Below the pieces are notes generated by a model. It was not told the DNA's origin. It worked only from the letters and a program-made list of their open reading frames with translations, and did no database searches. 64,000 bases of DNA from Synergistes jonesii (GTDB taxonomy: Bacteria > Synergistota > Synergistia > Synergistales > Synergistaceae), in contig NZ_JMKI01000037.1 of assembly GCF_000712295.1 (NCBI RefSeq), positions 124,001 to 188,000 of the forward strand. The letters run 5' to 3'. This document shows positions 1 to 64,000 of the stretch, one piece after another; position 1 is the stretch's first letter; each line of letters opens with the position of its first letter. A program made the translations under genes and the position numbers.

Positions 1-230
1 TTCATTATCTCAGCCTGGTAGGGAAGGGACTGGCCGCGCGGCATGCCTTCGTGTACGGCGTCAAGGCTCTGCTTCGCAAGTGAAGCCTGCCATGCCGGCA
101 GGCCTTTGATCTCGACGGAGGCGAACGCGTCGGAGCGGAAGAAAACAACAATCGTTGCGGCAATCAGCACTGCCGCAACGATTTGAAAATATTTTGCGTT
201 TTTTCTTTTAGAAGAGCTCTCCGAAGCCAA
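1..230 (-). CDS. Membrane-anchored protein of unknown function (partial, cut by window edge)
   Basis: Only the first 76 or so codons are in the window. The reading frame opens at a TTG (codons Ala-Ser-Glu-Ser follow) that overlaps the end of bamA by 23 bp, with a weak AAGGCAGG ribosome-binding site 8 nt upstream. The visible protein has a short Lys/Arg-rich start, one hydrophobic segment at about residues 16-30 (a signal anchor or signal peptide), and then an extracytoplasmic start containing VEIKGLPAWQAS. I do not recognise the family. Being downstream of and overlapping bamA suggests co-transcription and an envelope role, but that is inference. The TTG start is the least certain part. Confidence 0.5.
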   Translation of the reverse strand, partial: MASESSSKRKNAKYFQIVAAVLIAATIVVFFRSDAFASVEIKGLPAWQASLAKQSLDAVHEGMPRGQSLPYQAEIM

Positions 231-2106
231 AATGGAACCTGCCTTCGTCTCCGTCCGCATAGTCGAGGCGCAGATTTCCCAGAGGCGTATTCAAGCGGAT
301 GCCAATTCCCGGCGCGGAACCCCAGCCGTCGTCGCCGTAGATTACGTCCTCACCGTTGCGGATCTTGCCGGAATCCCAGGCGCGTCCTATATCGTAGAAT
401 ACGACGAACGAGAACATCTTCTGCATCGGTATGCGGAGTTCGAAGTTGCCGAGCACCATGTTGCGGCCGCGGTAATAGTCGTCGTCATAGCCGCGCAGCG
501 TCGTGTCTCCGCCGACCGTGTACATTTCATCGTAAGGCACGTCGCCGGTCGAAGAGCCGGCGATCACACGGGCGGCGAGGGTAACCGGCTTATCGCCGTA
601 GCCGTCGAGCAGATTCGTTTCGAATAGGCCTTTGAGGAAGTTGCCGACCGGGAAGTAGAACTTCGTTTCCAGCCAGTATTTCATATAGCTGTAGTCTTCC
701 TCGTTGACGGTAGCCTTGCCGAACTGGAAGCTAAGGCTCTCGACGTCGCCGCGCGTATAGGGCGCGTATTCGTCGATGTTGAAGCGGCGGAAGGAAAGCG
801 TCGCCGAATAGTAATCGCCTTCGGCGAGCTCTTCTTCGCGGATCCTCCGCAGCTCCTCGGCGCGGGCGCTTTCATCCGGATAGTCCTCGACGAAGCCGTC
901 CCTTTCCCTCATATTGTCGTTCTTCGTGTTATGCCAGTCGAGCAGCACGTACCAGTTATACTTCGATTCGTCCCTGAACTTTTTGCCGAAGCCGAGGAAA
1001 GCTCCGTACTTGTCGCGGTCGTATTCCAGGTACTGCTTATCGTTCTGGTAATAATATATGTCGTCCCAGGCGCGCTTATAGCCGCCGAACTTCCAGGCCA
1101 TCACCTTTCCGCTCATGTAGGGCTGTTCGAGCGAGAGCCAGTACTCCTCGCGGTCGCCGAGCTCGAAGCCGACGCTAAGCTTCAGCCCGCGCCCGGATAT
1201 ATTGTAGTTCTCATAGCTCATGCCGCCGCCGAAGCCGCTCTGCGTGCCGTAGGAAACGTTGAAGCCAAGCTTGCCGGTGCGCGCCTCTTCGACGGTGAGA
1301 ACGACTATGACCTCGTCCTGATTCTCTCCAGGCTCGAAGTTGACGTTGACGTCGTTGAAATAGCCGATGCCCTGCAGGCGGTTCAGCGTAAGGCGCAGCT
1401 TATTGGCGTTGAAAAGTTCTCCGGGTTTTATTTTCAGATAGCGTTCGATGATGTGTTTCTTCGTGATCCTGTTGCCCTGTATGATTATGTCGGAAACCTT
1501 CGGCTCTATGATCTCGACGGTTATAACGTCTCCGTCGATCTTAACGTCCTTGACGTTCGCCATAACATAGCCGTCCGACTGATATTTTTCCTTTATCCTT
1601 TGAAGGTCGTTGCGGAAAAACGTCCTGTTGAATATCATTCCGGGCTGCGTGAATATGGCGCTTTTCAGCTTGTCCTCGTCGTATACGGTGTTGCCGATGA
1701 ATTTGATCTCTCCGACCTTCGGGTTTTCCTGAACTACGAACGTGACCTTGACGCCGTCGCCTTCATCGGTCACTTTGTAATCCGCCGAGCTGAAAAATCC
1801 GAGTTCGAATATCGCGTCCGCATCCTTGCGGAGCTTTTCTTCGTCGACATGCTCGCCCACCTTAGAGGTGACGACGCTCATGATATGCTCGGCCGCCACT
1901 TCCTCGTTGCCCTTAAGTTCGACGCTCTCTATGACGGGCCCCGTCAGCTTTTCCATTTCCGGAGGCTCCGGCTGTTCGGGCTTCGCCGCGGAGCTCTGCT
2001 GCGCGCTTTCATCATGCGACGCCGCGCTCTCCTCCGCAGCCATGCAGCACGACGCCGAAAATGTAAGCGCGAGGATAAGGGCAAGAATCTTTGTTTTTCC
2101 CAGCAC
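208..2106 (-). CDS. bamA: Outer membrane assembly factor BamA / Omp85
   Basis: BamA inserts beta-barrel proteins into the outer membrane. The protein has an N-terminal signal peptide (hydrophobic stretch ending near SASCCMA), an Ala/Glu/Ser/Pro-rich linker, about three POTRA domains (roughly residues 55-280; the second starts near VGEIKFIGNTVYDEDKL) and a C-terminal 16-strand-type barrel ending in Phe, as outer-membrane proteins usually do. The barrel carries the Omp85 features GGDTTLRGYDDDYYRGRN and a closing LRLDYA strand. At 632 aa it is shorter than proteobacterial BamA (about 800 aa, five POTRAs), consistent with fewer POTRA domains. I place the start at the GTG at 2106 because an AAGGAG box lies 8 nt upstream; the frame also has a GTG at 2115 that overlaps this box. 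It lies downstream of a sigma factor and a one-TM protein. Confidence 0.93.
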   Translation of the reverse strand: MLGKTKILALILALTFSASCCMAAEESAASHDESAQQSSAAKPEQPEPPEMEKLTGPVIESVELKGNEEVAAEHIMSVVTSKVGEHVDEEKLRKDADAIFELGFFSSADYKVTDEGDGVKVTFVVQENPKVGEIKFIGNTVYDEDKLKSAIFTQPGMIFNRTFFRNDLQRIKEKYQSDGYVMANVKDVKIDGDVITVEIIEPKVSDIIIQGNRITKKHIIERYLKIKPGELFNANKLRLTLNRLQGIGYFNDVNVNFEPGENQDEVIVVLTVEEARTGKLGFNVSYGTQSGFGGGMSYENYNISGRGLKLSVGFELGDREEYWLSLEQPYMSGKVMAWKFGGYKRAWDDIYYYQNDKQYLEYDRDKYGAFLGFGKKFRDESKYNWYVLLDWHNTKNDNMRERDGFVEDYPDESARAEELRRIREEELAEGDYYSATLSFRRFNIDEYAPYTRGDVESLSFQFGKATVNEEDYSYMKYWLETKFYFPVGNFLKGLFETNLLDGYGDKPVTLAARVIAGSSTGDVPYDEMYTVGGDTTLRGYDDDYYRGRNMVLGNFELRIPMQKMFSFVVFYDIGRAWDSGKIRNGEDVIYGDDGWGSAPGIGIRLNTPLGNLRLDYADGDEGRFHFGFGELF

Positions 2107-2143
2107 AAATACCACTCCTTAAATACAAGGGGTAAAAAATTTT

Positions 2144-2758
2144 TTAATTTACGATCTTGATCGCCGGCTCTCCCCCGCGAAGGCTCTTCTCCCCGATCTG
2201 TACGAGCGTCAGCAGATCTTCCGGCTTGATTTTGTTATTTTCCGCCTTCGGCCTCGCCTGAGCGGGCGCGGCAGGTGTATTCGCCCTTTTCTGAACGGGT
2301 ACGGAGGAGAAAGCCCTCTTCGAATCGGGGCTCCTGATCTCAGCCGCGCGGACTGCGACATTGCTGTCATTGAGGCTCCTGCGCAGCATAGTAAGGAGCT
2401 CTTTCTCCTCCGACGTCACTATAGCGAATTCTTCAGAGCGGCCGGCGGACACCGAAGGAAGCGACGCGGACATGGATGGGATGCCGCTTTCAACGGCGAT
2501 CGGAAGCGTCGTAAGGCAGATTATGATAATTGCGACGGCAAAAGATTTCGCGCCGGAAAATACCATATTTCCCGCACGGACCGAGAGCGGGATTTTTACG
2601 TTCTCGGCCTCTGCTTCTTCCCACAGCTCCTCGCGAACCTGCTTAAGCTCGGCCGAAAGGCAGTCCGCTTCCGCCACCGCGGACTTCCACTTGCGGCTTT
2701 CGCAGGCGGCGGCGAGCCTGTCAAGCCACCTCTGCAGTCTTGTGATCTTCTGTTTCAT
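2144..2758 (-). CDS. Single-pass membrane protein next to a sigma factor (possible anti-sigma factor)
   Basis: About 204 aa with no family I recognise. Residues 1-70 are charged and helical (probable coiled coil, cytoplasmic), one hydrophobic segment at about residues 75-92 (VAIIIICLTTLPIAV) should cross the membrane, and the rest is Ser/Ala/Pro-rich with a closing EDLLTLVQIGEKSLRGG-like stretch. The layout of soluble N-domain, one TM and external tail directly after a sigma-70 family gene is what many membrane anti-sigma factors show. The anti-sigma role is inference only; no ZAS zinc motif is visible. The start used is the ATG at 2758, preceded by GGGGTGA; a GTG at 2767 is also possible. 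The gap to bamA is about 37 bp, so the two are probably co-transcribed. Confidence 0.65.
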   Translation of the reverse strand: MKQKITRLQRWLDRLAAACESRKWKSAVAEADCLSAELKQVREELWEEAEAENVKIPLSVRAGNMVFSGAKSFAVAIIIICLTTLPIAVESGIPSMSASLPSVSAGRSEEFAIVTSEEKELLTMLRRSLNDSNVAVRAAEIRSPDSKRAFSSVPVQKRANTPAAPAQARPKAENNKIKPEDLLTLVQIGEKSLRGGEPAIKIVN

Positions 2759-2799
2759 CCGTCTCACCCCACAGGCAACGATAAAAAGATTATCCCAGC

Positions 2800-3402
2800 T
2801 TACGCCTCATCTGTGGCACCGCCGGAGTAAATCCCCAGCCATGATTTCAGCTTTGCGAGGGCCTTTCTTCTTATCCTGTAAACGTGGCTGATGTCGATAT
2901 TCTTTTCGTCGGCGACCTCGCGTGCGATGCGCCCTTCCATTATCAGCGCGTTTATGATCTCCGTCTCGCGCTCGGAGAGCTGCGAAAGCGCGTTTTCCAG
3001 ATCTATCGACCATTCGCTGCGGCTCGCCTCGCCGTAGAGCATCGAATTTTCGTAGCTGCCGTCGGCAAGCTCGGAGTCGTCCACCGGCGTCGGAGCCTTA
3101 GCCTCGACGCGCTGCAGGAAGTTGATCATCCTTCCGCGAATCTTGTAGTAGGCAAACGTAGAGAAACGGACGCTGCGCTCCGGGTCGAAAGAATCGACGG
3201 CGCTTATAAGGGCGAGCATCCCCTCCTGAATCAAATCCTGATATGTGTCGTAGGGAACCTTTAATTTTTTCGCCAGCCAGTAGACCATGGGGCGATTCGC
3301 GAGAATGAGCTTTTCCCTCGCTTCCTCGCTCCCGGCCGCGCAGTCCTTCCACAGCTGCGATTCATCCCGGCGTTCCGTAACTTTTTCCGTCTCATTGCGC
3401 AT
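2800..3402 (-). CDS. RNA polymerase sigma factor, sigma-70 family (FliA/WhiG/SigH-like)
   Basis: A 200-aa alternative sigma factor. Region 2 is clear at about residues 35-105 (NRPMVYWLAKKL, then DLIQEGMLALISAVDSFDP and the promoter-melting segment RFSTFAYYKIRGRMINFL). Region 4 is at about residues 138-190 (LSQLSERETEIINAL, then the helix-turn-helix DISHVYRIRRKALAKLKSWL). Region 1.1 is absent and region 3 is short, which fits a group 3 alternative factor. No flagellar genes are in view, so a flagellar role cannot be assumed. It is followed by a one-TM protein and bamA, so it may control envelope functions; that is inference. Confidence 0.88.
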   Translation of the reverse strand: MRNETEKVTERRDESQLWKDCAAGSEEAREKLILANRPMVYWLAKKLKVPYDTYQDLIQEGMLALISAVDSFDPERSVRFSTFAYYKIRGRMINFLQRVEAKAPTPVDDSELADGSYENSMLYGEASRSEWSIDLENALSQLSERETEIINALIMEGRIAREVADEKNIDISHVYRIRRKALAKLKSWLGIYSGGATDEA

Positions 3403-3443
3403 TTAACCACATCCCATTCAGAGACAAGCTTAGCAACTATCTA

Positions 3444-3449
3444 ATTCTA
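3444..3449 (-). promoter_or_regulatory. Extended -10 promoter candidate for the sigma/bamA operon
   Basis: The minus strand reads TGGTAGAAT, an extended -10 box (TGn plus TAGAAT), about 40 nt before the sigma factor start codon. The -35 position (GCGTAA, 17-nt spacer) is poor, as is common with an extended -10. Seen directly; function inferred. Confidence 0.4.
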
Positions 3450-3471
3450 CCACAGTTTAAGAGATTTTACG

Positions 3472-4176
3472 CTACAGCAGCGGAAGAGAAGCGATTCTAC
3501 CCTCCGCCACTTTCAAATGCGTCGTGTCGTTTTGAAAAAGGAGCACGAACCTGCCCGCGTCGGCGCCGAAAGCGGTTATCGAACAGTTGTCGATGCGCGT
3601 CCTCCAAAAATAACTGACGCGCGGCAGAGCGAGCAGCCGCGGGAAAAGCGCGCGAAGCATCGCGCCGTGCCCGACGACCACGATGCTCCGCTCCGGTCTC
3701 GCAAGCAGAAGCTTCGACAGCTCGCCGCAGCGCTCGTACAGATCGTCCGCTTTTTCTCCGCCGGGCGCGTCGACGTTAAGCTGATTCACCCTCCACGCCT
3801 CGAAGATTTCGGCGTAATTCTCCCTTATCTCGGCGACGGTCCGCCCCTCCCACTCTCCGAAATCCACTTCGGTGAGAAGAGAAGTCTTTTCCACCGCGGC
3901 TCCTTTATGAAACGAAGCTATCTCCTCCGCAGTTTCGTAGGCGCGCGAAAGCGGGCTTGAAATAACGGCGTCGACTTTCGCAAGCGAAAACCTCAGCGCG
4001 GCCCTCCGCGCCTGAAGGCGCCCCTCCGCGTTCAGCGGGATATCCGTCGCTCCCTGATAGCGGAGCTGATTATTCCACTCGGTCTTTCCATGCCTGACAA
4101 AAAAAATTTTTTTGCCGCCTATCGGAGCTGAAAGTCCCGGCGCCACATTTCCATCTTCCGCCATATTTACCGGCAT
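3472..4176 (-). CDS. Histidine phosphatase family protein (phosphoglycerate mutase-like)
   Basis: Member of the dPGM/acid-phosphatase superfamily that uses a phosphohistidine intermediate. The catalytic FFVRHGKTEWNN motif sits at residues 25-36 (H29), the phosphate-binding ISSPLSRAYETAEE motif follows, then EVDFGEWEGRT, and the second histidine is in VVVGHGAMLRAL. At 234 aa this could be a cobalamin/alpha-ribazole phosphatase, a broad-specificity phosphatase or a phosphoglycerate mutase; sequence alone does not decide. The frame is open from an ATG at 4194, but an AGGAGG box lies just inside that extension and 9 nt before the ATG at 4176, so I use 4176. Confidence 0.85.
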   Translation of the reverse strand: MPVNMAEDGNVAPGLSAPIGGKKIFFVRHGKTEWNNQLRYQGATDIPLNAEGRLQARRAALRFSLAKVDAVISSPLSRAYETAEEIASFHKGAAVEKTSLLTEVDFGEWEGRTVAEIRENYAEIFEAWRVNQLNVDAPGGEKADDLYERCGELSKLLLARPERSIVVVGHGAMLRALFPRLLALPRVSYFWRTRIDNCSITAFGADAGRFVLLFQNDTTHLKVAEGRIASLPLL

Positions 4177-4255
4177 AAACGCAGACCTCCTCATCCGAAC
4201 GCCCAGCGCTTAGACAATTACAAAAGAGGGAGAACGCAGAAGACGCTCCCCCTTC

Positions 4256-4285
4256 AAAAAATCTCGCGCCTCTCAGCGGCGCGAG
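4256..4285 (-). terminator. Rho-independent terminator after the tRNA genes
   Basis: An 8-bp perfect stem (CTCGCGCC/GGCGCGAG, 7-nt loop) is followed on the minus strand by ATTTTTT. It lies just downstream of tRNA-Glu. A second GGGAG...CTCCC hairpin with TTTT follows at about 4226-4253. Confidence 0.85.
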
Positions 4286-4293
4286 GCATATAT

Positions 4294-4369
4294 TGGCAGT
4301 CCCTAGGAGATTCGAACTCCTGTTAACGGGCTGAGAACCCGCCGTCCTGGACCCCTAGACGAAGGGACC
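4294..4369 (-). tRNA. tRNA-Glu (anticodon CTC)
   Basis: A 76-nt cloverleaf with encoded 3' CCA. The anticodon stem is GCGGG/CCCGT and the loop is TTCTCAG, giving U33 followed by CTC. The TPsiC arm contains GTTCGAATC. The first acceptor pair is a G-U wobble. It follows tRNA-Gln by 11 nt and is probably co-transcribed with it. Confidence 0.93.
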
Positions 4370-4380
4370 ATTCCACTAAA

Positions 4381-4454
4381 TGGCTGGGGTACAAGGATTT
4401 GAACCTCGATTACCTGATCCAGAGTCAGGCGTGCTGCCGTTGCACCATACCCCA
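4381..4454 (-). tRNA. tRNA-Gln (anticodon CTG)
   Basis: A 74-nt cloverleaf beginning TGGGGTATGG with a fully paired acceptor stem (TGGGGTA/TACCCCA) and encoded CCA. The anticodon loop is CTCTGGA (CTG). It begins with U, as Gln tRNAs commonly do. It is first in a Gln-Glu pair behind a strong promoter. Confidence 0.94.
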
Positions 4455-4472
4455 ACGGAACAGACAACGGTT

Positions 4473-4500
4473 ATTATATAAGATTTTCAAATCTTGTCAA
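4473..4500 (-). promoter_or_regulatory. Sigma-70 promoter for tRNA-Gln/tRNA-Glu
   Basis: The minus strand has a perfect TTGACA (4495-4500), a 16-nt spacer and a perfect TATAAT (4473-4478), ending about 19 nt before the tRNA-Gln 5' end. It is the closest consensus match among the promoters noted here. Confidence 0.82.
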
Positions 4501-4559
4501 CAGCCGGAAAAGCGCCGCCAGAGGGCCGGCTGGGCCGCCTGCGGGACGACGGCAGACAA

Positions 4560-4636
<77 letters not shown>

Positions 4637-4646
4637 AAACAGCGAG

Positions 4647-4675
4647 ATTATATCATGAAACGTATTTTTTAAAAA
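4647..4675 (-). promoter_or_regulatory. Promoter candidate for tRNA-Pro
   Basis: A perfect TATAAT (4647-4652) lies 10 nt before the tRNA-Pro 5' end. The -35 box TTTTTA is weak but spaced at 17 nt. Confidence 0.5.
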
Positions 4676-4778
4676 CATCGCCGCAGTCGGCTTCCTCAGC
4701 AGCACGGAGGCTGCGATTCGACGCCTGACGGATACGCCTGAAGCGCGGGCCCGCCGGGAATTACTTTATTTTATGAAA

Positions 4779-4875
4779 TGGCGGAGGCGTGTGCGAGTCG
4801 AACACACCGAGGAAGTCGTTAACTCCCCCCACCGGATTTGAAGTCCGGGCCCGGCACCGGCCGAAAAGCGCCTCC
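4779..4875 (-). tRNA. selC: tRNA-SeC (selenocysteine, anticodon TCA)
   Basis: A 97-nt RNA, longer than ordinary tRNAs, with a long acceptor arm beginning GGAGGCG and paired to CGCCTCC, encoded CCA, a long variable arm (GGGGGGAGTTAAC...) and an anticodon stem CGGA/TCCG around the loop CTTCAAA, giving UCA. This is the architecture of the bacterial selenocysteine tRNA that reads UGA with SelB. No selA, selB or selD is in the window. Confidence 0.93.
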
Positions 4876-4888
4876 ATCGCCGCGATAA

Positions 4889-4917
4889 AGTTTATCAAAA
4901 AGTCGGCTTTACCGCAA
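4889..4917 (-). promoter_or_regulatory. Promoter candidate for tRNA-SeC
   Basis: TTGCGG (4912-4917), 17-nt spacer, TAAACT (4889-4894), placing the start point a few nucleotides before the tRNA 5' end. Confidence 0.6.
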
Positions 4918-4949
4918 TTGTTTTTTGCCGAAGTCCGTCTGGTCCTCTT

Positions 4950-6257
4950 TCACTCGATTGCGCCGATTATCAGCCTGCGCTTTTCCGCTTTTCCTGAGAC
5001 GTTCCAGCTGCCTTCGAGACAGCGGAGCGCCTCTTTCAGCTTCTCTTCGTCGTCGTAAAACAGGTCGATGACGCTTTCTCCCGCCGCGACGGCGCTTCCT
5101 ATTTTTTTGTTGAGGCGGATCGCGGCCGCGCGGTCTATCTCGTCATCGAGCTTAAGCCGGCCTCCGCCGAGCGAGCGCAGCGCTTCGCCGACCGCGAGCG
5201 CGTCGAGGCGCGAAATAAACCCGCCCTTCGTCTCTTTCAGCGAATATTTTTTCTGCGCTCTGGACAGTATCTCAAGAGGGCGACGGGCGACCTCCGCGTT
5301 TCCGCCCTGCGCTTCCACTATCTGAGCGAATTTCGCGAGCGCCGAGCCGTCCGATAGGGCGCGCTCCGCCTTTTCTTTACCGTCGGCGGGGCTTTCGGCG
5401 GCTTCGGCAAGTGCGAGCATGAAGCCGCAGAGCGTGACGCACAGTTCGCGCGTGTCGGATGGACCGCGGCCGCTCAGGACTTCGACCGCTTCGTAGATTT
5501 CCGCGGCGTTGCCGACCCATTCGCCGAGAGGCTGCTCCATATCGCTGAGCACGGCCACGGCTTTTTTGCCGAGTTTCTTCGAGACTTTGACGAGGTTGCG
5601 CGCAAGCGCTTCGGCGGCTTTAGCATCCTTCATGAAGGCGCCGCTGCCGCATTTTACGTCGAAGACGTAGCCCGCCGCGCCGCCGGCGAGTTTTTTGCTG
5701 ACGATGCTCGAAGTGATGAGAGGTATCGACGGCACTGTGCCGGTGACGTCGCGGAGTTTGTAAAATTTTCCCTCGGCCGGCGCGAGCTCTTTCGAATGTC
5801 CGGAGACCGCGCAGCCTATCCGGCGCGCCTGCGCGATGAATTCATCCGACGCAAGGTGCATTTTCATTCCCGGTATCGATTCGAATTTGTCGACGGTGCC
5901 GCCCGTATAGCCGAGCCCCGGGCCTGAGAGTTTGGAGACGACGGCGCCGCAGGCGGCGGCAAGAGGCAGCAGTATCAGCGTGGTCTTGTCGCCTACGCCG
6001 CCGGTGCTGTGCTTGTCTACTACGCGCATGTCCTTCGGAAAGGCGTATCTTTCGCCGGAGTCCGCGAGCGCCTCGGTGAAGTGCATCGTCTCGTCGTCGC
6101 CGAGCCCGTTGAAGTAGACGGCCATCAACCACGCGGAAAGCTGATAGTCGGGCAGCTCGCCGGAGACGGTTTTCGCGACGAGGGCCTGGAGTTCTTCTTT
6201 AGAATGGGCTCCGCCGTCGCGTTTTTTTTCGATGAAGTCGACCATATTGAAGCTCAT
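4950..6257 (-). CDS. pdp: Pyrimidine-nucleoside phosphorylase / thymidine phosphorylase
   Basis: Cleaves thymidine, uridine or deoxyuridine with phosphate to give the base and (deoxy)ribose-1-phosphate in pyrimidine salvage. The 435-aa protein has the family layout: an N-terminal helical domain, the phosphate-binding DKHSTGGVGDKTT segment, the GPGLGYTGGTVDKFESIPG signature and the C-terminal PYNP domain near residues 345-415. The length matches the family (430-440 aa). Whether it prefers thymidine (DeoA) or has broad specificity (Pdp) cannot be settled here. The start overlaps the pnp stop by ATGA, so purine and pyrimidine salvage genes are translationally coupled. Confidence 0.93.
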   Translation of the reverse strand: MSFNMVDFIEKKRDGGAHSKEELQALVAKTVSGELPDYQLSAWLMAVYFNGLGDDETMHFTEALADSGERYAFPKDMRVVDKHSTGGVGDKTTLILLPLAAACGAVVSKLSGPGLGYTGGTVDKFESIPGMKMHLASDEFIAQARRIGCAVSGHSKELAPAEGKFYKLRDVTGTVPSIPLITSSIVSKKLAGGAAGYVFDVKCGSGAFMKDAKAAEALARNLVKVSKKLGKKAVAVLSDMEQPLGEWVGNAAEIYEAVEVLSGRGPSDTRELCVTLCGFMLALAEAAESPADGKEKAERALSDGSALAKFAQIVEAQGGNAEVARRPLEILSRAQKKYSLKETKGGFISRLDALAVGEALRSLGGGRLKLDDEIDRAAAIRLNKKIGSAVAAGESVIDLFYDDEEKLKEALRCLEGSWNVSGKAEKRRLIIGAIE

Positions 6258-7081
6258 AGCCGCGCCTCCTCTATAAAGCCTTCCACAAGCCGCGCTACTC
6301 CGGCTGCCGCTTTGGCCATCGCTTCCAGGACATCCTTATGTGTCAGCTTCTGCATCGTGATGCCGGCGCCGTAGTTCGCGGCGCAGGATATGCCGAGCAC
6401 GCGGATGCCCATGTGGTTGGCGACGATGACTTCGGGCACCGTCGACATGCCGACGACGTCTGCGCCGAGCAGCCGCGCCATGCGGATCTCCGAAGGCGTC
6501 TCGAAAGAGGGGCCGCTGAAGGCGATGTAAACGCCGCGGCGCAGCGGAATGTTTTCCTTAGCGGCGACGCGCTCGAGTACGGCGATGAATTCGCGGTCGT
6601 AAGCGGTCGTCATATCGGGGAAGCGCGTCCCCCATTCGTCATGGTTGACTCCGACGAGGGGGTTCCTGCCCATGAAGTTTATATGATCTTCTATCGCTAT
6701 GATGGAGCCGGGACGTATATCTGTGTTCACCGCACCGGAAGCGTTGGTGGCAACGAAGGCTTTTATTCCGAGCTGGCCAAGCACGCGCACCGGGAACGTT
6801 ACTTCTTCCATCGTGTAGCCTTCGTAGAAGTGCACGCGCCCCTGCATAGCCGCCACAGGCGTGCCGCGCAGACAGCCGAGCAGTAGTTTGCCCTCGTGCC
6901 CCGGAGCTGTCGAGCGCGGCCAGTAAGGTATGTCCTCGTACGGTATCGTCATTGGGCGCTCAATCTTTTCCGCGCCGTGTCCAAGGCCGGAGCCGAGCAT
7001 GATCGCGGCTTTAGGGGAAAATCCTCCGCTTATTTTTTCGATGAATTTCTGCGCTTCGTCGACTTTGTCCCAGTAGTACAT
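6254..7081 (-). CDS. punA: Purine-nucleoside phosphorylase
   Basis: Phosphorolysis of purine nucleosides. The 275-aa protein is the trimeric class: the phosphate-binding GSGLGHG motif near residue 30, GRVHFYEGY, ATNASGAVN, and YIAFSGPSFETPSEIRM containing the conserved Glu, with VGMSTVPEVIVANHMGIRV. The open frame runs on to 7441, but the upstream part is unlike the family and lies in the xer gene; the ATG at 7081 has GGAGGAGG at good spacing and gives the usual length. It sits between xer and pdp. Confidence 0.93.
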   Translation of the reverse strand: MYYWDKVDEAQKFIEKISGGFSPKAAIMLGSGLGHGAEKIERPMTIPYEDIPYWPRSTAPGHEGKLLLGCLRGTPVAAMQGRVHFYEGYTMEEVTFPVRVLGQLGIKAFVATNASGAVNTDIRPGSIIAIEDHINFMGRNPLVGVNHDEWGTRFPDMTTAYDREFIAVLERVAAKENIPLRRGVYIAFSGPSFETPSEIRMARLLGADVVGMSTVPEVIVANHMGIRVLGISCAANYGAGITMQKLTHKDVLEAMAKAAAGVARLVEGFIEEARL

Positions 7082-7164
7082 TTTTATTTCCTCCTCCGCC
7101 CGGCTATCCCGCAGCGCTATAATTTTTATCCGCCCCCGCAGCCGCGTCTGTTTTTGGCGACGCG

Positions 7165-8070
7165 TCAACGAGCGAGAGGGTGGTATTTGTCGTAGCTGTC
7201 GCGCAGCTCCGTGTCCATGTGCGTGTATTTTTCGGTCGTCATTATGGAGCTGTGTCCAAGTATCTCCTGCAGCGTCCGCTGGTCCATGCCGTTGCGCAGA
7301 AGGTGCGTTGCGAAGGTATGGCGCAGCACGTGCGGATGCAGGCGCTCCCGCGGGATGCCGGCCTCGACTCCGCGCTTGTGCAGTATTACCCAGAGAGTCT
7401 CGCGGTACAGCCGCCGGCCGCTGCGGGAGAGGAAGAGCCATTCTTCGCCGCGCTTGTCCAGCTGCGGGCGGTAATCTGAGATGTATTCCTCGATAAGGCG
7501 GCGCACCGCGCCGATGTAGGGGATCGTGCGCTCCTTGTCGCCCTTGCCGCGCGCGTAGAGGATCTCGTTTGACGAATCGAGGTCGCGCAGCCTTATATTA
7601 CAGAGCTCGGAGGCGCGCATCCCGGCGCCGTAGGCCAGCTCTATAAAGGCCCTGTCGCGTTTTCCCAGCGGCGTGCCGTCCTCGCATGCATTCATGATGC
7701 GCTGTATCTCCCCCTCCGTCATTATCTGCGGCAGGGTTTTCTCGCGCGAAGGCAGCGGCGCGAGGCGCGGCAAATTGTCCGTGACTCCGTCGTACTGTAA
7801 GAAGCGCGCGAAGGAACGAAGCATAGCGCCCATCCGCTGCACGGTGGATTTTTTGCGTTCTTCCGCCAGCTTAGCGCGCAGGAAGCGCGCCACCGCGTCG
7901 TCGCGCAGGTCGAGCGGGTCGCGCCGCTCATCGCGGCAGTAGGCCTCCCATATTTTAAGGTCGGAAGCGTAAGCGCGCTGCGTGTTTTCGCTGCATCCGC
8001 GCTCGAGGCGCAGGTAGTCTATGAAGCGCCCTATCGTTTTGCCGAGCTCTCCGCCGAACTCCGCCTTCAT
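7165..8070 (-). CDS. xerD: Tyrosine recombinase XerC/XerD
   Basis: Resolves chromosome dimers at dif. The 301-aa protein has an N-terminal SAM-like core-binding domain (residues 1-95) and a C-terminal catalytic domain with Arg in GAGMRASELCNIR, Lys in ARGKGDKERTIP, the HPHVLRHTFATHLLRNG box (His and Arg), His in LGHSSIMTTEKYTHMD and the nucleophilic Tyr in the same motif. The start overlaps the Nudix gene by ATGA. Its place in a housekeeping operon, with no phage genes beside it, argues for a Xer housekeeping role rather than an integrase; XerC versus XerD is not resolved. Confidence 0.9.
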   Translation of the reverse strand: MKAEFGGELGKTIGRFIDYLRLERGCSENTQRAYASDLKIWEAYCRDERRDPLDLRDDAVARFLRAKLAEERKKSTVQRMGAMLRSFARFLQYDGVTDNLPRLAPLPSREKTLPQIMTEGEIQRIMNACEDGTPLGKRDRAFIELAYGAGMRASELCNIRLRDLDSSNEILYARGKGDKERTIPYIGAVRRLIEEYISDYRPQLDKRGEEWLFLSRSGRRLYRETLWVILHKRGVEAGIPRERLHPHVLRHTFATHLLRNGMDQRTLQEILGHSSIMTTEKYTHMDTELRDSYDKYHPLAR

Positions 8071-8609
8071 TTTGGATTTCCCGACTTATACCAGTAATAG
8101 GCCATTACCGTTTTGCCGTCCCGTATTTTTCTTTCGGAAATCATTTTTTCGATCTCGGCCGGCGCGAAGCCGAAGGCTTCGATATATTCGTCGTCGTCCT
8201 GCGGCAGCGGCGACGGAGCCAGCTCCGCCGCGTAGTAGACGTAAATTTTTTCCGTGCAGAAGCCCGGCGAGCTGTAAATTTCCGCGATCTCTTCGAGCCT
8301 GCGCGGCAGAAAGCCTATCTCCTCCCGAAGTTCTCTGGACGCCGCGCCACGTGGCTCTTCGCCGTCCTCGACGATTCCGGCGGGGATCTCAAAAATTTCT
8401 TCGTCTACCGCGTGGCGGTACTGCTTCACGAGCAGTATCCTGCCCTTCTCATCCACCGGCAGTATCGCGACGGCCGGCTTGTGTTCGACCACTTCGCGCG
8501 GCTTGAGCTCGCCCGAGGGGAATTTCACCATATCGACGCGAAGGTTGCCTATATGTCCCTTATAAACGTATTCGGAGCTGATTATGTTGCGCAGCGGATT
8601 TTCGCTCAA
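8067..8609 (-). CDS. Nudix hydrolase, ADP-ribose pyrophosphatase type
   Basis: A 180-aa Nudix protein. The Nudix box is intact at about residues 80-102: GIVEDGEEP, then the REL-REE-IGF core with its metal-binding glutamates. Upstream, the VLLVKQYRHAVD and IFEIPAG segments are typical of ADP-ribose pyrophosphatases (NudF type), which cleave ADP-ribose to AMP and ribose-5-phosphate. The start is a TTG, supported by AGGAGG 9 nt upstream. It overlaps xerD by ATGA and follows fmt closely. Confidence 0.88.
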   Translation of the reverse strand: MSENPLRNIISSEYVYKGHIGNLRVDMVKFPSGELKPREVVEHKPAVAILPVDEKGRILLVKQYRHAVDEEIFEIPAGIVEDGEEPRGAASRELREEIGFLPRRLEEIAEIYSSPGFCTEKIYVYYAAELAPSPLPQDDDEYIEAFGFAPAEIEKMISERKIRDGKTVMAYYWYKSGNPK

Positions 8610-8621
8610 AATCCATGCCTC

Positions 8622-9554
8622 CTATGTGAATTTTTCACCCTTCTCAAGGCGCGCGCCGCGCGCCCAGTCGCCGGCGGGAAGCGTTTTTTTGCCTTCGGGC
8701 TGCACCTCAGTCAGCTTAAGGGCGCCGCGGGCGCAGGAGACGACGGGAAAGCCGCCGACGATCTCGCAGCGGCCGGGCTCGCCGCCGGCGCCTTCGGCCA
8801 CTTCCGAGCCGCGGATGCGCAGCCTTTTGCCGCGCACCGTGCAGAAAACTCCGGGGCTTTCTCCGATTCCGCGTATTTTATCGAATATTTTTTTTGCGCT
8901 TTCCTCGCACCAGTTTACCTTTCCCTCGGATTTATCTATTTTCGGGGCGAAGGACGCCCCTTCCCCGCTCTGGGGCGTGAATCTCCATCCGTCGGCGGGC
9001 ACGTCGCAGATATAGCGAAGCAGCGTCTCGCAGCCGAGTTTCGCGGCCTTTTCGGAAAGCGTGGAGAGCGTGTCCGACGGCGAGATTTCCAGCTCAGGCT
9101 GAGCGAGCAGCGGTCCCGTATCCATTCCCGCGTCAAGACGGAAGATAGAGACGGCGGTCGAAGAGAGCCCGTCCATGATCGCGCGCTGCAGCGGCGCAGA
9201 TCCGCGATACTGCGGCACGCGAGAGGGGTGCACGTTTATGCAGCCGAGGCGCGCCATCGAAAGCACCGGCTCCTTTATCATCTGGCCGAAGTCGATGACG
9301 AGGATCGCGTCGGGCGCGTTCGCTTTGAGCCATTCGACGCGTTCGGCGTCCGTCGAAAGCCTCGCCGTCGTATAGAGCGGAAGCCCGAGGCTGCGCGCCG
9401 CGTCGAAGACGGGTGTGTTCTGCAGCTTCATGCCGCGCCCCGCTTCGCGCGGGACGTTCGTAAGCACCCACAGCGGGCGCGCCCTTTCCGATATCAATTC
9501 GAGGCAGCGGGCTGCGAAGCGCCCCGAGCCCATGAAGCCTACGGAGAGGGGCAT
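8622..9554 (-). CDS. fmt: Methionyl-tRNA formyltransferase
   Basis: Formylates initiator Met-tRNA using 10-formyl-THF. The 310-aa protein has the N-terminal formyltransferase fold with the signature INVHPSRVPQYRGSAPLQRAI (Asn, His and the later Asp of the catalytic set, with MDTGPLLAQ) and a C-terminal OB-like domain. The length fits the family. The start ATG shares one base with the def stop (TAATG), so def and fmt form the usual coupled pair that adds and later removes the formyl group. Confidence 0.95.
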   Translation of the reverse strand: MPLSVGFMGSGRFAARCLELISERARPLWVLTNVPREAGRGMKLQNTPVFDAARSLGLPLYTTARLSTDAERVEWLKANAPDAILVIDFGQMIKEPVLSMARLGCINVHPSRVPQYRGSAPLQRAIMDGLSSTAVSIFRLDAGMDTGPLLAQPELEISPSDTLSTLSEKAAKLGCETLLRYICDVPADGWRFTPQSGEGASFAPKIDKSEGKVNWCEESAKKIFDKIRGIGESPGVFCTVRGKRLRIRGSEVAEGAGGEPGRCEIVGGFPVVSCARGALKLTEVQPEGKKTLPAGDWARGARLEKGEKFT

Positions 9555-10045
9555 TACTCCTCCGCCGCCTTTTTCGACATTTTTTTCTTTAAAAACGCCC
9601 GTTTCATCGGCGAAACGCGGTCAATGAGCAGGCGCCCGTTCAGATGGTCGATCTCGTGGTGGAATACGCAGGCCGTGAAGCCTTCGAGGTCGCGTTCGTA
9701 CTCTTTTCCGTTTTCGTCGAAATATTTCACGGAGATTTTTTCCGGAGAGAGGACTTTTTCGTAAATTCCCGGGAAGCTCAGGCAGCCCTCTTCGCGCGTC
9801 ACTTCGCCCTCTTCCTTAGTGATCACTGGATTGACGAGCACGTTTTTGTCGCCCTGGTAATCTATAACGACTAATTTTTTCGACACCCCGACCTGCGGTG
9901 CAGCGAGGCCGATGCCGTCGCTTGCGTACATGGTCTCGAACATGTCGGCCGCGAGCGCTTGCAAATCCTCGTCAAAATCTTTTACTTCTTCCGTTTCTCT
10001 GCGGAGCGCCGCGTCCGGGTAAATGTATATTTTTCTGACGGCCAC
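9554..10045 (-). CDS. def: Peptide deformylase
   Basis: Removes the formyl group from nascent proteins. The 163-aa enzyme has all three motifs: GIGLAAPQVG (44-53), EGCLSFPG (metal ligand C88) and HHEIDHLNG (metal ligands H130 and H134, catalytic E131). The start is a GTG with GGGAGG upstream. First gene of the def-fmt-nudix-xerD-pnp-pdp run, behind the rpsA terminator. Confidence 0.95.
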   Translation of the reverse strand: MAVRKIYIYPDAALRRETEEVKDFDEDLQALAADMFETMYASDGIGLAAPQVGVSKKLVVIDYQGDKNVLVNPVITKEEGEVTREEGCLSFPGIYEKVLSPEKISVKYFDENGKEYERDLEGFTACVFHHEIDHLNGRLLIDRVSPMKRAFLKKKMSKKAAEE

Positions 10046-10091
10046 TTGCTATGACCTCCCGTTATTATTTCGTCTTCCCATATTTTAACGT

Positions 10092-10123
10092 AAAAAGAGG
10101 CCCCGCTCAATAAGCGGGGCCTC
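10092..10123 (-). terminator. Rho-independent terminator of rpsA
   Basis: An 11-bp perfect GC-rich stem (GAGGCCCCGCT and its complement, 5-nt loop) followed by TTTTTA on the minus strand, between rpsA and def. Confidence 0.92.
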
Positions 10124-10150
10124 GCTTGTTTCTCTGCCGCTCTTAAAAAT

Positions 10151-11743
10151 TTATTCGGATTCTTTCTGCTTGAGCAGGTCGCCGATCGAGAAGTTCATTT
10201 CCTCCTGCGGAAGCGCGCTGTTATGGTTCTCCTGGCGTCTGCGCTCTCCGCCTTCGCGGCGCGGACGGCGCGGACGGTCGTCGTGCTGCCGACGCCCTTC
10301 GCCTACGTCGGCCGGCCTCTCTCCGCGGCGCTCGTCGCGCAGCGGGCGCTCGCGCCTCACGGGCTCTTCGTTAGCGGGGCGGAGGCTCATGCGGATTCTG
10401 CGCTCGCTCGGGTTGACTTCGAGCACGCGGGCTGTGATCTCCTGTCCCTCCGAGAGGACATCTTTCGGGTTCTCGACCCTCTGAGTGGAAAGCTGCGATA
10501 TGTGGATGAGTCCCTCTACACCTTCCTCGAGTTCGACGAACGCGCCAAAGTCCGCGAGGCGGACGACCTTAACGGGAATCTCCGCGTCTTTCGGGTACTT
10601 CTCAACCGCGTTTTTCCAAGGATCGTGGAGCTGCTTGTAGCCCAAGCTGATGCGCTTGCGCTCTTTGTCCGTTTCTATGATCGAAACTTCGACCTTCTGC
10701 CCCTTCTTGAGTACTTCCTTCGGATGTTTGATGCGCGTCCAGCTCAGGTCCCCGATATGGATGAGGCCCTCCACGCCGGGCTCTATTTCAACAAATGCGC
10801 CGAAGTCTGTAAGGTTGGTGACCGTGCCTTCTGTGACCATTCCCGGCGTCCAGCGTTCAGCCGCCGTCGTCCACGGATCTTCAAGCGTCTGGCGGAGCGA
10901 TAGAGAGATTCTGTTGTTCTCCTTGTCGATGCCGATGACCTTTACCTTCACGTGGTCGCCCTTTGATACGATATCTTTGGCCTTAGCGCTGCGCTGCCAG
11001 GAAAGCTCGGTGATGTGGACGAGCCCTTCCATAGCGCCCAGATTGACGAAAACACCGAATGAAGTGATGCTGCTGACGTCCCCCTCAAGTACGTCTCCCT
11101 CGTGGACATGCTCGTAGAAGGCCTGGCGGATTCCCGCAAGCTCCTCTTCGATGAGGCTGCGGCGTGAGAATACGAGACGGCGCTTTCTGCGGTCTTTTTC
11201 AATGAGCTTGACCGGGAACTCCTGATCGACGAGCTTTCCCGGCGCGATGCCGTGCCCCTCCTGCGTAAGGTGTGAAATGGGGATGAAGCCCTCTATGCCG
11301 CAGCAGCTTACGATCAGGCCGCCCTTTACCTTGCGGAGCCCCTTGACCGCGACAGTTTCGTTCTCTTCCGCTTCCTTCTCAAGCTTGTTCCAGCGCTCGT
11401 CGAACTCGCAGCGCCAGCGCGACAGCCCAAGCTGAGAATCCTCGCCTGTGGGCATATTCGTTATCTGTACTCTGACCTTGTCGTCCTTAACGGGCTCCTG
11501 GGTCTCTTCTACGAGCACCCTGTGGGTCCACTCCTTGCGCGGCAGGAAGCCCTCGCATTTGTAGCCCACGTCCACAAGCCAGCCGTCCTCGCGCGCGTCG
11601 ACCACTGTGCCCTCGACAACACTGCCGCGATGGATGTCGCTCATCGCTTCGGTGTACTGCTGCATCATCTCTTCCATTGTTTCTTCTTTTTCCGGTGTTT
11701 CGTTTTCAACTGCTGCGTCTTCTGTGCGAAGCTCGTCGACCAT
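10151..11743 (-). CDS. rpsA: 30S ribosomal protein S1 (S1 RNA-binding domain protein)
   Basis: A 530-aa protein with about five S1/OB-fold repeats: residues about 40-110 (GTVVDAREDGWLVDVGYKCEGFLP), 130-195, 205-280 (SSITSFGVFVNLGAMEGLVH), 290-365 (TNLTDFGAFVEIEPGVEGLIH) and 375-450 (VVRLADFGAFVELEEGVEGLIH). A long Arg/Glu-rich disordered tail follows. S1 holds mRNA on the 30S subunit. The open frame continues upstream into ispH, but AGGAGG lies 9 nt before the ATG at 11743 (MVDELRTED). The ispH-rpsA order is also known in Clostridia, where the two are sometimes fused. Confidence 0.92.
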   Translation of the reverse strand: MVDELRTEDAAVENETPEKEETMEEMMQQYTEAMSDIHRGSVVEGTVVDAREDGWLVDVGYKCEGFLPRKEWTHRVLVEETQEPVKDDKVRVQITNMPTGEDSQLGLSRWRCEFDERWNKLEKEAEENETVAVKGLRKVKGGLIVSCCGIEGFIPISHLTQEGHGIAPGKLVDQEFPVKLIEKDRRKRRLVFSRRSLIEEELAGIRQAFYEHVHEGDVLEGDVSSITSFGVFVNLGAMEGLVHITELSWQRSAKAKDIVSKGDHVKVKVIGIDKENNRISLSLRQTLEDPWTTAAERWTPGMVTEGTVTNLTDFGAFVEIEPGVEGLIHIGDLSWTRIKHPKEVLKKGQKVEVSIIETDKERKRISLGYKQLHDPWKNAVEKYPKDAEIPVKVVRLADFGAFVELEEGVEGLIHISQLSTQRVENPKDVLSEGQEITARVLEVNPSERRIRMSLRPANEEPVRRERPLRDERRGERPADVGEGRRQHDDRPRRPRREGGERRRQENHNSALPQEEMNFSIGDLLKQKESE

Positions 11744-11760
11744 ACCCAACATCCTCCTGC

Positions 11761-12594
11761 TTACATCATCTTTAATTTTTGGATCAGTTCTTTCATCAGC
11801 CAATCGGGAGTGCTGCCTCCCGCGGCTATTCCAATCGCCCTCTTGTCCCGCACCCAGCTCCTTTCCAGTTCCCCTGCATGCTCTATCCAGAGCGTAGGCA
11901 CACCCGAAACTGCGCCTATCTCGGCAAGCTTTCTCGTGTTGGCGCTGTTTTTCCCGCCAAGAACGATTATGCCTTCCGCCTCGCCGGCAAGCCTGCGGAC
12001 AGACTGCTGGCGCGCGAGAGTAGCACGACATATTGTATTATATACCTTTATTTCGGGAGTTGTAGATACAAATCCCGCAACCAGCGCGGCGAATGTTTCG
12101 ACGCGCTGCGTCGTCTGACTCAATATTCCGCAGCGTTTGCCGCGGAACTGCTCCGTTATCTCCGCCGCGCCGGAAAGCACGTGGACCTCCCCGGAGACGC
12201 AGCCCACGATCCCCCTGACTTCGGGGTGGGATACGTCGCCTAATATTATCACGATATACCCCTCTTGGGAAAGAGTTTTCGCCCTTTCCTGCGCATTTTT
12301 TACGAAAGGGCACGTGCCGTCGATTATATTAGCACTCCTTTCGCGCAGCGCGGCAAAAATTTCCGGCGTCACGCCGTGCGCGCGGACAAAGGAGACCGCC
12401 CCTTCCGGAACGCCGCTCGGCTCGTGGACGACGGCGAGGCCGAAGTTTTCCAGGCGCTCTATCTCCTGCGGGTTGTGTATCGGGCTGCCGAGAGCGTAGA
12501 CTCTGCCGAATCTTTTCAGCGCCTCTTCGAGCGTCGTTATCGCGCGCTTCACCCCGAAGCATAGGCCCGTCGGCTCCGCGATTATAATCTTCAC
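11761..12594 (-). CDS. ispH: 4-hydroxy-3-methylbut-2-enyl diphosphate reductase
   Basis: Last step of the MEP isoprenoid pathway: HMBPP to IPP and DMAPP, on a 4Fe-4S cluster. The three cluster cysteines are in place (C12 in PTGLCFGVKRA, C95 in DGTCPFVKNAQ and C189 in VYNTICRAT), as are the substrate histidines in SPIHNP and RAHGV. The frame is open upstream, but the GTG at 12594 starts the protein in the usual place (KIIIAEPTG), overlaps the miaA stop as GTGA, and gives the normal 277 aa. Confidence 0.94.
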   Translation of the reverse strand: MKIIIAEPTGLCFGVKRAITTLEEALKRFGRVYALGSPIHNPQEIERLENFGLAVVHEPSGVPEGAVSFVRAHGVTPEIFAALRERSANIIDGTCPFVKNAQERAKTLSQEGYIVIILGDVSHPEVRGIVGCVSGEVHVLSGAAEITEQFRGKRCGILSQTTQRVETFAALVAGFVSTTPEIKVYNTICRATLARQQSVRRLAGEAEGIIVLGGKNSANTRKLAEIGAVSGVPTLWIEHAGELERSWVRDKRAIGIAAGGSTPDWLMKELIQKLKMM

Positions 12595-13541
12595 TGCGCG
12601 CGCCCCAGATGGCTCAGACAACGCGGCAGCACGTCCTCTACGGCCTTTTCTTTCGGCGTCTCGCCGAAGTCGTACCATATCGCCGGCTCAAAATGCCTGA
12701 ACCACGTCATCTGCCTGCGCGAAAAGGCTTTCGTCGAGCGGATGTCCCCCTCGATCGCCTCGGCAAGCGTGCATTTGCCGCCGAGGTATTCGACGAGTTC
12801 GCGGTAGCCGAAGCCCTGCAGCGCCGGAAGCTCCGGCGAATAGCCGTTGCCGAGGAGCCACTCGACCTCCTCCGGGTAGCCGCTCGCGAACTGCTCCTTT
12901 ACGCGGCGCGCGATATTTTCGTAAAGGGCCGCGCGCTCCCTCGTGAGCCCGATATATAAAATATCCCAAGGCGATTCCATCTTGTTCTGCCGCCCGTACC
13001 ACCACGACGCGCTTTTGCCAGTGATTCGGAAAATCTCAAGCGCGCGCATCGTGCGCACGGGGTCGTTCGGATGAATCTTAGCGCCGGCCTGCGGGTCGAC
13101 CGCGGCGAGCTCGTCGTGCAAAGCCGCAAGCCCCCTCTCGCGTATCTCGCGCCCAAGCTCGGAGCGGACCTCTTCATCCTTCGGCAGAGACTCAGAAAGC
13201 ATCCCCTCAAGGGCGCGGTAATAAAAAGGCGTCCCTCCGATAAGGAGCGGCACGCGCCCGCGAGCGGCGATGCGGCGTGCAGCGTTCAGCGCGTCCGCGG
13301 CAAAATCCGCTGCAGAATAGACCTGGTCCGGGTCCACTACGTCGATAAGGTGGTGGATGATCTTTCGGCGCACTTCGCGCGGCGCCTTGTCGGTGCCTAC
13401 GTCAAGATAGCGGTAGACCTGGCGAGAATCGACCGATATCACCTCCGCTCCGAGCGCGGCGGCGAGCGGGAGGCTGAAATCCGTCTTGCCAACCGCAGTC
13501 GGCCCGATTATCGCAATGGCGGGGATTTTGCCGTTATCCAT
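12591..13541 (-). CDS. miaA: tRNA dimethylallyltransferase
   Basis: Adds dimethylallyl to A37 of tRNAs that read UNN codons, using the DMAPP made by the neighbouring IspH. It has the P-loop GPTAVGKTDFSLPLA, ISVDSRQVYRYLDVGTDKAP, HHLIDVVDPDQVYSAADF, and LIGGTPFYYRALEG with a later RRQMTWFRH segment. From the ATG at 13541 (MDNGKIPAIAIIGPTA) it is 316 aa, the normal size, but no ribosome-binding site precedes this ATG. A small upstream ORF ends 8 nt inside it, so translation may be coupled. The frame stays open to an ATG at 13643, also without a good site. Confidence 0.93.
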   Translation of the reverse strand: MDNGKIPAIAIIGPTAVGKTDFSLPLAAALGAEVISVDSRQVYRYLDVGTDKAPREVRRKIIHHLIDVVDPDQVYSAADFAADALNAARRIAARGRVPLLIGGTPFYYRALEGMLSESLPKDEEVRSELGREIRERGLAALHDELAAVDPQAGAKIHPNDPVRTMRALEIFRITGKSASWWYGRQNKMESPWDILYIGLTRERAALYENIARRVKEQFASGYPEEVEWLLGNGYSPELPALQGFGYRELVEYLGGKCTLAEAIEGDIRSTKAFSRRQMTWFRHFEPAIWYDFGETPKEKAVEDVLPRCLSHLGRAQ

Positions 13542-13668
13542 GGACGGAAGGAATATGCCGCAACCAGTTATCGCCCCGACCGCATCCCATAAGGCGAAAT
13601 GCTCTCCGACGTCCCGCGGGAAAGGAGCGACAGAAGCCCGCATTCTTTAAAATGTCCGCAACAGCCAT
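13534..13668 (-). CDS. Candidate 44-aa leader ORF coupled to miaA
   Basis: An ATG at 13668 with AGGGGG 6 nt upstream opens a 44-codon frame (MAVADILKNAGFCRSF...) that stops at TAA inside the sequence ATGGATAA, overlapping the miaA start by 8 nt. MiaA has no ribosome-binding site of its own, so ribosomes finishing this ORF could restart at miaA. The peptide is Arg-rich and matches no family I know. A -10-like TATGAT lies at 13714-13719. It could instead be chance reading in the 5' UTR. Confidence 0.4.
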   Translation of the reverse strand: MAVADILKNAGFCRSFPAGRRRAFRLMGCGRGDNWLRHIPSVHG

Positions 13669-13743
13669 GATAATCCCCCTGTCCCCGTATCGATCGACCT
13701 GCGTGAAAATTGTATCATAATAGCACGCCGCTTCTTTGTATTT

Positions 13744-15459
13744 TTACCTTTCAAACCATTCGAAGAGTTTTTTGTTTTCTATCAGAAAGACCGTCGGCCT
13801 TCCGTGCGGGCAGGTGTAGGGGGTCTCGCAGCGTTCGAGGCGCGCCAGGAGCTCTTCCGCCTCTTCGCGCTCGAAGCGGCGGCCGAGCTTCACTGCGTCG
13901 CGGCAGGCAAGGCGCGCCATCCTCCACCAGACTTCGCGGTCGCGCTTCGCAGGGTCGCTTTCGGTCTCTATGCCGCGCAGAGCTGAGCGCAGCATGTCTA
14001 TGGGCGAGAGGTGTCCCTTGCCCTTTATCGCCGGCACGGCCGTCACCTTTCCCTCTTTTATCAGAAAGCCGAGCTTTTCGAGCTCTCCTCGGTAGAGCTC
14101 GGCCTCCGCGGCGACCGCCTGAGGCACTTCCTGCGGCAGCGTCAGCTGCTGGAGCGCGGCGTTCTCGCTGAAGGCCGCGCATATCTCTTCGTACAATATC
14201 CTTTCGTGCGCCGCATGCGGGTCGATTATGCAGAGGGCGTCGGGAAAGTCGAATATCAGAAAACCGCGCGCGGACTGCCCTATGTAATTTTTACCCTCTA
14301 TTGTGAACTCTGAAGCGATCGCCGCGCCCTCTGCGCCTGCGGCCGGCGTGAATATATTTTCTACCGCCGCGGGGGAGAGCGGCGTAGCGGCGCGCCAGCG
14401 CTCTTTTTTATAAAAGCTCCACTCCTGCGGCGCGCTCTGCGGCGGGAGGCCTCCCGCGCCGCGCTGCGCGCCGCAGGCTGCGGCCGGCCCGGTATTTATT
14501 GAAAGCCTCTGCGCGAAGAGCGCCTTTGCGCAGTCGTACACCGTTTTGAAGACGTCGCCGCTCCTGCGGAAGCGAATCTCCTCCTTCGTCGGGTGGATGT
14601 TCACGTCGACCTCCTGGGCCGGCAGCTCTATGAGCACGAGCCATTCGCCGTAAGAGGCGGCGTCCTGAGAGACGATCGCCGCGCGCACCGCGGCGTCCTG
14701 CACGCGGCGGCCGTTGACGAAGAGCGTTACCGCGATTCTGCGCGAATCGGGCGCCGGGTTCCACCAGATGCGCACGGACAACGCGCCGCTCTGCGCCTGA
14801 GAGCGGTAGATCCTCGTCTGCCTGCCCCAGCGCCGCAGCAGACATTCGTCGACGCTCTCCGCGTTTCCGTATTCCAATATTTTCCGGTTCTCTTCGGAGA
14901 GGCGGAAAGCGACCTCTGGATGTATCAGCGCGTAGTCGTTCACTATCTGAACGATGCGGCGCAGCTCGGCGGAGGAGGTTTTGAGAAATTTTCGCCGCGC
15001 CGGAAGGTTGAAAAAGAGATCGTCTATCTGCACGCGCGTGCCGCTCTTCGCCGGCGTTTCGCTGTGCAGCGTTATCTCTCCCGCTTCGCAGCGGATGACG
15101 CCGCCGCTTTCCGCGCCGCGCGCCCTGCTGCGGATCTCCATACGCGACACCGCGGCGATGCTCGCCAGCGCTTCGCCGCGATAGCCGAGCGTCGAGATTC
15201 TCTCAAGGTCTTCTATATCGGATATCTTGCTCGTCGCGTAACGCTCGAGCGCGAGCGGGAGCTCTTCGAAGGCGATGCCGCAGCCGTCGTCCTCTATCAC
15301 GAAGGAATTTTTTCCCCCCTGCTCGGTCTGGATGGATATCGAGCGCGCGCCCGCGTCGAGCGAATTCTCTATGAGCTCCTTGGCGAGCGACGATGGGCGT
15401 TCGATCACTTCGCCCGCGGCTATCCTCATAGAAATATCAGCAGCGAGTTTTTTTATCAT
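13744..15459 (-). CDS. mutL: DNA mismatch repair protein MutL
   Basis: The 571-aa protein has the GHKL ATPase domain (ELIENSLDAG at 28-37, DDGCGI, TSKI, GYRGEALASI), the transducer domain (FVNGRRVQD, then NIHPTKEEIRFR) and a C-terminal dimerisation/endonuclease domain. The endonuclease metal motif DxHAxxExxxxE is present as DPHAAHERILYE, with ACRDAVK and CPHGRP later, so this looks like a nicking MutL as expected for bacteria without MutH. The start ATG overlaps the mutS stop as ATGA. The open frame reaches 15921, but that part is a shadow of mutS. Confidence 0.95.
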   Translation of the reverse strand: MIKKLAADISMRIAAGEVIERPSSLAKELIENSLDAGARSISIQTEQGGKNSFVIEDDGCGIAFEELPLALERYATSKISDIEDLERISTLGYRGEALASIAAVSRMEIRSRARGAESGGVIRCEAGEITLHSETPAKSGTRVQIDDLFFNLPARRKFLKTSSAELRRIVQIVNDYALIHPEVAFRLSEENRKILEYGNAESVDECLLRRWGRQTRIYRSQAQSGALSVRIWWNPAPDSRRIAVTLFVNGRRVQDAAVRAAIVSQDAASYGEWLVLIELPAQEVDVNIHPTKEEIRFRRSGDVFKTVYDCAKALFAQRLSINTGPAAACGAQRGAGGLPPQSAPQEWSFYKKERWRAATPLSPAAVENIFTPAAGAEGAAIASEFTIEGKNYIGQSARGFLIFDFPDALCIIDPHAAHERILYEEICAAFSENAALQQLTLPQEVPQAVAAEAELYRGELEKLGFLIKEGKVTAVPAIKGKGHLSPIDMLRSALRGIETESDPAKRDREVWWRMARLACRDAVKLGRRFEREEAEELLARLERCETPYTCPHGRPTVFLIENKKLFEWFER

Positions 15460-18035
15460 TTGAAGCCAAGCACCTTTCTGCTCTCGCCGCGCAGGCGGCT
15501 GACGAGCTCGAGCGCGGAAAGGGGCGTCATGTTGTCGGGGTCGCAGGCGGCGAGCTCTTCGAGTATCGCCTCCTGCCTGACGTCGAAGAGCGTCAGCTGG
15601 CTGTGCGGCGACTGTTTCATCTCTTCGTTCTTCTGCGCCCCCTCCTCCTCGAACTTGGCGAGCAGCTCCTGCGAGCGGCGAAGCACCGCGGAAGGTATTC
15701 CCGCGAGGCGCGCCACCTCTATGCCGTAGGAGCGGTCGGAGGGGGCTTCGACGATCTTGTGCAGGAAAACTATCCCGCGCTCGCTCTCCTCGACGCCCAT
15801 GCTGAGGTTCACTATCCCCGGCAGCAGGTCGGCCATCTGCGTCAGCTCGTGGTAGTGGGTCGCGAAGAGGACGCGCGGCTTGGCGTGTTCCTGCCCCTGC
15901 AGGAATTCGACGACGGCCCACGCGATGCTGAGGCCGTCGTAGGTCGAGGTGCCGCGCCCGACCTCGTCGAGGATTATAAGGCTCCTATCCGTCGCATGGC
16001 GCAGGATGTTGGCAGTCTCCACCATCTCGACCATGAAGGTACTCTGTCCGCGCGCCAGCTCGTCCCGCGCCCCGATTCTCGTGAAAACGCGGTCGACGAG
16101 CCCGATCTTCGCGCTCTCGGCCGGTATGAAGGAGCCGATATGGGCCATTATCGCGATAAGGGCCGCCATGCGCAGGTAGGTCGATTTTCCGGCCATGTTC
16201 GGGCCCGTTATAAGCGCGATCCTGCGTCCGTTCTCCGCGCTGAAGTTGAAGTCGTTCGGCGTGAAGGGATTTTTCCCCAGCGTCAGCTCGACGACGGGAT
16301 GGCGCGCGTTCTTCACGACGAAGTCCTTGCTCATGTCTATCTTCGGCCGCGTGTAGCCGCGTTCGTCCGCTACGGCGGCGAGCGACGCGAAACTGTCGAG
16401 CTCCGCGATGAAGTTCGCGCCGCGCTGCACGGAAGCCGACGCGTCGAGCGTACGCTCGACGAGCTCGGCGTACAGCTTCGCCTCTATGCTTTGAATCTCC
16501 CCCTCGGCGCGGAAGATCTCATCTTCGAATTTTTTCAGCTCTTCGGTGATGAAGCGCTCCGCGCCGACGAGCGTCTGTTTTCTTATGTAATCGGCCGGCA
16601 CGCGCGACAGGGAGCCCTTCGGCACCTCTATGTAGTAGCCGAATACTTTGTTCACGCCGGCCTTGAGATTTTTTATACCGCTCCTCTCGCGCTCCCCTTC
16701 CTCGAACGCGGCTAGGCGGGACGAAGAATTCGCCGCGACGTCGCGCCACTTGTCGAGCTCGGCGCTGAAGCCGGGCTTTATCACGCCGCCGTCGCGCAGC
16801 ATCCGCGGCGCCGAATCGCCTATGGCGGCGAAGAGCAGAGCCGAAAGCTCCGAGGCGTCGCAGTCGGGGACGAGCGGCGAAAGCGTTTCGTCCTCCTTGA
16901 TGAGAGAGATTATCTCGGGCAGCATTTTAAGCGTCTCTTTTATCGCGAGAAGGTCGCAGGGCGAACCCATCTTGAGAGTCAGCCGCGAGAGGGCCTTGCC
17001 CATGTCGCGGCACTCCGCGAGCAGCTCGAAAAGCGCTGAGCGCAGCTTTCTCTTCTCCGCGAGGCGGCCGACCACGTCCTGCCTGCGCTCGATCGCATCT
17101 ATATCCTGAAGCGGCGACGTTATCCACTCCTTCAGGAGGCGCCTGCCCATAGAAGTGCGGCACTTGTTGAGGGACCAGAAGAGCGACGTCTCGCCCTTGT
17201 CGATAAGCTCGAGGTTCGTCTGCGTGCTCTGGTCGAGTATAAGATTTTCGCGCGGCAGGATAGGCGTGACGGCCGTAATATGAGAGGCCTTCGAAAACTG
17301 CGTCTCTTCGAGATATTTCAAAGCCGCGGCCGCGGCCCCCGCGGCTTCGTCCCTGTCGTCGAGCCCCATCGCGGAAAGGGAGGCTATCCCCCATCTGCGG
17401 CAGAGCCACGCCGACGCCTGCTGCGGGGAGAAATCTCCTTTGTCGCGCTCGACGACACTGCGCTCTGCGATAAGCGGGCAGTTCTTTATGAATTCGTCGC
17501 GCTGTCCGCGACGCAGAATTATCTCATTGGGAGAGAAAGCCGTGAGCAGCGAGACGCCCCCCTCGAGCTGGAAGGTCCCGGCGCGAAGGGAACCGCTCGC
17601 CGATTCGAGCAGGGCGACGGAAATTTCCTTTCCGGCGAAGGAGAGAGCGGCGATCTTTCCGTCGCCTTCGGCGTTCTCCGGCATCCACGTGCCCGGCGTG
17701 ACGATGCGTATGACGCTGCGTTCGACGAGGGTCCTGCCGTCCGGCTCCGTCATCTGCTCGCATATGGCGACGCGGTAGCCGGCCGCGACAAGGCGGCCGA
17801 GATATGAATCTACCGAATGGAAGGGCACTCCGGCCATCGGTATCCTTGCTTCAGAATCTTTCGAACGGGAGGTGAGCGTGATGTCGAGCACCGACGACGC
17901 CGTTTCGGCGTCGTCGAAGAACATTTCATAAAAGTCGCCCATGCGGAAGAAGAGAAGACAGTCGGGATACTTGTCCTTCCAGTAGGTATACTGCTCCAGC
18001 ATGGGCGTCATTTTGATTCCGGACGGGAGTTCCAA
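15456..18035 (-). CDS. mutS: DNA mismatch repair protein MutS
   Basis: An 859-aa MutS1. The N-terminal mismatch-binding motif is seen in LLFFRMGDFYEMFFDDA (Phe and Glu that contact the mispair), followed by connector, lever and clamp domains, then the ATPase core: P-loop TGPNMAGKST, the Q-loop region ARGQSTFMVEM, Walker B LIILDEVGRGTSTYDG and FATHYHEL. The length is typical. The frame begins at a TTG at 18035 (weak AAGG upstream); an ATG nine codons later (MTPMLEQY) is an alternative. It lies between ruvX and mutL. Confidence 0.95.
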   Translation of the reverse strand: MELPSGIKMTPMLEQYTYWKDKYPDCLLFFRMGDFYEMFFDDAETASSVLDITLTSRSKDSEARIPMAGVPFHSVDSYLGRLVAAGYRVAICEQMTEPDGRTLVERSVIRIVTPGTWMPENAEGDGKIAALSFAGKEISVALLESASGSLRAGTFQLEGGVSLLTAFSPNEIILRRGQRDEFIKNCPLIAERSVVERDKGDFSPQQASAWLCRRWGIASLSAMGLDDRDEAAGAAAAALKYLEETQFSKASHITAVTPILPRENLILDQSTQTNLELIDKGETSLFWSLNKCRTSMGRRLLKEWITSPLQDIDAIERRQDVVGRLAEKRKLRSALFELLAECRDMGKALSRLTLKMGSPCDLLAIKETLKMLPEIISLIKEDETLSPLVPDCDASELSALLFAAIGDSAPRMLRDGGVIKPGFSAELDKWRDVAANSSSRLAAFEEGERERSGIKNLKAGVNKVFGYYIEVPKGSLSRVPADYIRKQTLVGAERFITEELKKFEDEIFRAEGEIQSIEAKLYAELVERTLDASASVQRGANFIAELDSFASLAAVADERGYTRPKIDMSKDFVVKNARHPVVELTLGKNPFTPNDFNFSAENGRRIALITGPNMAGKSTYLRMAALIAIMAHIGSFIPAESAKIGLVDRVFTRIGARDELARGQSTFMVEMVETANILRHATDRSLIILDEVGRGTSTYDGLSIAWAVVEFLQGQEHAKPRVLFATHYHELTQMADLLPGIVNLSMGVEESERGIVFLHKIVEAPSDRSYGIEVARLAGIPSAVLRRSQELLAKFEEEGAQKNEEMKQSPHSQLTLFDVRQEAILEELAACDPDNMTPLSALELVSRLRGESRKVLGFK

Positions 18036-18051
18036 TTCGGGGCCTTCTTAT

Positions 18052-18477
18052 TCAGGAAAGCGTCACATTCCTGCTGTCGAGGTAGGACTGAAGCAGGAGG
18101 GTCGCCGCGACCTCGTCCACTTTTTTCTTTCTTCCGGCGCGCGAGACGTCGGCTTCTAAAAGGGCCCGCTGCGCTATCGTCGTAGTGAAGCGTTCGTCCC
18201 AGAACTCCGTCTCGATCTCCGGGAAGCGCTCCTTTATCGTCCTTTCAGTCTCGCGCATACGTTCGGCCTCGGGGCCTTCGCTGCCGTCGGTGCGCCGCGG
18301 CAGCCCTATCAGAAGCTTCGGGCTGCCGTAGCGCGAAATTATTTTCTCAAGCTCTGAGAGCCAGTCGCCCTTTGCGCTGAGCACGGCCAGCCCCTGGGCG
18401 AAGCCGCCCAGCGGATCGCTGACCGCGACGCCTATCCTGACGGCGCCTATGTCGAGGGCGATGACTCTCCGCGTCAT
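18052..18477 (-). CDS. ruvX: Putative pre-16S rRNA nuclease RuvX/YqgF
   Basis: A 141-aa RNase H-like protein with the YqgF signatures IALDIGAVRIGVAVSD (catalytic Asp), LLIGLPRRTDGSEG and the C-terminal EVAATLLLQSYLD with FWDERFTT upstream. The family processes 16S rRNA 5' ends. The start overlaps the alaS stop as ATGA, a common bacterial gene order (alaS-ruvX). Confidence 0.92.
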   Translation of the reverse strand: MTRRVIALDIGAVRIGVAVSDPLGGFAQGLAVLSAKGDWLSELEKIISRYGSPKLLIGLPRRTDGSEGPEAERMRETERTIKERFPEIETEFWDERFTTTIAQRALLEADVSRAGRKKKVDEVAATLLLQSYLDSRNVTLS

Positions 18478-21125
18478 TTTTTCTTCGCCATAAGCTCTTT
18501 GAATATCGCGGGAGCCGCCGCGAAAGCTTTATCCAGCTTATCCGAGCTCTGAGCGCCGCCCTGGGCGAGAGCCGGGCTTCCGCCGCCCTTGCCGCCCATC
18601 TCGGCGGCTACCGCCTTGATCAGCTGTCCAGCGTTCGCTCCGAGCTTCACCGTCTCGGGCGACGCCATAGCGGTCAGCATGACGCGCTTCTCTTCGCCCA
18701 CTCCGGCTAAGAGCGTTACGGCGTGCGGATATTTCTGACGAATCCTGTCGCCGATCTGACGAAGCAGGTCCGGAGTGACGTTGTCGAATTTTTCGATGAT
18801 AAGCTCGACCCCGCCCTCGCTCGCGCACGGCCTCACGCTGTTTTCTATGTCGGACATCGCGGCCCTGACCTGCAGTTCGCGGTTCTTGCGTTCGAGGACC
18901 TTCTTCTCGTCGAGCATCGCTTCGAGCTTTGACTGCAGCGACTCGACGTCGCCGCCGAACATCGTTACGGCCATGGCTACCGCCGCGCCGTAGCTCTGGA
19001 AGAGCGGCAAGGACGACGAGCCGGCGACCGCCGTGATTCTGCGTATGCCGGAACCGATGCCCTCTTCGCGGACTATCTTCACGAGGCCGATCTCGCCGGT
19101 ATTCCTGACGTGAGTGCCCCCGCAGAGCTCGGTCGAGAAATCTTGCACGCTTACCACGCGCACTCTGTCGCCGTATTTTTCTTCGAACAGCGCGCGCGCT
19201 CCGCTCTTTTTCGCGTCTTCGAGCGCCATGACGGTCGTAACGACGGGCGCGTTTTTCAGCACCTGCCCGTAGACGATGCGCTCTACCTCGCGCAGCTCGT
19301 CGATAGTCACAGGCGCGAAATGGTTGAAGTCGAAACGCAGGAAGGTCGGAGTCACGATGGAGCCCGCCTGGCGCACGTGCTTGCCGAGGACGCGCGTCAG
19401 CGCCTCGTGCAGAAGGTGCGTCGCGGTGTGGTGGCGCCGTATCTCGGCGCGGCGCTTTTCATCTACGCAGGCATCCACGACGTCGCCGAGCTTGACGGCG
19501 CCGGACGTCACCTTGCCGCGGTGGATTATGAGGTCGGGCGCCGGGTAGAGAGTGTCTTCCACTTCGAAGGTCGCGCCCTCCGCCGTGATCGTCCCCTTAT
19601 CGCCGACCTGTCCGCCCTTTTCGCCGTAGAAGGGCGTATCGGAAAGGACGAGCTCGGCTTCCGCGCCGGCGGCGACGCTATCCACGGAAGCGCCGTCAAC
19701 GATTATCGCTTCGACCGAGGCTTCGCAGCTCGTCTTCTCGTATCCGCAGAAAGGCGACGGCGCAAGCCTGTCGGCGAGCTCGGTGTATACGCTCTTCGAC
19801 ATCACGCTCGACGTCTGCCTGCTTGCCGCGCGGGCGCGCTCGCGCTGGGCCTCCATCGCGCCCTCGAAGCCCTCCTCGTCTACCGATATACCGCGCTCTT
19901 CGCACATCTCTTCCGTGAGTTCGAGCGGAAAGCCGAAGGTGTCGTAAAGCACGAACGCGACGTCTCCGGGCAGTTCTTTTTTGCCCGCGGCCTCTAATTT
20001 TTCTATCTCAGAATACATAAGCTCGCTGCCCTGCGACAGGGTGCGCGAGAAGCGCTCCTCTTCGGTGCTGAGCACCTGCTCTATCGCCGAAGCCTGTTCG
20101 ACGAGTTCGTGATACTCGTCGCCTATCGACTGACGCACGACGGGCAGAAGCTCTGTGAGGAAGGGGCGCTCGATCCCCAGCAGCCTGCCGAAGCGCACCG
20201 AACGGCGGATGAGGCGGCGGAGCACGTAGCCTGTGCCGTCGTTCGTCGGGAGGACGCCGTCCGCTATCATGAACGCCGAAGCGCGGATGTGGTCGGAGAT
20301 GATCTTCACGGCCATATCCTTCTTAGGGTCCTCGCCGTATTTAACGTTGACGAGCTCGCAAGCCTTCTCCATTATCGGGCGGAAGAGGTCCGTCTCGAAG
20401 TCGTTCGGCGCGCCCTGCACGACTGACGCGAGGCGTTCGAGCCCCATTCCCGTGTCTATGTTTTTCTTCGGCAGAGGCGTGAGCTTGCCTTCCTTGTCGC
20501 GGTTATACTGCATAAAGACGAGGTTCCAGATCTCAAGGTAGCGGTCGCAGTCGCAGCCTACGTTGCAGCTCGGCTTGCCGCAGGAAAATTCTTCGCCCTG
20601 GTCATAAATTATTTCGGAGCAGGGGCCGCAGGGGCCGACGGGGCCGGCCGCCCAGAAGTTGTCGTCTTCGCCGAGGCGGAATATCCTCTCCTTCGGCAGG
20701 CCGACCTTCTCGTGCCAGATATCGAACGCCTCGTCGTCGTCAAGATAGACCGTCGCGTAAAGCCTGTTCGGATCGAGGCCGACGCGCTCCGTCAGGAATT
20801 CCCAGGCCCACGGGATTATCTCTTCCTTGAAATAATCGCCGAAGCTGAAGTTCCCGAGCATTTCAAAAAACGTGTGATGGCGCGCCGTATGTCCGACGTT
20901 TTCTATGTCGTTCGTGCGCACGCACTTCTGCGCGGTCGTCGCCCTCGTCACCTCCGGTTTCTTGAGGCCGAGGAAGTACGGCTTGAAGGGCACCATGCCC
21001 GCTATCGTAAAGAGAAGCGTCGGGTCGTCGGGTACGAGCGAAAAGCTGTGGTACCTTTTGCAGCCCTTCTCTTCGAAAAACTTTAAAAACAGTTCGCGTA
21101 ATTCTTTGCCGCTGCGGCGTTCCAT
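18474..21125 (-). CDS. alaS: Alanyl-tRNA synthetase
   Basis: An 883-aa class II synthetase. The catalytic domain opens with LRELFLKFFEEKGCKRYHS and contains HHTFFEMLGNFSFGDYFK and the motif 3 region NDGTGYVLRRLIRRSVRFG. The editing domain has HHTATHLLHEAL with the later CGGTHVRNTGEIG motif that binds zinc and hydrolyses mischarged Ser/Gly-tRNA. The C-terminal C-Ala domain ends in the Gly-rich MGGKGGGSPALAQGG stretch. The length is typical. It has its own promoter and an AGGGGG ribosome-binding site. Confidence 0.96.
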   Translation of the reverse strand: MERRSGKELRELFLKFFEEKGCKRYHSFSLVPDDPTLLFTIAGMVPFKPYFLGLKKPEVTRATTAQKCVRTNDIENVGHTARHHTFFEMLGNFSFGDYFKEEIIPWAWEFLTERVGLDPNRLYATVYLDDDEAFDIWHEKVGLPKERIFRLGEDDNFWAAGPVGPCGPCSEIIYDQGEEFSCGKPSCNVGCDCDRYLEIWNLVFMQYNRDKEGKLTPLPKKNIDTGMGLERLASVVQGAPNDFETDLFRPIMEKACELVNVKYGEDPKKDMAVKIISDHIRASAFMIADGVLPTNDGTGYVLRRLIRRSVRFGRLLGIERPFLTELLPVVRQSIGDEYHELVEQASAIEQVLSTEEERFSRTLSQGSELMYSEIEKLEAAGKKELPGDVAFVLYDTFGFPLELTEEMCEERGISVDEEGFEGAMEAQRERARAASRQTSSVMSKSVYTELADRLAPSPFCGYEKTSCEASVEAIIVDGASVDSVAAGAEAELVLSDTPFYGEKGGQVGDKGTITAEGATFEVEDTLYPAPDLIIHRGKVTSGAVKLGDVVDACVDEKRRAEIRRHHTATHLLHEALTRVLGKHVRQAGSIVTPTFLRFDFNHFAPVTIDELREVERIVYGQVLKNAPVVTTVMALEDAKKSGARALFEEKYGDRVRVVSVQDFSTELCGGTHVRNTGEIGLVKIVREEGIGSGIRRITAVAGSSSLPLFQSYGAAVAMAVTMFGGDVESLQSKLEAMLDEKKVLERKNRELQVRAAMSDIENSVRPCASEGGVELIIEKFDNVTPDLLRQIGDRIRQKYPHAVTLLAGVGEEKRVMLTAMASPETVKLGANAGQLIKAVAAEMGGKGGGSPALAQGGAQSSDKLDKAFAAAPAIFKELMAKKK

Positions 21126-21164
21126 TGGAATTTCCCCCTGCCAATCAGACTAACTTGATATTAT

Positions 21165-21193
21165 ATATTATTTGCCTGAAATTGCACAGGCAA
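21165..21193 (-). promoter_or_regulatory. Sigma-70 promoter for alaS
   Basis: TTGCCT (21188-21193), 17-nt spacer, TAATAT (21165-21170), with a TATAAT overlapping 5 nt further on. It predicts a short leader of about 35 nt, leaving no room for a T-box. Confidence 0.55.
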
Positions 21194-21194
21194 A

Positions 21195-21237
21195 GGAAGC
21201 GCCGCCGCGTCGCGCTGATTTTACGCGCCGCGGCGGC
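21195..21237 (-). terminator. Hairpin, probable terminator of the mtaD operon
   Basis: A 14-position GC-rich stem with one mismatch and a 9-nt loop (21201-21237). The following minus-strand run is only moderately T-rich (CTTCCTTTGCC), so termination may be weak. Confidence 0.5.
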
Positions 21238-21284
21238 CTTAGTCCCCGGTATTTTTTCAGAGCGCGGCCCTTCGGCGCGCGCCG

Positions 21285-22562
21285 CTACAGAAGTTTTTTT
21301 CTCGCCTCGGCGCCCTCGGCGATTATACGGGCGGCGTCGAGCTTCGAGAACGCGCCTCTATGGTAAAGGGTCTCGCCCGCGACGACCGTCGTCATCACAT
21401 CGGCCGACGAGCCAGCGTAGACGAGATAGCCGGCGAGGTTTTCGCAGTCCCATCCGGCGTAGTGGGGGCGGTCGAGGTCGATCAGAAGGAAGTCCGCGTC
21501 GAAGCCTTCCTTTATCAGCCCGACGTTGTCGAAGCCCAGCGCCTCCGCGCCGTTCCTCGTCGCCATGCGCAGCGCGCATTCCGCCGACAGGAGCGTAGGA
21601 TTCAGATTTACTCCCTTCTGAAGCAGCGCGGCGAAGCGCATCTCCTCCCACATGTCGAGCCTGTTGTTGCTCGACGCCCCGTCGGTGCCGAGCGCCACCT
21701 TCGCGCCGGCCTCGTTCATCGCGGCGACGGGAGCCGTGCCGCTGCCTAGCTTCAAGTTGCTCTTCGGGTTGTGCGCGATCGTAAGATTCGCGCGCGCGTA
21801 GAAGGGCAGCTTCTCCTTTTCGATCCAGACGCAGTGCGCGAGCAGCAGACGCCTGACGCCGAGCAGCCCGGCCTTTTCGAGATATTCCTCCGGCGCCATC
21901 GTCTTTCCGGCTTCGACCATACCCCACTCGCCCTTCGTTTCAAGCCAGTGGAGCTGCACTCCGAGATCGTTTTCCTTCGCCGCGGCGGCGATGTCCTTCA
22001 TAAGGGCGAAGGGCACGGTATAGGGAGCGTGCGGTCCGAGCTGCACGTTGACGAGCCCCTGCGCGCCATTATAATCGCGCGCGAGCTTCAGGTTCTCCGC
22101 GAGCTTCGCCGCGCCGTCCGCGCCGCCGACGATGCCGCGCGAGAGCCCGGCGCGTATGCCGGCGGCCAGAGCCGCGTCGGCTACCCTGTCCATATAAAAA
22201 TACATGTCCGCAAAGCAGGTCGTGCCCGTGGAGAGCATTTCGAGTATCGAGAGCATCGTCCCCTTATAGACCAGCTCGCCGTCAAGCTTCGCCTCGGCAG
22301 GCCATATCCGCTTCCGCAGCCAATCCATCAAAGGCAGGTCTTCGCCGAAGCCGCGCAGCAGCGTCATCGCCGCGTGCCCGTGCGCGTTGACGAAGCCGGG
22401 AATCAGCGCCGTCGCGCCGCGTCCCTCGTAGGCCGCGCCGAAGGGATAGGCGCCAGCGGGCTTCACCGCGGAAATTTTTCCGCCCTCGGTGCAGACGTCG
22501 CAACGCCGCGCGCCCTGCGATTCGGCGTCCCAGACTATCACGTCGCGGTAGAGTTTTTTCAA
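21285..22562 (-). CDS. mtaD: 5-methylthioadenosine/S-adenosylhomocysteine deaminase
   Basis: A 425-aa amidohydrolase. The metal-binding NAHGHAAM near residue 62, GPHAPYT, the His in LLAHCVWI and the Asp in LGTDGASSNNRLDM match the MtaD/SAH deaminase group, which deaminates S-adenosylhomocysteine, methylthioadenosine and often adenosine to inosine derivatives. The usual HLSET segment reads HWLETKGE here. It starts 1 nt after ahcY ends and is in one operon with ahcY and mtnA, which supports the substrate call. Confidence 0.9.
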   Translation of the reverse strand: MKKLYRDVIVWDAESQGARRCDVCTEGGKISAVKPAGAYPFGAAYEGRGATALIPGFVNAHGHAAMTLLRGFGEDLPLMDWLRKRIWPAEAKLDGELVYKGTMLSILEMLSTGTTCFADMYFYMDRVADAALAAGIRAGLSRGIVGGADGAAKLAENLKLARDYNGAQGLVNVQLGPHAPYTVPFALMKDIAAAAKENDLGVQLHWLETKGEWGMVEAGKTMAPEEYLEKAGLLGVRRLLLAHCVWIEKEKLPFYARANLTIAHNPKSNLKLGSGTAPVAAMNEAGAKVALGTDGASSNNRLDMWEEMRFAALLQKGVNLNPTLLSAECALRMATRNGAEALGFDNVGLIKEGFDADFLLIDLDRPHYAGWDCENLAGYLVYAGSSADVMTTVVAGETLYHRGAFSKLDAARIIAEGAEARKKLL

Positions 22563-22563
22563 T

Positions 22564-23811
22564 TTATTCCCTCCAGCTCGCCATATAGGCTTCCTGCTCC
22601 GGCGTCAGCTTCTCTATCGTTATCCCGAGCGTTTCGAGCTTGAGCTCGGCTATGCGGCGGTCGAGCTCGTAGGGCACGTTGTAAAGGCCGGGGGAGAGTT
22701 TGTTCTGCGAGATATAGAGGGCCGAAAGCAGCTGCATCGCGAAGCTCAGATCCATGATCTCGACGGGGTGACCGTCGCCGGCCGCCAGGTTGACGAGGCG
22801 CCCCTCGCCGAGAAGGTGCAGCCTGCGCCCGTCCGGCATCACGTATGTGTCGACGTTCGCGCGCGGGCTGTAAGTCTTGACCGCCATCTCGCGCAGGTCG
22901 GGGACGTAGACCTCGACGTCGAAGTGCCCCGCGTTCGCAAGCAGTACGCCGTCCTTCATGACTTCGAAATGCTCGCGGCGGATGACCTTCGTATCGCCCG
23001 TGACGGAGATGAACACGTCGCCAAGCTTCGCCGCGTCGTTCATATTCATCACTTCGAAGCCGTCCATCAGCGCTTCGAGAGCGCGGTGCGGGTCGACCTC
23101 CACGACTATCACGCGCGCGCCCAGCCCGGCCGCGCGCTTCGACGCGCCCTTGCCGCACCAGCCGTAGCCGGCGATGACGACGCTCTTGCCGGCGACCATG
23201 AGGTTCGTCGTGCGAAGCATCGCGTCCCATACCGACTGCCCGGTGCCGTAGCGGTTGTCGAATAAATTTTTGCTCTGCGCGTCGTTGACGGCGAGCATCG
23301 GGAAGGGAAGGACGCCCTCGGCCGCCATCGCCCTGAGGCGCTTGATTCCCGTCGTCGTTTCCTCGCAGCCACCCATTATGTTTTTGACGAGGTCTCGGCG
23401 TTCGCCGACGACCATAGCGACGACGTCGCCGCCGTCGTCTATTATCACCTGCGGGTCCCAGCCGAGCATTTCGCGCAGATTGTCGCCGTACTCGTCGGCG
23501 CTCATACCGCGCCTGCTGAATACGTGGACGCCCTCTTCGACGAGAGCCGCGCATATCGGGTCCTGCGTCGAAAGGGGATTGCTGCCGGCGGCGGCGACCG
23601 TCGCGCCGAGCCCGCGCAGCACCTTGAGCAGGCAGGCCGTCTTAGCCTCGAGGTGCAGGCACGCGCCGACCGTGACGCCGTCAAGGGGCTTCGACGCAGC
23701 TTCCTTTTCCGCGATGAGCTTCAGCACGGGCATGTATTCCCAGGCCCACTCCATGCGTCTGTGCCCCTCCGGCGCAAGCTTTATATCGGCGATTCTGAAT
23801 TCGTTTCTCAT
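22564..23811 (-). CDS. ahcY: Adenosylhomocysteinase
   Basis: NAD-dependent hydrolysis of S-adenosylhomocysteine to adenosine and homocysteine. The 415-aa protein has the conserved N-terminal EWAWEYMPVL, HLEAKTACLL and NPLSTQD (substrate binding), the catalytic DNRYGTGQS region, the NAD motif VIAGYGWCGKG, EVDPHRALEALMDGFEV and the C-terminal SFAMQLLSALY. It lacks the roughly 40-residue insertion of eukaryotic and some bacterial forms, as in archaeal and anaerobe enzymes. It follows mtnA by 6 nt. Confidence 0.96.
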   Translation of the reverse strand: MRNEFRIADIKLAPEGHRRMEWAWEYMPVLKLIAEKEAASKPLDGVTVGACLHLEAKTACLLKVLRGLGATVAAAGSNPLSTQDPICAALVEEGVHVFSRRGMSADEYGDNLREMLGWDPQVIIDDGGDVVAMVVGERRDLVKNIMGGCEETTTGIKRLRAMAAEGVLPFPMLAVNDAQSKNLFDNRYGTGQSVWDAMLRTTNLMVAGKSVVIAGYGWCGKGASKRAAGLGARVIVVEVDPHRALEALMDGFEVMNMNDAAKLGDVFISVTGDTKVIRREHFEVMKDGVLLANAGHFDVEVYVPDLREMAVKTYSPRANVDTYVMPDGRRLHLLGEGRLVNLAAGDGHPVEIMDLSFAMQLLSALYISQNKLSPGLYNVPYELDRRIAELKLETLGITIEKLTPEQEAYMASWRE

Positions 23812-23817
23812 TTTATC

Positions 23818-24840
23818 TTATCGATCCTCCTCTATCGTTTTTTTTATATTTTCCGCAAGCGGCGCGCGGATTATGCCGCGCTCCGTTATTATTCCCGTTA
23901 TCAGCGAACGCGGCGTCACGTCGAAAGAAGGGTTCCATACGTCCGTATCCTCCGGCATTACCTTCACGCCGCGCAGCTCGCGCACCTCTCTGCCGTCCCT
24001 GTATTCTATCGGGATATCCGCGCCTGACGCGCATTTCAAATCGAACGTCGAAAGCGGGGCCGCGACGTAAAAGGGCACGCCGTGGAAGCGCGCGGCTATC
24101 GCCAGAGAATAGGTCCCTATCTTGTTCGCCGCGTCGCCGTTCGCCGCTATCCTGTCCGCTCCGGTTATCACGGCGTCTATCTTCCGGCGCGACATGAGAA
24201 AAGCGGCCGTCGAATCTGTTATAACAGTGACGTCGAAGCCGTCGCTCGAAAGTTCGAATGAGGTCAGCAGAGCGCCCTGCAGCCGCGGGCGCGTCTCGTC
24301 GGCGAAAATTTTTATCTCCTTGCCGGCCTCGGCCGCGGCGCGGAAAACGCCGAGCGCGGTGCCGTAGCCGGCGGTGGCGAGAGCTCCGGCGTTGCAGTGC
24401 GTCAGCGCCGCGCCCGTACGCGGCAGCACGCTCTGCCCGTAAAAGCCTATTTTTCTGTTTATTTCAATATCCTCGTTATGGATCTTCACGGCTTCGGCCT
24501 CCATAACGCGGCACATTTCATCATTCGGCTTATCCTTGTTAGCGTGATATAAATCTTTCATCCGCTCGACGGCCCAGAAGAGGTTTACAGCCGTCGGGCG
24601 CGACGCGGCCAAGAGCTTTGCGGCCTCGTCGAAATCGCCGCCGTTCGCGGCCGCGAGCGCGAGGCCGTAAGCCGCAGCGACGCCTATCGCGGGAGCTCCG
24701 CGCACGACCATCTCCTTTATCGCGCGCGCCGTCTCCTCCGCGCTCTCGCACACGACGCGGCGGAGTTCGAAGGGCAGCAGCCGCTGATCGAGCAGCGTCA
24801 GTTTTTTATCCTCCCATTTGATAGTTTCCGGCAGCATCAT
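23818..24840 (-). CDS. mtnA: S-methyl-5-thioribose-1-phosphate isomerase
   Basis: Converts methylthioribose-1-phosphate to methylthioribulose-1-phosphate in methionine salvage; the eIF2B-like fold is shared with ribose-1,5-bisphosphate isomerase. Key parts seen: VVRGAPAIGVAAAYG, the catalytic Cys in LTHCNAGALATAGYGT, DETRPRLQGA, and the catalytic Asp in ITGADRIAANGDAANKIGTY. The length is 340 aa. The start overlaps the xseA stop (ATGATG; either ATG is possible), with GGGAGG upstream. Linked to ahcY and mtaD. Confidence 0.93.
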   Translation of the reverse strand: MMLPETIKWEDKKLTLLDQRLLPFELRRVVCESAEETARAIKEMVVRGAPAIGVAAAYGLALAAANGGDFDEAAKLLAASRPTAVNLFWAVERMKDLYHANKDKPNDEMCRVMEAEAVKIHNEDIEINRKIGFYGQSVLPRTGAALTHCNAGALATAGYGTALGVFRAAAEAGKEIKIFADETRPRLQGALLTSFELSSDGFDVTVITDSTAAFLMSRRKIDAVITGADRIAANGDAANKIGTYSLAIAARFHGVPFYVAAPLSTFDLKCASGADIPIEYRDGREVRELRGVKVMPEDTDVWNPSFDVTPRSLITGIITERGIIRAPLAENIKKTIEEDR

Positions 24841-26072
24841 TCGACCTCCCCTCTTTGTCCCCCGAGCGACACTCCGCTCACGGAAGCGTCGGCCGAGCCG
24901 TCGCCGAAAATGATTTTCACGCAGTCGCCGGCCGCAAGAGAGGCGGCCGAACGGATTATCTTTCCGCGGCGGTCCTCGCATATGCTGTAACCTTTCGAAA
25001 GAAGGGAAAGGGGGGAGAGCCCCTCAAGGCGCTGCGCGAGGGAAAGCAGCGAAGCGCTGGCGTCCTTGAGCCGCGCCCCGATGTTTTTGTCAAGCAGCCC
25101 CTCCACCGACGAGAGGAAATCTGACGCCGGCGCGAGGCAGTTTTTCTCTATCGCCCTGTCGAGGCGCTCTTCGACGCCGGTCAAATTATCGCCGCAGCCG
25201 CTGAGGCGCGCGGAAATCCGCGAGAACATGCTCTGCCGCGCGGAAGAAAGAGCCGCGCCCAAGGCCCTGCCGTCGGGAAAGAGCCTCTCGGCCGCGCCCG
25301 ACGGAGTCGGCGCGTAGGCGTCGGCCGCCATGTCGGCGAGAGTGCTGTCGATCTGATGTCCCAGCCCCGTTATAACTGGCACCGGGCAGAGGCGCACGGC
25401 GCGCGTCACGAATTCGTCGTCGAAAATGTCGAGGTCGTCCCTGTTTCCTCCGCCGCGCGCAAGTATCGCGCAGGAAAGCCCTTCGATGCCGCGAAGGCGC
25501 TCGAAAGCCCTCACGATGTCGCCGGCCGCTTCGACCCCCTGCATGAGACTGGGCACGACGATAAGCTCGGCGCAGGGGAAGCGCAGAGAATGGAGCTTTA
25601 TTATGTCCTGAAGCGCCGCGCCTGTAGGCGACGTTATCACCGCGACGCGCTCGGGGAAGCGCGGCAGCGGCCTCTTAAGCCGTGCGTCGAATAGCCCCTC
25701 CTTTTCGAGGCGGAGCCTCAACGCCGCCTTCGCGCGCGCTTTAGCCCCCGCGCCGAGAGGCAGCAGCGTCGTAGCGTATATCTGATATGAGCCACGCGCG
25801 CCGTAGACGTCGATGCGCCCGCGAACGAGCACCTCGTCGCCGTCCTTCGGCCAGACAAGCACCGAGCTCGCGTAGGAGCGGAAGAGCACGCACGCGACGC
25901 GCGTGTTTTCGCCGAGAAGAGTGAAATATGCGTGTCCGCTCGTGTGAAGTTTGAAGCCGAGAAGTTCGCCGCGCACCGAAAAGTTTGACAGCATCGGCTC
26001 GCGCAGCAACGCCTCCCGAATGCCGGCCGTCATCTCGTCGACCGTGAGAATCTCGTTATTTACGCCCCTCAT
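24837..26072 (-). CDS. xseA: Exodeoxyribonuclease VII large subunit
   Basis: A 411-aa protein with the N-terminal OB domain (SNFSVRGELLGFKLHTSGHAYFT split across two strands), the catalytic core signatures VITSPTGAALQDI and ILARGGGNRDDLDIFDDE, GLGHQIDSTLAD and PTPSGAAE, and the helical C-terminal arm. It degrades single-stranded DNA together with XseB; no xseB is next to it. The start overlaps the nusB stop as ATGA; the longer open frame to 26261 lies in nusB and is not used. Confidence 0.93.
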   Translation of the reverse strand: MRGVNNEILTVDEMTAGIREALLREPMLSNFSVRGELLGFKLHTSGHAYFTLLGENTRVACVLFRSYASSVLVWPKDGDEVLVRGRIDVYGARGSYQIYATTLLPLGAGAKARAKAALRLRLEKEGLFDARLKRPLPRFPERVAVITSPTGAALQDIIKLHSLRFPCAELIVVPSLMQGVEAAGDIVRAFERLRGIEGLSCAILARGGGNRDDLDIFDDEFVTRAVRLCPVPVITGLGHQIDSTLADMAADAYAPTPSGAAERLFPDGRALGAALSSARQSMFSRISARLSGCGDNLTGVEERLDRAIEKNCLAPASDFLSSVEGLLDKNIGARLKDASASLLSLAQRLEGLSPLSLLSKGYSICEDRRGKIIRSAASLAAGDCVKIIFGDGSADASVSGVSLGGQRGEVE

Positions 26073-26596
26073 CGCCCTCGCGCTATCCGTCCGAGCACGC
26101 CGTTCACAAACTTCGGAGATTCCCCCGTGCCGAAAATTTTGGCAAGATAGACGGCCTCCGATATCGCGACGTTCAGCGGGACTTTTTTCGACATTATCCC
26201 CTCGTAGACGGCGAGCGATATGATGCTCTTGTCTATCGAGTCGAGCCTCTCTGAACGCCATCTGCTTTCAAGGTGCATGCGCACCGCGTTTTCCACAGCC
26301 GCGTAGTCCGCACGGATGCCGCGGAAGAGTTCCTGCGCGTAGGATATCACCTCGTCGCGCTCGGCGTCGGAAAGCGAAATGTCGAACGCTTCGACGAAGG
26401 GGAATTTTTTCTTATCCGGCGGCGCCGCCTCGCCCTCCTCCACGAGCTCTCCGCGGAAAAGCTCGAGAGCTTCGTCCGCCGGAAATAATTCCAGCGCTTC
26501 GTCCGCAGAGGGGCAGGACCTCAAATCAAGCATATATACGAGCTGCAGCGCTATCTCCCGCGCTCTGCGGCGCAGCTGCGCCTTACGGGACATCAA
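26069..26596 (-). CDS. nusB: Transcription antitermination factor NusB
   Basis: An all-helical 175-aa RNA-binding protein. It has the N-terminal RRRAREIALQLVYMLDL and the C-terminal pattern LDSIDKSIISLAVYEG, VPLNVAISEAVYLAKIFG and FVNGVLGRIA, all characteristic. An insert of about 30 residues around DEALELFPADEALELF contains a small internal repeat of DEALELF. The start is a TTG (26596) or the following ATG. Gene order nusB-xseA is common. Confidence 0.92.
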   Translation of the reverse strand: MMSRKAQLRRRAREIALQLVYMLDLRSCPSADEALELFPADEALELFRGELVEEGEAAPPDKKKFPFVEAFDISLSDAERDEVISYAQELFRGIRADYAAVENAVRMHLESRWRSERLDSIDKSIISLAVYEGIMSKKVPLNVAISEAVYLAKIFGTGESPKFVNGVLGRIARGR

Positions 26597-26602
26597 AGAA
26601 AA

Positions 26603-27076
26603 TCATCTCCTGAAGTGCTCTTTCAAAGCTCCGATTTGTTTGCGCCCGTCCTCGGTGATGAGAATCCACGCGGCGCCGTACCCTACCACCGCCGCGAAAA
26701 CGGACCATACTATGCCCTTTATGCCCATATGAAACAGCGCGGTGAGGGCCGCGGCTGCGACCGCCCAGAAAAGGGGCATCATCCACAGCGGGGTCGTTTT
26801 TCTGTTGTCCTGCGGCGCTACATTCACCCAGTTCAGCTGAGCCGTGATTCCGGATTTCGCGAACAGGTCGCCGAAACGCGTTTCGAGAGACTTTCTCGTT
26901 TCGAGATCGGTATCCTCCGGCGCCGCGATATACGCGTTAAGCAGGTTTTTCTCGCCTATGAACGAAACATCCTGCACGTAAAGCTCCTTCGGGATACGCC
27001 TGGAAATAATGAGCTTGGCCGCGTCCCCGTCGATCCATACCTTCCCAAGCTTCGTAGTTGTCCACAAAAAAAGCAT
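26603..27076 (-). CDS. Two-TM membrane protein, between Asp23 and NusB genes (unknown function)
   Basis: About 157 aa. The N-terminal 95 residues look soluble (KLIISRRIPKELYVQDV, then charged segments), followed by two hydrophobic segments (about 108-124 and 127-147) and a basic tail. I do not recognise the family. In Firmicutes the Asp23 neighbourhood carries AmaP and DUF2273 membrane partners, and this protein may fill that role, but it is not similar enough for me to say so. The start is the ATG at 27076 with AAAGGCGG 8 nt upstream; a GTG at 27085 is open too. Confidence 0.7.
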   Translation of the reverse strand: MLFLWTTTKLGKVWIDGDAAKLIISRRIPKELYVQDVSFIGEKNLLNAYIAAPEDTDLETRKSLETRFGDLFAKSGITAQLNWVNVAPQDNRKTTPLWMMPLFWAVAAAALTALFHMGIKGIVWSVFAAVVGYGAAWILITEDGRKQIGALKEHFRR

Positions 27077-27093
27077 AACAGTCACCGCCTTTC

Positions 27094-27126
27094 AAAAAAA
27101 GAGGCCGGTCATGGCAAACCGGCCTC
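27094..27126 (-). terminator. Terminator after the Asp23 gene
   Basis: A 9-bp perfect stem (GAGGCCGGT and its complement, 8-nt loop) followed by TTTTTTT on the minus strand. It should reduce read-through from the Asp23 gene into the membrane protein and nusB. Confidence 0.9.
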
Positions 27127-27147
27127 CCTGTGTTCGTCACAGTTGAA

Positions 27148-27612
27148 TCAGGCCTTCTCGCCGTCGTCGGAGGCCGCTTCCTCGCCGTTTTCTTCCTCTG
27201 CGTCGCTTTCGGCAAAGGTGATGCCTTGAACGTAAACGTTCACGCTCTTGATCGAATAGCCGGTAAAGCGCTCGATCTGCTCCTTCACGGCTTCCTGCAC
27301 GTCCCAGCAGACATCGGGAATCCTCAGCCCGTACTTCACCGAAATGTACGCGTCTACGACGATCTCGGCGGCATCTCCGTCGGAGATCGAGATGCGCACG
27401 CCGTTCGTGGTCTTGCGCCCCAGCCTCAGATTCGTCATAAGGCCGGGGTTCGCCGGCGATACGCCCTCTACGCTGCTCAACGCCTTAGCAACAAGCTGGG
27501 CTATGACTTCTTCCGAAATACGCACCTTGCCTTCCAGATTCGCCTGATCTACTCCGGGTTCGGCCTGGGCCTTTTCGTCAGCGATTATTTCTTCGTTCAC
27601 CGGTTCCACCAT
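27148..27612 (-). CDS. Asp23/Gls24 family envelope stress protein
   Basis: A 154-aa protein with the Asp23 domain at about residues 28-125: ISEEVIAQLVAKALSSVEGV, VRISISDGDAAEIVVDAYISVKYG split across strands, WDVQEAVKEQIERFTG and SVNVYVQGI. Both ends are acidic and probably disordered. In Staphylococcus and Bacillus relatives the family is linked to the cell envelope and alkaline shock. GGAGGAG gives a good ribosome-binding site. Confidence 0.9.
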   Translation of the reverse strand: MVEPVNEEIIADEKAQAEPGVDQANLEGKVRISEEVIAQLVAKALSSVEGVSPANPGLMTNLRLGRKTTNGVRISISDGDAAEIVVDAYISVKYGLRIPDVCWDVQEAVKEQIERFTGYSIKSVNVYVQGITFAESDAEEENGEEAASDDGEKA

Positions 27613-27663
27613 ACACAGCTCCTCCTTTGTTTAAAAACCCGTCAAAGAGAAAACTCTCCGCCG

Positions 27664-28110
27664 CTAATCTTCGGGCAGTTTGAACTGTTTGCCGCAGTGC
27701 GGGCAGACGAGCTCCTCTTCTTCTTTGTACATCGCAGGTTCATAATAAAAATCGTTGTGGCAGTTCGGACAGGTTACGGATTCGTACTCTTCCTCGTCGA
27801 ATTCCTCGTAATCCCCATCCTCTTCGTCTTCGTCGTGATGGTGATGCTCGCGGCACTCGTCATCATCGTCGTATCCTTCGCCGAGGAAGTCGCCGAGATC
27901 GTCTTCGAGCTTAGAGACGTCTTCGTCAAGCTGGTCAAGATAATCGTTGAGCTCCTCGTGGACTTCTTCGTGCTTTTCGATATCGACAGCCAGGGACTCC
28001 AGTGCATCGACCAGTGCTGCGTAAAACTTCGCCTTGTCAGTCGAACCGGCAGCCAGATTCTGCCCGTCGATAAGACCCTTCAAATATGCTATTTTCTCAC
28101 GTGCGCTCAT
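27664..28110 (-). CDS. CD1247-type N-terminal domain protein with C-terminal zinc ribbon
   Basis: A 148-aa protein. Residues 1-75 form an acidic helical domain (KIAYLKGLIDGQN, then LDQLDEDVSKLEDDLGD), the middle is very acidic with a His cluster (ECREHHHHDEDEED), and the C-terminus has two CxxC knuckles (TCPNCHNDF and VCPHCGKQF) that form a zinc ribbon. The same layout occurs in the CD1247-like proteins of Clostridia, whose role is not established. It sits between efp and the Asp23 gene with good GGAGGGG spacing. Confidence 0.85.
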   Translation of the reverse strand: MSAREKIAYLKGLIDGQNLAAGSTDKAKFYAALVDALESLAVDIEKHEEVHEELNDYLDQLDEDVSKLEDDLGDFLGEGYDDDDECREHHHHDEDEEDGDYEEFDEEEYESVTCPNCHNDFYYEPAMYKEEEELVCPHCGKQFKLPED

Positions 28111-28151
28111 TTGAACCCCTCCTGTCGGATTATAAGGCTGTACGCCTGTCC

Positions 28152-28724
28152 CTATTTCTTCGCCCTTTCTAAATACTCTCCAGTCCTCGTGTCGACGAGG
28201 ATATCCTCGCCGTTTTCAACGAAGAACGGGACAGTAACAACAAGGCCGGTTTCCGTAGTCGCGGGCTTGCCGCTTCCGGAGGCCGTGTCGCCCTTGAATC
28301 CGGGAGGCGTGTCCGTTATCTTCATAACGACCTGATTGGGAAGTTCTATCCCCATCACGCGCCCCTCGTACATATCGAAGCTGACCTCAAGGTCATCTAC
28401 CAGATACTTCACAGCGTCGCCCAGCACGTTGGAGGGAATGGTCACCTGGTCGTAAGATTCCATATCCATGAAAACGTAGTCCTCTCCGTCCCTGTACTGA
28501 TACTGAGCCGGCTTTTCGTCGAAAATTATTCTTTCGAAGCGCTCGCCGGATTTGAACGACTGGTCGACGCTCGAACCCGTCTCAAGGTTGCGGAGCTTGC
28601 CCCGCACGATCGCGCCGCCGCGTCCCATTTTGTGGTGCGAGCATTCGAGAATCACCCACATTCCGCCCTCCCATTTTATCTTGAGTCCCGGGCGGAAATC
28701 GCTCGTATCAACTACCTGCGCCAT
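28152..28724 (-). CDS. efp: Translation elongation factor P
   Basis: Relieves ribosome stalling at polyproline. The 190-aa protein has the three OB-type domains, starting FRPGLKIKWEGGMW and ending with the PPGFKGDTASGSGKPATTETG signature. The tip of domain I reads HHKMGRGGAIVR, with Arg35 where E. coli and B. subtilis EF-P carry the modified Lys; Thermus EF-P also has Arg here. The start is the ATG at 28724 (GGGAGG, 7 nt); the upstream open frame includes the promoter and is not used. Confidence 0.96.
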   Translation of the reverse strand: MAQVVDTSDFRPGLKIKWEGGMWVILECSHHKMGRGGAIVRGKLRNLETGSSVDQSFKSGERFERIIFDEKPAQYQYRDGEDYVFMDMESYDQVTIPSNVLGDAVKYLVDDLEVSFDMYEGRVMGIELPNQVVMKITDTPPGFKGDTASGSGKPATTETGLVVTVPFFVENGEDILVDTRTGEYLERAKK

Positions 28725-28793
28725 AAAAATGCCTCCCCGTGCTTTTTCGGACATTCGGATGCCCACACATATCAATTCTGACCATGCTGTAGA

Positions 28794-28823
28794 ATCATAA
28801 CATAAAATATGCCGTATAATCAA
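28794..28823 (-). promoter_or_regulatory. Sigma-70 promoter for efp
   Basis: TTGATT (28818-28823), 18-nt spacer, TATGAT (28794-28799), predicting a leader of about 65 nt. A 6-bp GCCGAA/TTCGGC hairpin lies just upstream. Confidence 0.6.
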
Positions 28824-28867
28824 ACACGGCCGAAAATATTCGGCAAAAGGCGTGAATGCGGCGATAT

Positions 28868-29788
28868 TCAGCGCGCCGCGTTCGGCATATAGAAGACGAA
28901 TTTCTCGCAGTAGAGTACGTACTCGGATTTTCCCTTCCACTGCGATAGAATCTCAGCCGTGCACTTTTCCCCGCCCTCTATCCTCCCCGGGGAAAGATCT
29001 TTGTCCTCTCCCCGCGCGACGACGTAGACGGTCAGCAGCTGGCCGTCTGCGGAAAATCGCACGTCGCAGATACCATTCTCCCTAGGCTGAGCTCCGGCGG
29101 TGCGGTAGTCGTTCGTATAAAAAATTTCATCCGCGCCGGCCCAGCATTCCATGACACGGAAGAGGAGAAGCCTTTCTCCCTTAGGCACGACGACCTCATC
29201 TTTGTTGAGGCTCCTCAGCGCGAGCGAATAATCGTAAAATTTTGAGAGCACGAGAGGAGAGCGCGGAGGATCGGAGTTCGCGAAGGTGACCCAGTTTTTG
29301 ACCGAGCCCGGCTTGTCGTAGATATCCGCGTCGAAATAACCGGCGTCGAGCTTCCTGTCGAAGCCGACCGAGCTCGCGCTCTTCCCAACGGTGCGCTCCG
29401 CGCTGGTACGGCACGAAAGCGGATAGGCGAAAACGATTCTCAGGCAGCCGCCCTCCTCGCCGTTCTTTCCCTTTACTACGGAGACGGGGCCGGCCCAGCT
29501 GAAAAAGCGTCCGCTGCGCGAGCCCAGCGATTCTTTGTAATCCTGAGCGCCTGTGGGGACGCCGAGCGCGCAGAAGCGCGCCGGAGCCCCCAGAATCGCG
29601 CGGATAGTGAGGATGCGCTGCTGCGCTATGCGCCGGTCGCGCAGCAGGCGCAGCAGATGCATCCCGTTTTTAAAAGGGGCGAAAAAGATCGCCGAAATTA
29701 GGGAGAGGATCAAAACGGAAAGCAGTACCTCGGCGATGAAAAAGGCGCGGCTCCGGCCGAGTTTAAGGGTCCGGCCACAGCAGCGCAT
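28868..29788 (-). CDS. Prepilin-like protein with N-terminal pilin anchor
   Basis: A 306-aa protein. After a short basic start, FFIAEVLLSVLILSLISAIFF (residues 16-36) has the form of a prepilin N-terminal helix, with Glu at position +5 from a possible cleavage before Phe16; the residue before it is not the usual Gly. The remaining 265 residues are soluble with four or more Cys and match no family I recognise. As the last gene of the pilus operon, overlapping the preceding prepilin gene, it may be a minor pilin or pseudopilin. Confidence 0.6.
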   Translation of the reverse strand: MRCCGRTLKLGRSRAFFIAEVLLSVLILSLISAIFFAPFKNGMHLLRLLRDRRIAQQRILTIRAILGAPARFCALGVPTGAQDYKESLGSRSGRFFSWAGPVSVVKGKNGEEGGCLRIVFAYPLSCRTSAERTVGKSASSVGFDRKLDAGYFDADIYDKPGSVKNWVTFANSDPPRSPLVLSKFYDYSLALRSLNKDEVVVPKGERLLLFRVMECWAGADEIFYTNDYRTAGAQPRENGICDVRFSADGQLLTVYVVARGEDKDLSPGRIEGGEKCTAEILSQWKGKSEYVLYCEKFVFYMPNAAR

Positions 29789-30179
29789 TTTTGTCGTCGG
29801 AGTCGGGCAGGCTGTAGTAAGCCGCCGTTATCTTGCCGCAGATTTCGCAGCTGCCGCGTTTCACGGCATAGCCGCCGGGGTCGCTGTGAGCGGAAAGATG
29901 CGCGAGAGCCAGCGCGGCGTTTTCTTCCGATTTAAGGCGTGCTTCGGCCACCGCACAGAAGCGGACGACCCAGCTAAGCATCGAGAAGGCGACAAGCAGA
30001 GCGACGAGCGAGAGGGCCGCGGCCGCCAGCGCTTCCGCAAGCAGGAAACCGCCGCGCGCCGTAACCTTAGGCATATTATGCACAGCGAAAGCTGCCGTCG
30101 CCGCAGGAGCGCAAGGGCTCTCCGCCGCTACCGTTTCAACGGCGCGCGGAGTTTCCTTTATAGAAGAAAATTTCCGCAT
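29763..30179 (-). CDS. Prepilin-like protein (minor pilin candidate)
   Basis: A 138-aa protein. The N-methylation-type motif appears as ARGG then FLLAEALAAAALSLVALL: Gly before Phe and Glu at +5, followed by a hydrophobic helix. The rest is short with a CEIC pair. The start at 30179 has AGGGGTG upstream and gives an unusually long 40-50 residue leader before the cleavage site; the ATG at 30074 would give a normal short leader but lacks a ribosome-binding site. It lies between the ATPase gene and the longer prepilin gene. Confidence 0.65.
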   Translation of the reverse strand: MRKFSSIKETPRAVETVAAESPCAPAATAAFAVHNMPKVTARGGFLLAEALAAAALSLVALLVAFSMLSWVVRFCAVAEARLKSEENAALALAHLSAHSDPGGYAVKRGSCEICGKITAAYYSLPDSDDKNALLWPDP

Positions 30180-30192
30180 CAGCTGGACACCC

Positions 30193-31905
30193 CTATTCCG
30201 TCATCGTTGTAAACAACATTTCGTCAATGCTTGTTATTCCGGCTTCTACCTTTGCTTGTGCATCCTCGCGCATCGTCGTCATGCCCAGACGGCGCGCGTG
30301 ATCGCGTATTTCCTGCTCCGAAGCGCCCTCGCTTATCATCGTGCGCAGCCTCCGGTCCACCGGCATTATCTCAGCGACGACGGTGCGCCCATTGTAGCCT
30401 GTGAAGCGGCATTCGGGACAGCCCTTAGGCGCGTAGACGACTCTGTCGGCGGAGATTCCCGTCTCCCTCTCGAGAGCCCGGGTTATCTGCAACCTTTCCC
30501 TGCAGTGCGGACAGAGCTTCCTCACAAGGCGCTGCGCGAGCACCGCGCGCACCGACGACGAGAGGAGGTAGCGGGGGACCCCCATGTCGAGCAGCCTGTT
30601 TATCGCGGTCGGGGCGTCGTTCGTGTGCAGCGTGCTAAGCACAAGGTGTCCCGTCAGAGCCGCGCGTACCGCCAGCTGCGAGGTTTCGGTATCGCGGATT
30701 TCTCCGACCATTACTATATCGGGGTCTTGACGCAGAACAGAGCGCAGCACGGCGCCGAACGTGAGGCCGATTTTTTCATTGATTTGGGTTTGGGTCAACC
30801 CCGCTATCGTATATTCTACGGGGTCTTCGAGCGTAATGATATTTTTCGTAGGCTGGTTCAGAATCTCAAGCAGCGAGTAAAGCGTAGTCGATTTGCCTGA
30901 GCCCGTGGGCCCGGTGACGAGGACGATGCCGTTCGACGCCGATACGGCATCTTTAAGCATCTTTTCCTGTCCGTCGCTGAAGCCGAGCTTTTTGATTCCT
31001 ACCTTGTCATTGTCCTGGTCGAGCAGACGAAGGACGACCTTCTCGCCGAAAATCGAGGGCAGGGTCGATACGCGCAGGTCTATGCGCGAGCCGGCCACCT
31101 TTATCAGGATACGTCCGTCCTGTGGGCGGCGCTTTTCAGCTATATCCATGCCGGCTAGAATCTTTATGCGCGCGACGAGCGGCAGATGAAGGTTCGTCGG
31201 GATATCTATTGCGGAAAAGAGCGTGCCATCGATGCGAAAGCGCACGCGCGTCATCTTTTCGGCCGGCTCGACGTGAATGTCGGAAGCCTTTTCGCGCACG
31301 CCCTGCTCAAGGATGCTGTTCACAAGGCGGACGACTGGCGCGGCGTCCGCTCCTATCTCGGCGACGTCCTGCGCCTTAGCCTGGGAGATCGTTACGACGT
31401 CGGAGACATCTCCGCCGGTCCCCCGCTTCATCGCGTCGGCCATCGCGTCGCGGACGCTCGACTGGACTCTGTAGTAATTCACGAGCGCCTTGCGTATATC
31501 GGCGGGAGTAGCGACGCGTATCTCTATATCCCTGTTCGTCAGCAGGAATATTTCGTCGACCGCGTGGATGTCCAGCGGGTCGGACATCGCTATCGCTATT
31601 TTGTCGCTGCCTATGAGCTTAAGAGGCAGTACGTTCAAGCGGGTCGCGACCTTCTCCGGCACCGCGGCCAATGCTTCCTGCTGCGGCTTCACAACAGAAA
31701 GGTTGACCGGCTGCAGGCCGAGCTGCTCGCAGAGAGCGTCGGCGAGGTGATTTTCGGTCAGGCGTCCGTCGTTGATCAGAATTTCGCCGAGACGAAGGCG
31801 CGAGACCTTCTGCTCTTCGAGGGCTGCGTGAAGATTTTCCCGGGAGATCACGCCGGCGTTGACGAGAATCTCGCCGAGTGGGACGACCTTAGAGTGCCCG
31901 CCCAC
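30193..31905 (-). CDS. pilB: Type IV pilus / type II secretion assembly ATPase (PilB/GspE)
   Basis: The 570-aa cytoplasmic motor has an MshEN (GspE-N) domain at residues 5-150 (LGEILVNAGVISRENLHAAL), then the ATPase core: ILEQGVREKASDIHVEP, Walker A TGPTGSGKSTTLYSLL, the Asp box LEDPVEYTIAGLTQTQ, Walker B RQDPDIVMVGEIRDTETS and the His box TGHLVLSTLHTNDA. A C-terminal zinc knuckle has CPHC and CPEC. These features define extension/export ATPases rather than PilT. It sits between the secretin and prepilin genes. Confidence 0.95.
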   Translation of the reverse strand: MGGHSKVVPLGEILVNAGVISRENLHAALEEQKVSRLRLGEILINDGRLTENHLADALCEQLGLQPVNLSVVKPQQEALAAVPEKVATRLNVLPLKLIGSDKIAIAMSDPLDIHAVDEIFLLTNRDIEIRVATPADIRKALVNYYRVQSSVRDAMADAMKRGTGGDVSDVVTISQAKAQDVAEIGADAAPVVRLVNSILEQGVREKASDIHVEPAEKMTRVRFRIDGTLFSAIDIPTNLHLPLVARIKILAGMDIAEKRRPQDGRILIKVAGSRIDLRVSTLPSIFGEKVVLRLLDQDNDKVGIKKLGFSDGQEKMLKDAVSASNGIVLVTGPTGSGKSTTLYSLLEILNQPTKNIITLEDPVEYTIAGLTQTQINEKIGLTFGAVLRSVLRQDPDIVMVGEIRDTETSQLAVRAALTGHLVLSTLHTNDAPTAINRLLDMGVPRYLLSSSVRAVLAQRLVRKLCPHCRERLQITRALERETGISADRVVYAPKGCPECRFTGYNGRTVVAEIMPVDRRLRTMISEGASEQEIRDHARRLGMTTMREDAQAKVEAGITSIDEMLFTTMTE

Positions 31906-31917
31906 TGTAAAGGCCTC

Positions 31918-33732
31918 CTACTGGTAAAGCGAGCTGCCCGCCATTTCGAGCACTTCCGCCTCGCCGGTCGGTATGTCGAGTATATATGGAATGGCGATAA
32001 ATGCGAGCTGAGACCTAACATGAGACGTGGTACGCGATTTGAAGAGCTCGCCGAGAAGCGGGATATAGCCGAGTATCGGAACGCGCGTGACGCTGTTGCT
32101 CCTGTTGTCCTGGTACAGCCCGCCGATAACGAATATTTCGCCGTTGCGCACCCTGACCTGCGTGTCAACTTCGCGCTTCGTCGTCTCCGGCGCTTCCGAG
32201 CTGCCGGAGCGTCTGAACGTTACGATCTCGCCCGCCGATATCTTCATCTTTATCGTTATGAAGCCGTCGCGCCCGAGCATAGGAGTGAATTCGAGCGTAG
32301 GCCCCGTCTCCTGATTCGAAAACTCGGGGTTGCCGTCGTCATCCAGCCCTGATTGATACAGATAATTGTGCGTCAGCCTGACGGAAGCCTTCTGACCGTC
32401 GAGAGCGACTACCGAAGGCGATGCGAGTATCTTGCCCTTGTTGTCCGACTCCATCGCTCGCAGCCCGGCGTCCAGCATTTTCATCGCAGGATCTACGATG
32501 CTGACGGGTATCGACGACGAATCGGTGCCAATGATCGGAACGCTGCCGGAGTTTGACGAAGAGCCCGTCGGGTTGAGATTCGGCGCTATCAGACCGTTGC
32601 CGTAGGTGTAGCGCGAACTGGCGCCCGTCGCGCCGTAGGTGAATATCCAGCCTCTGTACACCGCGGAGATCATCGACTCGATCTCCTGTCGAGCGGTGTC
32701 CGTTATTTCTACGAGGCGCGCCTCTATCATCACCTGCTGTCCCGGGTGGTCGAGCCTGTTCATAAGGGTTTCGACGCGGCGGTGCTGCTCCGGTGTCGCG
32801 GTGACGTAAAGGCAGCGCAGGCGCTCGTCCACTACCGGCGGCTTCGGCAGAGGGACGAGCCCCATAACTATAGCCGGCATCTTCGCAACGTCGCCGTAAG
32901 CGACTTTGTACTGCCTCGTTACGTTTTGCCCGAGCGTTTTCCCAACGCTCTCCGGGGTCCCGACGACGAGAGTCTTTCCGACAAGAGAATAGGAGAGGTC
33001 GTTCATGCGCAGCATATAGGCGAAGACCTCGCCGAAGCGCGCATTCTGGAAGGAGAAGGTCACAGGAGTGTCGGGAACGGAAGCGTCGAGCACGAGGTTC
33101 AGGTCATCGAGCTTAGCAAGCAGACGAAAAACTTCGCGCGCGGAGACGTCGCGCAGCTCAAGAGTCACAGGAGTCGAGATCGTAAGCGGATCTCCCTTCG
33201 GCGCTGGGCGCTTCGGCGGCACGAGCGGCGGTGCTATGTCGGACGGCGCTTCGAACATCAGCCTAAAGCGGTCAGCGCCGGGCAGCCCGGATATATTTTT
33301 CAGATTAAGGCGCTTCGGTCCGATGATATCCATCACGACCCTCCCCTCATAGGAGGTCACCGTGATTCTTTCGATGAGCGGATATTCATATGTTTGAGTC
33401 CAATTGTCGCTTTTTTTAAGGTCGACCTTGACAACCTCTCCCTCGAACTCGTCCCACCATTTTTTGCGGTCCGTATCGCGCGGGAAGCGCGTCTTTTCCC
33501 ATGCAAGCTTCGCGGCCTGCTCCGTACTGAGGACGGTCGGCAGCGGCATCTTAGTGCCGCGCAGCTCCATCATTATCTGGTTCGAACCGACCTGATGCAG
33601 TTTCAGTCCTTCTATTATCGCTTCGTCGCCGGAAGCCGCCTTACGCGCCGTAACCGCGACGGCGGAGGCGCCGCGCGGCGCGGAAAGGCAGAAAAGAGCC
33701 GTCAGCGCCGCCAGCAGCGCTATAGATTTCAT
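31918..33732 (-). CDS. pilQ: Secretin, outer membrane channel of the pilus/secretion system (PilQ/GspD)
   Basis: A 604-aa secretin. It has a signal peptide (SIALLAALTALFCLS...GASA), an N-terminal periplasmic region with an AMIN-like segment (MDIIGPKRLNLKN), an STN/N0 domain near residue 200 (ISTPVTLELRDVSAREVF), N1 near 300, and the C-terminal secretin barrel with the signature GGLYQDNRSNSVTRVPILGYIPLLGELF. The start is the ATG at 33732, overlapping the previous gene as ATGA; a GTG at 33762 is also in frame. Confidence 0.94.
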   Translation of the reverse strand: MKSIALLAALTALFCLSAPRGASAVAVTARKAASGDEAIIEGLKLHQVGSNQIMMELRGTKMPLPTVLSTEQAAKLAWEKTRFPRDTDRKKWWDEFEGEVVKVDLKKSDNWTQTYEYPLIERITVTSYEGRVVMDIIGPKRLNLKNISGLPGADRFRLMFEAPSDIAPPLVPPKRPAPKGDPLTISTPVTLELRDVSAREVFRLLAKLDDLNLVLDASVPDTPVTFSFQNARFGEVFAYMLRMNDLSYSLVGKTLVVGTPESVGKTLGQNVTRQYKVAYGDVAKMPAIVMGLVPLPKPPVVDERLRCLYVTATPEQHRRVETLMNRLDHPGQQVMIEARLVEITDTARQEIESMISAVYRGWIFTYGATGASSRYTYGNGLIAPNLNPTGSSSNSGSVPIIGTDSSSIPVSIVDPAMKMLDAGLRAMESDNKGKILASPSVVALDGQKASVRLTHNYLYQSGLDDDGNPEFSNQETGPTLEFTPMLGRDGFITIKMKISAGEIVTFRRSGSSEAPETTKREVDTQVRVRNGEIFVIGGLYQDNRSNSVTRVPILGYIPLLGELFKSRTTSHVRSQLAFIAIPYILDIPTGEAEVLEMAGSSLYQ

Positions 33733-34289
33733 AAATCCGTGCGATAACTTTTCCCTGCCCACTTCCAGCTCACTCCTTTTGTATCGATGGAAACGATCCT
33801 GCCCTTCCCTCCGCCGAAGGCCTCGCCGGGTTTATATATCCGCTCCGGCTCCTCGCCGTCAATATCGAGCGTACAGATTCTTTTGTCGCCCAGCACGACT
33901 AGGGCCTTTATCCGGACCTCTGGCCTGAACTCAGGCGCTTTCGTCTCCGCCGCGAGCTTAGGCGGAAGGGTGACTGCAGAGACGGGCGAGCGCCCTGCCG
34001 ACCCTGCCAGTTCCGCCAACTGCGGCGTCTCCTCCCTCAGTTTACGAAAAGCAGCAAACTTCACGTTCAGCGTCTTCGCTGAATTCGCCGCGTCGACCGC
34101 CGCCTTGCCGCTCACATTCTGAAGGGAGGGGCTTTCCGGCTCTATAAGGCTCATGCTTATGAAATTCTTCATCGAGAACATGGATGCTGCGAAAAAGAGC
34201 AACAGCAGGTAAACCTTCTTCTTCTCCTCTGCGGAACGCGACGCCCCTACGGAGCGCATACCGGTAAAAAGCTCGCTAACGCCCTTCAT
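33729..34289 (-). CDS. PilP/GspC-like inner membrane protein
   Basis: A 186-aa protein with one TM segment near residues 26-42 (KVYLLLLFFAASMF), a linker, and a C-terminal beta-rich domain (VRIKALVVLGDKRICTLDIDG, RIYKPGEAFGGGKG, VSIDTKGVSWKW) like the HR domain of GspC or the pilotin-type fold of PilP, which contacts the secretin. The assignment rests mainly on position between pilO and the secretin gene. Confidence 0.7.
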   Translation of the reverse strand: MKGVSELFTGMRSVGASRSAEEKKKVYLLLLFFAASMFSMKNFISMSLIEPESPSLQNVSGKAAVDAANSAKTLNVKFAAFRKLREETPQLAELAGSAGRSPVSAVTLPPKLAAETKAPEFRPEVRIKALVVLGDKRICTLDIDGEEPERIYKPGEAFGGGKGRIVSIDTKGVSWKWAGKSYRTDL

Positions 34290-34845
34290 CCTGCTTATTC
34301 CACTCCTCTTTCCGCCCCCGCTCTACCTCCGCCTCGACGGTAAAGCCGAAGCGGACGTTTTCGTTTTTGCCTACGCCGAGCGAGAAATCCGTTATCTTTA
34401 TGAGATACGGCCCCTGACGGAACGATGAAAGAACGTCAAGCAAAGAGGCGTATGGCAGATTGCCCGACACGCGGAAGGAAACAATACCGTCGGCCTCGGC
34501 CGTCTTCTCAATGTCCGCGCCTTCGAGACCGCGCGCCGAAAAAGCGCCGATCAAAGCGGAATATAATCTGTTCTGAGACTCCACAGGCGACGGTAGCTCG
34601 TCTTTGTCTATCCTGGCCGCCGCTTTGTACTGGAAAAGCGCGTTAGAGCGCGCCTCAAGCGCGGCTTCGCCCGCTGCGGCCTCCCTGCGGACGCTCGTTA
34701 TCTCGGCGGTCTGCCGTTCGAGTTTTTTCATCATAAAAGACTGCCCGGCCGCCACTACCACAATGACAGCCCCGACCGCCAGCAGCTGTTCGCGCGACAA
34801 TTCCGCACAATTAATCAGCTTCATTTGAGCCGCGAGCGCCTCCAT
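34276..34845 (-). CDS. pilO: PilO-like inner membrane alignment protein
   Basis: A 189-aa protein with a short cytoplasmic start, one TM segment (about 21-38, LLAVGAVIVVVAAG), a coiled-coil stretch and a ferredoxin-like periplasmic domain (VSFRVSGNLPYASLLDVLSSFRQ split by motifs, then LIKITDFSLG). This is the PilO/GspM layout. It overlaps pilN by 35 nt and the PilP-like gene by 14 nt; the ATG at 34824 is an alternative start. Confidence 0.78.
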   Translation of the reverse strand: MEALAAQMKLINCAELSREQLLAVGAVIVVVAAGQSFMMKKLERQTAEITSVRREAAAGEAALEARSNALFQYKAAARIDKDELPSPVESQNRLYSALIGAFSARGLEGADIEKTAEADGIVSFRVSGNLPYASLLDVLSSFRQGPYLIKITDFSLGVGKNENVRFGFTVEAEVERGRKEEWNKQDEGR

Positions 34846-35458
34846 CCTTCAATTCCCCGCTTCCGCCGCTATCCCTCTTTTCCGCGGACTCCTCTTCGGC
34901 GAGGACGCCCCACAGCGGGTTGAGCTTCACCTCAAGCGCGAACTGCCGGATCGACAGGCCCTCGCGCTGCCCAGCGCTTATCGCAGGCAGCGAAACGGAT
35001 TCTACGCCCTTTGCCGCCGCGAGCGCTTTTCCGAGTTCAAGAACTTCTTCGTCGGCGAAAGCCACGCCCTTCAGCGACGCCACGGCGTTCGACATCGAAA
35101 CCGATTCGAGCGCTACGCCGTCCGGCGTGCGCTCCCCGATCTCGTAGAGGAACTCGACGACGGGAAGGCCTGAAAGGACGAAATCCAGCTTATCCGCGGA
35201 ATCTCTGTTCTGCGCCTCGATCCTCTTGAACTCGGCGTCCATAACGGCAAGTTTCTCGTTGTTCGCCGCCGTCCGGCGTTCGAGGCTCATCTCTTCGTCT
35301 CTCAGCGAGTAAATGCGCCACGCGCTTTTCGCAATGACAAGGATAGAAGAAAGGATAAAAAGCGCTGCCATTGCGAAAACGGCGTAATAGAGGACGTTAT
35401 TCTCTTTTTCGGAAGCTTCTGCCTGTTTATTGGCGCGCAGGTCTATCTTTACAACCAC
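34811..35458 (-). CDS. pilN: PilN-like inner membrane protein
   Basis: A 215-aa protein. The N-terminal IDLRANKQ-type segment (VVKIDLRANKQAEASEKEN) resembles the PilN peptide that docks into PilM, followed by a TM helix (about 27-47) and a coiled coil, then a periplasmic domain (FLYEIGERTPDGVALESVSM) typical of PilN/GspL C-termini. It follows pilM by 4 nt. Confidence 0.82.
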   Translation of the reverse strand: MVVKIDLRANKQAEASEKENNVLYYAVFAMAALFILSSILVIAKSAWRIYSLRDEEMSLERRTAANNEKLAVMDAEFKRIEAQNRDSADKLDFVLSGLPVVEFLYEIGERTPDGVALESVSMSNAVASLKGVAFADEEVLELGKALAAAKGVESVSLPAISAGQREGLSIRQFALEVKLNPLWGVLAEEESAEKRDSGGSGELKDGGARGSNEAD

Positions 35459-35462
35459 GACT

Positions 35463-36401
35463 TCACCTCAGCGCGAGACCGAGCGCGGTCTCCCATCCGC
35501 CGCCGTCCGCCTCGAAACATATTCCGTGTAGCTTCATCACGTCGATAAGCGTGACGTTTTCCAGCGAGGTCAAATCCGCCAGCATATCGCTCAGCTGCCG
35601 CGAAGCGCCGAATCCGAAAAGATACGCCGTTTTAACGGTAAAAGCACGGCTCCGCGACATCGCGAACTGAAGGGACGAGCGCACCTCGCGCGAGAAAGAA
35701 GCCGCCATAGCAGCGTATTCGTCGTCATTCGCCCCCCTCTCCGTCATTTTACCGAAGCCCGACGCTATATTACCATAGAATATCCCGCAGCCTTTCCATG
35801 AGAGGATAACGACAGAGCGCCCAACGCCCGCGTATATGTAAACGCAGGCGTCGTCGAAGCCGTACTCTGCGCCGGCCGCGCGTTCGAGAGCTATCTGCGA
35901 AGGCTCCAGAGAAGCGAGCCTTATGCCGTGCGAAGCGGCGGCGCGCGTGATGTTTTCGAGCAGCGCCTTCCTCGCCGCGGCGACGAGGAAGCGCTTTTCG
36001 CTTACATTCTCCCCAACCGGGTAATCGATCTCGGCAAGATCGTAGGCGCAGTCGCTCTCCGAAAAAGGAAAATAGTTTTCTACCTCGAACTTGAAAGCCT
36101 GCTTCGCCTCCGCGAGAGAAAGGCCGGGCATATCGACGACGCGGAGCAGAGACTCTGTAACGGGCAGGCCGAGATTGACCGGCGTCGAGATGCCGCCCGA
36201 TTCCTCCGCGACAAATTTGAAAACGGCGTCGAAATTTTCGCATATGTCGTCTGATCTTAAAATCTCTTTGGGAAATCTGCCGCACGCCGATTTAAGGACG
36301 CTGCCGTATCCCTCTCCGTCGGACAGCGTCAGCAGGCGGAAGGCGCCGCCCTCAAGCGACAATCCGGCAGAGAGATTTTTCTTCTTGAAAAGCAAAGCCA
36401 T
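35463..36401 (-). CDS. pilM: PilM-like actin-fold assembly protein
   Basis: A 312-aa cytoplasmic protein of the FtsA/PilM type: an opening strand-turn near LSAGLSLEGGAFRLLTLS, a segment VNLGLPVTESLLRVVDMPGL, KFEVENYFPFSESDCAYDL, and a second phosphate-loop-like VYIYAGVGRSVVILSW. It anchors PilN on the cytoplasmic face of the inner membrane. First of five tightly packed genes (pilM-N-O-P-Q). Confidence 0.85.
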   Translation of the reverse strand: MALLFKKKNLSAGLSLEGGAFRLLTLSDGEGYGSVLKSACGRFPKEILRSDDICENFDAVFKFVAEESGGISTPVNLGLPVTESLLRVVDMPGLSLAEAKQAFKFEVENYFPFSESDCAYDLAEIDYPVGENVSEKRFLVAAARKALLENITRAAASHGIRLASLEPSQIALERAAGAEYGFDDACVYIYAGVGRSVVILSWKGCGIFYGNIASGFGKMTERGANDDEYAAMAASFSREVRSSLQFAMSRSRAFTVKTAYLFGFGASRQLSDMLADLTSLENVTLIDVMKLHGICFEADGGGWETALGLALR

Positions 36402-36516
36402 ATCACACCTCCGAAAAACGTTGGAACGTTCATATTATGTAAGCATACACATAGAGGATGCGTCAGAGCGCCCTCCGCCGGATACTCTTTTACTTTATAT
36501 AAAAAACTATCTAAAG

Positions 36517-36975
36517 CTATTTTTTGATAGGCATGTAAACAGCAGTGCCATTTGAGTAGTCGTCTGCGCTGACCGCGGCAGAGGCTTTAAGCCCCGACTC
36601 CGACGCCATATTTTTAAGCTTATTTTTTACGCCGGTCGTCATCACGGCCGCGTCACTGTAGCGGGCGAAGATGTCGCCGTTATTGATATCGATGCCATAG
36701 GAGTTCATGCCGGAGATTTTCTGATCAAGGTACTTGTCAAGCACTGTCTTATCAGAGCTTACCGGCCACGCTCTGTTCTCGGCGTAATACATAAGGCAGG
36801 CGGCTTTTATGCCCCTAAGATTCGATACGATCTTCGTAGCCTCGGCCTTGTCTGTCGCCGAGCCGGTCGAGAGCATCATCATCCCGGCGAGAATACCGAT
36901 GATGACGATGACTATGAGAAGCTCCACCAGCGTAAACCCCTTTGCCTTGCAATCTTTTCTGAGCATGTTATGCAT
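36517..36975 (-). CDS. pilA: Major pilin / GspG-like prepilin
   Basis: The prepilin motif is canonical: a 13-residue basic leader ending KAKG, cleaved before F14, then TLVELLIVIVIIGILAG with Glu at +5. The mature protein of about 139 aa has a helix (DKAEATKIVSNLRGIKAACL) and a compact C-domain, similar in size to GspG pseudopilins and small type IV pilins. The frame begins at 36981, but the GGAGGAGG box fits the ATG at 36975. It has its own predicted promoter and a leader of about 220 nt, suggesting higher or separately tuned expression. Confidence 0.93.
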   Translation of the reverse strand: MHNMLRKDCKAKGFTLVELLIVIVIIGILAGMMMLSTGSATDKAEATKIVSNLRGIKAACLMYYAENRAWPVSSDKTVLDKYLDQKISGMNSYGIDINNGDIFARYSDAAVMTTGVKNKLKNMASESGLKASAAVSADDYSNGTAVYMPIKK

Positions 36976-36981
36976 GAACAT

Positions 36982-37262
36982 CCTCCTCCGTTTTTATCTT
37001 TACAAACACTTTGAGACGTCGTTCGCCGCGTGGAGGCGCCCTCTCAGCCGAAGCGAAATCCGCGCTCCTATTCCCCGAATCTTAAGCTTGGCTTTCTAAG
37101 GATGCGACCAATCATTCGCTGTAAAAAAGCTTTATTTATCCTTATCTATTCTCTAATATAAAAATCTCAGTGCAAAATCCGTCTTCTCTCAGCACAAAGA
37201 TTATAATACCTTTTCCTAAAAAAAAGAAAATAATTATGCAAAATAAAAAAATCTGTTATTTT
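36982..37262 (-). other. Intergenic region: pilin promoter and long 5' leader
   Basis: About 280 nt without a gene. The pilC-proximal third is very AT-rich and contains a perfect TATAAT; the rest would be transcribed as a leader of roughly 220 nt containing GC-rich segments able to pair (around 37020-37060). No riboswitch consensus I know fits. Confidence 0.5.
37200..37205 (-). promoter_or_regulatory. Promoter candidate for the pilin gene (-10 box)
   Basis: A perfect TATAAT on the minus strand in an AT-rich tract; the -35 region (TTTCTT-like at 17 nt) is poor. Possibly activator-dependent. Confidence 0.42.
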
Positions 37263-38504
37263 TTACATAAACGCGTTTATAGCCGATAGTATCGGCATGA
37301 ATATAGCCAATGTCATAAACGCGACAATGACACCGACGAAGAGGACCATCACCGGCTCGAGTATCGAACTCAGACGCTTTATCTTTTCAGAGAGTTCGGC
37401 GTCGTACCAGTCCGCTATCTTATCGAGCATTTCGTCCGTGCGCCCGGTCTCTTCCCCGACGGCCATCATATGCCCTATCATCGGGGAGAAGAGCTTCCTT
37501 TCGCGGACGAGGGAGTTCATCGTCCTTCCCATGGACGCGCCGTCGCGGAGAAGGAGAAAATCTCTCTTTATCTTCTCGTTGCCGGCGACCTCCGACGCCA
37601 TTTCAAGCGCCGCCAGCACCGGCACGCCCGAGCGCAGCAGCGAGCTCATCGTTCTGAACGCACGCGTAAGCGACGCTTTGAATATTATGTCGCCGAACAG
37701 CGGCATTTTCAGCAGCATCCCGTCTATAGGCAGCTTCATCGACCGCATACCGCGCAGGCGCGAGACTATGAAAACTATAAGAATAACTGCCAGCGGGATC
37801 GCGTACCACATAGACGACATCCAGCGCCCTATCGCGAACGTCGCCTTCGTGAGGAAAGGCATCTCGACGTTAAGATTGGCGAACGCTCTTTCGAACTGCG
37901 GGATGACGACGACGACCATCACACCGAGGACGAGTATCGCTATGCCCATGACGACGGCCGGATATGTCATCGCGGAAATTATTTTTCTGCGCAGATTGTT
38001 CTGGTCTTCGAAGAATTTAGCTAACTTGCCAAGGCTCTCGTCAAGAGTCCCCGATTCTTCTCCGGAACGCACGAGGGGTATCGTTATCGAATCAAAGCAC
38101 TTCGGATACTCCGCCATTGCGGCGCCGAGCGTCGAGCCGGCGGAGACTCTTTCATATACGCCGGAGAGTATAGCGCAAAAGCGCTTATTCTGCGTCTGGC
38201 CGGCGAGCGCGGCTAAAGCGCCGGGCACGGAGATGCCGGCCTCTATCATAGTGGCGAGCTGACGGAAAAAGACGAGCTTGTCCTGCAGCTCTACGCGCGG
38301 CGAAAGGGCAAGAAAGCGCAGGCGACGGACGCCGTCCAGCTTGTCGTCAGGCGCCGAAAGCGAGACTCCCTCGCTCCTCGCAATTTTCAGCGGTACGAAA
38401 CCGCGGCCCTTCAGCCACTTGACTATATCGCTTTCATTTTCGCCGCTGTGAGTGCCGCTGACTTGTTTACCGCCCTTCTCCTTCGCTTCATAGTAAAACT
38501 CCAT
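37263..38504 (-). CDS. pilC: Inner membrane platform protein (PilC/GspF)
   Basis: A 413-aa polytopic protein with duplicated GspF domains: the first at about residues 75-195 (FFRQLATMIEAGISVPGALAAL) and the second at 275-400 (FRTMSSLLRSGVPVLAALEMA), each followed by TM segments, with the last at the C-terminus. The N-terminal 60 residues carry the YEAKEKGGKQVSG start typical of the family. It links the ATPase to pilin insertion. A GGAGGG ribosome-binding site precedes the ATG. Confidence 0.95.
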   Translation of the reverse strand: MEFYYEAKEKGGKQVSGTHSGENESDIVKWLKGRGFVPLKIARSEGVSLSAPDDKLDGVRRLRFLALSPRVELQDKLVFFRQLATMIEAGISVPGALAALAGQTQNKRFCAILSGVYERVSAGSTLGAAMAEYPKCFDSITIPLVRSGEESGTLDESLGKLAKFFEDQNNLRRKIISAMTYPAVVMGIAILVLGVMVVVVIPQFERAFANLNVEMPFLTKATFAIGRWMSSMWYAIPLAVILIVFIVSRLRGMRSMKLPIDGMLLKMPLFGDIIFKASLTRAFRTMSSLLRSGVPVLAALEMASEVAGNEKIKRDFLLLRDGASMGRTMNSLVRERKLFSPMIGHMMAVGEETGRTDEMLDKIADWYDAELSEKIKRLSSILEPVMVLFVGVIVAFMTLAIFMPILSAINAFM

Positions 38505-38656
38505 AACGCCCTCCGCCCGGGTTCTCGTACAGCCAATTAATTATCGATAATTATTGAATTAAAAGAAGAAAAGGTCAATGATGATTTTCGTCATAATCAC
38601 CTCTTGTTTACAATTATTATACCTTACAAACAACTTGCAAATATTTTTTCAGGGGA
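38505..38656 (-). promoter_or_regulatory. pilC control region: promoter, mini-ORF and 16-bp palindrome
   Basis: Minus strand, in order of transcription: a perfect TATAAT (38616-38621, poor -35), an AGAGGTGATT ribosome-binding site, an 11-codon ORF MTKIIIDLFFF (38594 to 38559), then a perfect 16-bp palindrome (38538-38553, centre ATCGAT), then GGAGGG and the pilC ATG. The mini-ORF could be a leader peptide and the palindrome an operator; both functions are inference. Confidence 0.45.
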
Positions 38657-39564
38657 ATAGGGTAGAGCGAGGGCGATATCCCTCAGCCCTCCCGTTGCAC
38701 CGTACGTACGGTTCTCGTATACGGCGCTACATCAATGTAGAATCAAGTATTGACTCAGATAATACGCCAAAGGATCGACCGGTCCCGGTCGGTCTTTTGT
38801 TTTCCACCCCAGTATTTTGGGGTTCAGTGCATAATTCACCATGTGCATTCCGCATCGTCTGTACCATCCAAGTCTACTGTACTCGACTTGTATTTGCCTT
38901 CACGTATCTGAGCTTTTATCTCTTCTTTGTGCAAGGCGAAGTATGCGTCAAGTTCATCCGCCTTCATCACGTCGATGCCGGCTGCACCTTTGTTTCGCTT
39001 GACTGCCTTTATTGCCTCGTCAATATTCCTGTCCTGTAATATCCATTCGATTAATTCCACTTGTTGCTCCTCTGTCTGTTCGTAAAGCTATCGAAAATCG
39101 TCCCCTCTGCCTTTTGCCTTCGCAGACCTACGTTTCTGCTTTCAGGGCATATCCTTGATTTCGGATTATTCCGACCTTGCTTGCAGTGATTTGCAATACA
39201 TTGACATTAGGCCCTTCCCGTCTGGTGCTGTCGGTACTATGCTCTCAGCTGACTCCATCCGCAGGCCTTTTCCGCACGCTTCTCTGCGCCGGATGGATCT
39301 CCCGGGGTAAGACACAGTTCTTTCACCACACAACCTCCGGATTTACTGCTTCGGTATTATGTTTGCCTTTTGGGCTTAGGTTTGTCAGGCAACCTCACCC
39401 TCCGTTTAGCCTTGTATCCGGTTTCTGTTCGTAGGCTCAATGGCTTTGCTACACCGCTTCCTTCACTTGGACATTGCTGCCTTCTGCTTGCGCTTCGCTA
39501 CGCTTGGCGGTAAATAACCGCGACTGGACTTTCACCAGTTAGAGCTGTGCCATGCCCGGCACAC
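38657..39564 (-). mobile_element. Truncated group II intron (class C-like) behind the groEL terminator
   Basis: The 5' end reads GTGTGCCGGGC (GUGYG consensus) and is followed by about 500 nt of typical intron RNA (CACAGCTCTAACTGGTGAAA, later AAACGTAGGTCTGCGAAGGC). Near the 3' end a domain V-like hairpin (GCCGTATACGAGAACCGTACGTACGGTG) and a domain VI-like stem end at CTACCCTAT. The encoded reverse transcriptase breaks off after about 65 codons, so most of domain IV is deleted: about 0.9 kb remains of a normal 1.8-2 kb. Insertion 4 nt after the T-tract of an intrinsic terminator is the known preference of class C introns. Ends are estimated to within a few bases. Confidence 0.85.
38836..39060 (-). 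pseudogene. ltrA: Group II intron reverse transcriptase/maturase, N-terminal remnant
   Basis: The 74-codon frame starts at a GTG with GAGGAG upstream and reads WILQDRNIDEAIKAVKRNKG, then AAGIDVMKADELDAYFALHK and IREGKYKSS: the N-terminal RT-0/RT-1 region of LtrA-type proteins, where the usual reading is GIDGM and GKYKP. After KYKSS the frame leaves the family and ends within nine residues or so. The RT palm, maturase and DNA-binding domains are missing. It cannot encode a working protein. Confidence 0.9.
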
Positions 39565-39568
39565 CAGC

Positions 39569-39594
39569 AAAAAGCCGGAGAGCGCATCTCCGGC
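39569..39594 (-). terminator. Rho-independent terminator of groEL
   Basis: A perfect 8-bp stem (GCCGGAGA/TCTCCGGC, 5-nt loop) followed by TTTTT. The intron begins 4 nt after the T run. Confidence 0.92.
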
Positions 39595-39629
39595 TTTCGT
39601 ATTTCCTTATGTTATGCAGGCGCTCGGAC

Positions 39630-41303
<1,674 letters not shown>

Positions 41304-41313
41304 CTATCGGCCG

Positions 41314-41604
41314 TTACTTCTCTACTACCGCAAGCACGTCTCTCTCGCCGATGACGAGGTAGGTCTCTTCTTCGACCTTGACTTCCGTGCCGGAATATTT
41401 GCTGTAGATGACTCTGTCGCCGACCTTGACTTCCATCGGCTGGCGCGAACCGTTGTCAAGTACTCTGCCCGTGCCTACCGCGACTACTTCGCCTTCGACC
41501 GGCTTCTCCTTAACCGTATCGGGGAGCACGAGCCCGCCCTTCGTCATTTCTTCCTTTTCCGCTGCTTTCACTACGATTCTGTCTCCAAGCGGTTTAAGTT
41601 TCAT
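41314..41604 (-). CDS. groES: Co-chaperonin GroES (Hsp10)
   Basis: The 96-aa lid of GroEL. It has the start [17 protein letters not shown], the mobile loop [28 protein letters not shown] and the closing [20 protein letters not shown]. First gene behind the CIRCE element, 37 nt before groEL. Confidence 0.97.
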
Positions 41605-41642
41605 TAAAAAATCCCTCCTGTGATGTTTTTAACCTTCTTGTG

Positions 41643-41669
41643 TTAGCACTCACCTGCATCGAGTGCTAA
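41643..41669 (-). promoter_or_regulatory. CIRCE operator (HrcA binding site)
   Basis: A perfect inverted repeat TTAGCACTC - 9 nt - GAGTGCTAA, identical to the CIRCE consensus, between the promoter and groES. It implies HrcA heat-shock repression. hrcA is not in the window. Confidence 0.97.
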
Positions 41670-41686
41670 CCTTCTTAACGACTGTG

Positions 41687-41715
41687 ATTTTAGTCTGTGA
41701 CATAGCTTTTATCAA
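41687..41715 (-). promoter_or_regulatory. Sigma-70 promoter for groES-groEL
   Basis: TTGATA (41710-41715), 17-nt spacer, TAAAAT (41687-41692), placing the start point directly before the CIRCE element so that HrcA would block the promoter. Confidence 0.82.
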
Positions 41716-41987
41716 ACATGGACAGATACAAATATTTTTTATTTTTGGCTGTTTCTTTTTGTTTTCTCGTTTTTTCGCGGATTTTCATAAAAGTGTTTGA
41801 CGTTAATAAATCTTTCGCCGGCAAACGGGCTCGCCGCGATTTCTCGCGGCAGAGCGCAGCATAGAGGGAAGCCGCGCGCGTGATGGAAAAATCTGCACGG
41901 CGGGGCGGCAACAAAATAAAAAAACGCCGCGGCGACGAATTTTTTCGCCGCGCGGCGGTCTGCGCTTCGATATTTTTTATGAGCCTT
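41716..41987. other. Intergenic region between groES promoter and tsaD
   Basis: Together with the promoter and CIRCE this makes a gap of about 380 nt. Apart from the tsaD terminator at 41918-41957 I see only AT-rich sequence; a 74-codon frame at 41690-41914 overlaps the promoter and is not credible. Confidence 0.6.
41918..41957 (-). terminator. Terminator of the tsaD operon
   Basis: A GC-rich 11-bp stem with a 2-nt bulge (CGCCGCGCGGCGA with TCGCCGCGGCG) followed by TTTTTTTATTTT on the minus strand. Confidence 0.85.
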
Positions 41988-43010
41988 TCACCATATGCTC
42001 CACGAGGGGTTCGGCGTCAGCCGCAGATCAGAGAGGTTTCCGCGCATATATGAATTATATCCGGCCGCGGCGATCATCACGGCGTTGTCCGTGCACATCT
42101 TGCGCGGAGGCAGGAAGAGCTCGATGCTTTTTTCCGCCGAATATTTTTCAAGCGCCGCGCGCAGCGCCGAGTTCGCCGCGACCCCTCCGGAAACAGTGAG
42201 CCGCTTGACGCCGGTCGTCTTAACCGCGAGCGTGATTTTTTTCAAAAGGCTTTCGACGACTGCGCGCTGAAACGACGCGCATATGTCCGCGACGGGCGGC
42301 GCGCCGCGTTCGGATTCTTTTTCTATAAGCGTCATCGCCGCGGTCTTAAGACCGCTGAAGCTGAATTCTATTTCGCGAGTGGAGGCGAGGGGAACGGGGA
42401 GATCGAAGGCGTACGCATCCCCCGACGCCGCCAGCCTGTCGATGACCGGGCCGCCGGGGTAGCCGAGCCCAAGGACCTTCGATATCTTATCGTAGGCTTC
42501 GCCGGCCGCGTCGTCGCGGGTCGTGCCGAGGAGCTCGTAATCGCCGAATGCACGCGCAAGGACGACTTCGGTATGGCCGCCCGAGACGATCAGCGAGATG
42601 AACGGCGGCACGAGCTCTTCAGAGGCGGCGTTCGCAAAGATATGCCCCTCGAGATGGTTGACGCCGAGCAGCGGCACGCCCCACCCCTGCGAGAGCGCCT
42701 TCGCGGTCATCACGCCGACCATCAGCGAACCGATGAGCCCGGGGCCGGCGGTGACGGCGATAAGGCCGAGCTCTTCGCGCGGATTTTTTACACCGGCCTG
42801 CGCGAGAGCGCTTTCCAGCAGAGGCAGCATCGCTTCCTGGTGCATGCGCGACGCGAGCTCCGGCACCACCCCGCCGTATGCGCTGTGGGAATCGATCTGG
42901 CTCGATATGCTGTCGGCTAGGACCTTCCGCGCGCCGCCGAGGAGGGCGACCGCAGTATCGTCGCAGCTCGTCTCTATCGCGAGCGTGATGAATTTTTCTT
43001 CTTCCGGCAT
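41988..43010 (-). CDS. tsaD: tRNA N6-adenosine threonylcarbamoyltransferase TsaD
   Basis: Transfers the threonylcarbamoyl group to A37 of ANN-reading tRNAs. The 340-aa ASKHA-fold protein has ITLAIETSCDDTAVALL, the metal-binding HLEGH in GVNHLEGHIFAN, SGGHTEVVLA, DDAAGEAYDKISK, GYPGGPVID, VSGGVAANSALRAAL and the CTDNAVMIAAAG motif with its Asp. The start is the ATG at 43010, sharing one base with the stop of the upstream zinc-ribbon gene; the open frame upstream is not family sequence. Confidence 0.96.
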   Translation of the reverse strand: MPEEEKFITLAIETSCDDTAVALLGGARKVLADSISSQIDSHSAYGGVVPELASRMHQEAMLPLLESALAQAGVKNPREELGLIAVTAGPGLIGSLMVGVMTAKALSQGWGVPLLGVNHLEGHIFANAASEELVPPFISLIVSGGHTEVVLARAFGDYELLGTTRDDAAGEAYDKISKVLGLGYPGGPVIDRLAASGDAYAFDLPVPLASTREIEFSFSGLKTAAMTLIEKESERGAPPVADICASFQRAVVESLLKKITLAVKTTGVKRLTVSGGVAANSALRAALEKYSAEKSIELFLPPRKMCTDNAVMIAAAGYNSYMRGNLSDLRLTPNPSWSIW

Positions 43011-43207
43011 CAGTGCGAGCAGCCCCCGCAGCCCCCGCAGCTCCCGGTGCAGCAGCTTTTTTTGCCGCGACGCGCCTCGCCTTCGACGTGTATCAGCACG
43101 CGGCAGCGGCACTGCGGGCACTGTTCGGCGAAGCCCCCGCTCGCGAATTCAAGGCCGCATTCGGCGCATCTGTAAAGATGTTTTTCTTCTACTTCAGGAT
43201 TTTCCAT
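43010..43207 (-). CDS. Small zinc-ribbon protein (FmdB-like)
   Basis: A 65-aa protein with two CxxC knuckles (YRCAECGLEF and EQCPQCRCRV), typical of the FmdB/zinc-ribbon regulatory group, and a Cys/Gly-rich tail CCTGSCGGCGGCSH that could bind more metal. The start at 43207 gives the complete ribbon; the open frame to 43402 overlaps the secreted-protein gene in another frame. It overlaps that gene by 19 nt and tsaD by 1 nt, so the three are co-transcribed. Function unknown. Confidence 0.75.
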   Translation of the reverse strand: MENPEVEEKHLYRCAECGLEFASGGFAEQCPQCRCRVLIHVEGEARRGKKSCCTGSCGGCGGCSH

Positions 43208-43740
43208 ATCTCGCTGTAATCTCCGTAGCCTATTTTTATTTCTTTGCCGGCCTTGAGCCCAGAGGCGGGAATCGCAAACGCGAAGTACCCCTCGCTCTTC
43301 GACGGCTGAGGGCCGAAGGGGTTCGTCATGCTCGGCGACAGTATGTCCTCTTTCCGAAGGCGATGCTCTCCGACGAATACTTTCGTATAGTCGAAGTCCC
43401 ACGGCTTATAAACGTCGACGTGCGCGATAAAGAGCTTTTTTTTGCGTATCGGGTCGGTCCCGTAATAGCGCCCCATTTCAAAGACCCACTGGGGAAGCGA
43501 CACGTCGGAGGCTATCGCCTTCGACATCGCTTCGTCTACGTATATGATCTGTATCGCGCCGCGCGCGCCGAGAATCATCTCTCCGAGGCGTTCTCCCTCG
43601 ACCCATATGTCGGTTTGCCTTTCGTCTATCAGCTCCGACGCCGGCCGGGCGGTTTCAACCCTTTCGCGCGCCGCAAAAGCGCAGGAGGCGGCAAGAAGCG
43701 CCGCGGCCAAAGCTATGAGCATGCAGATCGTTTTTTTCAT
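43189..43740 (-). CDS. Secreted protein of unknown function
   Basis: A 183-aa protein with a clear N-terminal signal sequence (KKTICMLIALAAALLAASCAFAA). It can be cut at AFA or, less likely, lipidated at the Cys (lipobox LAASC is weak). The mature part is soluble, with segments IQIIYVDEAMSKAIASDV, WVFEMGRYYGTDP and VFVGEHRLRKEDILSPSM. I recognise no family. It starts an operon with the zinc-ribbon gene and tsaD. Confidence 0.8.
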   Translation of the reverse strand: MKKTICMLIALAAALLAASCAFAARERVETARPASELIDERQTDIWVEGERLGEMILGARGAIQIIYVDEAMSKAIASDVSLPQWVFEMGRYYGTDPIRKKKLFIAHVDVYKPWDFDYTKVFVGEHRLRKEDILSPSMTNPFGPQPSKSEGYFAFAIPASGLKAGKEIKIGYGDYSEIWKILK

Positions 43741-43823
43741 TTTAGATATCTCCTTCGAATCGCCCGTTTAAACGCGGAAAATATTTCCCCGCTTCAAAAA
43801 ATATCTTATCACAACGGCGTATT

Positions 43824-45518
43824 TTAGGAGCGTTTTTTGGCTACCGCGCCCTTTATCCACTTCCATTCGGGGCAGCGCGCCAGCACAGTCGAAGCCGCGT
43901 AGACGGAGGCGCCGCCTCCCGCCGCAGCAAACAGCCACAGGAGGCGCAGCGCGACGCCGGAGCTTTTAGGATAGGGCGCGAAAAACTTCAGCGCGAACAG
44001 GAATGCCGCAAGCAGCAGCAGCGGCGGCACGAGGCGAAAGAGCCATTTTACTTCCAGTATAGAGAGCTTTTCCCCTATGCTGCGCGAGAGCAGCCGCGCC
44101 GCGAATATCGCGGCCGAAGTGAAGGCAGCTGCGGAGGCCGCGGCAAGACCGGCGTAGCCGAAGCTCCGCATCAGCAGCACGCTCGCGCCGAGGTTGACGC
44201 AGACCGTTACGCCCGTTACCATCACGGCGGCGCGCGGCATGCGCCTTGCGTAGATCGCGCGCATTATTATCGTATTGCTCGCCATGCCGGGGAGCCCGAG
44301 CGCGTAGAGCGAAAGCGCGGTGGAAGTAGCCTTCCACGCCCATTCGGAGAAGGCGCCGCGGTAAAAGAGTATGTGCACGACCTCGCCGGAAACGGCGGCG
44401 AGCCCGACGGCGACGGGCAGGATGACGAAAAGGTTGAAGCGTATCGCGTCGCGCGCGAAATCGCGGAATTCGGCGGTCTTATTCGGGTCCTGCCGCGAAA
44501 GCATCGGAAGCACAGCCTGCGATATCGTTATCACAAAAAGTCCGAGAGGCAGCTGAAGCACGCGGTCCGCATATGTGAGCACGGAGATGGAGCCGGCCGA
44601 AAGGAAAGAGCCGAGCATCCTGCTTATCACAGGGTTGAGCTGATTGAGCGAGAGCCCGGCGGCGTAGGGAAGGAAGAGCGCCATCATGCTGCGCAGCTGC
44701 GCGTCGTTTTTGCGCGGCACGGCCGGGCGCAGCGGCATTTTCAGCTTCGAGCACCAGCAGAGCTGCAGCAGCATATGGAAGAGCCCGCCGATAAGTACTG
44801 CGAACGCGAGGTTCCACACCGAAAGATGTTTTCTCGTAGCGACTAGGAAGAGTATATAGGCTAAGTTGCTGACCGCCGGCGCGACGGCGGGGATGAAGAA
44901 GCTGCCCATGCTGTTCAGCACGCCCATCGCCAGCGCGCCGACGGATACGAGTATCAGGAAGGGGAACATCGCGCGCGAAAGGGCTATCGCGAGCGCGCGC
45001 TCCGCAGGAGCGAAGCCGGGCGCCATTATGTCGACGATCGCCGGCGCAAGCAACACTCCGGCCGCTATCACGGCCGAACAGCCGAGTATCAGGATTGAGA
45101 GCGCTTCATTCGAAAGCCTGCGGGCCCTTTCACATCCGTCGGCCGCGAGCGAGCGCGAGAACACCGGCACGAAGGAGGCCGAGAGCGCGCCCTCGGCGAG
45201 GAGCTGGCGCGACAGATTGGCGATCGTATAGGCGACGAAGAAGGCGTCGAGCTGACGAGTCGCCCCGAAGAGCGCGGCGGTCAGCATTTCGCGGATAAGG
45301 CCGAGGATGCGGCTGAGCAAAGTGCCCGCCATCATCCGCATCGCGTGGAAGACCATGCCCGATAACGCATCGGGACGCTTGGTCCCTATGGTAGTCTCTT
45401 CGCTTCGCGCTTTGCGCGAAGAGGGACCCGCGCAGCCCGATAACGCATCCGGACGCTTGGCCCTTTCCTCTTCGGTTATTTCCGGCTCGTTCGAGCCGTT
45501 CGTCTGGCTTTCTTCCAT
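43824..45518 (-). CDS. murJ: Lipid II flippase MurJ (MviN) with inserted N-terminal repeat
   Basis: Moves lipid II across the inner membrane for peptidoglycan synthesis. The 564-aa polytopic protein has the MviN start MAGTLLSRILGLIREMLTAAL with FGATRQLDAFFVAYTIANL, the GALSASFVPVF segment and about 14 TM helices. Homologues usually begin at what is Met55 here. The extra 54 residues include KRPDALSG twice, at 21-28 and 47-54. The start at 45518 shares a base with the lptB stop (TAATG); an ATG at 45356 without a ribosome-binding site would skip the repeat. Confidence 0.93.
   Translation of the reverse strand: MEESQTNGSNEPEITEEERAKRPDALSGCAGPSSRKARSEETTIGTKRPDALSGMVFHAMRMMAGTLLSRILGLIREMLTAALFGATRQLDAFFVAYTIANLSRQLLAEGALSASFVPVFSRSLAADGCERARRLSNEALSILILGCSAVIAAGVLLAPAIVDIMAPGFAPAERALAIALSRAMFPFLILVSVGALAMGVLNSMGSFFIPAVAPAVSNLAYILFLVATRKHLSVWNLAFAVLIGGLFHMLLQLCWCSKLKMPLRPAVPRKNDAQLRSMMALFLPYAAGLSLNQLNPVISRMLGSFLSAGSISVLTYADRVLQLPLGLFVITISQAVLPMLSRQDPNKTAEFRDFARDAIRFNLFVILPVAVGLAAVSGEVVHILFYRGAFSEWAWKATSTALSLYALGLPGMASNTIIMRAIYARRMPRAAVMVTGVTVCVNLGASVLLMRSFGYAGLAAASAAAFTSAAIFAARLLSRSIGEKLSILEVKWLFRLVPPLLLLAAFLFALKFFAPYPKSSGVALRLLWLFAAAGGGASVYAASTVLARCPEWKWIKGAVAKKRS
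45358..45460. repeat. Palindromic repeat cassette inside murJ
   Basis: Two 25-nt direct repeats (45358-45382 and 45436-45460; 24 of 25 identical, 78 nt apart, exactly 26 codons) flank a nested palindrome: GGTCCCT/AGGGACC outer arms, CTCTTCGC/GCGAAGAG middle arms (45396-45403 and 45416-45423), and a perfect overlapping TTCGCGC-TTT-GCGCGAA hairpin (45404-45420). Each 25-mer itself starts with CCCGAT-5 nt-ATCGGG (perfect in one copy). The form resembles REP-type or other palindromic insertion repeats that enter genes in frame. Confidence 0.85.
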
Positions 45519-46264
45519 TACCAGGTGAAGTCTTCTCCGAGATAGAACTTTTTAGCGTCTTTGTTTTCCGTGATGTACTCCGGCTCGCCTTCGAGGAAGA
45601 CTTTGCCTTCGTATATGAGGCAGGCGCGGTCCGTTATTTTCAGCGTGTCGCGGACGTTGTGGTCCGTCAGGAGTATGCCGTAGCCGCGCTCCTTGAGGTC
45701 GCGGATCATCGACTGGAGGTCCGCGACGGCGATCGGGTCGATGCCGCTGAAGGGCTCGTCAAGGAGTATGAAGAGAGGTTCCATCGCAAGGCAGCGCGCT
45801 ATCTCGACGCGGCGGCGTTCTCCCCCGGAGAGCGCATGGGCTTTAGTGTCCTCAAGGCGCGAGAGGCCGTATTCTTTGAGCAGCCCCGTTATCTTCTCGC
45901 CGCGTTCGTCGCTCTCCATTCCCGATTCTTCGAGCACCAGGTCGAGATTTTGGCGCACCGTGAGGCTCCTGAAGACCGAAGGCTCCTGCGGAAGGTAGCC
46001 TATCCCGGCCCTCGCGCGGCGGTACATCGGCATGCCGGAGAGCGAGACGCCGCCGAGCGTGACGTTGCCGCTTTCGGGCAGTATCCGGCCGACTATCATA
46101 TAGAAGGTGGTGCTTTTCCCGGCTCCGTTCGGGCCGAGCAGCCCCAGTATCTCTCCGCTCTTTATCTCTAAACTGACTTCGTCGACGACCCGCCGGCCGG
46201 AAAATGATTTCACAAGTTTTTCCGTGCGCAGCACCGCTGATCTTTTCCCGTCAAGCTGCGCCAT
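45518..46264 (-). CDS. lptB: LPS export ABC transporter ATP-binding protein LptB
   Basis: A 248-aa ABC ATPase: Walker A LLGPNGAGKSTTFYMIVG, Q-loop GIGYLPQEPSVFRSLTV, signature LSGGERRRVEIARCLA, Walker B FILLDEPFSGIDPIAV, switch His in ILLTDHNVRDTL, and the LptB-type C-terminal end (CLIYEGKVFLEG, then LGEDFTW). These features separate it from LivF/LivG. With the LptA-like gene immediately upstream it belongs to the lipopolysaccharide transport system; LptF/G are not in the window. Confidence 0.93.
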   Translation of the reverse strand: MAQLDGKRSAVLRTEKLVKSFSGRRVVDEVSLEIKSGEILGLLGPNGAGKSTTFYMIVGRILPESGNVTLGGVSLSGMPMYRRARAGIGYLPQEPSVFRSLTVRQNLDLVLEESGMESDERGEKITGLLKEYGLSRLEDTKAHALSGGERRRVEIARCLAMEPLFILLDEPFSGIDPIAVADLQSMIRDLKERGYGILLTDHNVRDTLKITDRACLIYEGKVFLEGEPEYITENKDAKKFYLGEDFTW

Positions 46265-46265
46265 T

Positions 46266-47321
46266 TTAATCGTTCACCCATTCTTCTTCTTCGTATGAAA
46301 TATGCTGGTCGTCCGGGCGCCGCCGGCCGCTCTCCCCGGGTTCGCCCTCAGGGGCTTTTTTTTCGGCCTGTTTCGTCTCCTTCGCCCGCTTCGCTTCGTC
46401 CTTCGGAGCGCTCTTCGTGTTCGCCGGCGTTTTCTTTTCTTTTCCTTCGACTAAGAAGACTATCCTCGAATTTCCCTTGGCTTCGACGACCTTCGTGTCC
46501 TCGTGCATGACCATCGTATCGGCGGTCACCGTCTTGCCGTCGCTGCGTACGGCCTTAGTGTTGCCAGACACCACGACGGTGCCGCGAGCCTTCGAGTAGA
46601 CGGCCTTGTCTCCGGTGATCTTCGTCTTCTTTCCCTCTTTGTCGATATAATCGAATATTACGTTCTTCTCCGCCACCATCTCGGTCATGCCCTCATCCCC
46701 CGTCTGCGGGTCCTCGGCTATGCGCCCCTCGACGCTCTTCGCGGAAAGGGCGAATTTTTTGACCTTGTCTTCGTAGCGCCTCACTTCGCGCGCCCAGAAC
46801 TTGTCGTTTATCCTCGTGAATTCGTCGGAGTTTATCACCCTGTTGTCAAGCACGCCGTTGACCTTGCCCTTGGCCCAATAGTTTTTCGTGCCCATCTGCC
46901 AGCGCACGTAATCGGCGTTGAGCCAGTCCTTAGGCTCGCGCGTGAGCTTCACGTTGCCCTGCGCCTCGAACGTTCCGTCGGTCTTCTTCGTACTGTCGCC
47001 CGTCCACGACGCTCTGTCGGATTTAAGCGTTACGCCCTCGTCGGGAAACTTTCCGTCGACGTTGCCGCGGACCCTGAGTATCTCTTTTTCGGTGTTGCCG
47101 TCGGCCTCAGCTCCCTTTATAACCGCTCTGTCCTTGACGATCACCACGTTGCCCTTAGCGAAGGCGTCGCCGGTATTCGTGTCATAGCGGATGTCGTCCG
47201 CGGAAAGGGAATTTTGTGTTTCGGCGGCGTAAATCGTCCCCGGCTGCGCCGCAAGAAGGCCGCAAAGCGTGCAGAGCGCGGCGGCGGCGCATATTTTTTT
47301 TAATTTTATTTTTATTGCCAT
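46266..47321 (-). CDS. lptA: LptA/OstA-domain periplasmic protein
   Basis: A 351-aa protein with a signal peptide (KICAAAALCTLCGLLAAQPG...YAAE) and repeated OstA-type beta-jellyroll strands: LSADDIRYDTNTGDAFAKGN, VTLKSDRASWTGD, GTFEAQGNVKLTRE, ITGDKAVYSKARGTVVVSGN, and VTADTMVMHEDTKVVEAKGN. It is about twice the size of E. coli LptA, so it may combine LptA- and LptC-like parts or two OstA units. The C-terminal 55 residues are Lys/Glu/Pro-rich and disordered. It lies 1 nt before lptB. Confidence 0.87.
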   Translation of the reverse strand: MAIKIKLKKICAAAALCTLCGLLAAQPGTIYAAETQNSLSADDIRYDTNTGDAFAKGNVVIVKDRAVIKGAEADGNTEKEILRVRGNVDGKFPDEGVTLKSDRASWTGDSTKKTDGTFEAQGNVKLTREPKDWLNADYVRWQMGTKNYWAKGKVNGVLDNRVINSDEFTRINDKFWAREVRRYEDKVKKFALSAKSVEGRIAEDPQTGDEGMTEMVAEKNVIFDYIDKEGKKTKITGDKAVYSKARGTVVVSGNTKAVRSDGKTVTADTMVMHEDTKVVEAKGNSRIVFLVEGKEKKTPANTKSAPKDEAKRAKETKQAEKKAPEGEPGESGRRRPDDQHISYEEEEWVND

Positions 47322-47421
47322 ATCGTACCCCTCATTTCAGCAAGATGGAGCGGAGCTGCGCGAGCTCACAGATAGGGATATTCTACATGATTCGGCGCGA
47401 TACCGCGATATATATTCAGAA

Positions 47422-48303
47422 TCATTTTCCACTTCCGACCCTCTTATTTTTGCCCTGCGGCGCGCTCTGCGCCGGCGCTTTCAGCCTCTTCTCTATCTGC
47501 GTGAATATATCGTGCAGGAAGACGAAATAATCCATGCCGTTCTGCGGGGCGGCGAGGGTGAGGCGGTTGGCGTGCGCTACGGCGGCGTAACGGATCGTCT
47601 GCGGCGTCCACGGGTCGAGCAGCAGCAGCCAGCCGCGTCTTTCCGCTTCGTCGAGCGCAGCTGAGAGAGCGGCGGCGTCGCCGTTCAGCCAGCCGCGCCA
47701 GACTTCGTCCGGCGGGCGCACGACGCCCGGGAGCGACGAGCGTACCCATCCGCCCTGAGCGCCGGTAAGGTCGAGCATCTTTGCGTTCGCGAGCAGGTGG
47801 CGCCCGACTCCCATCGCGCTGTCGATGCGCGACTGGAATTCGGCGAGCCTCCTCTGATAATACGAATAATTTTTCCCATCCGCGCCGGCGATTATCTTCA
47901 TCGTCTCCTGCGCGATGAAAGGCAGCATCGCTGGGTCGAAGAAGGCGGCGCGGCGCTTCTCCTCGCCGAGCGGCAGCTTCGGGTAGAGAATCCTCAGTTT
48001 CTTATTGCCGGAGGCGATTTTCAGCGTCGCCGCTTCCTGCGCGTCGAAGGCTATTATTATTTCGCCGGCCCGCGGCCGGCTCGACGGCACCTCTACGCCG
48101 GCGTCGTTCCATACCGCGAGAGCGCGCACCGAGGCCTGCTTGCCGCCGATGAAGGAGGCGACTTCAAGAAGCCACGGCGAGGCTACGGCGGCCCTGAGCT
48201 GCTGCGCCGCAGCGCAGGGCCCGGCGTTTGCCGAGATCAACAAAAGAAGGAGAGCGGCGCGCAGCGCGAGAATCGCACGGCGGGCGCGTCTGCCCGCTTC
48301 CAT
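47422..48303 (-). CDS. Secreted protein, possibly a degenerate metal-binding solute-binding protein
   Basis: A 293-aa protein with a signal peptide (AILALRAALLLLLISANAGPCAA). Some parts recall ZnuA/TroA-type binding proteins: a central helix with YYQRRLAEFQSRIDSAM and a late LDEAERRGWLLLLDPWTPQTIRYAAVAHANRL (written in parts: LDEAERRGW, LLLLDPW, TPQTIRYAAVAHA). The His ligands expected for a metal-binding member are not evident, so I call it only possible. It abuts pyrE with no gap and is the last gene of the pyr operon. Confidence 0.6.
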   Translation of the reverse strand: MEAGRRARRAILALRAALLLLLISANAGPCAAAQQLRAAVASPWLLEVASFIGGKQASVRALAVWNDAGVEVPSSRPRAGEIIIAFDAQEAATLKIASGNKKLRILYPKLPLGEEKRRAAFFDPAMLPFIAQETMKIIAGADGKNYSYYQRRLAEFQSRIDSAMGVGRHLLANAKMLDLTGAQGGWVRSSLPGVVRPPDEVWRGWLNGDAAALSAALDEAERRGWLLLLDPWTPQTIRYAAVAHANRLTLAAPQNGMDYFVFLHDIFTQIEKRLKAPAQSAPQGKNKRVGSGK

Positions 48304-48900
48304 TTATTTTGCGTCCGGCCTGCTGCCGGGCTTTACGAGGGGCAGGCCGACTTTGCAGAGAGGGCACTCCTCCGGCCTGTAATTCGCGAAGCAGACCTTC
48401 ACAAGCGATTTGAGGTCCCATTCAGGCAGGCAGCCCTTCGCGCGCCTGTCGACGATGCAGCCCGACGCCGCCCACACGGCCCCGCCGTCGGCCAGCGCCA
48501 TAGCCGCCTCGCGCGACGATTTGCCGGTGGTGCACACGTCCTCCACCAGCGCAAAGCGAAGCGAGCCGGGGTGAGGGAATCTTTTCAGACGCATCTCGCC
48601 GTCGACCCGCTCGGTGAATAGGAAGGGAACGTCGAGGGCTCGCGCGACCTCGTGCCCTATTATCAGGCCGCCGAGCGCCGGCGAAAGGATGAAGTCAGGC
48701 TTATGCGGGGCGAGCAGCTTCGCGAGCTCCACGCCGGCGTAAGCCGCGTATTTCGGATAGCGGAGCAGCAGCGCGCACTGCATGTAGTTGTCGCTGTGGA
48801 GCCCGGACGTGAGCTTGAAGTGTCCCGTCAGATGGGCGCCGCTTGCCGCCATCATTTCAAGAATCTTTTCCGCCGCGTCGTTTTCACGGGAACGAGTCAT
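48304..48900 (-). CDS. pyrE: Orotate phosphoribosyltransferase
   Basis: Makes OMP from orotate and PRPP. The 198-aa protein has the PRPP motif ALVEDVCTTGKSSREAAMAL, PALGGLIIGHEVARAL and the substrate region GHFKLTSGLHSDNYMQ. The C-terminus carries YRPEECPLCKVGLPL, a CxxC found in one PyrE subgroup. The start shares a base with the pyrF stop (TGATG). Confidence 0.94.
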   Translation of the reverse strand: MTRSRENDAAEKILEMMAASGAHLTGHFKLTSGLHSDNYMQCALLLRYPKYAAYAGVELAKLLAPHKPDFILSPALGGLIIGHEVARALDVPFLFTERVDGEMRLKRFPHPGSLRFALVEDVCTTGKSSREAAMALADGGAVWAASGCIVDRRAKGCLPEWDLKSLVKVCFANYRPEECPLCKVGLPLVKPGSRPDAK

Positions 48901-49607
48901 CAGCGTGAGACCTCCTCAAGCGAAGCGATGATGTCCTTCGCGGCCGCGACGGGGTCCGCCGCTTCGAGAATCGGGCGCCCTACTACGACATATGTCGCTC
49001 CCGCGAGCGCCGCCTCCTTCGCCGTCGCGACGCGCGCCTGGTCCTCGGCGCCGGCCCTCTTAGCGCGGATGCCAGGCACCACGCGCATCAGCTTCCGGGC
49101 CCTTCCCTTCAGCAGATCGAGGTCGAGCGGCGAGCAGACGATTCCGTCGAGCCCTGCGCGCTCGGCCGCTTCCGCGCGCGCGACAAGCGCCAGCCCCATA
49201 TCGCAGCCCGGGTGGACGTCTTCCCAGAGCTCCCCTCCGAGGCTCGTCAGCACCGTTATGCCGAGCAGCTTAGTCTCGCTTCCGGCTCTGTCGCGCGCCG
49301 CGACGCTGCGCGCCATCATCTCGCAGCCGCCCGAGGTGTGCAGAGTGAGGGCCCAAAGGCCGAGCTGCGAAAGAGGCTCGACAGCCGACGCGACGGTATT
49401 GGGAATGTCGTGCAGCTTAAGGTCGAGGAAAATTTTATAGCCGCGCGAAATCAGCTCGCGGACGAAGGGGACTCCTCCGAGCGCGTAAAGGCGCGGCCCG
49501 ATCTTTATATATTCGGTGGCATGCCCGAGCCTGTCGAGAAAGCTTCTCGCGTCGTCGGGGGCTGGCACGTCGAGCGCGGCTATCAGCCCACATTTTTTGT
49601 CGTTCAT
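48900..49607 (-). CDS. pyrF: Orotidine-5'-phosphate decarboxylase
   Basis: Makes UMP from OMP. The 235-aa TIM barrel has IAALDVPAPDDARSFLD, the catalytic Lys/Asp set KIFLDLKLHDIPNTVASAV, VVPGIRAKRAG and YVVVGRPILEAADPVAA. The start at 49607 has GGAGGG; the frame open to 49814 crosses the promoter/hairpin region and is not used. Confidence 0.95.
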   Translation of the reverse strand: MNDKKCGLIAALDVPAPDDARSFLDRLGHATEYIKIGPRLYALGGVPFVRELISRGYKIFLDLKLHDIPNTVASAVEPLSQLGLWALTLHTSGGCEMMARSVAARDRAGSETKLLGITVLTSLGGELWEDVHPGCDMGLALVARAEAAERAGLDGIVCSPLDLDLLKGRARKLMRVVPGIRAKRAGAEDQARVATAKEAALAGATYVVVGRPILEAADPVAAAKDIIASLEEVSR

Positions 49608-49625
49608 ATTTTTCCCTCCATAAGA

Positions 49626-49656
49626 CGATAGCACAACAGATTTCGTTGTGCTATCG
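49626..49656. promoter_or_regulatory. Perfect 12-bp inverted repeat in the pyrF leader, at a predicted promoter
   Basis: CGATAGCACAAC - 7 nt - GTTGTGCTATCG, between pyrC and pyrF. A perfect TATAAT lies at 49668-49673 on the minus strand with a poor -35, which would put the start point at about 49661, so the repeat covers about +5 to +35. It ends 19 nt before the pyrF start. It is not followed by a T run, so it is an operator or RNA stem rather than a terminator. Confidence 0.6.
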
Positions 49657-49702
49657 CCGCTGTCATTATTATAACCAGTTTGCCCGGTATTTTGGCGCTT
49701 CG

Positions 49703-51007
49703 CTACAGTTCCTCTTCGTCCTGCCAGATTCTTTCGCCGCCGACGAAGGTCGCCACGGGCCAGCCCGTCAGGGCCGTGCCTTCCCACGGGCAGCAGCGCG
49801 CCTTGCTCTTCCACGCCGAGCAGTCGACTATGCGGGTCCTATCCTCGTCGACGACCGTGAGATCCGCCGGGGCTCCCTCCTCGATCCTGCCGAGCCCGTG
49901 CCACTTCTCCGGCAGAAGGGCGGCGGGGGAGGAAGTCATCTTCCTGAATAGCAGTTCGAGCGGAACCTCGGGATAATTTCTCGCACGGTAGTCGAGGAGC
50001 ACCGCGACGGCGCATTCGAGCGACGCGATTCCGAACGGCGCCTCCTGAAAGGGCTCGTCCTTGTCGTCGAGATGCCACGGCGCGTGGTCCGTCACTATCG
50101 CGTCGATCGTTCCGTCCAGCAATCCCTCCCAGAGAGCCTTCTGGTCGTTCGCGGAGCGGAGCGGCGGGTTGACCTTGAAACGCGAATTGTAGCCGCTCGC
50201 GATCACCGCGTTCTCGTTGAGGGTCAGATGGTGGAACGTCGTGTCGCAGCTGACGTCCAGCCCCGCGCGCTTCGCGTTGCGGATGAGCTCTACCGCGCCG
50301 GCGCTCGAAAGATGCGTGAAATGTATCCTTCCGCCCGTGTCGCGGACGAGCGCTATGCCGCGCGCGACGTCTATCTCCTCGGACGCGCCGGGGATGCCTT
50401 TAAGCCCGGACATCGCGCTGACGCGCCCCTCGTGCACCTGCCCTCCCTGGAAGAGGCTTATCTCTTCCGGATGTTCCATCACGCGCGGCAGCTTTTTGCC
50501 CGTGTACAGCAACGCGAGGCGCATCAGGTGGCTCGTTGCGATAGGCGATCCGTCGTCCGTGAAGAATACCGCGCCGGCCTCGGACATCTTTTCCATCTCG
50601 CATATCTCTTTGCCCCCGCGCCCCTTGCTTACGCAGCCGGCCGGAAGTATGCGCGCCGCGCGCGCCGCGGCGCCGTGGCTTATCACGTATTCGATCAGCG
50701 CCGGCTCGGATATCGCCGGCTTCGTGTTCGGCATCGCGACGAGCGTCGTGAAGCCTCCGGCAGCTCCGGCGCGCGCGCCGCTTTGCAGGTCTTCGTTCCA
50801 TTCGCCGCCAGGGTCGCGGAAATGCGCGTGCAGGTCTATGAAGCCCGGCGTCAGCAGGCGGCCGTTTCCCTCTACCGTTTCGGCGCCTTCGCATTCGAGC
50901 GCCGAGCCGACCCTCGATATCTTGCCCTCCTCGGTGAGGAGGCACTCTTCCTTTATGAATTCTTTGCCGTTGAAAATTTTAAAATTTTTGAAGAGAAACT
51001 TCATCAT
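49703..51007 (-). CDS. pyrC: Dihydroorotase
   Basis: Cyclises carbamoyl-aspartate to dihydroorotate. The 434-aa class I enzyme has LLTPGFIDLHAHFRDPG (metal ligands H59 and H61), GAAGGFTTLVAMPNTKP, the later metal-site histidines (CDTTFHHLTL) and VTDHAPWHLDDK with the catalytic Asp. The start overlaps the pyrB stop (ATGATG, GGAGGT upstream; either ATG may be used). The open frame upstream lies in pyrB. Confidence 0.94.
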   Translation of the reverse strand: MMKFLFKNFKIFNGKEFIKEECLLTEEGKISRVGSALECEGAETVEGNGRLLTPGFIDLHAHFRDPGGEWNEDLQSGARAGAAGGFTTLVAMPNTKPAISEPALIEYVISHGAAARAARILPAGCVSKGRGGKEICEMEKMSEAGAVFFTDDGSPIATSHLMRLALLYTGKKLPRVMEHPEEISLFQGGQVHEGRVSAMSGLKGIPGASEEIDVARGIALVRDTGGRIHFTHLSSAGAVELIRNAKRAGLDVSCDTTFHHLTLNENAVIASGYNSRFKVNPPLRSANDQKALWEGLLDGTIDAIVTDHAPWHLDDKDEPFQEAPFGIASLECAVAVLLDYRARNYPEVPLELLFRKMTSSPAALLPEKWHGLGRIEEGAPADLTVVDEDRTRIVDCSAWKSKARCCPWEGTALTGWPVATFVGGERIWQDEEEL

Positions 51008-51960
51008 CTTGCACCTCCGCCGCAGAGATAAAGAAGCGCCATCCTCGTCGCGACGCCGGAACGGACCTGTTCGAGTATCACGCTCTGATGCCCGTCGGCA
51101 ACCTCGGAGGCTATCTCCACACCCCTGTTTATCGGCCCGGGATGCATCGCGAGGGCTCCGGGCTTCGCGCGCTTCATCAATTCTTCGTCGGCGCCCCACC
51201 AGCGGTGATATTCGTCGACCGACGGAAAGAGCCCCTCCTGCTGTCTCTCTCTCTGTATCCTCAGCAGATAGACCATATCCGCACCCTTCACCGCGTCGCG
51301 CGGTTCGCGCTCGTAGGCTACCCCCAAGTCTTCGACCTCGCGCGGCATCAGCGTCGGCGGGCCGGAGAGGACGACTTCGCAGCCCATCGTCCTGAAGGCT
51401 ATGACGTCGCTGCGCGCCACCCTGCTGTGCAGTACGTCGCCTATCAGCGCGATCTTTCTGCCCTCAAGGTCGCCGTAATGCTTCCACGCGGTGTAAACGT
51501 CGAGCAGCGCCTGCGTCGGGTGCGCGTGAGTGCCGTCGCCGGCGTTGAGCACTATGCCACGCTTCAGCTTCGACGCGAGATACTGCGCCGCACCGACTGC
51601 ACCGTGGCGCATCACGACTATGTCGGCGCCCATCGACTCGAGCGTCCACGCGGTGTCGCGCATCGTCTCGCCCTTCGCCGTGCTCGAGCCGGAGGCCGAC
51701 CAGTTGACGACGTCGGCCGAGAGCATCTTTTCGGCGAGCTCGAAGGAGACGCGAGTGCGCGTCGAATTTTCGAAGAAGAGATTCACGCACATCTTGCCGC
51801 GCAGAGCCGGAACTTTTTTCACCGGCCTGTCCATAACGTTCTCCATCTGGCGGGACTGGTCGAGGAAGAATAAAAATTCGTCGCGCGTCCAGCCGTCAAG
51901 GTCTATAACGCTGCGATGGCGCCAGCCCATCGTGCCCATCTCGTTACGCGTCGCGCTCAC
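51004..51960 (-). CDS. pyrB: Aspartate carbamoyltransferase catalytic chain
   Basis: Joins carbamoyl phosphate and aspartate. The 318-aa protein has the carbamoyl-phosphate signature FFENSTRTRVSFELAEKML, SSTAKGETMRDT, VVMRHGAVGAAQ, NAGDGTHAHPTQALLD, IALIGDVLHSRVARSD and the aspartate-binding AMHPGPINRGVEI. No pyrI regulatory chain is adjacent. The GTG start at 51960 uses a GAGGTGG box that lies within the end of pyrR, overlapping it by 17 nt. Confidence 0.96.
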   Translation of the reverse strand: MSATRNEMGTMGWRHRSVIDLDGWTRDEFLFFLDQSRQMENVMDRPVKKVPALRGKMCVNLFFENSTRTRVSFELAEKMLSADVVNWSASGSSTAKGETMRDTAWTLESMGADIVVMRHGAVGAAQYLASKLKRGIVLNAGDGTHAHPTQALLDVYTAWKHYGDLEGRKIALIGDVLHSRVARSDVIAFRTMGCEVVLSGPPTLMPREVEDLGVAYEREPRDAVKGADMVYLLRIQRERQQEGLFPSVDEYHRWWGADEELMKRAKPGALAMHPGPINRGVEIASEVADGHQSVILEQVRSGVATRMALLYLCGGGAR

Positions 51961-52495
51961 AGATTACCACCTCATCCTTTCCGTCAAGCTCTTCCACCCT
52001 GACCTCTATGACTTCGTTCTTCGACGTCGGCACGTTCCTGCCGCAAATATCCGCGTGTATCGGCAGCTCGCGGTGCCCACGGTCGACGATCACCGCAAGC
52101 TGGACGCTCTGCGGACGACCGAGGTCGACGAGCGCCTCGAGCGCCGCGCGCACTGTGCGCCCCGTGAAGATGACGTCGTCTACGAGGAAAATATGCTTGC
52201 CGCAGATATCCTCAGGCATCCTCGTGCTGTGGACGATGGGCTGCTCCGAAAGCGTCGTCAGATCGTCGCGGTAGAGAGTTATGTCGAGCTCTCCGCAGGG
52301 GACCTTCACGCCTTCGGCGTCTTCAACGAGCTTCTGCAGGCGGCGCGCTATATATACGCCGCGGCGGTGGATGCCGACGAGAATCATCCTGTCGGTGCCC
52401 TTGTTGCGCTCGACCATCTCATGGGCGATTCTGCGTATCACGCGGTTCAAGTCCTGCGCGTTCATCAGCTTCGCCTTTTCTCTGAGCTCTGCCAT
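51944..52495 (-). CDS. pyrR: Bifunctional pyr operon regulator / uracil phosphoribosyltransferase PyrR
   Basis: A UMP-sensing RNA-binding attenuation protein with weak UPRTase activity. The 183-aa sequence has the PRPP-binding IFLVDDVIFTGRTVRAAL, RRIAHEMVERNKG, LVGIHRRGVYIARRL and GELDITLYRDDL, the usual PyrR pattern. First gene of the pyr operon, with an RNA hairpin matching the PyrR-binding consensus directly upstream. Confidence 0.96.
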   Translation of the reverse strand: MAELREKAKLMNAQDLNRVIRRIAHEMVERNKGTDRMILVGIHRRGVYIARRLQKLVEDAEGVKVPCGELDITLYRDDLTTLSEQPIVHSTRMPEDICGKHIFLVDDVIFTGRTVRAALEALVDLGRPQSVQLAVIVDRGHRELPIHADICGRNVPTSKNEVIEVRVEELDGKDEVVICERDA

Positions 52496-52636
52496 TTATA
52501 CTCCCCCTGATTCAATTGTTTTCCGGCAAAAAATAAGACCGCCCCTCTCGGGACAGTCTGTAAAAGCAGCGAAAGGCACGGCTTGGAACGGAAAAGAATC
52601 TCGCCGAAGCTCTGAAACGAAATCCCATTTCATCAT
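52496..52636 (-). CDS. Candidate 46-aa leader ORF across the pyr attenuator
   Basis: ATGATG with GGGGGTG 6 nt upstream opens a 46-codon frame (MMKWDFVSELRRDSFPF...) that reads straight through the PyrR-type hairpin (encoding TDCPERGG) and stops with TAA immediately before the pyrR ATG. No known family. Its good ribosome-binding site and exact end at pyrR suggest it is translated and may interact with attenuation or feed ribosomes into pyrR; the TAA-ATG junction is seen directly, the role is inference. Confidence 0.45.
   Translation of the reverse strand: MMKWDFVSELRRDSFPFQAVPFAAFTDCPERGGLIFCRKTIESGGV
52528..52559 (-). promoter_or_regulatory. PyrR-dependent attenuator hairpin of the pyr operon
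   Basis: Minus strand: a 10-bp stem AGACTGTCCC/GGGGCGGTCT around GAGA, followed by TATTTTTT. The stretch TCCCGAGAGG matches the PyrR binding core UCCNGNGAGG. The hairpin thus looks like a terminator that also contains the PyrR site; UMP-bound PyrR should favour termination. A competing antiterminator was not worked out. Confidence 0.85.
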
Positions 52637-52667
52637 CCGCCGCACCCCCTTTTTCTGAACTGCGAGC

Positions 52668-52696
52668 ATTATACAGGATATTTTTATTATATGCAA
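52668..52696 (-). promoter_or_regulatory. Sigma-70 promoter of the pyr operon
   Basis: TTGCAT (52691-52696), 17-nt spacer, perfect TATAAT (52668-52673). It predicts a leader of about 165 nt before pyrR containing the attenuator. Confidence 0.83.
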
Positions 52697-52735
52697 GCGG
52701 TTGCAAAAATTATTTCCGACGCTTCGGCGGCGTAC

Positions 52736-53980
52736 TTATCCCCGCTGGATTAGCCTGATAAGCGGGTCGTTTTTCAGCGCTTCTATCTCCTTCGCGCGGA
52801 TATATTCGCCTATCTGCGGGCCGCTCAGCCCTTCGGGGATTTTGCACTTCGACGCTTTTTTGACGAGCGCGAGCAGCCTGTCGTAATCGTTCAAAAAGGC
52901 GGGCGTCTCGCCGCGATTGTCGGCCGCCATTATCACGGAGAAACCGTCGGCTCCGATAGCTTCTTTTTCCAACGCGCGTATCAGGTCGCGGATCTCAGGC
53001 GGGCTTTTCATGCGGCTCGCGCGCATATGCTCCCTTGCTGCGAATGCCGCGCTCCTGCTCCACACGCGCGGCAGCGAAAGGGCCGCAGCGATCTCGCCGA
53101 TCATCGCTTCGCCCTTTTTTTCGTAGCCGTAATGACGGGGCAGCTCTTCCTCCGGCGTTTCACCCTTGCCGACGTCGTGCATCAGCACGGCGAAGCGAAC
53201 CTCCGGGCGCTCAGTTTTTTCGGCCGCCGCGTCGAGCGCCGTCATCGTATGCTCGAACGCGTCGCCTTCGGGATGAAACTCCGGCGGCTGCGCTTTGCCG
53301 ATAAGCCTGTAGAGCCACGGGAACTCGCTTTCAAGAAGGGCTGCGTCGCGCAGGTGTCTGAAGTACATAGAGGGGTGCCGCACGACGATAGCCTTCGCGA
53401 GCTCGAAAAATTTTCTCTCGGCGGGTTCGGCGCGCAGCTCCTCCGCGCAGCGCGCCATCATCGAAAGAGTCCGCGGCTCTATTGAAAATTCGAACTGTGC
53501 GGCCTGCCTCGCTGCGCGGAGAGCGCGCACGGGGTCTTCGTAGAAGCGCTCGGACGTCGCGCGTACGACGCGCGCAGCTATATCCCTCGCCCCACCGTAA
53601 GGGTCGATGAGCCGCCCCTCCGAATCGCGCGCCATGCTGTTGAGCGTGCAGTCGCGCCGATAGAGGTCTTCCTCGATCGTTATCTCTGGAGAGCAGAAGA
53701 CTTGGAAGCCCCTATAGCCGCTGCCGCTTTTTTTCTCGCGCCGCGCTAACGCTATCTCGCAGCGCAGCCCGTCGATCTCGTGCAGGAATACCGGGAAGGA
53801 GCGTCCGACGCGCCGCGCGTCCGGGAATTCCGACAAAAAATTTTTCGCCGCCACGCCGCATACGACGTAATCCCTGTCGCTCACTGCGCGCCCCATCAGA
53901 GCGTCGCGCACCGCACCGCCGACTAAGTACGCCGAGCCTCCCATTTTTTTTACTCTTGCAAAAAATTCTTTTTCCGTCAT
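52736..53980 (-). CDS. cca: CCA tRNA nucleotidyltransferase (class II, with HD domain)
   Basis: Adds or repairs 3' CCA on tRNAs. The 414-aa protein has AYLVGGAVRDALMGR, the metal-binding DRD (residues 35-37) in SDRDYVVCG, RRDCTLNSMA, and the ERxxxExxK-like motif with DPVRALRAARQAAQF. The C-terminal half carries an HD phosphohydrolase motif (EHTMTALDAA and LMHDVGKG), as in bifunctional E. coli-type Cca. All four tRNAs in this window already encode CCA, so a repair role fits. Confidence 0.92.
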   Translation of the reverse strand: MTEKEFFARVKKMGGSAYLVGGAVRDALMGRAVSDRDYVVCGVAAKNFLSEFPDARRVGRSFPVFLHEIDGLRCEIALARREKKSGSGYRGFQVFCSPEITIEEDLYRRDCTLNSMARDSEGRLIDPYGGARDIAARVVRATSERFYEDPVRALRAARQAAQFEFSIEPRTLSMMARCAEELRAEPAERKFFELAKAIVVRHPSMYFRHLRDAALLESEFPWLYRLIGKAQPPEFHPEGDAFEHTMTALDAAAEKTERPEVRFAVLMHDVGKGETPEEELPRHYGYEKKGEAMIGEIAAALSLPRVWSRSAAFAAREHMRASRMKSPPEIRDLIRALEKEAIGADGFSVIMAADNRGETPAFLNDYDRLLALVKKASKCKIPEGLSGPQIGEYIRAKEIEALKNDPLIRLIQRG

Positions 53981-53987
53981 CGCCTAT

Positions 53988-54010
53988 AAAAAAAGCCGCC
54001 TTCCGGCGGC
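53988..54010 (-). terminator. Terminator after frr
   Basis: A perfect 6-bp GCCGCC/GGCGGC stem with a 4-nt loop followed by TTTTTTT on the minus strand, between frr and cca. Confidence 0.88.
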
Positions 54011-54026
54011 CCGCGCTTCGCTTCGC

Positions 54027-54584
54027 TTACTTGTCCATTATCTCCTTCTCCTTGTCGGAGAGGACCGCGTCTATTTTTTTTATGAAAGCGTCGGTTTTGT
54101 CCTGCGCTTCTTTCTGGAATTTTTTCAGATCGTCTTCTGTAATCTTGCTGTCTTTTTCGAGCTTCTTCAGCGCCTCTATCGTGTCGCGGCGGATGTTGCG
54201 GACTGCGACGCGCCCCTCTTCGGCCATTTTATTTACCATTTTTTTGAGTTCGACGCGGCGCTGCTGGGTGAGCTCCGGCAGGTTGAGGCGAATCGATTCG
54301 CCGTCGTTCTGCGGGGTGATGCCGAGGCTCGACGCCTGTATGCTCTTTTCGATGGCCTTTATCGCGCTCCTGTCCCACGGAGTGATGACGATCTGACGCG
54401 CCTCTGGAACGTTCACGCTGCCCATGTTTTTGATCGGCGTCGGAGTGCCGAAGTAGTCTACCTTTATATCTTCAACGAGAGCGGGGTGCGCCCTACCGGT
54501 GCGAATCCCCAGCATCGAACCCTTGAGGTATTCTATGCTTTTTTCGCAGCGCGAGGTAAGTTCTTTCAATATTGCCTGAGGCAT
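54027..54584 (-). CDS. frr: Ribosome recycling factor
   Basis: Splits post-termination ribosomes with EF-G. The 185-aa L-shaped protein has MLGIRTGRAHPALVEDIKVD, GTPTPIKNMGSVNVPEARQ, ITPWDRSAIKAIEKSI, LNLPELTQQRRVELKK and VAVRNIRRDT, all conserved. It follows pyrH. Confidence 0.97.
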   Translation of the reverse strand: MPQAILKELTSRCEKSIEYLKGSMLGIRTGRAHPALVEDIKVDYFGTPTPIKNMGSVNVPEARQIVITPWDRSAIKAIEKSIQASSLGITPQNDGESIRLNLPELTQQRRVELKKMVNKMAEEGRVAVRNIRRDTIEALKKLEKDSKITEDDLKKFQKEAQDKTDAFIKKIDAVLSDKEKEIMDK

Positions 54585-54641
54585 TCAGCTCACTCCTTAG
54601 ATATTTTTTGTAATTATAGCACAAATGTTTTTCGGCGTTTC

Positions 54642-55349
54642 TCAGCACACCGTCGAGCCGATGTCCTCGCCGTCTATCAGCAGCCTGCGCAGATTGCCCT
54701 TCTGAAGCATGTTGAAGACTACGATCGGGATTTTGTTGTCCTGGCAGAGCGAGAAGGCCGCGGCGTCCATCACCTTGAGCTGCATACTCAGCGCGTCCAT
54801 GTAGCTGATCCGCGGCAACATGACGGCGCCGGGATATTTCGTCGGGTCCCTGTCGTATATCCCGTCGACCTTCGTTGCCTTTATCACGCAGTCCGCTCCT
54901 ATCTCCGACGCGCGCAGCGCCGCCGTCGTGTCGGTCGAGAAGTACGGCGAGCCTGTGCCAGCCGCGAATATGACTATCCTGCCCTTTTCAAGGTGGCGTA
55001 TCGCGCGGCGGCGTATCACGGTCTCGGCAATCTGGCGCATCTCTATCGCCGACTGGACGCGCGTCGGGCATCCGAGGCGTTCGAGGGCGTCCTGCAGCGC
55101 GAGCGCGTTGATGACCGTGCCGAGCATCCCCATGTAGTCGGCCTGCGCTCTCTCCACGCTCGTCGTCTGAGCGCCGCGGATGATGTTCCCTCCTCCGACG
55201 ACCATCGCGATCTGTACACCCTGCTTCGCCACCTCCGCGACCTCGGCGCAGATGTCGCGTATCGCTTCGTAGTCTAGTCCGAAATGTTCCTTCCCCGCTA
55301 AGATTTCGCCGGAAAGCTTAAGCAGCACCCTGTCGTATCTGCGTCCCAT
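54642..55349 (-). CDS. pyrH: UMP kinase
   Basis: Phosphorylates UMP to UDP. The 235-aa amino-acid-kinase-fold protein has RVLLKLSGEILAG, the Gly-rich VVGGGNIIRGA, MGMLGTVINALALQDAL, IFAAGTGSPYFSTDTTAALR and KVDGIYDRDPTKYPGA. It lies in the conserved rpsB-tsf-pyrH-frr cluster, behind a terminator that follows tsf. Confidence 0.97.
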   Translation of the reverse strand: MGRRYDRVLLKLSGEILAGKEHFGLDYEAIRDICAEVAEVAKQGVQIAMVVGGGNIIRGAQTTSVERAQADYMGMLGTVINALALQDALERLGCPTRVQSAIEMRQIAETVIRRRAIRHLEKGRIVIFAAGTGSPYFSTDTTAALRASEIGADCVIKATKVDGIYDRDPTKYPGAVMLPRISYMDALSMQLKVMDAAAFSLCQDNKIPIVVFNMLQKGNLRRLLIDGEDIGSTVC

Positions 55350-55384
55350 TTAACAGCCGCCTTTCATAAAAAATTTGCCTCGCA

Positions 55385-55414
55385 TAAAAAAAGCGAGGGA
55401 AGAAGTTCCCTCGC
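55385..55414 (-). terminator. Terminator between tsf and pyrH
   Basis: A perfect 9-bp stem (GCGAGGGAA/TTCCCTCGC) followed by TTTTTTTTA on the minus strand. It partly separates translation genes from pyrH-frr; I see no strong new promoter after it, so read-through probably feeds pyrH. Confidence 0.9.
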
Positions 55415-55432
55415 CTGACGGTTTTTGTTACG

Positions 55433-56029
55433 CTACGCCGCTATCTCGAAGCGGGCGAAGCGCCTTATTATGATGTTTTCGCCTATCTTCGCAATGTTCT
55501 CGACGACAAGGTCCTTCACCTTGATGTCGGGGTTGAGCGTGAATTTCTGCTCCATAAGGCAGTTCTCCTCGTAGAATTTGTTGAGGCGGCCTTCGGCGAT
55601 CTTCTCGAGCATCTTTTCCGGCTTGCCCTCTTCGCGGGCCTGAGCCATGATGACCGATCTCTCGCGCTCAAGAACGTCGGCGGGAACGTCTTCGGGCTTC
55701 ACATACGCCGGGTTGGCCGCCGCGATGTGGAGCGCGATGTCGTGCCCGAGCTTGTTGAACTCCTCGGTGCGCGCTACGAAGTCCGTCTCGCAGTCGAGCT
55801 CAAGAAGGACGGCGAGCTTCGTGTTGAAGTGCATGTATGTGAACATCTTGCCCTGAGAGGCCGTGCGCCCGGCTTTTTTCGCGGCCTTGGCGAGCCCCTT
55901 TTCGCGGAGGTAGTCGCAGGCTTTTTCCATATCGCCGTCGCATTCCACGAGGGCTTTTTTGCAGTCCATCATTCCGACCGATGTGCGAGCGCGAAGCTCC
56001 GATACCATTGCTGCGGTGATATTAGCCAT
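55433..56029 (-). CDS. tsf: Translation elongation factor Ts
   Basis: Nucleotide exchange factor for EF-Tu. The 198-aa protein is the short form (E. coli has 283 aa): N-terminal UBA-like LRARTSVGMMDCKKALVECDG split over two motifs, the core ELDCETDFVARTEEF, and one C-terminal subdomain with FYEENCLMEQKF. The short form is normal in many non-proteobacterial phyla. It starts 1 nt after rpsB. Confidence 0.96.
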   Translation of the reverse strand: MANITAAMVSELRARTSVGMMDCKKALVECDGDMEKACDYLREKGLAKAAKKAGRTASQGKMFTYMHFNTKLAVLLELDCETDFVARTEEFNKLGHDIALHIAAANPAYVKPEDVPADVLERERSVIMAQAREEGKPEKMLEKIAEGRLNKFYEENCLMEQKFTLNPDIKVKDLVVENIAKIGENIIIRRFARFEIAA

Positions 56030-56030
56030 T

Positions 56031-56864
56031 TTAGTTCTCCTTCCAGCCCTTCTGCTCAGCGAGCTCTTTCCCGCGAATCCTCAGCTCATCCTCCGAAAGA
56101 TCTTCCTGCGGCAGCTCTTCTTCCGCCGCCTCGGCCGCGGCCTCCCCTTCGGCAGGCTCCTCTTCGGCCTGGCGCGCGTCCTGTCCCTGTCGTCCTTCGA
56201 TGAAGGCGTCGGCCATCAGCCCCACCATCAGCTCGATGGCGCGGATGGCGTCGTCGTTTCCGGGAATCGGGTAGTCGATCAGGTCGGGGTCGCAGTTCGT
56301 ATCTACGATGGCGATGACCGGTATCTCAAGCTTGCGGGCCTCGAGGACCGCGATAGTCTCGCGGCGCGGGTCGATGACGAATATCGCGTCGGGAGCGTCT
56401 TTCATATCCTTGATGCCGGAGAGGTATTTTTCGAGTTTGTCTCGCTCTTTGCGGAGCTTGACTACTTCCTTCTTCGGATATTTGTTTATGCTGCCGTCTT
56501 CTTCCATCTGCTGCAGCTCGACCATGCGCGTCACGCGGCGGCGGATCGTAGCGAAGTTCGTAAGCAGCCCGCCGAGCCAGCGCTGGTTGATGTAGAACTG
56601 ACCGCATTTGAGCGCTTCGTCGCGGATCGGGTCCTGCGCCTGGCGCTTAGTGCCGACGAAGAGGACGCTACCGCCCTCCTTGGCGATCTCGCGCACGAAG
56701 TCGTAGGCTTTTTCCAGCCCCTTGACGGTCTTCTGCAGGTCGATGATATAGATTCCGTTGCGCTCCGTGAAGATGAAGGGCTTCATCTTCGGGTTCCAGC
56801 GTCTTGTCTGGTGTCCGAAATGGACGCCGCATTCAAGAAGCTGTTTCATACTTACCACACCCAT
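56031..56864 (-). CDS. rpsB: 30S ribosomal protein S2
   Basis: A 277-aa protein with [60 protein letters not shown] and [20 protein letters not shown]. The last 50 residues are a Glu/Ala-rich extension ([18 protein letters not shown]) beyond the usual core. AGGAGGG precedes the ATG. Confidence 0.97.
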
Positions 56865-56969
56865 GTGTATCCCTCCTGTTTTTTTCCTCCGTGCTCGTCA
56901 TCCGCCAAAGAGCCCGCGGCGGGGAACCTCTTTTGCGTCGGCGCACGTGTGGATTGCGAACCGCTCTCA

Positions 56970-56999
56970 AGTATATCACAGTACCGAAGGATATTGCAA
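56970..56999 (-). promoter_or_regulatory. Sigma-70 promoter for rpsB-tsf
   Basis: TTGCAA (56994-56999), 18-nt spacer, TATACT (56970-56975). The leader of about 100 nt contains a GC-rich hairpin near 56915-56935 that could be regulatory. The -35 box lies at the very end of panF. Confidence 0.7.
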
Positions 57000-57002
57000 A
57001 CT

Positions 57003-58487
57003 TCAGTGCTCCATTTCAAAAATTTTCAGCCGCTCAGCGCTCTCCGGCTTCCCGAAAAAGCTTCCGAGCGCGAAGGCGATTATCGAGACGGCGATCGTAG
57101 GCACTATAGCCGTCGTACCCGCTACGCGGGTCTTCGTGATGTTGAGCCAGAAGAACGCTCCGGCCCCCGTCAGCATCGAGAGTATCGCGCCAGTGGAGTT
57201 CGCGCGCCGCCAGTAAAGGCCGAAGAGCGTCGGGCAGAAGAAGACCGCCTCTAGGCCGCCGAAGGCGAAGAGGTTTATCCAGACGAGCAGCGACGGCGGC
57301 TTCATCGCGGCGAAGAATACCAGGACGCCTACGACGGCCGTCACGACGACGCTCATGCCGTGCACCTTTTTCGGCGGCAGCTTTTTATCGTCGTTCTTGG
57401 CGACGTAGTAGAAGTAGAGGTCCTTGACTATCGCCGCCGAGCACATGATCAGCATCGAATCGACTGTCGACATGATGGCCGCCAGAGGGCCGGCGATGAA
57501 GACTCCGGCCCAGAAGGGGGAGAGCAGCCTCACAGTCAGCGTCGGCACCGCCAGGTCTCCGACTTCTATTCCCGGGATTACGGCACGCCCCATCGCCCCG
57601 ACGAGGTGCATCGCGAGCATCGTGAAGCCGACGACGAACGTCCCGATGATCATCGCGTTGTGCATCGAGCGCGAATCTCTATAGCCGAGGCACTTCTGGG
57701 TCGTCTGCGGCAGGCCGAGTATGCCTATGCCGACGAGGACCCAGAAGGAGAGGATAAAGGGCTTCGGTATCGCACCGCCCGCGCCCGTCGGCGTCAGCAG
57801 CTGCGGGTCCGCCGCGTAGAGCGTGCCCATTATGCGTCCTACGCCACCGCCGACGGAGACTACGGCGGAAAGTATCGCGACCGACGCGACGAGCATCATT
57901 ATGCCCTGGATCGTATCCGTCAGCACCACCGCGCGGAAGCCTCCGACCGTCGTGTAGATGACGACCGTCAGGCCGAATATGATCAACCCGGTCTGGTACG
58001 AGTAGCCAGTGACGGCTTCAAAGAGACGCGCGCCGCCGATGAACTGCGCGAGCATCGACGCCATGAAGAAGACGAGAAGCGAAAGCGACGCGAGCACCAC
58101 TACGAAGTCGCTCGAGTAGCGTGCGCGGATGTAGTCGGTGATCGTCACCGCGCTGGTGCGCCGCGCTATCAGCGCGAAGCGCTTGCCGAGGACGCCGAGC
58201 GTAAGGAAGGCGGTCGGCACCTGTATCATCGAAAGAAGAATCCAGCCGAGCCCGACGTTGTACGCGACGCCAGGCCCGCCTACGAAGCTGCTCGCGCTCG
58301 TGTAGGTCGTGATTATCGCCATAGCCAGCACGAAGCCGCCCATCGAACGGCTGCCGATGAAGTACTCCTCCATGAAGCCCTTAGTGTCGCTCTTCTTCGC
58401 GGCGGCGCGGTTGCCCCAGAACGCGATGCCCATTATCAGTATGAAATAGAGAATCAGAGGAACGATCGTTCCGGCGTTACCGCTCAT
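57003..58487 (-). CDS. panF: Sodium:solute symporter, pantothenate permease type
   Basis: A 494-aa SSS-family transporter with about 13 TM helices. The segments YTSASSFVGGPGVAYNVGLGW (written in parts: YTSASSFVGGPG, AYNVGLGW), GGFRAVVLTDTIQGIMM and GPLAAIMSTVDSMLIM are SSS hallmarks, and overall it resembles PanF. The overlapping DUF997 (YhdT) gene upstream is the regular partner of panF in E. coli and others, which supports pantothenate as substrate. Confidence 0.85.
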   Translation of the reverse strand: MSGNAGTIVPLILYFILIMGIAFWGNRAAAKKSDTKGFMEEYFIGSRSMGGFVLAMAIITTYTSASSFVGGPGVAYNVGLGWILLSMIQVPTAFLTLGVLGKRFALIARRTSAVTITDYIRARYSSDFVVVLASLSLLVFFMASMLAQFIGGARLFEAVTGYSYQTGLIIFGLTVVIYTTVGGFRAVVLTDTIQGIMMLVASVAILSAVVSVGGGVGRIMGTLYAADPQLLTPTGAGGAIPKPFILSFWVLVGIGILGLPQTTQKCLGYRDSRSMHNAMIIGTFVVGFTMLAMHLVGAMGRAVIPGIEVGDLAVPTLTVRLLSPFWAGVFIAGPLAAIMSTVDSMLIMCSAAIVKDLYFYYVAKNDDKKLPPKKVHGMSVVVTAVVGVLVFFAAMKPPSLLVWINLFAFGGLEAVFFCPTLFGLYWRRANSTGAILSMLTGAGAFFWLNITKTRVAGTTAIVPTIAVSIIAFALGSFFGKPESAERLKIFEMEH

Positions 58488-58752
58488 TATTTTTCACCTC
58501 TTCCTCGTCGTCAAGAGGCAGTTCGATGAAAAAGAATTTCACGCAGAGCCACAACAGAATCGAAATCCCGATATATCCGACTATGCAGCTGTAGAAGAAC
58601 CATTCAGGAAAACCAAAAACAAAACGGTACTGCGACGGATCATCTCCGAAGCCGTAAGCCGTGACATACCACCACGCGAAGAAGAGGACGTAAAGAGCGA
58701 TAATAATCAGAGTCTCCCTCTTCGTCGCCTGCACAAACTTCCTTGAAGCCAT
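58477..58752 (-). CDS. yhdT: DUF997 / YhdT family membrane protein
   Basis: A 91-aa protein with two TM helices: about 14-34 (TLIIIALYVLFFAWWYVTAYG in parts: LIIIALYVLFFAWWY) and 50-74. It also has the WWYVTAYGFGDDP and FGFPEWFFYSCIVGY segments found in the family. It overlaps panF by 11 nt. In other bacteria the family accompanies panF; its exact function is not known. Confidence 0.87.
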   Translation of the reverse strand: MASRKFVQATKRETLIIIALYVLFFAWWYVTAYGFGDDPSQYRFVFGFPEWFFYSCIVGYIGISILLWLCVKFFFIELPLDDEEEVKNNER

Positions 58753-58801
58753 GATCGCACCCTCCGTTTAAAATTAATTTGTCTATGGCTTATGGCGAAT
58801 A

Positions 58802-58829
58802 AGTATAGTACAAAACGAGGTATTTTGCA
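58802..58829 (-). promoter_or_regulatory. Promoter candidate for yhdT-panF
   Basis: TGCAAA (58824-58829), 16-nt spacer, TATACT (58802-58807), about 50 nt before the yhdT start. Confidence 0.38.
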
Positions 58830-58833
58830 TCGC

Positions 58834-58867
58834 AAAAAAATGCGGCGGATAAAAAATTATCCGCCGC
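58834..58867 (-). terminator. Terminator of the Moco operon
   Basis: A perfect 11-bp stem (GCGGCGGATAA/TTATCCGCCGC) followed by ATTTTTTT on the minus strand, between the MogA-like gene and the yhdT promoter. Confidence 0.92.
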
Positions 58868-58906
58868 GGCAACTCTTTTTCAAAATTCTCTATTTTGCGT
58901 CGACCT

Positions 58907-59725
58907 TCAGGCGCCACGACGATGCCCGCCGCAATCTGAGGACGCGCCGATGAGGGTCTCGACGGCGTGACGCAGTCCGCCGCTCACCGCTTCGAAGCAC
59001 TGCGAAGCGCCGCGCCTGCTGCCCGGGAAGGCTATTATAAGAGAAGCTCCGCGCACGATCGCGAGCGAGCGCGTAAGGAAGGCGCGCGGCGTGTACTTAA
59101 GCGTCTGCATCCTCATCATCTCGCCGAAGCCCGGGACGAATTTGTCGGCGATCGAAAGAAGCGCCTCCGGCGTGTTGTCGCGCGGAGAAAGCCCCGTGCC
59201 CCCGGTCGTCAGTATCAAGCTTATCCCCTTAGCGGCCCATGCGCACACGGCTTCGCGTATCGCGTCGGGGTCGTCGGGCACGATTTTTCTTTCCTCGGTA
59301 ACGCAGCCCTGAAGAAAGGCGAGGCGTTCGAGCTCCGGACCGGCCGTGTCGACGCGCTCGCCGCGGCTCCCCTTGTCGCTCACGGTGAGGACCGCGCTCC
59401 GCAGCGGCTTCCATATCTCAGCGAACTGCGAAACGCCGATAAATCCCGCCGCGCATACGATAAATTTTTCGCCGGCCGCGTTCCAGCGCAGCAGCGCGCC
59501 TTCGTCGACGGAAAGGAAATCGCCCTCTTCGACGCCCGCCTCTGGCGGCAGCACGACCGTCAGCGCGCCGGCGAATTTTTCTGCGACGAGAGGCTCGCCG
59601 GCGCGCGCGAATCTCAGCGGGAGCTCGGCGTCGTTGACGCAGCTGCAGCCCGCACCGTTGGCGTGGACGTAGCAAAGAGTGTGCTCGCCCTCTAAAGACG
59701 GCGCGTAAAGCCTTAATATCCTCAT
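58907..59725 (-). CDS. MogA/MoaB-domain protein with MOSC-like N-terminal domain
   Basis: A 272-aa two-part protein. The C-terminal 160 residues are a MogA/MoaB domain: RSAVLTVSDKGSRGERVDTAGPEL (in parts: AVLTVSDKGSRGERVDTAGP), LILTTGGTGLSPRDNTPEAL and ASLIIAFPGSRRGASQCFEAV, the molybdopterin-adenylylation fold. The N-terminal 105 residues (EKFAGALTVVLPPEAGVEEG, ALLRWNAAGEKFIV) look like a reduced MOSC beta-barrel; that part is less certain. It ends the Moco operon and probably adenylylates or hands over molybdopterin. Confidence 0.85.
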   Translation of the reverse strand: MRILRLYAPSLEGEHTLCYVHANGAGCSCVNDAELPLRFARAGEPLVAEKFAGALTVVLPPEAGVEEGDFLSVDEGALLRWNAAGEKFIVCAAGFIGVSQFAEIWKPLRSAVLTVSDKGSRGERVDTAGPELERLAFLQGCVTEERKIVPDDPDAIREAVCAWAAKGISLILTTGGTGLSPRDNTPEALLSIADKFVPGFGEMMRMQTLKYTPRAFLTRSLAIVRGASLIIAFPGSRRGASQCFEAVSGGLRHAVETLIGASSDCGGHRRGA

Positions 59726-59778
59726 TTATTTTTCCCTCCCAAAATATCTTCGCCGATTTAATCCAGCGCGGGAGAATA

Positions 59779-60108
59779 TCACGGCTCGACGACGACCGTA
59801 AAGAGCACGAGTTCCTCTTCGCCGGTGTTGATTATGCTGTGCGAATCTCCGGCGAGCGCGCAGCAGCAGATGCCGGGATAAAGTTTTTCTTCTGCACCGC
59901 CGCAGAACGATTTTCCCTCGCCGCTGACGACGAAATTTATGTCCGTGCTCGTCTTATGTCCGTGCATTCCTATCGAGGCGCCCTTCGGCAGCCGCGAATA
60001 TATTACTTTCCCCTTAGGCAGGGGCGAAAGCTTCGCAAAGATTTCTCCGCTCCCGCCGTTCATGCCGCTTATCGATATTTCTTTCAGCTTATTGAAATCG
60101 ATTCTCAT
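59779..60108 (-). CDS. Cupin-domain protein
   Basis: A 109-aa single-domain cupin: RLPKGASIGMHGHKTSTDIN with the first metal motif (HxH, with Asp where Glu is usual), GEGKSFCGG, and the second motif PGICCCALAGDSHSIINTGEEEL with its His. The function is unknown; cupins of this size are metal-binding isomerases or sensors. Its place between the MogA-like gene and moaC suggests a link to molybdate or molybdopterin metabolism. Confidence 0.85.
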   Translation of the reverse strand: MRIDFNKLKEISISGMNGGSGEIFAKLSPLPKGKVIYSRLPKGASIGMHGHKTSTDINFVVSGEGKSFCGGAEEKLYPGICCCALAGDSHSIINTGEEELVLFTVVVEP

Positions 60109-60136
60109 TCTGCCGATCCCTTCACGCCTCCGGATT

Positions 60137-60628
60137 TTATTTCCCGTACCCTTTTTCAGCGACCCATTCGCCGCTCTTGCCGCCGGTCTTACTCAGCAGG
60201 CGTATGTCCTTTATCACCATGCCCTTGTCGATGCCTTTGCACATGTCGTAGAAGGTCAGAGCCGCGGCCGAGACCCCGGTCAGGGCCTCCATCTCGACGC
60301 CGGTGACCTCGTTCGCCGACGCTTCGCAGGTGATCTTCACCGCCTTCTTTTCGCCGTCGAGGTCGCAGCGCACCTTAACGTTGTCGAGGCGTATGTTGTG
60401 GCATAGAGGTATCAGCTCCGGCGTCCTCTTAGCGCCCATTATACCGCCGAGCTCGGCTATCCTTAACGGATCGCCCTTCTTCACCGCGCCCTGCGAAACG
60501 GTATGGAAAATCTCCTCGGGCAGGTAGAGCCACCCCTCCGCCAGCGCCGTCCTCTTAGTAACGGATTTGTCGCCGACGTCGACGAGCGTCGGGCGCCCGT
60601 CTGCGTCAAAGTGCGTGTATTCTCCCAT
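60137..60628 (-). CDS. moaC: Cyclic pyranopterin monophosphate synthase
   Basis: With MoaA it turns GTP into cPMP, the first Moco intermediate. The 163-aa protein has THFDADGRPTLVDVGDKSVT, GGIMGAKRTPELIPLCHNI, VEMEALTGVSAAALTFYDM with the catalytic Glu region, and DKGMVIKDIRLLSKTGGKSG. It follows moaA by 4 nt. Confidence 0.96.
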   Translation of the reverse strand: MGEYTHFDADGRPTLVDVGDKSVTKRTALAEGWLYLPEEIFHTVSQGAVKKGDPLRIAELGGIMGAKRTPELIPLCHNIRLDNVKVRCDLDGEKKAVKITCEASANEVTGVEMEALTGVSAAALTFYDMCKGIDKGMVIKDIRLLSKTGGKSGEWVAEKGYGK

Positions 60629-60632
60629 TATT

Positions 60633-61616
60633 TTATCCTCCGATCCCAGACATCTTTATATCGCCGTTGTTCACGACGTCCCAGCAGCGCGGCTTTTCCG
60701 CGGCGGCGGCCACTATCACCTCGCGCAGTAGCCTTTCGTCGCGCCGCCGAATCACTTCCTTCAGCGGCGTCTCCTGCGGATTGAAAAGGCAGGTGCGAAG
60801 CTTTCCCTCCGCCGACACCCTCAGGCGGTTGCAGCTTTTGCAGAAGTGATTCGAGACGGCCGCTATTATCCCTATTTTGTCGCCGGTCTTTCTATTCACA
60901 TAATACTCCGCCGGTCCATCGCTGCCGCCGCACCTTCCGCTCTTCTCCCAGGCCGCGCCTTCAGGCAGCGCCGCGAGCAGGTCGCGGCCGACGATGAAAG
61001 CGTCCTTCTTCCAAATGCTCTCCTGCAACGGCATGAATTCGATTAGGCGCAGCAGCAGCCCTTCGCGCCGCGCGAACGAAAGCAGCGCGGGCACCTCGCC
61101 GTCGTTGAAGCCTCTTATCAGCACAGCGTTGAGCTTTATGTTTTTAATCCCGGCGGCCTTCGCCGCGGATATCCCTTCAAAGACTGCGTCTATGCTGCCG
61201 ACGCGCGTCACCTTGGCGAATTTTTCCGCGTCGAGCGTATCGAGGCTGACGTTCAGCGAATCTATGCGCGCCTCGGCCAGTTCGCGCGCACAGCTTCCGA
61301 GCAGCGACGCGTTGGTCGTCATGGCCATCTTCACGTCGGGCATCTCTTCGCGCAGCTCCTTCATAAAGGAGACGAGCCCCCTGCGCACGAGAGGCTCGCC
61401 GCCGGTGAAGCGGAATTTTTCGACGCCGAGCCCGCGGAAGACGCGGCAGAGGAATTTTATATCCTCGTAGCGCAGTATCTCGGCGTGGCTCAAGCATTTG
61501 ACTCCCTCCGACGGCATGCAGTAGAGGCAGCGGTAGTTGCATCTGTCGGTCACGGATATGCGCAGATAGTTCAGCCTGCGTCCGTAGCCGTCTCTCAGCT
61601 CCTTCACTTCGGCCAT
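60633..61616 (-). CDS. moaA: GTP 3',8-cyclase (radical SAM)
   Basis: The 327-aa protein has the N-terminal radical-SAM cluster motif CNYRCLYC (C26, C30, C33), FRFTGGEPLVRRGL, ISLDT-type LNVSLDTLDAEKF, and the second 4Fe-4S site FCKSCNRLRVSAEGKLRTCLF with its spaced cysteines. The C-terminal residues end in GIGG, matching the catalytic GG tail of MoaA. It overlaps moeA-PBP by 13 nt. Confidence 0.96.
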   Translation of the reverse strand: MAEVKELRDGYGRRLNYLRISVTDRCNYRCLYCMPSEGVKCLSHAEILRYEDIKFLCRVFRGLGVEKFRFTGGEPLVRRGLVSFMKELREEMPDVKMAMTTNASLLGSCARELAEARIDSLNVSLDTLDAEKFAKVTRVGSIDAVFEGISAAKAAGIKNIKLNAVLIRGFNDGEVPALLSFARREGLLLRLIEFMPLQESIWKKDAFIVGRDLLAALPEGAAWEKSGRCGGSDGPAEYYVNRKTGDKIGIIAAVSNHFCKSCNRLRVSAEGKLRTCLFNPQETPLKEVIRRRDERLLREVIVAAAAEKPRCWDVVNNGDIKMSGIGG

Positions 61617-63526
61617 CTGTATCCGCCCATCTCCTCGACCTTACCGCGCCATCCGGCGTCGTTCAGGCTGTCGAGCAGCGCGGCGACCCCCGGATGGTCG
61701 AGGTACTCATGTAAAATCACGAGCTCGTAAGGCTCCTCCGTTATCGGGATGAAGTCCAGCCCGAGCGCGTCGGCCGCGGATTTTATCCCCAGCGCCGCGT
61801 CGGCCGCGCCGGCGAAGACGCGGTTCGCCGCCTCCATATGAGTCGTGCATATCTGCGAATAGCCTTTTATCCTCTCGGAGCAAAAGCCCTCCTGCTTCAG
61901 CAGGCAGTCGAAGAGCACGCGAGTGCCGGCGCCCGGCTGCCTGTTCGAAAAGACTATATCCTTCGTGCAGAGGTCGCGGAAGCGGTAGATGCCTTTCGGA
62001 TTGCCGCGCGCGACGATTATCCCCTGCGTCCTGTAGAAGAGGAGCAGCCTCTCCCAGCGCTGCCCCTTGGAAAAGCGCTCTATGAAGAGGTCGTTGTAAC
62101 CTCCCGTCTTTTCGTCGAGAAGATGAGCCGCCGCGACGTGGCACTCGCCGCGCGACAGCGCGGCCAAACCGCCCATGCTTCCGACAGCGCGGCAGACGAA
62201 ATCCGCGCCGCGCCTGCGTATCGGCGTGACGAGGAGCTGGACCGCCGGGTCGTCGGAGCCCTGGAAGAGGGCGCGGCGTTCGAGGTCGGCGTCGCGCGTC
62301 ATCCAAACGTCCACCTCCGTCCCGCGCTCGCATTCAAGAGCGGAGGGAGGCAGCAGTGCCACCCCGTCCGATTCGGCTATAGCCCAGAGCACGCTCGCTC
62401 CGGAGGTAAGGGCCCAGGAGTATACCGTGCCGCCGACGAGGGCGGTCTTCATCTTCAGCCATTCTTCTATCCCCGCCGGCGACGAATGCTGCACGAGCAG
62501 CTTCGTCGGCATTATTTTTTTCACCGCGAGCGCTTCGCGCGCAAGCTCGCGCGTTTCTCCCCCGGCTCCCGCGAGAAGCCTCAGCAGCGGGTAAACGAGA
62601 GACCAGAGGGCGACGGCCGTCGACATCGGAAAACCCGGCAGGCATATCACGGGCTTTCCCTTTATTTTAGCGGCTATCGCGGGACGCCCGGGCTTCATGC
62701 GCACTCCTCGAAAGAGCACCTCGCCGAGCTCCGAAAGAACTTCTATCGTATGATCTCTTTCGCCCTTAGCGGAGCCGGCACCCACCAACACCACATCGTA
62801 ATCCTCAACGCCCTTTTGCACGTATTCCTTTAAAATCTGCGGCACGTCGGGAAGTATCGGCGCGACATCGAGCCTGTAGCCCCACTTTTTGAAGGAGGCG
62901 GCGATGAAGAGCGAATTGCTTTCCGCCGCGGTGCCGGAGCGCTGCGTTTCGCGCGCCAGCCACTCTTCGCGCGGGATCATCTCGTCGCCGGTCGGGATGA
63001 AAAGGGTTCTCGCGCGCCGCCTTACCGGCACATCCTCGAGGCCGGCGCATAGGAAGAGGGAAACGAGCGCCGGCGAAACCTCTTCGCCTTCTCGCGCTAT
63101 TATCTGCCCGGCCATCACGTCCTCGCCGAGAGGGCGCACGTTTTCCGACGGCGTCAGAGATTTATATACGACGACCTCTTCCTCCTCACGCGAAGAATCT
63201 TCCACCATCAGCACGGAGTCCGCCCAATCGGGCAGAGCCGCGCCGGTGTTCATCCACTGCCATTTATCCTTTTTGATTCTGACCGGCGTGGCGAACGAAG
63301 ATCCGGCCGTATCTCCGGCGCTCAGCGCGTAGCCGTCGACCGCGGACGCGGCGTAATGAGGGACGTTGCGCGCCGCCGTTACGTCCTCCGTGAGGATGTG
63401 CCCGAGCGCCGCAGAAATCTCCATCTTCGCCGCGAATCTTCCGGCGTATTCGCCGAACGCGCGGCGCAGAAGCCCCCACGCCTCGTCGAGCGTTACATGT
63501 TCAGGATAATTCACTGCCACAGCCAT
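61604..63526 (-). CDS. moeA: MoeA fused to a periplasmic-binding-protein-like (LysR substrate) domain
   Basis: A 640-aa fusion. Residues 1-410 are MoeA: VTAARNVPHYAASAVDGYAL, PTGDEM, VLVGAGSAKGERDHTIEVLS and PVICLPGFPMSTAV, the molybdenum insertion fold. Residues 420-640 form a PBP-like domain (LLVTPIRRRGADFVCRAVGS, FSNRQPGAGTRVLFDCLL, GAADAALGIKSAADALGLDF) of the kind found in ModE/LysR-type effector modules, probably sensing molybdate, tungstate or a pterin. Such fusions occur in anaerobes with several Mo/W enzymes. The start overlaps the next moeA gene by 16 nt. Confidence 0.93.
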   Translation of the reverse strand: MAVAVNYPEHVTLDEAWGLLRRAFGEYAGRFAAKMEISAALGHILTEDVTAARNVPHYAASAVDGYALSAGDTAGSSFATPVRIKKDKWQWMNTGAALPDWADSVLMVEDSSREEEEVVVYKSLTPSENVRPLGEDVMAGQIIAREGEEVSPALVSLFLCAGLEDVPVRRRARTLFIPTGDEMIPREEWLARETQRSGTAAESNSLFIAASFKKWGYRLDVAPILPDVPQILKEYVQKGVEDYDVVLVGAGSAKGERDHTIEVLSELGEVLFRGVRMKPGRPAIAAKIKGKPVICLPGFPMSTAVALWSLVYPLLRLLAGAGGETRELAREALAVKKIMPTKLLVQHSSPAGIEEWLKMKTALVGGTVYSWALTSGASVLWAIAESDGVALLPPSALECERGTEVDVWMTRDADLERRALFQGSDDPAVQLLVTPIRRRGADFVCRAVGSMGGLAALSRGECHVAAAHLLDEKTGGYNDLFIERFSKGQRWERLLLFYRTQGIIVARGNPKGIYRFRDLCTKDIVFSNRQPGAGTRVLFDCLLKQEGFCSERIKGYSQICTTHMEAANRVFAGAADAALGIKSAADALGLDFIPITEEPYELVILHEYLDHPGVAALLDSLNDAGWRGKVEEMGGYRWPK

Positions 63527-64000
63527 ATCTCAGCTTCCTCCCCCGCCCTTATCGTCTCGCGCTCCTCAGGCATGCGGATAAAGCCGCACGCACCGCCGAG
63601 CGCTGAAATATATCCGGATTTCGCCGCCGCGGGCTCGGCTCTGCCGTCGGCGAGCAGCCTGCAGGCAAAAAATTTTTCCGCTCCCGTGCGCGCCGCCAGG
63701 TCACTCGACAGCGGCAGCCTGACGCGCGTGCCGCATTCCTTTTCCTCCGCGCCTATGAGCCTCAGCAGCAGCGGCAGCAGCAACGTGAAGGCGACCGCCA
63801 TGCACGAAAGAGGATGCCCCGGCAGGCTCACGACGAGCTTCTTGGAGGCCATGTCGGCGGCTATCAGAGTCGGCTTTCCCGGGGCGACGTTGAGCCCTCG
63901 CAGGAGAAGCCCCGGCTCGGGAAGCGACGAGAGCAGCCGGAAGGCGTGGTCGCGCATCCCGACTGAGGAGCCCCCGCTCAATATCAGCACGTCACAGCCG
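63511..64000 (-). CDS. moeA: MoeA-type molybdopterin molybdenumtransferase (partial, start outside window)
   Basis: Only the C-terminal 163 residues are seen: GCDVLILSGGSSVGMRDHAF, VAPGKPTLIA, LVVSLPGHPLSCMAVAFTLL and a final domain IV barrel (RAGEEAEIWLWQ). These are the MogA-like subdomain and C-terminal domain of standard MoeA. With the fused paralogue next door there are two MoeA proteins in tandem, as is known from organisms that make both molybdenum and tungsten cofactors. The frame is open to the window edge. Confidence 0.9.
   Translation of the reverse strand, partial: GCDVLILSGGSSVGMRDHAFRLLSSLPEPGLLLRGLNVAPGKPTLIAADMASKKLVVSLPGHPLSCMAVAFTLLLPLLLRLIGAEEKECGTRVRLPLSSDLAARTGAEKFFACRLLADGRAEPAAAKSGYISALGGACGFIRMPEERETIRAGEEAEIWLWQ

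Follow-up and report, generated by a model that had tools for sequence, protein, structure and literature searches.

The pyrL-pyrBI leader of E. coli is a ribosome-coupled pyr attenuator, in which coupling of the ribosome suppresses the terminator (PMC5021804); a control layer of this sort, which a sequence-only reading of the present locus had described as missing from the Bacillus model, is therefore not new in kind. The pyrL ORF encodes 44 aa, crosses the terminator and stops 3 nt before pyrB. For Thermus strain ZO5, a scheme that combines PyrR with leader-ORF attenuation has reportedly been proposed. Our search for literature on pyr control in Synergistota, swamped by unrelated matches, found none. 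Here we analyzed the leader of the pyrR-pyrB-pyrC operon in a 64,000-nt stretch of DNA from Synergistes jonesii (hereafter the window), where the leader ORF stops 0 nt before pyrR.

The leader anatomy described in the sequence-only reading is real. The promoter, the Shine–Dalgarno (SD) element and a terminator-like hairpin containing the proposed PyrR core were all found on the minus strand, as was an ORF of 46 codons that passes through the hairpin and whose TAA stop abuts the start codon of pyrR (Table 1). The hairpin has a predicted stability of -17 kcal/mol (z = -4.5), equaled in 0 of 200 shuffles, and was picked up by a terminator scan. We infer that the leader ORF is translated and that its ribosomes are coupled to transcription; the leader, which lies under a LacI-type operator, probably attenuates transcription through ribosome coupling in the manner of pyrL-pyrBI.

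Table 1. Coordinates of the pyr leader and operon features in the window
Feature	Position	Strand	Remarks
Palindromic operator TTGCAACCGCTTGCAT	52691..52706	-	Right half doubles as the pyr promoter's -35 hexamer
Sigma-70-type promoter	52668..52696	-	TTGCAT (52696-52691), 17 nt, TATAAT (52673-52668); from sequence, aligned position kept in relatives
SD of leader ORF, AAGGGGGTG	52643..52651	-	From sequence
Leader ORF, 46 codons (MMKWDFVSELRRDSFPFQAVPFAAFTDCPERGGLIFCRKTIESGGV)	52496..52636	-	ATG at 52636, TAA at 52498-52496, abutting the pyrR ATG at 52495; position class conserved, residues not
Segment AAGCCGTGCCTTTC, possible anti-SD	52571..52584	-	Predicted pairing with leader SD; suggestive only
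Intrinsic terminator	52528..52559	-	Inside leader ORF; 10-bp stem and GAGA loop, AGACTGTCCC-GAGA-GGGGCGGTCT (52559-52536), then U tract TATTTTTT
pyrR (183 aa)	51944..52495	-	Heads the pyrR-pyrB-pyrC operon, which starts at 52495
pyrB, aspartate carbamoyltransferase	51004..51960	-	Overlaps the end of pyrR
pyrC-like dihydroorotase reading frame	49703..51199	-	Mechanical ORF by sequence; true start probably later

For comparison, pyrR leaders were gathered from across Synergistota, and 123 were analyzed. In each, the leader ORF was picked without regard to its length, the only criteria being SD strength and start codon. Thirty-seven leaders have both the promoter operator and a terminator (operator class). 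A strong SD is present in all of these, and in 35 the best-SD ORF either comes within 15 nt of the terminator or runs past that point, versus 17.3 expected from dinucleotide shuffles. When one leader per genus was counted, an open SD-led ORF was seen in 16 of 17, versus 8.0 expected (median p about 2.5e-5). What is conserved is an open frame that reaches the terminator or crosses it, not the exact length of 46 codons. Among the Synergistota leaders compared, no conserved leader peptide was found; residues drift, and substitution ratios for close pairs are weak (Sd/S 0.18–0.40 versus Nd/N 0.19–0.22). These data suggest that selection acts on translation and on the position of the stop, not on the peptide. 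Diverging peptides with clustered stops are the pattern that would be expected if translation matters and its product does not. With best-SD ORFs open to or through the terminator and no conserved peptide, ribosome-coupled attenuation of the pyrL-pyrBI type is the best reading of these leaders.

The stops cluster at the base of the hairpin in L005, L006, L011, L013 and L014, 53–84 nt upstream of pyrR, and fall at the pyrR start in L020, L027, L033, L100, L137, L142 and L144. The latter often take the form of a 4-nt ATGA or GTGA overlap, an arrangement found in twelve leaders (L023, L024, L026, L146 and L161 besides those just named). Such junctions, like the TAA|ATG of the window, would suit reinitiation, a process proposed for leaders in general terms (PMC4833913): ribosomes ending at the TAA would restart at the abutting ATG and boost PyrR synthesis, any effect on termination being secondary. 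Yet the stops at the hairpin base are too distant from pyrR for simple reinitiation, and the window pyrR carries an SD of its own (AGGGGGAG), so we regard this explanation as unlikely. In the sister genus (L005, L006), the ORF ends 6 nt before the hairpin, and the stop-on-ATG form is not kept. Hence, of the two features whose conservation bore on the sequence-only proposal, the open frame recurs in 16 of 17 genera, whereas the stop/start junction is not retained even in the sister genus.

In three close relatives (L007, L008 and L009), the whole attenuator, both ORF and terminator, has been lost, while operator and promoter are kept. Two of these, L007 and L008, are congeners with a PyrR 91% identical to that of the window, so the attenuator is dispensable. 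Because the sister-genus and congener forms differ, we view a frame running through to pyrR as one of several states that should all have the same effect. The losses would also fit a scheme in which the terminator attenuates constitutively, or independently of transcription factors, the ORF is incidental and the operator alone regulates. But open strong-SD frames are more frequent across genera than expected, as noted above, and we find that scheme rather improbable. In genus g37 (genomes G078, G079 and G080; L125, L131, L132, L135, L136 and L138), pyrR is present twice per genome: one copy has an operator, a leader ORF and a terminator; for the other, no operator or terminator was found in the 320 nt upstream. 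Beyond Synergistota, leaders from Gemmatimonadota, Gammaproteobacteria and other groups (L042–L099) showed no PyrR core within 350 nt upstream of pyrR, and inspection of their final 150 nt by eye revealed no comparable attenuator.

A terminator traversed by ribosomes thus recurs before pyrR in the phylum, and whether the hairpin forms very likely depends on ribosome flow. This upholds one half of the competition between ribosomes and PyrR that had been suggested for the locus; the role given to PyrR does not stand, as described below. In the mechanism we propose, a ribosome close behind RNA polymerase in the leader ORF would cover the left arm of the terminator, and polymerase would read into pyrR-pyrB-pyrC. 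If the ribosome lagged or had not loaded, the hairpin would form and transcription would stop. PyrR would play no part at this leader. Pyrimidine status would most likely be read at the -35 operator, bound by the single LacI-type protein of the genome. A second possible pyrimidine input is the speed of polymerase at pyrimidine-rich stretches before the hairpin. U content there is 35%, versus 27% and 24% farther upstream. This enrichment is mild, and PyrR-type leaders show U enrichment too, so sensing of UTP is unproven, and U-tract pausing was set aside as a candidate. A hairpin between the leader SD and a possible anti-SD was also considered as a conserved switch but is not claimed: the pairing is suggestive in L005 and L006 (z = -3.1 and -3.3) and in L134, but for the window it does not reach significance (z = -0.4). 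In these three leaders and in L017, the SD can pair with a pyrimidine-rich segment 25–45 nt before the terminator, a weak tendency overall.

The part assigned to PyrR was that it binds the terminator hairpin via UCCCGAGAGG, competing with ribosomes that translate through it. The core UCCNGNGAGG is literally present inside the terminator (52553-52544), in the hairpin loop region of a pyrR leader; sister-genus L005 has it with one mismatch, and the window PyrR retains the equivalents of H22, R27, H140 and R141. However, the 10-mer occurs seven times in the window (2.9 expected) and therefore means little by itself, and it is absent from L006, L010, L011 and L013–L018, which retain the terminator. 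The fold also differs. The window hairpin is a GAGA-tetraloop terminator rather than the PyrR hexaloop-plus-bulge structure; an upper stem on a CNGNGA hexaloop and a lower stem bulged at CCUUU/AAGG were both sought in it and not found. The stem beside the core does not match (only one of four flank pairs forms), and there is no lower stem.

To place the window hairpin on a quantitative scale, we aligned 23 genuine PyrR hairpins from other Synergistota pyrR leaders and built a covariance model. These have a six-pair upper stem on the hexaloop and a four-pair lower stem, and their alignment covaries (20 cells changed on both sides, versus 7.5 in shuffles). Five held-out true elements scored 34–47 bits; the window hairpin scored 7.2 bits, owed solely to the ten core bases, and was not among the matches when the full window was searched. 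Rfam model RF00515 matched all 14 hairpin-carrying leaders tested, mostly under its cut-off, and gave no match in the window or in the operator-class relatives tested. Genome-wide, its best matches scored 25.5 and 22.6 bits and lay at a single spot, one on each strand; both fell below the 54-bit cut-off and were taken as noise, not as a PyrR element elsewhere. Model score, fold, non-conservation and core frequency together led us to reject PyrR binding at the window hairpin. The suspected site looks like a coincidence of sequence, and competition between PyrR and ribosomes at this leader is highly improbable.

In other genera, a canonical PyrR hairpin lies directly on the leader SD (L019, L023–L026, L030, L101, L102, L108, L124 and L161), and from there the leader ORF extends as far as a terminator or past it, often reaching the pyrR start. 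Competition as first imagined would fit those genera, not the window, and their layout corresponds to the scheme reportedly put forward for Thermus ZO5. The PyrR proteins differ as well. The window PyrR has H at the position of B. subtilis R146 and R at that of K152, two basic residues of the B. subtilis protein with a role in RNA binding. Among 40 hairpin genomes, 29 have R or K at position 146; among 56 with the operator only, none does, and otherwise these residues were seen solely in genomes with neither element; H146 also occurs in four hairpin-bearing genomes. This pattern, confounded like our other tallies by sequence relatedness, suggests a loss of RNA binding by PyrR. The protein itself is presumably kept for uracil salvage.

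We then considered the promoter. Roughly half of the pyrR promoters in Synergistota have the operator conserved at the -35 position. The exact sequence TGCAANCGNTTGCA occurs at two sites in the 2.74-Mb genome, versus 0 for a reversed-pattern control: one at pyrR, the other at a gene for an NCS2 (Xan_ur_permease) uracil-type permease (L196; G000:C38:36013). The permease site was found in nine of nine Synergistaceae checked, the window genome included. In various Synergistota, sites also precede pyrB, a carA-like gene and a cytosine-deaminase-like gene, the last two named by reading the sequence. Besides the two sites of this genome, the set includes L237–L238, L247–L248, L249–L256, L258 and L260–L262. 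Together these constitute the predicted pyrimidine regulon of a LacI-type repressor; no description of such a repressor was found in the literature searched. Near gyrB in genus g30 (L221, L223, L257 and L264), the palindrome lies outside any obvious pyrimidine gene, reflecting either chance or a different regulator.

The genome holds one LacI-type helix–turn–helix (HTH) protein (L197:1483-2085; G000:C21:30390-30989). Across 188 Synergistota genomes, 65 have both operator and LacI-type protein, 7 the operator only, 13 the protein only and 103 neither, an odds ratio of 74 in a count that ignores kinship. We infer that this protein binds the operator in response to an effector. Its length, ∼195–200 aa, is conserved across Synergistaceae (L199–L218). 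It consists of the HTH and N-subdomain followed by a short C-terminal piece weakly matching CcpA 291–310, so that the C-subdomain, which binds the effector, is largely missing. In other families, the reading frames of its relatives span about 267–335 aa.

At pyrR, 56 leaders have the operator only, 37 the PyrR hairpin only, 3 both and 27 neither. The two elements are nearly exclusive, in tallies confounded by sequence relatedness. Five hairpins missed by a regular expression were added by the covariance model (L020, L119, L162, L174 and L178), and L020 has an operator in addition to its hairpin. A single phylum hence offers a series: a PyrR hairpin controlling a leader ORF, hairpin plus operator, operator plus leader ORF, and operator alone. 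Along it, RNA-based control by PyrR appears to yield to a DNA-binding repressor while PyrR stays, and the series opens two events to direct testing: loss of RNA binding by PyrR and the exchange of one regulator for another. More tentatively, it is possible that in much of Synergistota a LacI-type repressor (truncated to ∼195 aa in Synergistaceae) replaced the PyrR-RNA switch and that the ribosome-coupled attenuator persisted without PyrR and came to respond to polymerase speed, perhaps because a downstream segment pairs late with the leader SD.

Each described system shares some features with the window leader. As with LacI-family nucleotide repressors such as E. coli PurR, a central-CG palindrome lies near a nucleotide-gene promoter, and here the genome has a single LacI-type protein; but the genes are for pyrimidines rather than purines, and the Synergistaceae protein is much reduced in its effector-binding part. 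The Bacillus PyrR attenuator (RF00515) is matched in position, before a pyrR-headed pyr operon, and in having a terminator and the 10-nt core, but no anti-antiterminator fold was found in the window leader, and neither Rfam nor our own model finds a match. In common with the Thermus ZO5 scheme, a leader ORF runs through a terminator before pyrR, whereas the PyrR hairpin overlapping the leader SD, met in several other Synergistota genera, is absent from the window. The reading we favor likens the leader to E. coli pyrL-pyrBI. Although the first gene in the window is pyrR, the -35 element overlaps a conserved operator and a U-rich pause tract is not clear-cut, both leaders have an SD-led ORF of 44–46 codons that passes through an intrinsic terminator and ends beside the first structural gene. 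On our reading, the window leader would carry ribosome-coupled pyr attenuation, the classic enterobacterial mechanism, into a distant phylum and into an operon whose first gene is pyrR.
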